Assembly (NCBI GenBank): GCA_030578315.1
Contig: JAUQQL010000011.1
Coordinates: 1-38,988, forward strand
DNA length: 38,988 bases
Direction of reading: 5' to 3'
Origin: Thermodesulfobacteriota bacterium
GTDB lineage: Bacteria; Desulfobacterota; Thermodesulfobacteria; Thermodesulfobacteriales; Thermodesulfobacteriaceae
The position numbers and the translations under genes are program-made. A model generated the notes under the pieces. It did not search any database, had not been told where the DNA came from, and worked only from the letters and a program-made list of their open reading frames with translations. Shown in pieces: positions 1-38,988 of the stretch. Each line of letters starts with the position of its first letter. Positions within the stretch are counted from its first letter, which is position 1.

Positions 1-20
1 TTGGTAAATTAAATTTTATA

Positions 21-1289
21 ATGGAGGGTGCTCTGATTTTTGTAGGTAATGAACTTCTCTCTGGGGTTGTTTTAAATACTAATAGTTTTTTAGCTTGCCA
101 GAAGTTAACTCAAGAAGGTTATTCGGTTAAAGAAATTGTAACTCTTCCTGATGAGATAAACTATTTAATAGAGTACTTAAAAAATTTTTTAAAAAAGTAC
201 GAATTTATATTGGTTTCTGGAGGTCTTGGTCCTACAGATGACGACATAACTAATTTAGCTGTTGCTAAAGCTTTTAATTTGCCTTTGATTGAGAATCCAA
301 ATTTTATTTTAGCTATATTAAACTCCAAGGAATATAAATTTTCTCAAGAAATAGCTCAAAAAATGGCTCTCCTTCCTCAAGGAGCTAAAATTCTTTCTAA
401 GGATTTTTCCATGGCTGGTTATTATCTAGAATTGAACCAAAAGCTTTTATTTTTTTTACCCGGAGTTCCTGAACAATTTAAATTTTTATTAGAAACTGAG
501 GTCTTACCTATTCTTAAAAAAAAGAAACCTTCAACTTCTAAAGTTTTTACTTTAAATTTTCGTTTTTTTGATCTTTGTGAAACCGATTTAAATCTTTTTC
601 TTAATCAAATAAAAGAGAAAAAAACTTATCAAAACATAGATGTTGGATACTATCCTATTTTTCCTGAAGTAAAGTTAGTACTTAAAGGAGAAGAAAAAGA
701 ATTAAGGCAGTTGGAGATCCTTATTAAAGAAAGATTTCAATATAATCTTGTAAGTACAGAAGACGAAAGTCTTCCCTTAGTAGTGGGGAAGCTTTTAGTT
801 CGAAAAGGAGAGAATCTTTCTGTTGCTGAATCCTGTTCAGGAGGATTTCTTTCTTCTCTAATTACCTCTATTTCCGGAAGTTCTCAGTATTTCGAAAGAG
901 GGTTTATAACTTATAGTCCTTTAAGTAAAATTGAACTTTTGGGAGTTAAAAAAGAAACTCTTGAAAAATTTGGACCAGTAAGTTTTGAAACTGCTTTAGA
1001 AATGGCAGAGGGTGCTAAAAAACAGGCTAAAACAGACTATGCTCTTTCTTTAACCGGAATAGCAGGACCTACAGGAGGAACCGAAAAAACTCCTGTAGGA
1101 ACGGTTTTTATAGGTATAGCCTCTAAAACCTTTGTCAAAGCTTATAAGTTTAGATTTCCTGGGAATAGAAAAGAAATTCAAATTTTAGCAAGTTATACTG
1201 CTCTAGATATCTTGAGGAGGACCCTTTTTTATGGTGAGAGCCTTTTTAGCTATAGATTTGCCATGGAAATTAAAGAAAAAAATTTATGA
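21..1289 (+). CDS. cinA: CinA family protein (competence/damage-inducible; nicotinamide-nucleotide amidohydrolase)
   Basis: N-terminal MoaB/CinA-type domain (GNELLSG..NTNS, VSGGLGPTDDD) and C-terminal amidohydrolase domain (SVAESCSGGFLSSLIT, GIAGPTGGTEKTPVGTV). Confidence 0.95.
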   Translation: MEGALIFVGNELLSGVVLNTNSFLACQKLTQEGYSVKEIVTLPDEINYLIEYLKNFLKKYEFILVSGGLGPTDDDITNLAVAKAFNLPLIENPNFILAILNSKEYKFSQEIAQKMALLPQGAKILSKDFSMAGYYLELNQKLLFFLPGVPEQFKFLLETEVLPILKKKKPSTSKVFTLNFRFFDLCETDLNLFLNQIKEKKTYQNIDVGYYPIFPEVKLVLKGEEKELRQLEILIKERFQYNLVSTEDESLPLVVGKLLVRKGENLSVAESCSGGFLSSLITSISGSSQYFERGFITYSPLSKIELLGVKKETLEKFGPVSFETALEMAEGAKKQAKTDYALSLTGIAGPTGGTEKTPVGTVFIGIASKTFVKAYKFRFPGNRKEIQILASYTALDILRRTLFYGESLFSYRFAMEIKEKNL

Positions 1290-1809
1290 ATTAAGTCTTT
1301 TACCTATCCCTGACTCTTTAAAGGTTAAATGGGTAGAAGAAAAAAACTTACATTTAACTTTAAAATTTTTTGGTAACATTTCAGAAAATTTATTAGAGGA
1401 ACTTTATAAAGAAACTTTTAACAGTTTTCAAAATTTTATAAGTTTTGAGCTAGTTATAAACGATTTAGGATACTTTTCAGAAAAAGCCTCTCCAAGAGTA
1501 GTGTGGATAGGAATAAAAGATGAAGAAAAAAAGCTTGCAGAAGTTTACGAGAATCTAAAAAAAATATTTAAAAAATATAAAATAAAAGATACTTCGGAAA
1601 AGTTTCATCCTCATATTACCTTATTTAGAATTAAAAAATTAGGTAGTAAAGAAGATTTCGAAAAGTATTTTAATAAACTTAGTTCACGAGCCAATTTTTT
1701 ATTAAAAAATTTGAAATTTTCAGTAAGTGACTTAACTTTCTATAAAAGTACCCTTTATTCAAGCGGGCCTGTGTACGAAGTACTATATAAGGTTTATTTT
1801 AAAAATTGA
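1231..1809 (+). CDS. thpR: RNA 2',3'-cyclic phosphodiesterase (2H/LigT family)
   Basis: Two HxTx motifs (HLTLKFFG and HPHITLFR), N-terminus MVRAFLAIDLP, ~192 aa; RBS-like GAGGAGG upstream within cinA. Confidence 0.92.
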   Translation: MVRAFLAIDLPWKLKKKIYELSLLPIPDSLKVKWVEEKNLHLTLKFFGNISENLLEELYKETFNSFQNFISFELVINDLGYFSEKASPRVVWIGIKDEEKKLAEVYENLKKIFKKYKIKDTSEKFHPHITLFRIKKLGSKEDFEKYFNKLSSRANFLLKNLKFSVSDLTFYKSTLYSSGPVYEVLYKVYFKN

Positions 1810-1824
1810 AAGGAGGTTAAAGAA

Positions 1825-2874
1825 GTGAACAAAGAAGTAATTTGTTTTTTTGAGATGCCTTTTGAGTGGCAAAGAGAAAAGTATCTTAATAAATTAAAAA
1901 ATAAACTTAAAGAAATTAATAAAGAGGTTGAAATTTATTTTGTAGATTATCCTTTAGATGAAACCACTGTTCGGATGCACCCAGAAATTTCTATTGCGGT
2001 AATTTATATTAATTCTTATATAACTTCTAAAGTTTTAGAAAAATTATCTAATCTTAAATTTTTGATTACTAGAACAACAGGCATAGACCATATTGACCTT
2101 TTAGCTTCTAAACGCCAAGGAGTTACTGTAGCAAATATTCCTTATTACGCTTCTATAACTGTTACAGAACACACTATTGCTCTTATGTTTGCTTTAGCTA
2201 GAAAAATGAGAGAAGTTTTACAAAAAACTCAAAAATTTCGGTTTTCGCGAGATGGGCTTTTAGGCCTAGACCTTTGCGGTAAAACTATAGGAGTTATTGG
2301 TACAGGAAATATAGGAAAAGAAATAGTTAGAATAGCTTATGGAATTGGTATGAAAATCTTGGCTTATGATATAAACCCTTCTCAAGAGTTAATAGAAAAA
2401 TATCAAGTAAAGTATGTGAGTTTAGAAGAACTTCTTGAAAACTCAGATGTAATTATTGTAATGGTTCCTTACTATTCTAAAACTCACCATCTTATTAATA
2501 AAAATAATATTAAATTAATAAAAGAAACTGCTATGTTAATTAACACAGCTAGAGGACCTATAGTTGATACAGAAGCTTTAATTTGGGCTTTAGAAAATGG
2601 AAAACTTAAAGGTGGGGTAGCTATAGATGTTTTTGAAGGAGAAAAAGTTTTATTACAAAATCTTTATTTAAAAGAAGGATACCATTGTCCTGAAGAAGAA
2701 AAAAAGGCTCTTAAAACCCTTCATCTATTAAAATATCCTAATGTAATGCTAACTCCTCATGTAGCTCACTACAGTATAGAGGCTATAGACAGAGTTATAG
2801 ACTGTGTGGTTGAAGAGATTGCCTATTTTCTTTTATACGGAACAAGTAAAGTTTCTTTTAAGGTTTATTTTTGA
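1825..2874 (+). CDS. D-2-hydroxyacid dehydrogenase (NAD-dependent), paralog 1
   Basis: GVIGTGNIGKEI Rossmann motif, INTARGPIVDTEAL, AIDVFEGE, LTPHVAHYS; catalytic Arg/Glu/His apparently present. GTG start after AAAGGAGG. Confidence 0.9.
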   Translation: MNKEVICFFEMPFEWQREKYLNKLKNKLKEINKEVEIYFVDYPLDETTVRMHPEISIAVIYINSYITSKVLEKLSNLKFLITRTTGIDHIDLLASKRQGVTVANIPYYASITVTEHTIALMFALARKMREVLQKTQKFRFSRDGLLGLDLCGKTIGVIGTGNIGKEIVRIAYGIGMKILAYDINPSQELIEKYQVKYVSLEELLENSDVIIVMVPYYSKTHHLINKNNIKLIKETAMLINTARGPIVDTEALIWALENGKLKGGVAIDVFEGEKVLLQNLYLKEGYHCPEEEKKALKTLHLLKYPNVMLTPHVAHYSIEAIDRVIDCVVEEIAYFLLYGTSKVSFKVYF

Positions 2875-2909
2875 TAATTAAAATAATAAAAAAAGGAGGA
2901 AAGATTTTT

Positions 2910-3956
2910 ATGTCTGAAAAAATTTGTTTTTTTGAAATTACTCAAGACTGGCAACCAGAAATTTATTCACAAAAAATAAAAATGAAATTAGAGGAAGTTC
3001 AAAAAAAAGCTGAAATTATTTTTGTAGACGAACCTTTAAAAGAAGAAAATGCAGGAAATTATTGGGACATTTCTATAGCTTCTATTTATTTAGATTCTTT
3101 AATTACTGAAAATGTCTTACAAAAGATGCCTGCCTTAAAACTGATTATAACTAGAACTGCGGGTTTTGATCACATAGATATATTAGCCTGTAAACGAAAA
3201 GGGATAGCTGTTTCTAATATCCCAAGTTATGCTCCTACTACAGCTGCAGAATATGTATTTAGTTTAATTTTTACTTTGGCTAGAAAACTTCATGTAGCGT
3301 TTGAAAAGGTCAAAAATTTTGATTTTTCAAGAGAAGGGCTTTTAGGCATAGATCTTTTCCAAAAAACTATAGGGATTATTGGAACAGGAAATATTGGAAG
3401 TGAAGTAGCAAGACTAGCTTATGGAATAGGGATGAGAATTTTAGCTTATGATATCAATCCTTCTCGGTGGCTGGTAGAGAAGTATAAAGTTGAATATGTT
3501 TCTTTAGAACATCTTCTTAGAGAATCTGATGTTATAGTTATAATGATTCCTTTTTATTCTAAAACTTATCACTTTATAAACAAAGAAAATATTAAGTTAG
3601 TTAAAGAAAACTCTATGTTAATAAATGTAGCTAGAGGACCGCTTATTGATACAGATGCCTTACTTTGGGCTTTAGAGAATGGAAAACTCAAAGGAGGTAT
3701 AGCTTTGGATGTCTTTGAGGGAGACCATTTATTTTTAGAAGAACTTTACTTAAAAGATAAAGTTATTCCGTGGGAGGAGTGTCAAAAAAGTTTAAAAGCT
3801 TTAAAACTTTTAAGCTATCCTCAAATAATTTACACTCCAAGATTAGCTGACTACACTGAAGAAGGTCTAGAAAAATTAAAAGATTTAGTTATAAGAGATA
3901 TTGTTCACTTCTTAACTTATGGGAGTTGTCTTAGTCAGGTAGAACCTTACTTTTAA
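2910..3956 (+). CDS. D-2-hydroxyacid dehydrogenase-like protein, paralog 2 (catalytic His and Glu positions substituted)
   Basis: Clear tandem paralog of the preceding gene (ICFFE..., GIIGTGNIGSEVARLAYGIGM, INVARGPLIDTDALLWALENGKLKGGIALDVFEGD, YTPRLADYT). ATG at 2910 follows AAAAGGAGG; the ORF-track start at 2871 is less likely. Confidence 0.88.
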   Translation: MSEKICFFEITQDWQPEIYSQKIKMKLEEVQKKAEIIFVDEPLKEENAGNYWDISIASIYLDSLITENVLQKMPALKLIITRTAGFDHIDILACKRKGIAVSNIPSYAPTTAAEYVFSLIFTLARKLHVAFEKVKNFDFSREGLLGIDLFQKTIGIIGTGNIGSEVARLAYGIGMRILAYDINPSRWLVEKYKVEYVSLEHLLRESDVIVIMIPFYSKTYHFINKENIKLVKENSMLINVARGPLIDTDALLWALENGKLKGGIALDVFEGDHLFLEELYLKDKVIPWEECQKSLKALKLLSYPQIIYTPRLADYTEEGLEKLKDLVIRDIVHFLTYGSCLSQVEPYF

Positions 3957-5134
3957 AAACTATATCCTGCAGACACTACAGAAACCATAGAACCTGGTCC
4001 GAAAGGAAGACCTTCCTGATAGTAAATTTCTAAAGATCCTTTTAAATTAGCCTTACGAATAAGTAGACATAAAACATAAAGGCATCCAATTCCACAAATT
4101 TTCATATCTTTGTATTCTTCTACTTTTTCTAAAAATTTTTCTTCTTCTCCATTTACCGAAAGTTCTAATAAAGTTTTATCAACTTCTAAGGCTCTTAATT
4201 TGTGAGCTTCAGTTGCAGGAAATAAGTCTCCATATCTAATACCTAGGTGACAGAAATCTATTCCTAAAACTATATAAGTCTTTTCATCCATTAATTCTAA
4301 TATTCCTTCTACAAAAGCATTTACTAAATCTTTTTGGTTAAGAATATTAGATAAAGAGCCTATTAAAATAGGTAAAATTACGAATTCTTCTCTTAATAAG
4401 TAATGTAGAAACAAAGCCTGAAATTCAATAGAGTGTTCCCACTTATGTGCTATGTGGTCAAAATAAAGTTCTAGTTTTTTGCTACGGTTAAGATAAAAAA
4501 GTCCACCTCGATCATTTTTAATTATACCAAAAGGGGTGGCTAAGTTTTTAGTTAAAACCGAATAAGGAAGGTCTAAGTAGTGTCCCACTCCTAATACAAT
4601 TATTCTTGCACCAGCTGAAGGTTTAAATTTGCTGTAACTTTCTCCAAAAGCCTTAGCTCCTACTTTTATATCTATGTGAGGGGCAATAAGAATTTTAGGA
4701 GAACTGGAAGAACTTTTGGCTAACTTTAAAATATCTTCTACAAAAAACTTAGCTTCGGAAGAAGAAAGAGGATAAGCTTTATCAGCAAAAACCATAGGTC
4801 TAACTTTAAGCTCAAGCCACTTAGTATAAACCTTGTTTTTAATTTCCTCAAATTTTTCACTCCACAAAAAGCCTTTTTCGTCGAGGTATTTTACTATTTT
4901 TTGAATTTCTTCTAAAGGCACCAAAGTTCCCAATTTTTTGGTTGCCTCCACCTGTAGATCTCTTAAGTCATGATTTCCATCCATCAGAGCTAATAAAAAT
5001 CCCAAACTTTGAGGAATAATTAGAATCTCTTCTACTAATCCTACAGGGTCTCTTAATAAAAAAACAGGTTGACCCTGCCACTGAGATGGAATAGCATCAA
5101 TTTGTCTTAAAATAGGTTTATAGTCTGGACTCAT
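3953..5134 (-). CDS. MEMO1-family / AmmeMemoRadiSam system protein B
   Basis: LIAPHIDIKVGAKAFGESYSKF, VLGVGHYLDLPYS, WEHSIEFQALFLHYLL, GIDFCHLG, CGIGCLYV; start refined to MSPDYK, which removes overlap with the upstream gene. Confidence 0.85.
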   Translation of the reverse strand: MSPDYKPILRQIDAIPSQWQGQPVFLLRDPVGLVEEILIIPQSLGFLLALMDGNHDLRDLQVEATKKLGTLVPLEEIQKIVKYLDEKGFLWSEKFEEIKNKVYTKWLELKVRPMVFADKAYPLSSSEAKFFVEDILKLAKSSSSSPKILIAPHIDIKVGAKAFGESYSKFKPSAGARIIVLGVGHYLDLPYSVLTKNLATPFGIIKNDRGGLFYLNRSKKLELYFDHIAHKWEHSIEFQALFLHYLLREEFVILPILIGSLSNILNQKDLVNAFVEGILELMDEKTYIVLGIDFCHLGIRYGDLFPATEAHKLRALEVDKTLLELSVNGEEEKFLEKVEEYKDMKICGIGCLYVLCLLIRKANLKGSLEIYYQEGLPFGPGSMVSVVSAGYSF

Positions 5135-5136
5135 TT

Positions 5137-5919
5137 TTAGCTTGCCTCTCCAAAATCTTCTGAAGTTAATTCTTCGCAAGCTACTTTTACTCTTTCTATA
5201 GCAGAATAGAAATTCTCTTCTATTGTTCTTACTCTTACACCAAAAGCTTTCTGAACGGCTTTTCTTACAATTTCACCCTTAAGTAGAGCGTTTTCCCATC
5301 CAAATTCTGCATATTTTTGATTCACCACCTGGTTAAGCTCAAGAAGGGCTTCAGCTCTTTTTCTTCTTTCTTTAGCAGCTTCTTCTAAAGGCAAGTCTAA
5401 AAACTGATCTATTTTGGAGACGAAATTTTCATAAAAACTGGCTGGAAATCTACCATCATATTCTTCTATAGCAAATCCAAAAGTTATAAAAATAGGGTCT
5501 TTAAAATAAGTAAAAAGTTCGCTTTCTATTATTTCAGGATTTTCTTTTAGCAAGTCCATATACAACCGATAAGCCTGTTTAGATTTTTCTTTTACATTGG
5601 GAGGTTTTTCAGTATTAAACTCTAAAATATAGTGATAAAGACTTTCATCTACCACAATACCTAAAATTTCTCTTGCTCCTAAATCCCTCATAGCTTCTAA
5701 ACGGTGTCTTCCATCCACCACATAATATTTACCATCCTTAGGAGCAACTATTATAGGAGTTAAAAAACCTAATTTTTCTATAACCATTTCTAAATGTTTT
5801 TTTAAACTTTCCGATAAGTCTCTTTGAAAAGGAGGAATGAATATTTCGTCCAACTTAAAAAGAGCTAATTTGAGAGTTTGTTTTCTTACAGGTTCTTCAA
5901 AAGTAGCAATTTCTTTCAT
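5137..5919 (-). CDS. ParB/Srx N-terminal-domain protein (ParB-like)
   Basis: IFIPPFQRDLSESLKKHLEMVIEKLGFLTPIIVAPKDGKYYVVDGRHRLEAMRDLGA matches the ParB N-terminal domain (R-x-H variant DGRHR). No obvious HTH seen by eye. Confidence 0.8.
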   Translation of the reverse strand: MKEIATFEEPVRKQTLKLALFKLDEIFIPPFQRDLSESLKKHLEMVIEKLGFLTPIIVAPKDGKYYVVDGRHRLEAMRDLGAREILGIVVDESLYHYILEFNTEKPPNVKEKSKQAYRLYMDLLKENPEIIESELFTYFKDPIFITFGFAIEEYDGRFPASFYENFVSKIDQFLDLPLEEAAKERRKRAEALLELNQVVNQKYAEFGWENALLKGEIVRKAVQKAFGVRVRTIEENFYSAIERVKVACEELTSEDFGEAS

Positions 5920-5951
5920 TCTCTAGATCCCCCCTTTATTTATAAAGGAGT

Positions 5952-7073
5952 TTAATCTGCACTTCTTCTTAAAAAAGTAGGAATTTCAAGTAATTCTTCG
6001 GAAATAAAATCTAAAGAAAACTTTTTTCTTCTTTCTTCTTTTTTTCTCAGTGATTCATCTAAGTAAATAACTCCCTCTTTTTCAGGAGTTGAAATTTCTT
6101 TTCCTTCTTTTAATCCTGTAGCAATTACTGTTACTCTTAATAGATCTCCCAAACTTTCGTCAAAAACTATACCCCAGAAAACTTTTGCGTCTGGGTGAAG
6201 TTCTTTAGAAATAGTAGAAGTAATAATTTGAGTTTCCTGTAAGGTTAAGGTATCAGGATGTACAGTAATATTCAGAATCAGCCCTTTAGCTCCTGAAATG
6301 GAAAGATCCTCAAGAAGGGGGCTAGATATAGCCATTTGAGTTGCAATTTCTGCCCTTTCTTCGCCACTTGCCTCTCCCATTCCCATAAGAGCTAATCCTC
6401 CACTTTCACTCATAACCATTTTTACATCAGCAAAATCCAAATTGATATAACCAGGGGAAAGAATTAAATCAGAAATTCCCTTTACTGCATAATATAATAC
6501 ATCATCTGCTTTTTTAAACATTTCAAAAAGTTTTTCTTGAGGAGAACCCAAGGTTATTAATCTGTCATTAGGTATAACTATCATAGTATCTACATATTTT
6601 TTTAGTTCTTCTAGTCCTTCTTCCGCTATTTTCATTCTATATCTTCCTTCAAAACTAAATGGTTTGGTCACCACTGCTACAGTTAAAATTTCCATTTCTT
6701 TACATATTCTGGCTATTACTGGAGAAGCTCCAGTTCCAGTACCTCCTCCCATTCCAGCAGCTATAAAAACCATATCAGTATTTTTTAGATACTCTCTAAT
6801 TTCTCTTTCACTCTCTAGAGCTGATTGTCTACCAATTTCAGGATCTCCTCCTGCTCCCAATCCTTTAGTTAAATTTTTTCCTAAATGAATTTTAATAGGA
6901 GCTAAATTAAGACTTAAAATTTTATAATCGGTGTTGGCTGCTATAAACTCTACTCCTTGAAGACCTTTTTTTATCATATTTCCTAAAGCATTTCCTCCAC
7001 CACCACCTACTCCTATAACTTTTATATTTGGTTGAATCTTGAGTTCCAAATCTTCTCCTAATGTATTAACCAT
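5952..7073 (-). CDS. ftsZ: Cell division protein FtsZ
   Basis: GVGGGGGNALGNM, GMGGGTGTGASPVIA tubulin signature, C-terminal conserved peptide ELLEIPTFLRR. Confidence 0.99.
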   Translation of the reverse strand: MVNTLGEDLELKIQPNIKVIGVGGGGGNALGNMIKKGLQGVEFIAANTDYKILSLNLAPIKIHLGKNLTKGLGAGGDPEIGRQSALESEREIREYLKNTDMVFIAAGMGGGTGTGASPVIARICKEMEILTVAVVTKPFSFEGRYRMKIAEEGLEELKKYVDTMIVIPNDRLITLGSPQEKLFEMFKKADDVLYYAVKGISDLILSPGYINLDFADVKMVMSESGGLALMGMGEASGEERAEIATQMAISSPLLEDLSISGAKGLILNITVHPDTLTLQETQIITSTISKELHPDAKVFWGIVFDESLGDLLRVTVIATGLKEGKEISTPEKEGVIYLDESLRKKEERRKKFSLDFISEELLEIPTFLRRSAD

Positions 7074-7111
7074 TTTTTTCCTCCCACCTTTCAGTTTTAG
7101 GTTTTAAAATT

Positions 7112-8326
7112 TTAAATTTTTAATCTTATAAATTCTTTAATTTTCTCCCAAAAGCTTTTACCTTTGGCTTTCTCCTCTTTTTCGGTTTCTAAAGAATTGT
7201 AAGCATAAAGCAATAATCCTACAGCAGTTGCATATTGAGGATGATAAATTTCTTCAGTAAGTCCCGGCAGTTTTGGAGGATATCCAATTCTTGTAGGTAG
7301 GTCTAAAATCTGGTCTGCAAGATAAATTATTCCTGGAAGAAGTGCAGATCCTCCGGTAAGAACCAAACCACTAGTAATTTTTGTCCTATCTCCAAGATTA
7401 TCTATTTCTGCTTCTACCAACTCTAAAAGTTCTCGCACTCTAAGTTCTAAAATTTCTGCTAAAACTTTTCTGCTTAGCTTTTTAGACGGTCTATTTCCTA
7501 TACCAGGAACTTCTATAATTTCTTCTTCATTTATTAGTTCTTTTAAACAAACTCCAAACTGAATTTTTAATTTTTCTGCTTCGGTTTTTGAGGTTCTAAG
7601 TCCTATGGCTAGATCATTAGTCAAAAGCTCTCCGCCTACAGGAATAGAAGATACAAACCTTAAAACATTATCCCAAAAGCAAACTATATCTGTAGTTCCT
7701 CCTCCAAAGTCTATAAGTAATACTCCCAATTCTTTTTCCTCGGAAGTTAAAACTGCTTCTGCAGAAGCCAGTCCCTGAAAAATTACTTCTTCAACCTCCA
7801 AATCAAGTTTTTCAAAGCATCGCATTAAATTTTGTACCACAGAACGATTAGCAGTAATAAATTGAACATGTGCTTCCAATCTCATACCAGTCATTCCAAC
7901 AGGATGTAAAATTCCTCGGTGCTGATCTACAATAAATTCTTGAGGAATAATATGTAAAATAATTCGGTCAGGAGGAAGCTCAATAGATTGAGCAGAATCT
8001 AGCACTTCTTGTACCTCGTTAGGGGTTACTTGTTTTTCTTTTAAAGCTACTACCCCCATTCCAGAAATAGTTTTAATATGACTTCCTGCTATACTAGTAT
8101 AAACATTCTTAACATTTACTTTAGCTTGAGTTTTGGCTTTTTCTATGGCACTTTTTATACTTGCAGTAGCTTCTTCTATGTTAATGACCACTCCCTTTTT
8201 TAATCCCTTAGAAGGAACTACCCCCATCCCAGTAACCCAAAGCTTACCCTCTTTTTCCTCTCCTATAAGAGCACAAATTTTGGTTGTCCCTATATCTACT
8301 ACTAAAATAGCATCTCCCTTACTCAT
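7112..8326 (-). CDS. ftsA: Cell division protein FtsA
   Basis: VVDIGTTKICALIGE, LLIDFGGGTTDI, GLVLTGGSALLPGI; C-terminal putative amphipathic helix SFWEKIKEFIRLKI. Confidence 0.98.
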   Translation of the reverse strand: MSKGDAILVVDIGTTKICALIGEEKEGKLWVTGMGVVPSKGLKKGVVINIEEATASIKSAIEKAKTQAKVNVKNVYTSIAGSHIKTISGMGVVALKEKQVTPNEVQEVLDSAQSIELPPDRIILHIIPQEFIVDQHRGILHPVGMTGMRLEAHVQFITANRSVVQNLMRCFEKLDLEVEEVIFQGLASAEAVLTSEEKELGVLLIDFGGGTTDIVCFWDNVLRFVSSIPVGGELLTNDLAIGLRTSKTEAEKLKIQFGVCLKELINEEEIIEVPGIGNRPSKKLSRKVLAEILELRVRELLELVEAEIDNLGDRTKITSGLVLTGGSALLPGIIYLADQILDLPTRIGYPPKLPGLTEEIYHPQYATAVGLLLYAYNSLETEKEEKAKGKSFWEKIKEFIRLKI

Positions 8327-8329
8327 TTT

Positions 8330-9058
8330 TTAACTCCTAAATTTAATTAAAGCCTTACCCCAGGGATAATCCATTCTTATAACTTCGATCTTGTCCATTA
8401 ACTGTTTTTCGTATAAGTAAGTTACAACCTTATCTAAACTTTTATACAAAAACTGCCAATCTTTTTCAGTAATTAAAGGAAAATAAATTTTAATATTATT
8501 TTTAGTAATAAATAAAATACTTTCATTATCTAAAATAACTTTAGCGAAACTTTCGTAAACTGGTAAATAAGATTTATTGTTTTTAAGCCAGTTTAAAAAG
8601 TTAAAAAAATTTTCTTTAAATTCTTCGTTTTTTATTTCTACTACAGGGTAAAATAAATAATCTTCAGGCAAAATCTCACTTATTATATCTCCTTTTTTAT
8701 TTACTAAAAAACCTTTATTATCTTTTATTAAAATAGCTAAAGGTTCTTTTTCTTTAATTTTTATTTCTAAAATACCCAGAAAGTTTCTTGCTACCAAAAC
8801 TTCCTCTATTCGTGGATGTTTAAGCAATTTTTCTCTTATTTTGGAAAGAGAAATCCTGTAAAGTCTCTCTCCACCTTTAAGTTCGGTAAGTTTAATAATT
8901 TCCTCTTTACTTATTTTATTATTTCCAACCACTACGATTTCCTTTAATAGAAAAAGGTCTGTAAAGTAAAGTAAGTATACAAGTATTATTAAAATTAAAG
9001 AAATTATTGATCCACAAATAAAAAACTGGTTCTTAACTAATTTTTTTATAAGTTGCAT
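8330..9058 (-). CDS. ftsQ: Cell division protein FtsQ (POTRA domain)
   Basis: Single N-terminal TM, POTRA-like FLLKEIVVVGNNKISKEEIIKLTELKGGERLYRI..., position between murB and ftsA. Confidence 0.9.
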   Translation of the reverse strand: MQLIKKLVKNQFFICGSIISLILIILVYLLYFTDLFLLKEIVVVGNNKISKEEIIKLTELKGGERLYRISLSKIREKLLKHPRIEEVLVARNFLGILEIKIKEKEPLAILIKDNKGFLVNKKGDIISEILPEDYLFYPVVEIKNEEFKENFFNFLNWLKNNKSYLPVYESFAKVILDNESILFITKNNIKIYFPLITEKDWQFLYKSLDKVVTYLYEKQLMDKIEVIRMDYPWGKALIKFRS

Positions 9059-9960
9059 CCCAAAAATTTTACCTCCGGCTCTAAAAAAGTTTGAAACCTT
9101 AGATAAACCTCTTCTTGAGCTTTTTGAATGAGTTTTATAACTTCTTCAGCTCTGGCTCCACCTAAATTCACTATAAAATTTGCGTGTTTTTCAGAAATTT
9201 TAGCTCTACCTATTTGAAATCCTTTTAAACCGCAGGCTTCTATAAACCACCCTGCATAACAACACGGAGGGTTTTTAAAAACCGAACCAAAGGTTCTCTC
9301 CAGAAAGGGTTGAGTTTTTTTTCTCTTTTCTATAAAGCTTTTCATTCTTAGCCAAATTTTTTCTCTTTCTTTTTTTAATAATTCTAACTCAGCAGAAAGA
9401 ATAACTCCTTCTTCTTTAAACCAGCGATAACCCCAAAGGTCAGAAGAAGAACTTACAACTTTTACTTCCCCGTTTTTATAAAGTTCTACCTTTTTGACTA
9501 CTTCGGAGACGCTACTATTAAAAGCTCCGGCGTTCATTTTAATTGCGCCACCAAGAGTTGCAGGAACTCCCACTAAAAATTCTAGACCAGAAAAACCTTC
9601 TTTAAAACCAAAACTTACAAGTTTATTTATAGAAGTTCCAGCTAGGGCTTTAATTACTAGTTTATTTTTTTCTTTTTTTATTATCTTTATTCCTTCAAGT
9701 TTTCTTAAATTAATTATTACTCCCTCAAACCCTTTATCTCCTACCAAAAGATTACTTCCTCCTCCTAAAATAAAGTAAGGAACTTCTTCCCTTTCCAAAA
9801 AAACTAGCAAGTCAATCAATTCCTCTACACTTTTAGGAAAAATCATTCTCATACACGGACCACCAATTTTTATTGTAGTATAAGGAGCTAAAACTTCTTT
9901 TTCCTTAAAAATCAAATTTTTACTTTTTAAATATATATCAATAAATTTCCAATTCTTCAT
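9046..9960 (-). CDS. murB: UDP-N-acetylmuramate dehydrogenase
   Basis: YTTIKIGGPCMRMIFP, FILGGGSNLLVGD, GVPATLGGAIKMNAGAF, FGSVFKNP. Confidence 0.97.
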   Translation of the reverse strand: MKNWKFIDIYLKSKNLIFKEKEVLAPYTTIKIGGPCMRMIFPKSVEELIDLLVFLEREEVPYFILGGGSNLLVGDKGFEGVIINLRKLEGIKIIKKEKNKLVIKALAGTSINKLVSFGFKEGFSGLEFLVGVPATLGGAIKMNAGAFNSSVSEVVKKVELYKNGEVKVVSSSSDLWGYRWFKEEGVILSAELELLKKEREKIWLRMKSFIEKRKKTQPFLERTFGSVFKNPPCCYAGWFIEACGLKGFQIGRAKISEKHANFIVNLGGARAEEVIKLIQKAQEEVYLRFQTFLEPEVKFLGCNL

Positions 9961-11327
9961 TTCTCAAGTAAATTATGCAGTTTATAAATGTCTCCTGCTC
10001 CCATGGTTACTATTACCTGTTCAGGCTCAACTATCTTTTTCAAAGTTTCTAATATACTTAAAAAGTCTTTACAAAAAAAAGTTGGTTTATGAGTTCTTAA
10101 ATTACTAACGTTTTCAAAAAATATTTTTCCACTTATTCCCGGTATAGGGACTTCACTTGCAGGGTATATTTCAGTTAAAATTAAAATATCTGATTCCTTT
10201 AAAACCATTAAAAAATCTTCCCACAAAGCTTTTACCCGCGTATATCGATGGGGTTGAAAAATTAAAATCATTTTTTTTTCAGGATACATTTTTCTTAAAG
10301 TAAGAAGAGTTTCCTTAATTTCTCGAGGATGATGAGCGTAATCATCAATTAAAATGCAATTTCTCCATTGTCCCTTAACCTCTATTCTTCTTCCCACACC
10401 TTTAAAATTCTTTAAAACTTCTAAAACTTTAGAAAAAGGCAATTTTAATTCCAAAGCTACCCCCATAGCTCCTAAGGCGTTAAGGACATTGTGAACTCCT
10501 GGGACTCCTAACCTTACCTTGCCCAAAGATTTGTTTCCTTTAAAAATTTCTACTAAAGGATAAGCTGTATCTTCTAAAATCTTACCTTTTAAAATATTTT
10601 CCTCTGAAAGTCCGTAAAAAAGAAAAGGTCCAAAAATTTCTTGAGAAATCTCTTTAACCCCTTGGTCATCTCCACATAAAATAACTTTTCCCTGAGCAGA
10701 GCATCTTTTAATAAAATTAATAAAAGCCTTTTTAATAGCAGAAAAGTCTGCGTAAAAGTCAAGGTGTTCCCTATCTATATTAGTAATAACTTCTATAAAA
10801 GGTCTGTAACAAAGAAAGGAACCGTCACTTTCGTCTGCTTCGGCTACTAGGTATTCGCTTTTTCCAAGTATTGAGTGACTGTTTATATTTTTAATAATTC
10901 CGCCTACGATAACTGTTGGATTTTTTTTAAGAGATATAAGAATTTCTGCAATCATGGAAGTAGTTGTAGTTTTTCCATGAGAACCAGCAACTACAATACT
11001 TTTAGGATACAAATTCATTACCTGAGAAAGCATTTGAGCTCTTGGAATAACCCACAAACCCATTTCTTTGGCTTTTACTAATTCTGCATTTTCTAAAGGA
11101 ACTGCTGAAGAATATACCACTATTTCAGGTTTTTCTTTTTCTAAATGTTTTCCAGAATGACCGTAATAAACCGTGATACCCTTTTTTTCTAAAATTTGAG
11201 TGTACTTATTACGATTCAAGTCACAGCCTGTAACTTTATGTCCTAAAGTAAATAAGATCAGAGCTAAACTGCTCATTCCTACTCCACCAATTCCTACAAA
11301 GTGAATACTTCTTTTTTTTTCAAGCAT
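9957..11327 (-). CDS. murC: UDP-N-acetylmuramate--L-alanine ligase
   Basis: HFVGIGGVGMSSLA, VAGSHGKTTTTSMI, EADESDGSF, DDYAHHPREI. Confidence 0.98.
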   Translation of the reverse strand: MLEKKRSIHFVGIGGVGMSSLALILFTLGHKVTGCDLNRNKYTQILEKKGITVYYGHSGKHLEKEKPEIVVYSSAVPLENAELVKAKEMGLWVIPRAQMLSQVMNLYPKSIVVAGSHGKTTTTSMIAEILISLKKNPTVIVGGIIKNINSHSILGKSEYLVAEADESDGSFLCYRPFIEVITNIDREHLDFYADFSAIKKAFINFIKRCSAQGKVILCGDDQGVKEISQEIFGPFLFYGLSEENILKGKILEDTAYPLVEIFKGNKSLGKVRLGVPGVHNVLNALGAMGVALELKLPFSKVLEVLKNFKGVGRRIEVKGQWRNCILIDDYAHHPREIKETLLTLRKMYPEKKMILIFQPHRYTRVKALWEDFLMVLKESDILILTEIYPASEVPIPGISGKIFFENVSNLRTHKPTFFCKDFLSILETLKKIVEPEQVIVTMGAGDIYKLHNLLEK

Positions 11328-12402
11328 GTTTTACCAGAGATTCCATTTCTCTTATTATTATTTCTTCAGAATCTTCTATATATAAACTTTGCATAGCTTT
11401 TTTCATATTTTCAAGTTTTTCTTGGTTTTGAAGCAGTTCTTTAAGTAGAGAATATACCTTTTCAGGAGTTGCTAGTTCTTGTTTTAAGTAAAGAGCTCCT
11501 CCTCTTTGGGCTACCATTGCAGCATTCCTTTCTTGGTGGTTCTTTATAGCATACGGAAAAGGAATAAAAAAAGCAGGTTTACCTGAAGCAAAAAGTTCTG
11601 CTAAAGTAGTAGCTCCTGCTCTTCCTAGAACTAAGTCAGCTTGAGCATAAGCCCAAGCCATATCCTCAATAAAAGAAAAAACCTTTATTCTTTCTATATC
11701 TTTTTTAGGTAAAATTTTTATATATTCTTCTTTAACCCATTCAAAATCTTCCAAACCAGTTTGATGAATAACTAAAAGGTCGTTGAAATCTTTTAAAAGT
11801 CGGGGAATTACTCTAATAGATAGCTGATTTATGAATCTTGCTCCTAAACTCCCTCCCAAAACTAAAAGTCCTTTTCCATTATGTTCTTTTTTTCTCTTCT
11901 CTTTTATTTCACTCCTTACAGGGTTTCCTGAAAAAACCACTTTTTTTTGAGGAAAGTACTTTTCACTACCCGGAAGACTTACAAAAACTCTATCCACCAA
12001 TTTACTTAAAACTCTATTTGCCCATCCTGGTTCTATGTTTTGCTCGTGTAAAGAAGTTTTTTTACCTTTGAGTTTACCTGCTAAAACTACAGGAAAAGAA
12101 ATATATCCTCCTGTGGCAAATATAATTTGAGGTTCTATTTTTTTAATAAACTTAAAAGCCTTTAAAAAGGCTTTTAGCATTTTGTAGCTAGCCTTAATTT
12201 TATCTTTAAAAGCTCTACCTAAAAAACCTTCTACGTCCAATTCTAACACTGGGAAAGGCTTATCTTTTAAAATTAAACGCTCTATTTTTCGCGTTCCAGA
12301 AACAAAGTAAACTTCTCTTCCTTTTTTTAAAAGAGTTTGAGCTATAGCTAAGCCAGGAAATATGTGCCCACCAGTTCCACCCGCTACAATTAACCATCTC
12401 AA
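11320..12402 (-). CDS. murG: UDP-GlcNAc--undecaprenyl-PP-MurNAc-pentapeptide GlcNAc transferase
   Basis: IVAGGTGGHIFPGLAIA, LHEQNIEPGWANR, GGSLGARFIN, GRAGATTLAEL. Start codon TTG overlapping the murD stop (TTGA). Confidence 0.97.
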   Translation of the reverse strand: MRWLIVAGGTGGHIFPGLAIAQTLLKKGREVYFVSGTRKIERLILKDKPFPVLELDVEGFLGRAFKDKIKASYKMLKAFLKAFKFIKKIEPQIIFATGGYISFPVVLAGKLKGKKTSLHEQNIEPGWANRVLSKLVDRVFVSLPGSEKYFPQKKVVFSGNPVRSEIKEKRKKEHNGKGLLVLGGSLGARFINQLSIRVIPRLLKDFNDLLVIHQTGLEDFEWVKEEYIKILPKKDIERIKVFSFIEDMAWAYAQADLVLGRAGATTLAELFASGKPAFFIPFPYAIKNHQERNAAMVAQRGGALYLKQELATPEKVYSLLKELLQNQEKLENMKKAMQSLYIEDSEEIIIREMESLVKHA

Positions 12403-13805
12403 TGATAAACCTCCTTTTTATCATTAGAAAACCTATTTTTAAAAAAACTAGGAGCATACTTTAAAACCAATTCTCTAAAAATTTCTCCTCTTTCTTTATA
12501 ATCACTAAATTGGTCAAAACTTGAACAAGCTGGAGAAAAAAGAACCGTATCTCCTGGTTGAGAAATTTTAAAAGCCAAAGCCAGAGCTTCTGCTAAGTTA
12601 TCCACTATATAAGTTTCTGTTAACCCCTGAAGTTCTTCAGCTATAATGTATTTGGCTTCTCCCATTAAAATTAAACTTTTAACCTTTTCTTTTATTAGGG
12701 TTGCCAAAGGTAAATAAGAAGCTCCTTTATGTTTTCCTCCTAAAATTAAAATAACAGGATAGTTAACCGAATTTAAAGCTTGCAAAGTGGCGTCCACATT
12801 AGTAGCTTTGGAATCATTTATAAAGTAAATACCTCCAAAATTGCCCACGAATTCTAATCTGTGAGGGAATCCTACAAATTCTTTGATAAGCTTTTCTACA
12901 CTTTCTCTGGAAGCTCCAAGCAAACGAGCTCCTAAACTACCTGCAATGTAATTTAGCTTATTATGAAGCCCCTTAAGCTTAAATCCTAAAAAAGAAAAAC
13001 ATTCCTCTGTTTCTCCGATCCTTAAAACAAATTCATCCTCATTTTTTAAGTAAGCCGAAAGTCCTTTTTGCTTTCCAAAAAATAAAATACTTCCTTTTAC
13101 CACATCTTTAAATTTTTCAAACCAAGGTTCTTTAAAGGGTAAAATGCTGAAATCTTCTTTTTTTTGCTTTTCAAATAATCTGTACTTATAGTAAGCGTAT
13201 TCTTCTTCATTTTTATATCTTTCTAGATGATCAGGAGTAATATTTAAGAGTATACCAACCTTGGGAGAAAAAGTTTCCACAGTTTCTAGTTGAAAACTTG
13301 AGACTTCTAATACTAGTTTGTCAACTTTAGCTTGGGATAAAATATATTCAGAAAGTGGAATACCAAAATTAGCTCCAGTGAAAACCCGATAACCTGAAAG
13401 TTTTAATAATTCTGAAACTATAGAAGAAGTAGTAGTTTTACCATTTGTTCCGGTTATAGCAATAGTATTTTCTTTTTCTTTTTCTGAAAGGTATCTCCAG
13501 GCAAGTTCTAATTCGCTCCACACAGGTATACCTTTTTTATAACAAATTTCGTAAACCTCTCTCGGAACACCAGGACTTACTATTACCAAGTCAGCAGAAG
13601 TGAGAGTTTCTATTTTGTGTCCCCCAGTTTCAAAAACCACCCCCCCTCCTATTTCAAAAGTTGAAATCATAGAAGGGGGGAGTTCTTCCTTATTTTTCTT
13701 TTCAGAAATAATTACCTGAGCACCTTTTACTAAAAGCAAACGAGTAGCTGCAATTCCACTTTTACCATACCCTATTACTACTACTTTTTTGTTTCTAAGG
13801 TCCAT
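12399..13805 (-). CDS. murD: UDP-N-acetylmuramoylalanine--D-glutamate ligase
   Basis: VVVIGYGKSGIAATRLL, AITGTNGKTTTSSI, VLEVSSFQLE, PHRLEFVG..FINDSKATN. Confidence 0.97.
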   Translation of the reverse strand: MDLRNKKVVVIGYGKSGIAATRLLLVKGAQVIISEKKNKEELPPSMISTFEIGGGVVFETGGHKIETLTSADLVIVSPGVPREVYEICYKKGIPVWSELELAWRYLSEKEKENTIAITGTNGKTTTSSIVSELLKLSGYRVFTGANFGIPLSEYILSQAKVDKLVLEVSSFQLETVETFSPKVGILLNITPDHLERYKNEEEYAYYKYRLFEKQKKEDFSILPFKEPWFEKFKDVVKGSILFFGKQKGLSAYLKNEDEFVLRIGETEECFSFLGFKLKGLHNKLNYIAGSLGARLLGASRESVEKLIKEFVGFPHRLEFVGNFGGIYFINDSKATNVDATLQALNSVNYPVILILGGKHKGASYLPLATLIKEKVKSLILMGEAKYIIAEELQGLTETYIVDNLAEALALAFKISQPGDTVLFSPACSSFDQFSDYKERGEIFRELVLKYAPSFFKNRFSNDKKEVYH

Positions 13806-13823
13806 TTATTTAACCTTTTATTA

Positions 13824-14900
13824 TTATCTTATTTTTAAAGTACTCAAAGCTATAAGACCACATATAACTGAAATAATCCAAAATCTTATAACTACTTTAC
13901 TTTCTTTCCAGTTTAACAATTCAAAATGATGATGAAGGGGTGCCATTTTAAATATTCTTTTTCCCTTGGTTAATTTAAAGTATCCTACTTGAAGAATTAC
14001 TGAAAGAGCCTCTGCTACAAACACTCCTCCTGCAATGAGTAGTATAAATTCCTGTTTAATCATAAGAGAAATAGCTCCCAGAGTTGCTCCTAAAGAAAGT
14101 GAACCTACATCTCCCATAAAAATTTCTGCAGGATAAGAATTATACCAAAGAAATCCTAACCCTGCTCCTCCTAAGATAGCACAAAAAATAGCTACTTCTC
14201 CTGCAAAAGGTACATAAGGAATAAATAAATAGCTAGCAAATTTCACATGTCCTGCTATATAAGAAAAAACAGAATATACTCCAGCAACTACGCAAAAAGG
14301 AACTATTGCCAGTCCATCAAGTCCATCAGTAAGGTTCATAGCGTTAGAGCTTCCTAAAATTACCAAAATAGAAAAAATTAAATATCCCAATCCCAGTTCT
14401 AAAACAAAGTTTTTTAAAAAAGGAAAGTAAAGTATGGTGCTATGCCCTAAATAATAATAAAGAATTAAGTAAAAAATTACTACCAAAAAAATTTGAATAA
14501 CAAGTTTTTCTCTAGCTTTTAACCCTAAATTTTTTTTTCTTTTTATTTTCAGATAGTCATCCCAAAAGCCTATAGCTCCAAAAGTGACAAGAGTAAAAAG
14601 AGAAAGCCAGATAAAAGGATTAGAAAGGTTTGTCCAAAGAAGCGTTGAGATTACTATACTTAAAATAATAATAACCCCCCCCATAGTTGGGGTTCCAACT
14701 TTAACTTGATGATGGGAAGGTCCTTCTTCTCTTATAAATTGACCAAACTGTTTTTTTTTCATATATTTTATAAAAGGCGGCATTAAAAAATAAACTAATA
14801 AAAAAGCAGTTAAAGAACCGTAAAGTAAACGAAAAGTGATATATTTAAAAATATTTAAAAAACTAAGCCATTCACTAAAATAATGAAGATAGTAAAACAT
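13824..14900 (-). CDS. mraY: Phospho-N-acetylmuramoyl-pentapeptide-transferase
   Basis: Multi-TM; GTPTMGGVIII, FWDDYLKI, NLTDGLDGLA, FMGDVGSLSLG, MAPLHHHFEL. Confidence 0.98.
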   Translation of the reverse strand: MFYYLHYFSEWLSFLNIFKYITFRLLYGSLTAFLLVYFLMPPFIKYMKKKQFGQFIREEGPSHHQVKVGTPTMGGVIIILSIVISTLLWTNLSNPFIWLSLFTLVTFGAIGFWDDYLKIKRKKNLGLKAREKLVIQIFLVVIFYLILYYYLGHSTILYFPFLKNFVLELGLGYLIFSILVILGSSNAMNLTDGLDGLAIVPFCVVAGVYSVFSYIAGHVKFASYLFIPYVPFAGEVAIFCAILGGAGLGFLWYNSYPAEIFMGDVGSLSLGATLGAISLMIKQEFILLIAGGVFVAEALSVILQVGYFKLTKGKRIFKMAPLHHHFELLNWKESKVVIRFWIISVICGLIALSTLKIR

Positions 14901-14902
14901 AT

Positions 14903-16300
14903 TTATTTTATAGATAATAACTTTTCAACTATTCTTTCCATTTTTAAAGCTCTTGAACCTTTAACTAAAATAACTGCTTTTTCAAATTTTAGCCCAGCTT
15001 CTAAATCTTTCAAAAAAGTTTCAACTTGAGGATAAATTCTAAAAGGCTTTTGAGAAGGCAAAAAACCTTCGGCATACTTTTCTGCCATCTCCCCAATAAA
15101 ATAAGCCTCTTCAACTACCAAACTTGCTTCTCTACCAATTTTTATGTGAAATTCCTTAGCATAAATTCCCAGTTCTTTCATGTCCCCCAAAATAGCTATT
15201 TTTTTCATATTTTTTACTGGAAGAGTAGATAAAAATTCCAAAGCAGTTTTCATAGAACCTGGATTAGCGTTGTAAGTATCGTCAACAATCCAAAGTTTAG
15301 TATTCTGATATATCTTGATTCTTGAAAATAAAAGTATTTCTTTTCCTAACTTTTCTAAAATTTCTTTTAAATTTAATCCGAAGTGAATTGCTACTGCCAA
15401 ACTTGCCAAAAGATTTAAGATATAATGTTTTCCTAAATTGGGGATCTCTACAAAATAGTTCTTTTCTTGATACTTTAACCACGCTTTTATTTTAAAATCT
15501 TTCACTTCAAATTTTGAAACAAAAAAGTCTGAAGATGGATCAAAACCAAAAGAAATTTTTCGGTGAGGTAAGACTTTAACTCTTTCTCTCAAAATAGACT
15601 GGTCGTAGTTGTAAACTAATGTTCCGTTAAGAGAAGTATTTTCAAAGAGTTTAATTTTTTCTTCCAGAACTCCTTCTATACTTCCTAGTCCTTCCAAATG
15701 TGCAGGATAAATACAGGTAATTACCGAAACTTGAGGTTCAATAATTTTAGCTAGTTTTTCAATTTCTCCTGGAGAATTGGTTCCTACTTCTAAAACTGCT
15801 ACCTCTGTATCATTTTTAAAAGAAAGAATTGAAAGAGGAACACCTATCAAGTTATTGTAGTTAGCTAAATTTTTAGAAGTTTTAAAGTAAGAACTTAAAA
15901 TAGCAAATATCAGTTCTTTAGTGGTAGTTTTTCCGCACGAACCTGTAACTCCAACTACTTTAAGATTCAGTTTTTTTCTCCAAAAATTTCCTAAATCTCC
16001 TAAAGCTTTAAGAGTATCTTTAACCAAAATTACCGAGACGGTTTTGGGAATCTGTTCTATCTTAAAGCCCTCTGGAAAATGAGACAAAATTAAACCTTTA
16101 GCTCCTTTATCTATAGCTATTCTCCAAAAGGAATGGCCATCAAAGTTTTTCCCCTTAAGTGCCCAGAATAAAAAACCAGGTTGAATAATTCTAGTATCTG
16201 TAGAAACTCCTCTAAAAGATATCCCCATGTCCCCATTTATCAATATACCTTCGGTAGCTCTAACTACTTCTTCTGTAGTAAGATTTACCTCTACATTCAT
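14903..16300 (-). CDS. murF: UDP-N-acetylmuramoyl-tripeptide--D-alanyl-D-alanine ligase
   Basis: GVSTDTRIIQPGFLFWALKGKNFDGHSF, GVTGSCGKTTTKEL, DDTYNANPGSM. Confidence 0.97.
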   Translation of the reverse strand: MNVEVNLTTEEVVRATEGILINGDMGISFRGVSTDTRIIQPGFLFWALKGKNFDGHSFWRIAIDKGAKGLILSHFPEGFKIEQIPKTVSVILVKDTLKALGDLGNFWRKKLNLKVVGVTGSCGKTTTKELIFAILSSYFKTSKNLANYNNLIGVPLSILSFKNDTEVAVLEVGTNSPGEIEKLAKIIEPQVSVITCIYPAHLEGLGSIEGVLEEKIKLFENTSLNGTLVYNYDQSILRERVKVLPHRKISFGFDPSSDFFVSKFEVKDFKIKAWLKYQEKNYFVEIPNLGKHYILNLLASLAVAIHFGLNLKEILEKLGKEILLFSRIKIYQNTKLWIVDDTYNANPGSMKTALEFLSTLPVKNMKKIAILGDMKELGIYAKEFHIKIGREASLVVEEAYFIGEMAEKYAEGFLPSQKPFRIYPQVETFLKDLEAGLKFEKAVILVKGSRALKMERIVEKLLSIK

Positions 16301-17757
16301 TCTCTAGCCAGTTGAGCAACTATTTTTAAAATTTCTTCTTTATCAGAAAAGGGTATTTTTTTCCCCTTTATTTCAAAATAATTTTCGTGTCCCTTTCCTG
16401 CAACTAACAATATATCACCTTTTTTTAAATTTTTTATAGCCCACTGCAAAGCTAAACTTCTATCAATAATGATTTCGTAAGATGTCTTATTGTTTAGACC
16501 TCTTTTAATATCTTTAATAATTTTCCAAGGATCTTCAAAGCGAGGATTATCGGAAGTTAATACTATAAAATCCGCAAACTCACTTGCTACTTTACCCATA
16601 AGAGGTCTTTTAGAAACATCTCTGTTTCCTCCACATCCAAAAAGAACTATCAGTCTGTTTTTCTTAAGAGTAAGAAGACTTTTTAAAGCTTCTTCTAAAG
16701 CTAAAGGAGTGTGGGCATAGTCTATTATAATCTTAGCCTCGTTAAACTCAGCCACCAATTCAAGTCTCCCAGGAGGGTTCTTCAAATCTTTTAAAGCATA
16801 AATAAAATCCTCTTCCTGATATCCCATAGCTAACAAAATACCCCAAAGAGTCATAAAGTTTTTAACTTGATAGTCTCCCATAAGAAGGGTATTAATTTCA
16901 TACTCCTTACCTCTACTTAAAACTTTTAATTTCAAACCAGTATTTTTTTCCAGAATTTGTGCCCTTAATTTTTCTCCGTTTACCAAAATTTTAGATATAC
17001 CTTTGAGTTCGTTTGCTAGTCTTTGACCATAAGAAGTTTCTAGAGAAATAATTGCCTTTCCTTTAGGCTTTAAATATTGAGTAAAAAGCTTTTTTTTTGC
17101 TTGATAGTAGTTTTCCATGTTTATATGATAGTCGAGATGGTCTTGAGAAAGGTTAGTAAACACTCCGAGGTCAAACTTGATTCCCAGAATTCTATCTTGA
17201 GCTAGAGCATGAGAGGAAACTTCCATAACTATCGTGTTGATTTCTTTTTTTATAGCTTTTTTAAATAAATTTCCAAGAACTAAGATAGAAGGAGTAGTTT
17301 CCTTAGCTTCTATAATTTCATCTCCCAAATCATAGAAAATAGTTCCTATATAAGCAGTTTTTACTCCCAGATTACTTAAAACGGTTTTGGTAAAGTAGCT
17401 TACCGAAGTTTTTCCGTTGGTTCCGGTAACTCCTATTAAAAAAAATTTCTCAGGAGATACTTCGTAAAAGTTAAAAACCAACTTAGGTAAGACTTTTTTT
17501 AAATTTTTAACTTGAACTTGAACAATTTTATTAAAAGAGGGTTCAGGAGGGGATTCTCTTATAACAGCTATAGCTCCCTTTGAAATAGCTTCTTCAATAA
17601 AATTCTCTCCATTTAAGGTAGTTCCCCTTTTGGCCACAAAAAGATAACCCGGTAAAACTTCCTTAGAATTTTCAGTTATTCCACTAATAAAAATTTGTGA
17701 AGTTTTAGGATAAACTTCAACAACTTCCTCTTTCAAAAGTGAAAGCAATTCTTTCAT
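16297..17757 (-). CDS. murE: UDP-N-acetylmuramoylalanyl-D-glutamate--2,6-diaminopimelate ligase
   Basis: GVTGTNGKTSVSYF, EVSSHAL, IDYAHTPLALE, SDNPRFEDP (DNPR motif associated with meso-DAP specificity), VAGKGHE. Confidence 0.97.
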   Translation of the reverse strand: MKELLSLLKEEVVEVYPKTSQIFISGITENSKEVLPGYLFVAKRGTTLNGENFIEEAISKGAIAVIRESPPEPSFNKIVQVQVKNLKKVLPKLVFNFYEVSPEKFFLIGVTGTNGKTSVSYFTKTVLSNLGVKTAYIGTIFYDLGDEIIEAKETTPSILVLGNLFKKAIKKEINTIVMEVSSHALAQDRILGIKFDLGVFTNLSQDHLDYHINMENYYQAKKKLFTQYLKPKGKAIISLETSYGQRLANELKGISKILVNGEKLRAQILEKNTGLKLKVLSRGKEYEINTLLMGDYQVKNFMTLWGILLAMGYQEEDFIYALKDLKNPPGRLELVAEFNEAKIIIDYAHTPLALEEALKSLLTLKKNRLIVLFGCGGNRDVSKRPLMGKVASEFADFIVLTSDNPRFEDPWKIIKDIKRGLNNKTSYEIIIDRSLALQWAIKNLKKGDILLVAGKGHENYFEIKGKKIPFSDKEEILKIVAQLARE

Positions 17758-17763
17758 ATTTGT

Positions 17764-18744
17764 TTACTTTATTTGATGAGCTAGGTACTTTAAATAACTT
17801 AAAGTTGCTTTATAGTCTTTTTCAATTTCTGTAATTAACATTATAAGCTTATTTTTTTTAAAATCGAGATAAAGGATTTTGTTTTGCGAAAAAAAACTTA
17901 AAGGAAACTTAAAAGAAACTTCTGTAGAATGTTGACAAATTGGGGTTCTTGGTAGAATTGTAAGGTCATAGTTATTGTTACAGATCTTATTAAAAAACCA
18001 CTTAAGAATATGAAGAGGGGTTATTTTAATTTGAGAATTTTCGGAAACAGGTTTTATCTCCCCCAACTCCCAACGAAAAGAAGATATCTCTTCTGAAGAA
18101 AGATTAAAGTCAGAAACTGGGAAAAGTTGAGTAAAGTATGAGTTTTCAGGCAAATCTAAGTAGGCTAAAAATTCGCCACTTTTTAAGTCTACAACCACAG
18201 CACTAAATGACTTAGTTTCCTCAAATTTGTCACACAAATTTTTCTGAAGTTTCATATCCAAAGATATTCTAATCCAGTTTCCATCCTTCAAAACATCGTT
18301 AAAGATTTTTTCTAGGCCAGAAATACCGAAGTCATTAACTACTTCACCTATTAAAAACTTCGTACAAGGTTGCAAAATATCACGAACATAATAGCTTTCT
18401 ACAAAAACATTTTTTTCTTTTTTTAAAACTTCAACTTCTTTTAAATCTAATTTATCTGTAAGTAAAACCAGACCTTTTTTAGGGAGTTCTAGAAGAGAAG
18501 GAAGATATTTACTTACCGAAGGAGAAAGTTTTTGGCCAAAAAATCTGTCCTTAACCAGATAATAAGCTTTATAAAACTCGGCAGAAATGGCAATAGGTTC
18601 ATAATTTCTATCTAAAATTGCTCCTCTTTTAATTCCAGGGAAGTTAGTTTTTTCTTTAACTTTAGGTATAGCAAAGTTTGAAGCAAACAGTAACAAGAAA
18701 ACGAAAATAAAAGAAAAAAAACTAAATTTAAAGTTGGGTTTCAT
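17764..18744 (-). CDS. Degenerate/short FtsI (PBP3)-like protein, apparently lacking transpeptidase catalytic motifs
   Basis: At the ftsI position between ftsL and murE; N-terminal TM, PBP-like RGAILDRNYEPIAIS, GEVVNDFGISGLEKIFNDVLKDG, ISLDMKLQKNL...SAVVVDLKSGEFLAYLDLPENSYF, ITPLHILKWFF. Only 326 aa, and no SxxK/SxN/KTG at the expected order and place. Confidence 0.8.
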   Translation of the reverse strand: MKPNFKFSFFSFIFVFLLLFASNFAIPKVKEKTNFPGIKRGAILDRNYEPIAISAEFYKAYYLVKDRFFGQKLSPSVSKYLPSLLELPKKGLVLLTDKLDLKEVEVLKKEKNVFVESYYVRDILQPCTKFLIGEVVNDFGISGLEKIFNDVLKDGNWIRISLDMKLQKNLCDKFEETKSFSAVVVDLKSGEFLAYLDLPENSYFTQLFPVSDFNLSSEEISSFRWELGEIKPVSENSQIKITPLHILKWFFNKICNNNYDLTILPRTPICQHSTEVSFKFPLSFFSQNKILYLDFKKNKLIMLITEIEKDYKATLSYLKYLAHQIK

Positions 18745-19103
18745 TTTTCTATCCTCAGATAATCCTCTTCTTGAGGAGGCCTCAATCCCAAACTTTTAGC
18801 CTTTTCTAAGAGTACATCTTGAGAAGTTAGCTTTTTGTATTCTTCATTAAGCTGTTTATTTTCTTCCTCTAAAGCTTTTCTTTCTACCTTATATCTAAAA
18901 AACACATAACCTTTATAACCTGCTGCTGCTAAAGAAATTAAATTTAAAAAAATAAGCCCCAAAACTAAAATTTTTATCAAAATTTCCTTTAAAAATTCCT
19001 TCAAAAGAAAAGGAGAGGTTTTTTCGGAGATAGTTTCTTTTTCAGTTTTTGAATAAGTATAAAGTGTAGAAGGTTTGTAAATCATGTATTTTTGAGTTTT
19101 CAT
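18741..19103 (-). CDS. FtsL-like cell division protein
   Basis: Small single-TM protein followed by a coiled coil (ERKALEEENKQLNEEYKKLTS) between rsmH and the ftsI-like gene; a positional and topological call. Confidence 0.75.
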   Translation of the reverse strand: MKTQKYMIYKPSTLYTYSKTEKETISEKTSPFLLKEFLKEILIKILVLGLIFLNLISLAAAGYKGYVFFRYKVERKALEEENKQLNEEYKKLTSQDVLLEKAKSLGLRPPQEEDYLRIEK

Positions 19104-19981
19104 AGCCTTTCCACTACTCTCATTTTAGCACTACGAGAACGAGGGTTTTTTCTTACTTCTATTAAATTAGGTATTAGAGGTTTTTTAGTAAGTACCTTCA
19201 ATCTTTTATCTGACTTAAAGGCATTCTTAACCAGTCTATCTTCTAAAGAATGAAAGGAAATAATAATTAATCTACCTCCAGATTTCAAAATGTCTGGAAA
19301 GTTTTTCAAAGCTTCTTCCAAATTTTCTAACTCTTTGTTTACTTCCATTCTTAAACTTTGAAAAACTACTGGTAAAATCTGAGCATACCTTTTAGGAGAA
19401 GAAAAAATTTCTTTTACTAAAGATACAAGTTCAAAAGTTGTTTCAATCGGTTTTATTTTTCTCTTTTCTAAAATTTTTTTCGTTAAGATTTCAGCTTTCG
19501 GAACCTCTCCTTTTTTAAAAATTTTTACCAATTCCTCATAAGAATATAAGTTTAGAATTTCTTTAGCCGTAAGCTTTAAACCTAGATTCATTCTCATATC
19601 TAGAGGTTCATTTTTTTGATAAGAAAAACCCCTTCCCGAACCTTCTAAAAGAAAAGAGGAAAGTCCCAAATCTAGTAGAATTCCGTCAGCTAAAATTCCT
19701 TCTTTTTGAAGAACTTCTTTAGCAAAAATAAAGTTTTGGTTATAAAGTCTGACCCTGTCAGCATGTTTAGCAAGTCTTTGAGAGGCTAATTTATAAGAAT
19801 CTTCATTCCATTCAAATCCATAAAGGAAACACTCTTTATTACTTTCCAAAATAGCTAAACTATGACCACCTAATCCCACAGTAGCATCCACATAAATTTT
19901 TTTACCCTTTTCTTCCACTTTCAACCACTTTAAAACCTCCTCTAACAAAACAGGTTCATGATGAAATAAGTTTTTCTCCAT
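19100..19981 (-). CDS. rsmH: 16S rRNA (cytosine1402-N4)-methyltransferase
   Basis: HEPVLLEEVL, YVDATVGLGGHS, GILLDLGLSSFLLEGSGRGFSYQKNEPLDMRM, IISFHSLEDRLVK. Confidence 0.98.
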   Translation of the reverse strand: MEKNLFHHEPVLLEEVLKWLKVEEKGKKIYVDATVGLGGHSLAILESNKECFLYGFEWNEDSYKLASQRLAKHADRVRLYNQNFIFAKEVLQKEGILADGILLDLGLSSFLLEGSGRGFSYQKNEPLDMRMNLGLKLTAKEILNLYSYEELVKIFKKGEVPKAEILTKKILEKRKIKPIETTFELVSLVKEIFSSPKRYAQILPVVFQSLRMEVNKELENLEEALKNFPDILKSGGRLIIISFHSLEDRLVKNAFKSDKRLKVLTKKPLIPNLIEVRKNPRSRSAKMRVVERL

Positions 19982-20420
19982 TTAAATAAGAAGTAACATA
20001 CTTAAGTAACTTATCAAATTTTTCTTTAGTTTCACTAAATTCTTTTTCTAAGAGTTTAGGATTCCAAATCTCAAAATGATTAAGCATTCCCACCAATACT
20101 ACCTCCTTTTCCAATTTAATTTCTTCTCTTAAAGATTGAGGAATTAAAAGTCTTCCTTGTTTATCAAGCAGACATTCTTCTGCCGCACCCCAAAAGTATC
20201 TAATATATCGCCTTACCTCAAAAACTTCCCAAGGAAGATTTAAAAGTTTTACTTCTATCTTTTTCCACTCTTCTAAAGGATAAACAACTAAGTAATCTGG
20301 AAAATTAGTAATAATCAGGTTTTCACTTTCATATTTAACTCTTAAAATTTCTCTAAATTTAGTAGGAAGAACTATCCTTCCCTTCTCATCTAAAGTATGC
20401 TTATATTTACCTCTAAACAC
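19956..20420 (-). CDS. mraZ: Transcriptional regulator MraZ
   Basis: VFRGKYKHTLDEKGRIVLPTKFREIL, LDKQGRLLIPQSLRE (two SpoVT/AbrB-like repeats). Conventional start is GTG at 20420; the ORF track extends to an upstream GTG at 20450. Confidence 0.95.
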   Translation of the reverse strand: MFRGKYKHTLDEKGRIVLPTKFREILRVKYESENLIITNFPDYLVVYPLEEWKKIEVKLLNLPWEVFEVRRYIRYFWGAAEECLLDKQGRLLIPQSLREEIKLEKEVVLVGMLNHFEIWNPKLLEKEFSETKEKFDKLLKYVTSYLNGEKLISS

Positions 20421-20450
20421 TATCTTCCACTTTTTGCCACTATATACCAC
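20418..20450 (-). promoter_or_regulatory. Putative MraZ operator: GTGG boxes in 10-bp direct phase
   Basis: Minus strand reads GTGGtatataGTGGcaaaaaGTGGaagataGTGT; three GTGG plus one GTGT, each 10 bp apart, the last being the start codon region. Confidence 0.65.
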
Positions 20451-20453
20451 TAA

Positions 20454-20482
20454 AACTTATTAAAGAATTTTTGAAAAGTCAA
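20454..20482 (-). promoter_or_regulatory. Putative sigma70-type promoter of mraZ/dcw cluster
   Basis: Minus strand TTGACT-N17-TAAGTT just upstream of the GTGG boxes; weak -10. Confidence 0.45.
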
Positions 20483-20739
20483 GAGGTTGTGTGAAGATTG
20501 TTGTTATTTAACTTTTAAAAAGTTAAAACAATAATTTAAAAAATTGTCTAAACCGCCAATACATTCTAAAATCGTTTTTGTTATAAGATTTTGTCCTGAC
20601 CGAGCCTTTTCTCTTGAGAGCAATGATGTGGTATTGAAAATCCTTGGAGTGCCAGAATTTTTAATATTAGTTTCCCAGGCAAATAAATCGAAGATGTAGT
20701 TATTTTTAATTAACAGTAGCATCTTTGCAGAAAATTTAG

Positions 20740-21130
20740 CCTTATATAAAAAGGTATAAGAAAAAGAGAGTAAAGTAGAACCAAAAGTTCCAAAGATTAA
20801 GGGGATGACTAAGCCATTAAAGATAGGATCAAATAAAATAACCAAGGAGGTCTACTACTACACCAATTGTGGTAAGAAGGATAGGTCTAGTTCTAACTGC
20901 TGCGGCCTCGATTGTAGCCAGCTAAAGAGGTAGCCTGCTTTTGTATCTTTGTTTAGCAAAATCTACTATCATAATGAAAGTACGTATAATTAGGATATAA
21001 GAAGCAAAAACTAAAACCTAAGGGAGATTTCCTGCTAAGGTTATCTTGTATTTTGCTCTTTGAGCTTTTATTTCCTCTTCTAGGGCTTTTAAGTCAGCCC
21101 AAAGTTTAATAGTAAACTTTGTTTTTAAAA
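20740..21130 (-). pseudogene. Relic of RND-family efflux transporter permease (C-terminal TM segment)
   Basis: Minus-strand translation: ADLKALEEEIKAQRAKYKITLAGNLP*VLVFASYILIIRTFIMIVDFAKQRYKSRLPL*LATIEAAAVRTRPILLTTIGVVVDLLG [+1 frameshift] LVILFDPIFNGLVIPLIFGTFGSTLL. Two in-frame TAG codons (20922-20924, 21018-21020) and a frameshift near 20845. Confidence 0.8.
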
Positions 21131-21351
21131 TTAATTTTACTTTCTGGATCGTTGAACCTCTTTATTTCAAAATCCCTTGAATTAAAGCCTTGCTGATTAA
21201 GTTTGAAGGAGAAAAACATAAATTGGAAGATTACTTTTTATAAAAGTCTTTTTAAATTTCAGCCTTTTAATAATAAACACTTTTAATTAAGCTTATAGTT
21301 GACTAATGTTTTCGCTACTTTTAGATATTTTTTGATACTTATGTAGGTATT

Positions 21352-21380
21352 TTGACTTTCTATAATTTTGGGATTATAAT
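21352..21380 (+). promoter_or_regulatory. Putative sigma70-type promoter of wzm-wzt
   Basis: TTGACT (21352-21357) - 17 nt - TATAAT (21375-21380), 26 nt before the ATG. Confidence 0.7.
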
Positions 21381-21406
21381 TAATAATTTAATTAAAAAAT
21401 GTTTTT

Positions 21407-22180
21407 ATGTGTAAAAGTCATCAATTAAAGTATTACATAGACCTTATTCAAGTTCTGACTTTAAAAGAAATTAAAATAAGATACAAAAATAGTTTTTTAG
21501 GTTATTTTTGGTCTGTTTTACATCCATTAACTTTTGCTCTGATTTTTTATTTTGCTTTTAAATTTGTTCTAAAAATTCCTATCGAAAATTACACTCTTTT
21601 TTTAATTACAGGGCTTTTTCCTTGGCAGTGGATAACTAATTCTATTTGTGGAGGAACAGGATATCTTTTAGGCAATGCTTCTTTAATTAAAAAAGTAACC
21701 TTTCCAAAATACCTTATTTTGCTTAGTTTAGTTTTACACGATGGTTTTCATTTTTTAATTTCTCTTCCTGTGATTTTTGGTTTTTTAATTTTTTATCACT
21801 ATCCTATTTACCTATCTTGTATTTATGGAATTTTATTACTTACAGGTTCGCAATTTTTTATAATTTATGGAATAACCCTTTTGGTTTCTTCTGTTAACCT
21901 TTTTTTTAGAGACCTTGAAAGATTGGTTTCTCTTGGTTTGACCATTATTTTTTATGCAACTCCTATAATTTACGATTTATCTTTTGTTCCCCAAATTTAT
22001 CAAAAATATTTTTTATTTAACCCTTTTTACTCTCTAATTGAAAATTGGAGAAATCTTTTTTTAAAAGGCTTTATAGATTGGAAACTTTATTTTTTATCCT
22101 TATTCTATGCGGGGCTATTTTTTTTAATAGGTTTTTTGGTTTTTAAAAAGCTATCGTGGAGATTTGCAGAAGTTGTATGA
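21407..22180 (+). CDS. ABC-2 type polysaccharide/O-antigen exporter permease (Wzm-like)
   Basis: Multi-TM ABC2 permease; LKEIKIRYKNSFLGYFWSVLHPLTFALIFYFAF, NPFYSLIENWRNLFLKG. Confidence 0.9.
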   Translation: MCKSHQLKYYIDLIQVLTLKEIKIRYKNSFLGYFWSVLHPLTFALIFYFAFKFVLKIPIENYTLFLITGLFPWQWITNSICGGTGYLLGNASLIKKVTFPKYLILLSLVLHDGFHFLISLPVIFGFLIFYHYPIYLSCIYGILLLTGSQFFIIYGITLLVSSVNLFFRDLERLVSLGLTIIFYATPIIYDLSFVPQIYQKYFLFNPFYSLIENWRNLFLKGFIDWKLYFLSLFYAGLFFLIGFLVFKKLSWRFAEVV

Positions 22181-22905
22181 AAGAAGTAGTGATAACTTTT
22201 GAAAATGTTACTAAAAGCTATCCTATTTATACTCACATAACTTCAGGTTTTAAAAATTTTGTACTTAGATTTCGTGAAGTTTGGAACAATTCAAAAAAAA
22301 GATTTATAGCTTTAAAAGAAATTTCTTTTGAAATTTATAAAGGGGAGTGTTTTGGAATAATAGGAAAAAATGGAGTAGGAAAAAGTACTCTTCTTGGGCT
22401 CATTGCAGGAGTTTTAAAACCGGATACAGGTAAAATTACAGTTAAGGGGAAAGTAGCCTCTCTTCTTGAACTTGGTGCAGGTTTTCATCCGGAACTTACC
22501 GGAAGAGAAAACATAATTTTAAATGGGGTCATTTTGGGAATGACTAAAAAAGAAGTTATGAAAAAAATGGACAGAATAATAGAATTTTCAGAATTAGGAG
22601 AATACATAGATCAGCCAGTTAAAACTTACTCTTCAGGTATGCTTGCTAGATTGGGATTTTCTATAATCGCCTATCTAGATTTTGAAATACTTTTAGTGGA
22701 CGAAATTTTAGCAGTAGGAGATATTAATTTTCAAAAAAAATGTAGAGAAAAATTTCAAGAATTTAAAAAAAAGAAAGTTACTATAGTTTTAGTAAGCCAC
22801 AATTTATATGAAGTTATCTCTTTGTGTGACCGTGTTATGTGGTTAGAAAATCACAGAATTAAAGAAATTGGAAAAGCTGAGGAAATAGTTCAAAATTTTC
22901 AATAA
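22177..22905 (+). CDS. ABC transporter ATP-binding protein (Wzt/TagH-like polysaccharide exporter)
   Basis: GIIGKNGVGKSTLLGLIAGVLKPDTG, YSSGMLARLGFS, ILLVDEILAVGD, HNL switch; LELGAGFHPELTGREN typical of polysaccharide exporters. Start refined to MKEVVI. Confidence 0.92.
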   Translation: MKEVVITFENVTKSYPIYTHITSGFKNFVLRFREVWNNSKKRFIALKEISFEIYKGECFGIIGKNGVGKSTLLGLIAGVLKPDTGKITVKGKVASLLELGAGFHPELTGRENIILNGVILGMTKKEVMKKMDRIIEFSELGEYIDQPVKTYSSGMLARLGFSIIAYLDFEILLVDEILAVGDINFQKKCREKFQEFKKKKVTIVLVSHNLYEVISLCDRVMWLENHRIKEIGKAEEIVQNFQ

Positions 22906-22920
22906 TTTAACGAAGTTTAA

Positions 22921-22946
22921 AGTGTTTTAAAAAATACTATTTTTTT
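22921..22946. terminator. Possible bidirectional rho-independent terminator between convergent genes
   Basis: AGTGTTTT-AA-AAAATACT stem (one G-T pair) followed by ATTTTTTT; A-rich on the other side. Confidence 0.4.
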
Positions 22947-22960
22947 AAAAAAAGTAAAAA

Positions 22961-23827
22961 TCAAATTTTTTGTTTCTTTAACAATTCGTCTATTGTTTCT
23001 AAACTAATTAAGTATTTTTGGCGACAAAAATGACAAATAACCTCTATAGGTTTTCCTTTTCTTAAAATATCTTCCAACTCGGTTTTTCCTAAAGCAATAA
23101 GCATATTTTTTACCCTTTCCATATTGCAAGTACATTTATAAGCTAAAGGTCTTTTTTCTAAAATTTCTAAATCTTCAAATATTTCTTCTAAAATTTTTTC
23201 AGGTGTGTAACCTTTAAACAAAAGCTGTGTAATGTAAGGAAGTTTTTGAATTTTTTTTTCAATTCTTTGTACTTCTTCTTCCTTAGCTTCTGGAAGTTTT
23301 TGGATTAAAAAACCACCTGCAGCTAAAATACTACCATCTGTATCTACAAGCACTCCCAAGGATACTGCTGAAGGAATTTGTTCCGAAACAGTAAGGTAGT
23401 AAGCTAAGTCTTCAGCAATTTCTCCAGAAACAAGTTGAGTTGAACTTTGATAAACTTCTTTTAATCCTAAATCTTTTACAACCGAGATGTAACCTTTTTT
23501 ACCTACAGCCTTTCCTACAGGCAGTTTTTTATTTTCAGGTTTTAAGTAAACCTGAGGATTTCTTACAGTTCCTCTAAGATTTCCTTCGCAGTCTCCTTCT
23601 ACTAGTATTTCTCCTAATGGGCCTCCTCCATTTATTTGAAGTAATACCTTTCCTATCTTTAAATCTCCTGAAATAAGAGCTACTCCAGCTAAAGCTCTTC
23701 CAAGAGCTGCTGAGGCTACAGGACTCAATTTTTGGATTTTTCTTACAGTTTCTACTATATCTTTACATTCCACAGCAAAAGCTCTAAACTTTTTAGATTG
23801 AGGTACAGCTTTAACCAAATAAGCCAT
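22961..23827 (-). CDS. hslO: Redox-regulated chaperone Hsp33
   Basis: Hsp33 fold sequence with C-terminal zinc motif CTC...CHFC; GEILVEGDCEGNLRGTVRNP. Confidence 0.95.
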   Translation of the reverse strand: MAYLVKAVPQSKKFRAFAVECKDIVETVRKIQKLSPVASAALGRALAGVALISGDLKIGKVLLQINGGGPLGEILVEGDCEGNLRGTVRNPQVYLKPENKKLPVGKAVGKKGYISVVKDLGLKEVYQSSTQLVSGEIAEDLAYYLTVSEQIPSAVSLGVLVDTDGSILAAGGFLIQKLPEAKEEEVQRIEKKIQKLPYITQLLFKGYTPEKILEEIFEDLEILEKRPLAYKCTCNMERVKNMLIALGKTELEDILRKGKPIEVICHFCRQKYLISLETIDELLKKQKI

Positions 23828-23834
23828 AAAAAAA

Positions 23835-24701
23835 TTAACCTATGTGGATATTTTCTAATTCTTTCATAATGATGCTTACGCTCTTAGGATTAATGAGATT
23901 AGCAGTTCCTATTTGAACAGCTTTAGCTCCACAAAATAAGTATTCTAAAACATCTTTTCCTGTAATTATACCTCCACACCCTATAATAGGAAGGGTAAGT
24001 TTTTGAGAGAGTTCCCAGACTAACCGCAAAGTTATCGGTTTTATAGCTGGTCCGGAAAGTCCACCTTTTAAAATTTTTAAAGGATTTAAATTTAAAACTT
24101 TTAAAGCTGGATAAGTATTGGCAACTACTAAAGCATCACTACCTGCTTTTTTACAATTTTCAGCTACTTCAAAAACTGGACCAAATGGAGAAAGTTTAAC
24201 CGCCAAAAAATCATCCCAGACTTTTCTAACTTTAGTTACTAACTCCCTTACAAGTTTAGGACTTTCAGAAAAAAGTATTCCTCCTTTTTCTACATTAGGA
24301 CAAGAAATATTAAGTTCAAGTCCTGAAACTTCTCCCTTAAGTTCCTTTGCTAAGATAACAAAATCTTCTATACTTTCTCCATACAAATTTACAATTACCG
24401 GAACTCCATAAGCTTTTATTACACCAAGATATTTAGTTTTGAAATCCTTTATTCCTGGATTTTCAAGCCCTATAAAGTTAATAAGTCCACAAGGAACTTC
24501 AGAAATTCTTGGAGGGGGATTTCCTTCCCTGGGCTTTAAAGAAATACCTTTAGTAACTAAAGCTCCTATTGAAGTTTTGATTTCTTCTAAACTTAAAAAC
24601 TTATTCAAATTTTCTCCCCATCCCCAAGTGCCTGAAGCAAGCATCAAAGGAGATTTTAAGTTTAAATTTCTTAAATTAAGAAAAAAATTTTTCAAAGTCA
24701 A
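23835..24701 (-). CDS. pyrD: Dihydroorotate dehydrogenase B, catalytic subunit
   Basis: MLASGTWGWGEN, TKGISLKPREGNPPPRI, GLENPG, LNISCPNVEKGG (catalytic Cys), IIGCGGIITGKDVLEY. Confidence 0.95.
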   Translation of the reverse strand: MTLKNFFLNLRNLNLKSPLMLASGTWGWGENLNKFLSLEEIKTSIGALVTKGISLKPREGNPPPRISEVPCGLINFIGLENPGIKDFKTKYLGVIKAYGVPVIVNLYGESIEDFVILAKELKGEVSGLELNISCPNVEKGGILFSESPKLVRELVTKVRKVWDDFLAVKLSPFGPVFEVAENCKKAGSDALVVANTYPALKVLNLNPLKILKGGLSGPAIKPITLRLVWELSQKLTLPIIGCGGIITGKDVLEYLFCGAKAVQIGTANLINPKSVSIIMKELENIHIG

Positions 24702-25455
24702 CCTCGTCTGCTAAAAAAGTAGGTCCATCAACACAAAGATAAGAATAACCACCCTTTTTTAAAGGAATCACACAACCTTTACAAAATCCTGTTCCACAGG
24801 CTAAAAAAGTTTCTAAAACTAAAAATGTTTTTAATTGATGTTTTTTAGCAATTTCTAAAATACTTTTAAGCATAAGAGGCGGTCCGCAAGCTAGAAGAAC
24901 AAGAGAAGAAGCTTTTGATTTTTTATTGTTAAGTTCTTCTTCCAACACCTGAGTAACTAGTCCCTTTTTTCCGTAGGACCCGTCTTCAGTAACTAAAATA
25001 AGAGGTACTCCAAATTTTTCGTAGAAAAAAAGTCTTACCAGCTCTTCTTTAGTTTTTGCTCCATAAAATATTTTTAAAGGAAAGTTATTAGTCTTTTGAA
25101 GTAAATATCCAAAACCTGCAATTCCTGCTCCACCGGCGCAAATAAGATAAGGTTCTTTTATTTCTGGAAATGGTTTACCTAAGGGACCTATAATTTCAAG
25201 TTCTTCTCCAGGTAAAATCTTACTCAAAAGTTGAGTTCCCTTTCCAACTACACGATAAAGAACCAAAAGTTTGTCCTTCTCTACAGCATGAATAGTAAAA
25301 GGTCTTGGAATAAGAGGATCAAAATTTAAACTAATTCTAATTTTAAGAAATTGCCCAGGTAGAAAACTTTTAATAAAGTTTTTGTCTAATTTTAACCCTA
25401 AAAGATAATATTCTCCTCCCTCTTTCTGGTTAAATGCTACTTTAGCTTTCAACAT
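24676..25455 (-). CDS. pyrK: Dihydroorotate dehydrogenase electron transfer subunit
   Basis: FAD/NAD reductase fold with C-terminal 2Fe-2S motif CGTGFCKGC...C and DGPTF; overlaps pyrD. Confidence 0.93.
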   Translation of the reverse strand: MLKAKVAFNQKEGGEYYLLGLKLDKNFIKSFLPGQFLKIRISLNFDPLIPRPFTIHAVEKDKLLVLYRVVGKGTQLLSKILPGEELEIIGPLGKPFPEIKEPYLICAGGAGIAGFGYLLQKTNNFPLKIFYGAKTKEELVRLFFYEKFGVPLILVTEDGSYGKKGLVTQVLEEELNNKKSKASSLVLLACGPPLMLKSILEIAKKHQLKTFLVLETFLACGTGFCKGCVIPLKKGGYSYLCVDGPTFLADEVDFEKFFS

Positions 25456-25461
25456 AATTAG

Positions 25462-26205
25462 TTAAAAAATTTCCTTAAGGAAACTCAATCCTTGGTACTT
25501 TTCAAACTCCTTTTGAAGTTTTTTCCAAAGTTCTCTAAAAGTATAAGAGGTTCCTTTAACTTGAGTTCTGTAAAGGTCGCCTAACCAACTTTTTAACTTT
25601 TTTTCTTCAGGCAAAATAGGAAATTCCTCTAATTCAATATTGGTTAGAAGTTCTTCGGGAATCTTATCAACTTTAGTTTTTTGATAAGTGTTTATAAATT
25701 TAAGAAGGTCAAAAAGATTTCCGTAAAGACCTCCTAAATCAAGGTTTTCAACAATTTGAAAAGCAAGGGTACTTACTTGAAAGAGAAAAGGAGGAAGTTC
25801 GGCAAAACCTTGACAAACTTTAACTGAACCCATAACTCTACATGCAAGAGGTCTTCTTTTATAAAATTTACATAAACCTTCTGAAGTTAAAAATGGACAA
25901 GGTCTAAGTTTTTCGTAAAAAGTTTCTAAGGGAGGTTCACCACCCTGAAGGTAGCACAAAGCTAATTGATTAACGGTCACAACTGGACGAGGAAGATCCC
26001 TACCTACCTTGTTTAAAAGACTCAGGTCCTCTTCTAAAAAAATTTCCCAAAGATAAAAAGCTTCCAAACTGGTTGCCCAAATTCTTTCAGTACAACAAAA
26101 ATTGCAACCGGGTTCACAGGCTAAAGAAAATCTAGCGTATGTTTTTTCAATAAATTCATACAAAGTTTCTAAAAGTTTCTTTTTTTCCTCTAAAGCAAAT
26201 CCCAA
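25462..26205 (-). CDS. YkgJ-like cysteine cluster protein (putative metal-binding)
   Basis: CEPGCNFCC..., CPFLTSEGLCKFYKRRPLACR motif. Confidence 0.75.
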   Translation of the reverse strand: MGFALEEKKKLLETLYEFIEKTYARFSLACEPGCNFCCTERIWATSLEAFYLWEIFLEEDLSLLNKVGRDLPRPVVTVNQLALCYLQGGEPPLETFYEKLRPCPFLTSEGLCKFYKRRPLACRVMGSVKVCQGFAELPPFLFQVSTLAFQIVENLDLGGLYGNLFDLLKFINTYQKTKVDKIPEELLTNIELEEFPILPEEKKLKSWLGDLYRTQVKGTSYTFRELWKKLQKEFEKYQGLSFLKEIF

Positions 26206-26229
26206 AATTACATTAATAAAGAATCACCC

Positions 26230-27642
26230 CTAATGGGTAACATTTAAAAGAAACTTAAACCAATCATACATTTTAGTTATATTCATAGCTAACTGCCATC
26301 TTCCTTCTTCAAATACCCCATTGTCTACACCTGCCATAGCTGAGGCAAATCTTACAGAATTAGAGTAAAAAAGCCAAGACTCTACCCACATTTTTTCTAT
26401 AGGTTCGTTAAATAATCCATTAGTTTGACTGGCAATTCCTCTTTGCCACGCGTTCAAAAGAATCTGAGTAGCACTTAAAGTCATGGCATTAGTAGTTTTT
26501 ATAGCCTCTTCTAATCTTGCAAAATGTTCTTCAACCCAAGAATTACTGTGACATAATAAGCAAATAGTTTTCATTTGGGAAAGTCTTTGGGCTTTTTCTT
26601 TTTCATCAATTAAGAATTCTTTTACTGGTTCTCCTGTAAGTTCTGAAGGTAAAGGAAGTCCAGCCTTATTTTTGATAATAGTAGTATCTGGAGACTTAGG
26701 ATGAGGGGTTGCATAAATTAAACCAAATAAACGGTAAGCAAGTCTGTCGCTCATCTGATGAGTTCTTTTAGCCACTATCTTATCGTTTACATAGACTTCA
26801 CTTATATGGCACACGGCACAGGTAGGAGTTAGATAATCTTCTCCCAATTTCCAAGGTTTATTTACAAAGTTCCATTTATCTTTTAAAGAATAATATATTA
26901 CCCCATGTTTACTTACAGTATACACCTTATAAGCGGGAACATCTTTTCCTTTATGGCATGTAGCACAAGTTTCTGGTTTTCTTGCAACTTCTATAGAAAA
27001 ACTGTGTCTTGGATGACAAGCAGAACAAGAACCCTTAGAACCGTCAGGATTTATTCTTCCTACTCCCGTGTTAGACCAGCCAGCAAACTCAGGAAAACTC
27101 ATGGGCCCCATAACAGTATCTCTGGTTTTTAATCCTTTAACTTCTATTTTACTTCCATGGCAGTAAAAACAAGAATCCTGATGACTTAGCTGAGTAGCTG
27201 ACTCTGATTTTATCCCTCTTTCCGTCATTAAGTAAATTCCATTTACTGCTTCCATAAGTTGTTTATAAACTGGATTAGATACCAAATTTATATAAGCATA
27301 AGCTTTGATATTTTGACTATATTCTTTTACTTCGTTAAGATGACATTTGGCGCAATCTGAAGGAGTAACCACAGTGTGAACTTTATAGCCGTTATGATGA
27401 AAAGTATCTTTATGTTTCTCAGGCTCTAAAGTATGACATTCAGCACACCCTATCACTTGACCATTCTTAACTACTTTAGCATGTTTAGATTTTTTCCAGT
27501 CAAAAACTATTCCAGGAGTAGCTATCTGATGGCAGCTTAAACAAATCTGACTTGTTGCACTAATCTTTTCTTGAGCTTTTAAATAGGAACTACTAATAAA
27601 AAAAAAATAAAAAGTTAAAATTAAAAGACTTAATAACCTCAT
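26230..27642 (-). CDS. Octaheme c-type cytochrome, hydroxylamine oxidoreductase (HAO)-like family
   Basis: Signal peptide plus eight CXXCH motifs (CLSCH, CAECH, CAKCH, CFYCH, CSACH, CATCH, CAVCH, CLLCH); HAO-like block GSCSACHPRHSFSIEVARKPETCATCHKG....YTVSKHGVIY. Confidence 0.82.
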   Translation of the reverse strand: MRLLSLLILTFYFFFISSSYLKAQEKISATSQICLSCHQIATPGIVFDWKKSKHAKVVKNGQVIGCAECHTLEPEKHKDTFHHNGYKVHTVVTPSDCAKCHLNEVKEYSQNIKAYAYINLVSNPVYKQLMEAVNGIYLMTERGIKSESATQLSHQDSCFYCHGSKIEVKGLKTRDTVMGPMSFPEFAGWSNTGVGRINPDGSKGSCSACHPRHSFSIEVARKPETCATCHKGKDVPAYKVYTVSKHGVIYYSLKDKWNFVNKPWKLGEDYLTPTCAVCHISEVYVNDKIVAKRTHQMSDRLAYRLFGLIYATPHPKSPDTTIIKNKAGLPLPSELTGEPVKEFLIDEKEKAQRLSQMKTICLLCHSNSWVEEHFARLEEAIKTTNAMTLSATQILLNAWQRGIASQTNGLFNEPIEKMWVESWLFYSNSVRFASAMAGVDNGVFEEGRWQLAMNITKMYDWFKFLLNVTH

Positions 27643-27656
27643 TTTTCTAGCTTCTC

Positions 27657-30032
27657 CTATTTTTTAGATCTTTTAGTAGTTTTTTTGGAAGAATTTCTTT
27701 TTTTGTTTATTTTTTCTTCTTTAGTAATTTCATAAAATCTACGAAGTTTTTCTAAAACTTTTTTATGAAATTCCTCTGGTCTATATTCAGTTAAAATTTC
27801 AATAACATCGTCAATAGTTTCAACAATCCATAAATGAAATTTCCCTGTTTTAATATCCTCTAAAACTTCTTCGTCTAAGAGAATATTATCAAAATTTTTA
27901 GCAGGGACTATAACTCCTTGAGTTCCTGTAAACTTAGTAAGTTTACAAACTCTATAAAATCCCTCTATTTTTTCTTTAATACCTCCTACAGGTTGAATAT
28001 TTCCAAACTGGTCAATAGAACCAGTAATAGCAATATCTTGTCTTACAGGAATTTGAGAAATAGCGGAAAGAACAGCCATAAGTTCTGCTGCAGAGGCACT
28101 ATCTCCTTCTACAGGTTCGTAAGTTTGTTCGAAAGTTAAAGTACAGGAAAGTTGAAGTGGAAAATCTGAACTATACTTATTGTAAAGGTAAGAGGACAAA
28201 ATAAGAACTCCTTTAGAATGTATAGGACCGCTCATATCTATCTCTCTTTCAATGTTTATCACTCCTTTTGTTCCAGGAGATACATTAGCTGTAATTCTTG
28301 ACGGTTTTCCAAAACTATAATCTCCTAAAAGGTAAACACTTAAACCATTTACTTGACTAACCTTTTTACCTTCAATATCAATAATTATTTTACCTTCCTT
28401 AATTAACTCTCTAATTTTCTCCTCTATTAGGTTAACTCTAAAAATTTTTTCCTTTATAGCCCTTTTAATTGATTCTTCAGTAATAACTTCATCGGAAGAC
28501 AGAGCATGAGCTTCTCTTAAAAGATCTATGGTTTTAGAAAGAACCACATTAACCTTTTTTCTATCGTTTGCTAGGTAGACAATATATTTTAACACTTCGG
28601 AAAGGGCTTGGGGAGTTAGGTCTTTTAGGTTTTCTTCTTTTACAATTTTTTTGATAATTTTAGGAAAAGCTTCTATAAAAGTTTTGTTTAATTCTACTAT
28701 AGGATTAAATTCGGCTTTAATTTTAAATAGTTCTCTAAATTCAGGGTCATAAATACTTAAAAGTTGATAAAGATACGGATCCCCAATTAAAAATACTTTG
28801 GCTGAAAAAGGGATAGGCTCAGGTAAAAGTCCTACATGAGGAACAGGGATTTCCTCTATCATTCCACCCATGATGTAAAGTTTCTTGTGAAGAAGAGTTC
28901 TTTTCAGAATCAACCAAAGGTAAGGATTTTTAAGAACTTCCCATAAATTTAAAACAATATAACCACCGTTTGCACGATGGAGACTACCTGGGGTAAGACT
29001 TAAATGGTCTGCATAAAGAATGCCCATTTCAGCTCTATAGTTAATTTGTCCAAAAAGTCCTTTTAAAGTTGGAACTTTTTCATAAATCACTGGACATCCT
29101 TGAGTTTCCGTATTATCTATAAGAACATTAACCCTGAATATGTTAAGAGCTCTATTTATACTATTTTGAAGAATAATGTTTCCTTTAGACTTTTCCCAGT
29201 CTATGAAAATATTAATGTTTTTAACTAGCTCTTTTTTTAAAACTTCTAAATATTCTTTTATTTCTGGTAAATTACCAAACTCCTTTTCTAACTTCTGAAA
29301 AGCTCTGGTTACCAAATTTTGGGCGAATTGTTCTCTTAATTTTAAAACTTCATCTCCTAAAGAATTATCAAGTTCTCTTAATTTTCTCATATATTCACGA
29401 AAAATAGGTTCAAACTGAGATAAATTTCTTTGATATTCTTCTCTTATAGCAGGTTCTTTTAAAAGTTCCTGTTCAGAAAGTGGAGTTTCAATTTTAAAAA
29501 TCGGAAGAATTTGAACTCCAGAAGGACCAAAAAGAACCATCAGATTATATTCTTTAGCCTTTTCCATTAGCTCTTGTATAAGTTGGTCTTTTTTTTCTCC
29601 TATTTCCTTAGTAAGTCTTGCTAAAGCTTCTTCATATTCCTTGCTTTCATAAACTTTAACAGTTTCTCGTTTTAAAAATTCTAAAACTTCTTCTATATAC
29701 TCCGCAAACTTTTTTCCAGTACCCGAAGGTAAAATTAAAGCTTTAGGTTTAGCGAAGTCAGAAAAATTATAGACATAACATATATCTGGAGGTTTAGGTT
29801 TATTTTTGGCTTCTTTTTTTATTCTTTTTAAAGTATAATAGGTTCTTCCAATTCCGTTAGGACCACATACATAAACATTATATCCTTCTTTATCCAGGTT
29901 CAGAGCTAAATCAAAAGCTTTTTCTACTCTTTCCTGATTAGGAAAAAGGTCTTCTTCGAAATAATGTAAAGTACCTTCTAAAAAATCAAAACTTATATTT
30001 AATTCTTCAAAGGTCAATTTTTTGAAACTCAT
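27657..30032 (-). CDS. Lon-like ATP-dependent protease (COG1067 type)
   Basis: AAA-like N-terminus (CGPNGIGRTYYT), Lon proteolytic domain with Ser (GDSASAAE) and Lys (GGIKEKIEG). Confidence 0.88.
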   Translation of the reverse strand: MSFKKLTFEELNISFDFLEGTLHYFEEDLFPNQERVEKAFDLALNLDKEGYNVYVCGPNGIGRTYYTLKRIKKEAKNKPKPPDICYVYNFSDFAKPKALILPSGTGKKFAEYIEEVLEFLKRETVKVYESKEYEEALARLTKEIGEKKDQLIQELMEKAKEYNLMVLFGPSGVQILPIFKIETPLSEQELLKEPAIREEYQRNLSQFEPIFREYMRKLRELDNSLGDEVLKLREQFAQNLVTRAFQKLEKEFGNLPEIKEYLEVLKKELVKNINIFIDWEKSKGNIILQNSINRALNIFRVNVLIDNTETQGCPVIYEKVPTLKGLFGQINYRAEMGILYADHLSLTPGSLHRANGGYIVLNLWEVLKNPYLWLILKRTLLHKKLYIMGGMIEEIPVPHVGLLPEPIPFSAKVFLIGDPYLYQLLSIYDPEFRELFKIKAEFNPIVELNKTFIEAFPKIIKKIVKEENLKDLTPQALSEVLKYIVYLANDRKKVNVVLSKTIDLLREAHALSSDEVITEESIKRAIKEKIFRVNLIEEKIRELIKEGKIIIDIEGKKVSQVNGLSVYLLGDYSFGKPSRITANVSPGTKGVINIEREIDMSGPIHSKGVLILSSYLYNKYSSDFPLQLSCTLTFEQTYEPVEGDSASAAELMAVLSAISQIPVRQDIAITGSIDQFGNIQPVGGIKEKIEGFYRVCKLTKFTGTQGVIVPAKNFDNILLDEEVLEDIKTGKFHLWIVETIDDVIEILTEYRPEEFHKKVLEKLRRFYEITKEEKINKKRNSSKKTTKRSKK

Positions 30033-30143
30033 TAACTTTTAATTTTAAATTAAAAAAATAATAAAAACAAGTCTTACTTTAATGTATGGTATAATGTTAG
30101 TTCTTTTTTACAAGATTAAAAAACTCAATTTTTTTGATAACTT

Positions 30144-30172
30144 TTTTACCTTAACCTTAAAGATGATATAAT
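30144..30172 (+). promoter_or_regulatory. Possible promoter of the pepP-like gene
   Basis: TTTTAC-N17-TATAAT; -10 perfect, -35 weak. Confidence 0.4.
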
Positions 30173-30201
30173 AAAAATTTTTGTTAAAATAGTTTTTGTT
30201 T

Positions 30202-31272
30202 ATGAAAACCGAGTTTAAGTTAAATTTCATTAAAAAGTTTATAGAAAATAAAGGTCTTTCAGCTTTTATTTTTTCTTCACCTACGAATGTGTTTTATCTT
30301 TCGGGTTTTAAAGCAACTCATGCATATATTTTAATAACTTTGGATAAAAATTATTTTTTAACAGATGGTAGATACTACGAAAAAGCTAAAAAGGAACTTT
30401 CAAACTTTTGGGAAGTACTTCTTATAAAAGAAAAACCTATAAAATTTTTAAAAGACCTTTTTAGAGAACTTAAACTCAAAGAGATAGGTTTTGAAAAAGA
30501 CTATTTGACATGTGAGTTGAGGGAGAAACTTAAGGTTAAGGGCATAAAGTTCTTAGGATTTAGTCAAGTTTTAAGAGACTTAAGAAAAATAAAATTTTTA
30601 GAAGAAAGAGAAATTCTTAAAGAGGGGATTAAAAAAACAGATCAGGTTTACTTGAAAGTTTTGGAGTTTATAAAACCAGGAGTAACAGAACTAGAACTTA
30701 GAGCTAAAGTAATTGAAGAAGCGTTTAAGTTAAAAGCTTTAGGAGAAAGTTTTCCTACAATTGTAGCAACTGGTGTTAATTCTGCCATTCCTCACTGGCA
30801 AACTTCGGAAACAAGTATTTCTTTTTCATCTCCTGTTTTAATAGATTTGGGACTTTTGTGGAAAAATTACTGTACGGATTTTACTCGTACACTTTATTTA
30901 GGAAAACCTGATCGAGAATTTTTAAAAATTTATGAAATAGTTAAAACTTCTTGGTTTAAAGCTTTTGAAAAGATAAAAATAGGAATTCCTATAGGGAAAA
31001 TAGACCAAACTGTAAGAGAATATTTTAAACAAAAAGGGGTCTTAAAACATTTTCTTCACGCTACAGGGCACGGAATAGGTATAGAAATTCACGAATACCC
31101 TAAAGTTTACTATAAAGAAAAGGAAATTATAGAAGAGGGGATGGTTTTTACCATAGAACCTGGTCTTTATTTTTCTAATAAGTTTGGGATTAGACTTGAA
31201 AATATAGTTTTTGTGGAAGAGGGAAGAGGAAAAATCTATTCTGAAGTAGATTTAGAGCTAAAAGTTCTGTAA
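30202..31272 (+). CDS. Xaa-Pro aminopeptidase/dipeptidase (M24 family)
   Basis: N-terminal creatinase-like domain, M24 metal ligands: LIDLGLLWKNYCTDFTRT, HATGHGIGIEIHEYP, EGMVFTIEPGLY, RLENIVFV. Confidence 0.93.
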   Translation: MKTEFKLNFIKKFIENKGLSAFIFSSPTNVFYLSGFKATHAYILITLDKNYFLTDGRYYEKAKKELSNFWEVLLIKEKPIKFLKDLFRELKLKEIGFEKDYLTCELREKLKVKGIKFLGFSQVLRDLRKIKFLEEREILKEGIKKTDQVYLKVLEFIKPGVTELELRAKVIEEAFKLKALGESFPTIVATGVNSAIPHWQTSETSISFSSPVLIDLGLLWKNYCTDFTRTLYLGKPDREFLKIYEIVKTSWFKAFEKIKIGIPIGKIDQTVREYFKQKGVLKHFLHATGHGIGIEIHEYPKVYYKEKEIIEEGMVFTIEPGLYFSNKFGIRLENIVFVEEGRGKIYSEVDLELKVL

Positions 31273-31322
31273 TTTTTAATACAAATAGTGCACAGGAAAA
31301 GGTAATAGGGGAAATTTATTCT

Positions 31323-32204
31323 ATGGAAAGTATGACAGGTTTCGGAAGAGGTATTTTTCAAAGTAACAATTTTAACTTAATTGTGTATGCCAAAAGTTTA
31401 AACCATCGGTTTTTAGAAATTATTCTTAAACTCCCTAAAAGATATTCTTTTTTAGAAGAAAAAATAAGAAAACTTGTAGCTTCTCAATTTGTAAGGGGAA
31501 AAATAGAGATCACGGTAAAAATAACTGGGATTTCTCTTTTTCCTAAAAGTATTTATTTAGATTTAGAACTTGCTAAGAAATTAAAAGAAGCTTTAGAAAC
31601 TCTTAAAGAAAAGTTAGGATTTAAAGAAAATTTAACTTTTTCTGAATTTTTGTGTTTAAGAGACTTTTTAGTGGTAGAAGATCAAGAGGAAGACCTCGAA
31701 AATTTGTGGGAAGAAATAAGTCCTGCATTAAATATGGCTTTGGAGGAGCTTAAAAGAAGTAGAAAGAAAGAAGGAGAATTTCTTAAAGAGGTTATAAGGG
31801 AATTGTTTTCAGAAATAAAAAAAAGAGTTTTAGAGATAGAAAGCCTTAAAGAAAAAATAGTTAAAGAAACACAAACTAAGGTTAAAGATAGAATTTTGAA
31901 ACTCCTTCAAGAATTTCAAGTGAAAAATTTGGATGAAAATAGGTTTTATCAGGAACTGGTTTATATTCTAGACAGGATTGATTTTACAGAAGAACTTGAA
32001 AGGTTAAAAATTCATCTGGCTTACTTTGAAACGAGTATGGAAGAAGAGAGATGTGGTAAAAAACTTGATTTTTTATGTCAGGAAATGTTTAGAGAAATTA
32101 ATACTCTTTCTAATAAAGCTCAATCTTCTGAAATTTCTTTTTTAGCAGTAAAAGTAAAAGACCTTATTGAAAAAATAAGAGAACAAGTGCAAAATGTAGT
32201 TTGA
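31323..32204 (+). CDS. YicC family protein
   Basis: MESMTGFGRG, KSLNHRFLEI, DRIDFTEELERLKIHLAYF, GKKLDFLCQEMFREINTLSNKAQS. Confidence 0.95.
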   Translation: MESMTGFGRGIFQSNNFNLIVYAKSLNHRFLEIILKLPKRYSFLEEKIRKLVASQFVRGKIEITVKITGISLFPKSIYLDLELAKKLKEALETLKEKLGFKENLTFSEFLCLRDFLVVEDQEEDLENLWEEISPALNMALEELKRSRKKEGEFLKEVIRELFSEIKKRVLEIESLKEKIVKETQTKVKDRILKLLQEFQVKNLDENRFYQELVYILDRIDFTEELERLKIHLAYFETSMEEERCGKKLDFLCQEMFREINTLSNKAQSSEISFLAVKVKDLIEKIREQVQNVV

Positions 32205-32205
32205 T

Positions 32206-33090
32206 ATGGGATTAAACAGGTTTAAACTTTATTCTGAACTTTTAAAGTTAGAACATACAATTTTTGCTCTTCCATTTGGACTTTCAAGTATTTGGATTTT
32301 GCTTAAAAATTTCCCCTCTCTAGAAAAAATTTTCTTTATTATTTTAGCATTGATTTCTGCAAGAACTTCAGGGATGGCTTTAAATCGTCTTCTTGACAAA
32401 CCCTGGGATGAGATAAATCCTAGAACCAAATTTTGGCCTCATGCTCGGGGATTGGTAAAAAACTGGGAAATAAAAATTATTGTCTTCTTAAGTTTAGCTC
32501 TTTTCTTTTTTGCTTGTTCTAGAATAAACAGATTAACCCTTTTTTTAAGTCCTTTAGTAGTATTCTTATTATGGTTTTATCCTTTAGCCAAAAGAATACT
32601 TTACTATCCTCACTTGATTTTGGGTTTAATTTATTTTCTTATTCCAGTTGCTACTGATATAGCTTTAAATGAAGATGTATCCCTTTTATCAATTTTTCTT
32701 GGAATAGCTATGGGTTCTTGGGTTTCAGGTTTTGACATACTTTATAGCTTACAGGATTATGAATTTGATCGAAAGGTAGGCCTTAAGTCTATTCCTGTAA
32801 AATTTGGAATAGAGAAATCTATAAAAATAGCTCGGTTTTTACATGTTACTACCTTTGTTTCTCTTCTTTTGCTTGGTATTTTTTACTCTAAAACTACTTG
32901 GATCTATTATCTTGGTCTTTTGCTTATAGCTTTATTTTTAGTTTACGAACACAGTCTTATAAAAAAAGACGATCTATCTAAAATAAATAAGGCCTTTTTT
33001 ACAGTAAATGGATTTATAAGCCTTTTATTTTTTTTTCTTATAGTGATAAATAACTGGTTTTATGGTCTTACAATGAATTCTTACAAATAA
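32206..33090 (+). CDS. UbiA-family prenyltransferase (MqnP/4-hydroxybenzoate polyprenyltransferase-like)
   Basis: Multi-TM; ALNRLLDKPWDEINPRT and YSLQDYEFDRKVGLKSIPVKFG Asp-rich motifs. Confidence 0.9.
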   Translation: MGLNRFKLYSELLKLEHTIFALPFGLSSIWILLKNFPSLEKIFFIILALISARTSGMALNRLLDKPWDEINPRTKFWPHARGLVKNWEIKIIVFLSLALFFFACSRINRLTLFLSPLVVFLLWFYPLAKRILYYPHLILGLIYFLIPVATDIALNEDVSLLSIFLGIAMGSWVSGFDILYSLQDYEFDRKVGLKSIPVKFGIEKSIKIARFLHVTTFVSLLLLGIFYSKTTWIYYLGLLLIALFLVYEHSLIKKDDLSKINKAFFTVNGFISLLFFFLIVINNWFYGLTMNSYK

Positions 33091-33091
33091 G

Positions 33092-33886
33092 ATGCAAATT
33101 TTTGCTTTTATTAATCAAAAAGGAGGGGTAGGTAAAACTACTTTAGCAATAAATTTAGCCAGAGCTTTAAGTTTAAACGGTTACAAAGTTCTTCTTATTG
33201 ATTTTGACCCTCAAGCTAATGCAGGAAGTGGTTTAGGAATAAGAGTAGGTAAAGAAAAAAGTATTTATCAGGCTATAATAGAAGGTGAAGTAGAAAGATT
33301 TATTCAAAATCCCGTCTCTTCTCTTTATCTTTTACCTTCTTCTATTGATTTAGTTGGTTTGGAGATAGAATTAGTAAATTTCCCTCAAAGAGAATATCTT
33401 TTAAAAAATTTAATTAATCAAAGCACCTACGAAGGAAAACCTCTTAAAGAATTTTTTGATTTTATTTTTATTGATTCACCTCCTTCTTTAAGTCTTATTA
33501 CAGTTAATATTTTATGTGCTACTCAAGGAGTAATTATTCCTCTTCAGTGTGAATATTATGCTCTGGAAGGACTTTCTCTTCTAATTAAAACTGTTAGAGG
33601 TATTAAACAAAGGCTTAATTCAGACCTTCAACTTTTTGGTTTAGTATTAACTATGTATGATAGTAGAAATAGGCTATCTAAAGAAATAGCTGAAGAGGTT
33701 CAAAAACACTTTAAATGGATACTATTTAAAACTGTTATTCCTAGAAGTATAAAAGTAAGTGAAGCTCAAAGTTTTGGAAAATCTATTTTTGACTACGAGC
33801 TTCGTAATAAGGTTAGTTGGGCTTTTTACAAACTGGCTGAAGAGTTTCTGGAAAAAATTGATTCTTATGAAAATTCCATAGTATAA
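33092..33886 (+). CDS. parA: ParA family ATPase
   Basis: NQKGGVGKTTLAINLA deviant Walker A, LLIDFDPQANA, FIDSPPSLSLIT. Confidence 0.93.
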   Translation: MQIFAFINQKGGVGKTTLAINLARALSLNGYKVLLIDFDPQANAGSGLGIRVGKEKSIYQAIIEGEVERFIQNPVSSLYLLPSSIDLVGLEIELVNFPQREYLLKNLINQSTYEGKPLKEFFDFIFIDSPPSLSLITVNILCATQGVIIPLQCEYYALEGLSLLIKTVRGIKQRLNSDLQLFGLVLTMYDSRNRLSKEIAEEVQKHFKWILFKTVIPRSIKVSEAQSFGKSIFDYELRNKVSWAFYKLAEEFLEKIDSYENSIV

Positions 33887-33899
33887 TTTAATAATAATT

Positions 33900-34325
33900 A
33901 TGTACATACACAAAATTTTTCAACATATTTTTGTTCAAAATAACTTAGATAAAGAAAAAATTCGTTTAGTTATTCAAAAATTAAAACTCAGGGAGAAACA
34001 AGTTATAGCTCATGAGATGGCTCACAAAGCTGTAGGAGGAAGATATACCGGAGCAGTTTATTATATTTATACTCGTGGTCCTGATGGGAAATATTATATT
34101 ACTGGAGGAGAGGTTAGTATAGATGTTTCTGAAGAGCCTTATCCTGAAGATACTATAAGAAAAATGCAAATTGTTAGGGCAGCGGCTTTAGCTCCTGTTG
34201 ATCCCTCTCCACAAGACTTGCAAGTTGCTCAAATAGCTACTATTAAAGAAATAAAAGCTCGTCAGGAACTTGCTAAACTTAAAGAAGAGCTTAAAAAGGA
34301 AAAAATCTTTTCAGCCACAGTTTAA
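33900..34325 (+). CDS. SprA-related putative metalloprotease
   Basis: VIAHEMAHKAVGGRYTGAVYYIYTRGPDGKYYITGGEVSIDVSEEPYPEDTIRKMQIVRAAALAPVDPSPQDLQVA; HExxH motif. Confidence 0.8.
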   Translation: MYIHKIFQHIFVQNNLDKEKIRLVIQKLKLREKQVIAHEMAHKAVGGRYTGAVYYIYTRGPDGKYYITGGEVSIDVSEEPYPEDTIRKMQIVRAAALAPVDPSPQDLQVAQIATIKEIKARQELAKLKEELKKEKIFSATV

Positions 34326-34327
34326 AA

Positions 34328-35164
34328 ATGTATTTTCTTTGTACTTTGGAGGTTCCTAAAGAGCTTGAAGAAGAAATTTTATTACTTTTTTGTGAGAATA
34401 TTCCTAGAGGATGGGAATGGGAAGAAAAAGAAAAATCTATTTATTTTCGCCTTTATTTAAAAAAAGAAGAACTTGAAAATTTAAAAAGTTTTATAGTAAA
34501 ATATCCCATCTCTAATTTAAAAATTAGTAAATTAGAAGATAAGAATTGGTCAAGTTACTGGAAGGAGTATTTTAAGCCTTTAGAGGTTGGTAAGAAACTT
34601 GTTATATTACCTCCTTGGGAAAAAACTTTTTTTCAGGAAAAAATTTTAATTTACATAGAACCTGCTCAAGCTTTTGGCACCGGATATCATCCTACTACGC
34701 AACTTATGCTTGAAAGTATAGAATTATTTTTTGAAAAACTTATTGAAGATCGATTTTTAGAAGTACTTGATTTTGGATGTGGAACTGGTATTTTAGGAAT
34801 TGCTTGTATTAAGTTATATAAAGATCTTAAACTTTATGCTGTAGACATAGATGAACTTGCTTTGGAAGCTACTTTAAAAAATGCTAAATTAAACGGAGTA
34901 GAAGATAAATTTGTAGTTTTAAGGACTTTGCCCTTGGACAAAAAATTTGACTTAATTTTAGCTAATTTAAGTTTTAAGGAATTAAAAAAAGAAGCTTTAA
35001 ATCTTTGTAAAGTTTCTAAAAAGGGAATAACTAAACTTTTTCTTTCTGGGATACTGATTGAAGATGTTGGGGAGATAAAAAATTTATACGAAAGTTTGGG
35101 GTTTATTTGTGAAATGGTAAGAGAAAAAGAAGAATGGACCGTTTTAGAGTTTTTTTATGCTTAA
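34328..35164 (+). CDS. prmA: Ribosomal protein L11 methyltransferase
   Basis: WSSYWKEYFKPLEVGKKLVILPPW, IEPAQAFGTGYHPTTQLML, VLDFGCGTGILGIA, LANLSFKEL. Confidence 0.93.
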   Translation: MYFLCTLEVPKELEEEILLLFCENIPRGWEWEEKEKSIYFRLYLKKEELENLKSFIVKYPISNLKISKLEDKNWSSYWKEYFKPLEVGKKLVILPPWEKTFFQEKILIYIEPAQAFGTGYHPTTQLMLESIELFFEKLIEDRFLEVLDFGCGTGILGIACIKLYKDLKLYAVDIDELALEATLKNAKLNGVEDKFVVLRTLPLDKKFDLILANLSFKELKKEALNLCKVSKKGITKLFLSGILIEDVGEIKNLYESLGFICEMVREKEEWTVLEFFYA

Positions 35165-35972
35165 TCTTCTGGTTTCTATAAAGCAAGTTCCTGATACTAC
35201 TAATATAAGAATAAATCCTGAAACTGGAACTTTAGTAAGGGAAGGGGTACCTTCTATAATTAATCCTTATGATATCTATGCTCTAAGTTTAGCTAATTTT
35301 TTAAAGTTAAAATATGGAGGTAAAATTACAGTTATTACTATGGGGCCATTTCAAGCAATTTCAGCTTTAAAAGAAGCAGCTGAATTTTTTGTAGATAAAC
35401 TTATTTTACTTTGTGACAGAAAATTTGCAGGAGCTGACACTTTAGCTACAAGTTATACTCTGGCTACCACCATAAAATACTTGGAGAGTATTGAAAGACC
35501 TTTTGACCTTTATCTTTTTGGAAAACAAGCCATAGATGGAGATACTGCTCAAGTTGGTCCAGGTGTTGCAACTCGTTTAGGGGTTCCAGTAATTAGCTAT
35601 GTGGTTAAAGTTGAAAAACTTGATTTAGAAAAAAGAGAAATTGTAGTTTACAGAAAAATAGAAGAAGGTATAGAGATAATCCAGGCTAAAATGCCAGTTC
35701 TTTTAACCTGTGAAAAAGAAGTAGTTCCTATCCCTTTTTCACCAGTTACGGAAATAATAAAAGCAGCTAAAATAGAACCAGAAGTTTTTACTTTTAAAGA
35801 ACCTGTAAAATTTGAACCAGAGAGAATAGGACTTAAGGGTTCTCCTACCAGAGTTTATAGAGTTTTTACTCCCGAACTTAAAACTCGTCAAGGAATTTTA
35901 ATTTCAGAAAAAGATTTGGAAAAAGCTTTAGACTTGATTTTATCAAAGCTTAAAGAAAAAGGAATTTTATGA
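35157..35972 (+). CDS. Electron transfer flavoprotein beta subunit (FixA-like)
   Basis: SIKQVPDT, NPYDIYALSLAN, MGPFQA, DRKFAGADTLATSYTLA, GKQAIDGDTAQVGPG. Confidence 0.93.
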   Translation: MLNLLVSIKQVPDTTNIRINPETGTLVREGVPSIINPYDIYALSLANFLKLKYGGKITVITMGPFQAISALKEAAEFFVDKLILLCDRKFAGADTLATSYTLATTIKYLESIERPFDLYLFGKQAIDGDTAQVGPGVATRLGVPVISYVVKVEKLDLEKREIVVYRKIEEGIEIIQAKMPVLLTCEKEVVPIPFSPVTEIIKAAKIEPEVFTFKEPVKFEPERIGLKGSPTRVYRVFTPELKTRQGILISEKDLEKALDLILSKLKEKGIL

Positions 35973-36976
35973 GAAAAGAAAAGGCAGAAGTTTGGGTTTT
36001 TATAGAACAGAAAGAGGGGCAAATTAAACCTGTTTCCTTTGAACTTTTAGGAGTAGGTAAAAAACTGACAGTTGACCTGGAAACAAAACTTTGTGGGGTG
36101 TTGATAGGATTTAAAGTAAAAAATTTAGTTTCTGAAGTTTTTTCTTATGGAGCAGAAAAAGTTTACTTAGTAGAACATCCAGTTTTAAGGTACTACAGAC
36201 ACGAACCTTTTAGAGATACTGTAGTTTATCTAGCTCGCAAGTATAAACCAGATATATTTTTGATTCCTGCTACCTCTTTAGGAAGAGACTTGGCAGGGGG
36301 AGTAGCTACTAGTTTAGAAACTGGGCTTACCGCAGATGTAACCGAATTGTCTATAGATAAAGAAAAAAAACTTCTTTTAATGACTCGTCCAGCTTACGGA
36401 GGAAACATTATGGCAACCATTATCTGTCCTGAACATCGTCCTCAAATGAGTACAGTAAGACCGAGAGTTTTCCCTATACCTGAAAGAAAATTTCCAACCA
36501 AAGGCGAACTTGTAGAAGAAAAAATAGAACTAAAAGAAGAAGTTTATTCAGTAAAAAGAATAGGATTTATTCCTAAAGAAAAAATAATAAACTTAGAATA
36601 TGCAGAGGTAGTTGTAGCAGGAGGAAAAGGTATAGGAGGTAAAGAAGGATTCTCTCTTTTGGGGGAATTAGCTAGACTTCTTAATGGAGAAGTAGGAGCA
36701 ACAAGATTAGCTGTTTCCGCAGGGTGGATTTCTTATGAACATCAGGTAGGACAAACTGGTAAAACTGTTAGGCCTAAGGTTTATTTTGCTTTTGGAATTT
36801 CTGGCAAGATTCAACATCGAGTGGGGATGCAAAATTCAGATTTCATTATCGCCGTAAATAAAGACCGCTTAGCTGAAATTTTTCATATTGCGGATTTAGG
36901 AATAGTAGGAGACTGGAAAGTGTTTTGCTTAGCTCTTATAGAGCGATTAAAGAGGGAGAAAAAAATTGAAAAGTAG
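35969..36976 (+). CDS. Electron transfer flavoprotein alpha subunit (FixB-like)
   Basis: TSLGRDLAGGVATSLETGLTADVTEL, VVAGGKGIGGKEGFSLLGELA, GQTGKTVRPKVYFAFGISGKIQHRVGMQNSDFIIAVNKD. Confidence 0.94.
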   Translation: MRKEKAEVWVFIEQKEGQIKPVSFELLGVGKKLTVDLETKLCGVLIGFKVKNLVSEVFSYGAEKVYLVEHPVLRYYRHEPFRDTVVYLARKYKPDIFLIPATSLGRDLAGGVATSLETGLTADVTELSIDKEKKLLLMTRPAYGGNIMATIICPEHRPQMSTVRPRVFPIPERKFPTKGELVEEKIELKEEVYSVKRIGFIPKEKIINLEYAEVVVAGGKGIGGKEGFSLLGELARLLNGEVGATRLAVSAGWISYEHQVGQTGKTVRPKVYFAFGISGKIQHRVGMQNSDFIIAVNKDRLAEIFHIADLGIVGDWKVFCLALIERLKREKKIEK

Positions 36977-38291
36977 TTTAAACTACGAAGTAGTAGTAAT
37001 AGGTGGAGGTCCTGCAGGTCTTTCAGCAACTATTAAACTAGCAGAAAAGGGTGTAAAAACACTTTTAATTGAAAGAGGTCGATTTTGTGGAGCTAAAAAT
37101 GTTTTTGGAGGTGTAATTTATACTTCTGCAGTTAAAGAATTAGTTTCCAATTTCCCAGAAGTAGAACCTTTTCCTTGTGAAAGAGCCATTACTGAAGAAG
37201 GTTTTTTTTTGGTTTCAGAGACAACACTTTCAAAAATCACCTTGATTAAAAAAGAAAAAATTCCTCAAAGTTTTTCGGCTTTGAGAACAAAGTTTGACTA
37301 TTGGTTAAGTGAGGTAGCTTTAAAAAAAGGTGCTGATATAGCAGTAAAAACAAAAGTAATAGACCTTATCAAAAACAATAAAGGAGAAGTAAAAGGAGTA
37401 GTGGTTGAGCGTCCAGAAAGTTGGGAAAATAGTAAACCTGCTAAAATTTCAGCCAATTTAGTAATAATTGCTGAAGGAGTAAACCGAATTTTAACCCAAA
37501 AAGCTGGTCTCTTAAAAAGAGACTGGAGTCCGGAGGAAGTGGTTCTCTCAGTAAAAGAAATTATTCAACTTCCTAAAGCTGAACTTGAAGCACGCTTAGG
37601 ACTAAAAGAAGAAGAGGGTCTGGCAGTAGAATTAATAGGAGATATAACTTCAGGACTTCCGGGAATGGGTTTTTTATATACCAATCAAAATAGTTTATCC
37701 TTTGGTATAGGTATTTTTCTAAAAAGTTTAGTAGAAAATAAAATAAAACCTTACAATTTGTTAGAAAAAGCTAAGACTCATCCTTATTTAAAAGAGCTTT
37801 TTCAAGGAGGGGAAATTTTAGAGTACTCAGCTCATCTTATTCCTGAGTGGGGCTTAGAAAAATTACCCAAACTTTATGGAAAAGGAGTTCTAACGGCAGG
37901 AGACGCTGTAGGATTAGTAAATCCCTTTTTTAGAGAAGGAGCTAATTTAGCTATTTACTCTGGTATTTATGCTGCAGAAACTGCTTATTATGCTTTAGAA
38001 AAGGGAGATTTTTCGGAAAAAACTTTGTCTCTTTACGAAGAAAAAATAAAGTCAAGCTATTTTTATAAGGACTTTTTACTTTTTAAAGATATTAAAAAGA
38101 ACCTTTTAGTTTCCTCTAAATGGTATAACTTTTATCCTCAATTTTTAAATTTTGTTTTGGAAAGTTATTTTTCTTCAAGAGGAAAAGAAAAAAAAGAAAT
38201 TTTAAAAGAAATTTTAAAAGAACTTAAGAAAAAAAGGGGCAGACTAAAAGTGTTAAAAGATTTATGGAATATTTTTAAAATTTTTAGGTAA
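36966..38291 (+). CDS. FAD-dependent ETF:quinone oxidoreductase (FixC-like)
   Basis: VVVIGGGPAGLSATIKLAEKG, GVIYTSAVKEL, LTAGDAVGLVNPFFREGANLA. Confidence 0.92.
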   Translation: MKSSLNYEVVVIGGGPAGLSATIKLAEKGVKTLLIERGRFCGAKNVFGGVIYTSAVKELVSNFPEVEPFPCERAITEEGFFLVSETTLSKITLIKKEKIPQSFSALRTKFDYWLSEVALKKGADIAVKTKVIDLIKNNKGEVKGVVVERPESWENSKPAKISANLVIIAEGVNRILTQKAGLLKRDWSPEEVVLSVKEIIQLPKAELEARLGLKEEEGLAVELIGDITSGLPGMGFLYTNQNSLSFGIGIFLKSLVENKIKPYNLLEKAKTHPYLKELFQGGEILEYSAHLIPEWGLEKLPKLYGKGVLTAGDAVGLVNPFFREGANLAIYSGIYAAETAYYALEKGDFSEKTLSLYEEKIKSSYFYKDFLLFKDIKKNLLVSSKWYNFYPQFLNFVLESYFSSRGKEKKEILKEILKELKKKRGRLKVLKDLWNIFKIFR

Positions 38292-38316
38292 AATTTTTTA
38301 ACAAATTTTTTCTCAT

Positions 38317-38601
38317 ATGAAAAAAAGTATAGAGGATAAAATTTTTACCCTAAAGTTTTATGTAGATGAAGAAAACTCGCATCTAAAAATAAAAGATTCA
38401 AAAATTTGTCTTAGAAAGTGTAAAGAAAAATTTTGTCTTTATTTTTGTCCAGCAGGGGTTTATAAATTAGAAGATGAAAAAATTTTAGTTAACTATCAGG
38501 CTTGTTTAGAATGTGGTTCTTGTCGAAAGGGGTGTCCTTTTGGAAATATTGAGTGGAGTTATCCTAAAAGTGGATACGGAGTGTGTTACAAGTTTGGATA
38601 A
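38317..38601 (+). CDS. Ferredoxin-like protein FixX
   Basis: CLECGSCRKGCPFGNIEWSYPKSGYGVCYKFG; immediately downstream of fixC-like gene. Confidence 0.9.
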   Translation: MKKSIEDKIFTLKFYVDEENSHLKIKDSKICLRKCKEKFCLYFCPAGVYKLEDEKILVNYQACLECGSCRKGCPFGNIEWSYPKSGYGVCYKFG

Positions 38602-38701
38602 CTATAAAAATACTTGAAGTAAGAACCTTTATTTAAAAAGTTTAAACAAATTCGTTCAACAGGTCCAATTTTGAAAAAACTTAAAAATAGCTAAAATTCT
38701 C

Positions 38702-38730
38702 TTGAGTATTTTAAAAACTAAAAATAAAAT
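38702..38730 (+). promoter_or_regulatory. Putative sigma70-type promoter of glnA
   Basis: TTGAGT-N17-TAAAAT upstream of the GGAGGGG RBS and ATG 38779. Confidence 0.5.
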
Positions 38731-38778
38731 AGGTTTTTAAAAAACTGAATAAAAATTAAGAGCAGGAGGGGATAAATT

Positions 38779-38988
38779 ATGAAGGAAAAACCTCGCGATG
38801 TTAAAGATGTAATGGAATTAGTTCAAAAATATAATGTTAGATTTGTGAGACTTTGGTTTACGGATATTCTTGGACAGTTAAAAAGTTTTGCTATACATGT
38901 AGATGAGCTTGAGACTGCTTTTTCGGAAGGGATGGGTTTTGATGGTTCATCTATTAAAGGTTTTGCTAGAATTGATGAATCGGACATG
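38779..38988 (+). CDS. glnA: Glutamine synthetase type I (N-terminal part, truncated by window end)
   Basis: KYNVRFVRLWFTDILGQLKSFAI...GMGFDGSSIKGFARIDESDM; not in the ORF track because it runs off the window. Confidence 0.95.
   Translation, partial: MKEKPRDVKDVMELVQKYNVRFVRLWFTDILGQLKSFAIHVDELETAFSEGMGFDGSSIKGFARIDESDM

Follow-up and report, generated by a model that had tools for sequence, protein, structure and literature searches.

In the dcw cluster of a Thermodesulfobacteriota bacterium (assembly GCA_030578315.1; the window analysed here comprises the 38,988 nucleotides at positions 1 to 38,988 of contig JAUQQL010000011.1), the place of ftsI is taken by a 326-aa FtsI homologue without SxxK, SxN and KTG at the active-site positions, hereafter called pseudo-FtsI, and ftsW is absent from the genome. 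The absence of ftsW, which an earlier note on this DNA had missed, carries more weight than the state of FtsI. Across the phylum the loss of FtsW and the predicted loss of FtsI catalysis go together. As FtsW is lost and FtsI has no active site, the septum must come from another wall-making enzyme. We consider it probable that pseudo-FtsI acts as a non-catalytic adaptor or regulator alongside a different septal synthase, which would most likely be the class A penicillin-binding protein (PBP) PBP1A, possibly together with RodA-PBP2.

The gene at the ftsI position

The pseudo-ftsI gene is located on the minus strand at 17764..18744 (ATG at 18744, stop at 17764), as the coordinates of the earlier note correctly had it. 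Its start lies in a 4-nt overlap with ftsL (19103-18741), which had also been described before, and its end is separated by 6 nt from the start of murE (17757); the gene thus occupies the ftsL/murE interval, as FtsI does. A run of 326 stop-free codons has a chance probability of about 3e-12 at 31% GC, and coding constraint is visible among the homologues. All of the sequence blocks quoted in the earlier note were recovered in the protein, and its main claim, that the segments carrying SxxK, SxN and KTG have been lost, was borne out by alignment with canonical and intermediate FtsI sequences. Two small corrections apply to its account of the motifs. SxxK occurs four times and SxN twice, which is close to the expectation for shuffled sequences (3.1 and 1.5), and none of these copies is found at an aligned active-site column. 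The active-site KTG is indeed absent, but a KSG, which was said not to exist, is present at residue 188 (DLKSGE), where it forms part of the conserved D-x-x-T/S-G-E strand and is different from the active-site KTG. A phage origin of the gene was rejected, as no match to the protein was found in PHROGs.

The cluster runs in the order mraZ (19956..20450), mraW (rsmH; 19100..19981), ftsL (18741..19103), pseudo-ftsI, murE (16297..17757), murF, mraY, murD (12399..13805), murG (11320..12402), murC, murB, ftsQ (8330..9058), ftsA (7112..8326) and ftsZ (5952..7073), the genes given with coordinates being on the minus strand. Those for mraZ, mraW and murE were identified from sequence and from synteny, for mraW in relatives, while ftsL was recognized through FtsL_Actino (6.2e-7) and ftsL_broad (0.007), both below the curated cut-offs, and through DivIC (7e-4). 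The retained division genes further include ftsQ, with its POTRA domain (POTRA_1, 2e-13), ftsA, supported by sequence and an actin-fold match, and ftsZ, identified by sequence. In the FtsW-bearing relatives examined, ftsW is located between murD and murG. Here murG follows immediately after murD, and the end of murD (12399) overlaps the start of murG (12402) by 4 nt, which leaves no space for ftsW. Beside the cluster, at 21407-22905, two ORFs on the opposite strand were read as an ABC-2 polysaccharide exporter-like pair (permease and ATPase, Wzm/Wzt-like).

Domain architecture and homology

Three parts can be distinguished in pseudo-FtsI. The N-terminal transmembrane (TM) anchor (residues 5-24; 18673..18732, minus strand) is a helix in the AF2 model and is hydrophobic in all homologues. 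It is followed by the pedestal, or PBP dimer domain (residues 39-160; 18265..18630, minus strand), recognized by the RGxIxDR...P and GxSGxE...L blocks and by hhalign. The remainder (residues 161-326; 17767..18264, minus strand) is a shrunken remnant of the transpeptidase (TP) domain, delimited by alignment with canonical and intermediate FtsI and modelled with pLDDT values mostly of 80-95. This remnant retains the first strands (SLD..LQ, VVVDLKSGE), the TPLH helix, and the last strands and helix, while the stretch from just past the D-x-x-T/S-G-E strand through SxxK and SxN has been deleted, as has the KTG strand.

No match to the transpeptidase domain (PF00905) was obtained in single-sequence Pfam searches, even at E<=10. 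The match of the window protein to PBP_dimer (PF03717) was below threshold (13.5 bits, cut-off 24.4), and this family was matched by 17 of the 19 homologues at E<=1 (best 6.9e-6). When the 19 homologues were compared with ten canonical FtsI sequences by hhalign, a probability of 98% and an E value of 1.7e-13 were obtained over residues 33-201 of the window protein, and a profile search of PDB sequences returned FtsI, PBP3, SpoVD and PBP2a chains. The AF2 model, built from 11 sequences (pLDDT 83, pTM 0.75), had as its top Foldseek matches in the PDB the PBP3 of E. coli, Yersinia and P. aeruginosa (E 1.6e-12); the matches include FtsI of the FtsWIQBL complex 8bh1, and the best ones are all class B PBPs of the FtsI/PBP3 type. 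The model superposes loosely on PBP3 (TM-score 0.54 by query, rmsd 11 A); with a large portion of the TP domain gone, such a fit is to be expected. Judged by position and homology, pseudo-FtsI is the ftsI orthologue, cut down to the anchor, the pedestal and a TP-fold core free of the active site. As every penicillin-binding active-site residue is missing, transpeptidation by that chemistry would be excluded.

Remaining wall-synthesis genes

Only two PF00905 proteins were found in the window genome (G000): PBP2, truncated by a contig start (TIGR03423, 583 bits), and the class A PBP1A (C67, 616 bits). A second GT51 domain is present in a separate 307-aa frame. The single SEDS gene adjoins that of PBP2 (mrdA) and scored 252 bits with the NCBIfam rodA model versus 201 with the ftsW model, both below cut-off. 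It falls outside the clade of dcw-encoded FtsW and hence does not represent a cognate FtsW; its catalytic Asp column is conserved. The strong MreB match (509 bits) indicates that the elongasome actin is present, and of two further weak matches one is ftsA. Judging from this gene content, the genome would lack any FtsW-FtsI pair capable of septal wall synthesis.

Thermodesulfobacterium and its order

Related loci place the window in Thermodesulfobacterium, among T. geofontis, T. hydrogeniphilum DSM 14290, T. thermophilum DSM 1276 and T. hveragerdense DSM 12571; the closest metagenome-assembled genome is SKYB108 (63% identity). In each of the 14 genomes of the genus that were compared, three of which are the DSM strains, the ftsI slot holds a motif-less protein of 284-340 aa, and in the rest of the order motif-less slot proteins of 332-522 aa are found. 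Every readable dcw locus of the order shows the same cluster with a short motif-less slot protein, and ftsW is missing wherever the murD-murG junction is on the contig. Genera g1, g2 and g6 have slot proteins of 284-340 aa, the shortest of which (284 aa) is truncated at a contig end; the lengths are about 360-392 aa for g4 and g5, 449-474 aa for family f3, and 522 aa for G030 of family f2. This length series reads as a graded erosion of FtsI, which measures about 590-740 aa in the FtsW-bearing relatives.

In the FtsW-less families f1 and f3, RodA (e.g., L001:1682-2767) scored 209-270 bits against PF01098 where complete, compared with 366 in the sister family f2 (G030) and mostly more than 300 elsewhere. 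This divergence suggests an accelerated change after FtsW loss.

Loss of FtsW and of FtsI catalysis across the phylum

SEDS proteins were surveyed in 198 genomes of the phylum, each at least 95% complete. Most of them encode two, while a set of lineages encodes one, and the dcw loci of these one-SEDS lineages were examined together with controls. None of the 60 FtsI-slot proteins of FtsW-less lineages has SxxK, SxN or KTG in place. These loci comprise 37 from the order (the window included), 18 from families f17, f20, f29, f51, f57, f61, f63, f73, f75 and f79, and five from f26 and f50; for some loci truncated by contig ends (e.g., G023, G027, G029, G040, G196) the absence of ftsW was deduced from the SEDS count. 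The control loci with a visible ftsW (G048, G050, G055, G056, G058, G059, G065, G099, G101, G106, G118, G173, G225) carry all three motifs, G050 with its FtsI split in two frames, of which the KTG half was left out of the alignment. In a tree of SEDS proteins one clade (support 0.90) unites the 42 dcw-encoded FtsW and includes no mrdA-adjacent SEDS, and the remaining SEDS of FtsW-less genomes adjoins PBP2 wherever this was tested. All FtsW-less genomes tested give a strong MreB match, and GT51, the domain of class A PBPs, is present in 40 of 40 such genomes.

The slot protein of the FtsW-less families f26 and f50 (248-318 aa; L165:9373-10119 in G066, and L166, L167, L168 and L169) was read as combining a TM helix with a segment similar to the helical subdomain of the TP domain, in which active residues are absent, and with a PASTA-like domain at the C-terminus, the pedestal having been lost. 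Its pattern of erosion appears to be the opposite of that in the window lineage. In G057 (L095:2993-4924), a 643-aa FtsI homologue passes the PF00905 cut-off even though ELGELAGF replaces EPGSxxKx and KTG is missing, so that automated annotation would label this motif-less protein an active transpeptidase.

A few genomes stand apart. G058 (L187) represents a mirror case, in which dcw-encoded FtsW and a catalytic FtsI are kept, the single SEDS leaves RodA lost and no strong MreB match is found; here it would be the elongasome that was lost rather than the septal synthase. G212 (L179, L204), a metagenome-assembled genome, encodes an intact 663-aa FtsI, but the SEDS found is of the RodA type only and its dcw cluster is broken after mraY; either this genome is misassembled or the coupling has a genuine exception here. 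FtsI is also intact in G041, where the cluster is cut by contig ends and FtsW is unseen. Finally, no SEDS was found in the 99%-complete G131 (family f17), which has three GT51 proteins; this may reflect a contig gap or a total loss of SEDS.

On a tree from concatenated MraW-MraY-MurG-MurC, the FtsW-less state requires four changes, at least three of them on well-supported branches, and f20 and f26/f50 nest among FtsW-bearing lineages. The AU test did not reject a single FtsW-loss clade (p 0.15), so that about three independent losses are favoured by the tree, although not proven. A sign test of the coupling on independent pairs gave the same direction in 3 of 3 (p 0.25), too few for significance; because the two matched in every row, FtsI was assigned the state of FtsW, and G212 and G041 were scored as FtsW-bearing though FtsW was unseen, so that this test contributes little.

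Candidates for the septal synthase

FtsL, FtsQ, FtsA, FtsZ, a class A PBP, RodA-PBP2 and MreB are still present. In the mechanism that we propose, pseudo-FtsI would stay in the divisome through FtsL and FtsQ as a non-enzymatic adaptor or regulator, and would recruit or license at the FtsZ ring another synthase, which would make the septal wall. The earlier note spoke of a scaffold, a word that likewise names an inferred role. A class A PBP, with or without RodA-PBP2, is favoured as this replacement because GT51 is found in 40 of 40 FtsW-less genomes and because of the precedent of PBP1 in C. difficile. As the slot proteins of f26 and f50 have no pedestal, no one retained domain accounts for the adaptor role everywhere.

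The main competitor holds that RodA-PBP2 is now the septal synthase, shared between side wall and septum, with pseudo-FtsI serving as the adaptor through which RodA, instead of FtsW, reaches the FtsZ ring. It is the only SEDS/class B pair left, the catalytic Asp column of the SEDS is conserved and MreB is retained. Moreover, the RodA of f1 and f3 sits on a long stem in the SEDS tree and, with its 209-270 bits against 366 in G030, looks as if its role had shifted, although faster evolution of RodA may have other causes. In C. difficile, which has a comparable enzyme set, RodA-PBP2 elongates and a class A PBP divides (PMC10693644). The present data fit both enzymes, and we regard RodA-PBP2 as possible but clearly the less likely of the two, the reading with PBP1A being the one we lean towards.

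On the evolutionary scale, the proposal would be that a joint loss of FtsW and FtsI catalysis took place on more than one occasion, in several lineages of the phylum (the Thermodesulfobacteriales, probably the Desulfobulbia, and others), with pseudo-FtsI licensing a class A PBP or a borrowed RodA-PBP2; we give this broader scenario an even chance. If true, the non-catalytic role of FtsI would be separable from, and would have outlasted, the septal synthase formed by SEDS and class B PBP.

Selection on pseudo-ftsI

A slowly decaying FtsI relic that is merely tolerated in the operon would offer another explanation. Across the order, FtsI has been eroded progressively (522, about 455, about 385 and about 330 aa), and not in the same way in every lineage; among the more divergent pairs the TP remnant changes more rapidly than the pedestal, as such a relic might show. 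Against this stand the dN/dS values (Nei-Gojobori, genome pairs), which are 0.09 (G001/G013), 0.15 (G001/G006), 0.18 (G008/G012) and 0.20 (G004/G005) for pseudo-ftsI, low even in close pairs and near those of ftsL and murB; in the tested pairs ftsL ranged from 0.07 to 0.26 and the mur genes from about 0.06 to 0.26. The nearest pair of the window (G000/G003) gave 0.22 at a dS of 1.1, which is near saturation, and the argument therefore rests on the closer pairs. In three pairs with dS <0.4, values of 0.09-0.12 were obtained for the pedestal and 0.09-0.22 for the TP remnant; the pedestal is the more constrained of the two, and has the lowest dN/dS of the protein, in most pairs. Homologues in the order have no internal stops, a near-constant length, and invariant pedestal and core residues. 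Pseudo-FtsI is maintained under purifying selection, and a relic is improbable. A fresh pseudogene is ruled out by dN/dS and length conservation; the earlier view of a non-enzymatic protein that is kept finds support in these two observations, in the motif loss, in the PDB matches of the AF2 model and in the PF00905 content of the genome. Neither a complete TP domain, nor a missing segment, nor full-length relatives with dN/dS near 1, for all of which the earlier note had advised looking, was encountered.

A full-length catalytic FtsI and an FtsW elsewhere in the genome, with the dcw copy as a spare, might have gone unseen if the draft genome misses a contig. In the single-contig relatives G005, G010, G013, G018, G017 and G032, the only clear PF00905 proteins are PBP2 and PBP1A, and one SEDS is found in each; the other PF00905 matches in the single-contig genomes of the order are the pseudo-FtsI remnants of G030 and G032 and weak ones in frames of 360-390 aa. 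On this content, and on that of the window genome itself, a second ftsI or ftsW was rejected as very unlikely. An artefact in which an internal ftsI segment went missing might be suspected in an assembly of 71 contigs with 5% contamination, but it is refuted, and its probability negligible, since the same architecture occurs in T. hydrogeniphilum DSM 14290, T. thermophilum DSM 1276, T. hveragerdense DSM 12571 and the single-contig G005, G010, G013 and G018.

Comparison with known systems

The absence of ftsW from these groups has been reported before, in one clause each. PMC8871954 states that it is missing from the dcw cluster of Thermodesulfobacteria, which is confirmed here; PMC7873302 states its absence in Desulfobulbaceae including cable bacteria, and lists FtsI among the recruited divisome proteins. 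Neither of these passages mentions a non-catalytic FtsI. In our search, which covered literature outside subscription papers, neither a non-catalytic FtsI in these groups nor the coupling between FtsW and FtsI was found to have been described, so that the loss of ftsW was already known while for FtsI erosion and the coupling no earlier report was found.

Cell division without FtsW, and with FtsI retained only as an active-site-free protein, characterizes a taxonomically large group that includes cultured thermophiles. These proteins represent natural separation-of-function forms of FtsI, and the window lineage shows which parts selection keeps when catalysis is dropped, namely the anchor and the pedestal. 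They also offer cultured organisms whose septal synthase must be another enzyme. In walled bacteria, the FtsW-FtsI pair has been described as a universal requirement for septal peptidoglycan.

Like FtsI/PBP3 (E. coli PBP3, 7onw; P. aeruginosa FtsI, 8bh1), pseudo-FtsI is encoded in the ftsL/murE slot and has the TM anchor and the pedestal blocks. Unlike these proteins, it lacks SxxK, SxN and KTG, has a large part of the TP domain deleted, measures 326 aa and has no FtsW partner in the genome. In the literature consulted, the documented exception to the FtsW-FtsI requirement is C. difficile, which is also the nearest precedent (PMC10693644, PMC12539705): it has no functional FtsW/FtsI pair for vegetative division, and one class A PBP plus RodA-PBP2. 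Its class A PBP1 makes the septum while RodA-PBP2 elongates only (PMC10693644), and its class B PBP3 forms complexes with PBP1 and promotes septation even without catalysis of its own (PMC12539705); by analogy, pseudo-FtsI may play a counterpart role. For sporulation C. difficile nevertheless still encodes SEDS and class B enzymes in its dcw cluster (SpoVE/SpoVD), and the catalytic domain persists in its PBP3, whereas here ftsW is gone and the catalytic site of FtsI has been physically deleted. PBP1 of S. aureus, a class B PBP that acts in division, has a non-enzymatic role that is essential and involves its PASTA domains, peptidoglycan binding and septal plate formation (PMC9426605). Unlike in pseudo-FtsI, its active site is retained and its catalysis is also essential, and the PASTA domain that it carries is absent from the window protein but present in relatives of the latter.
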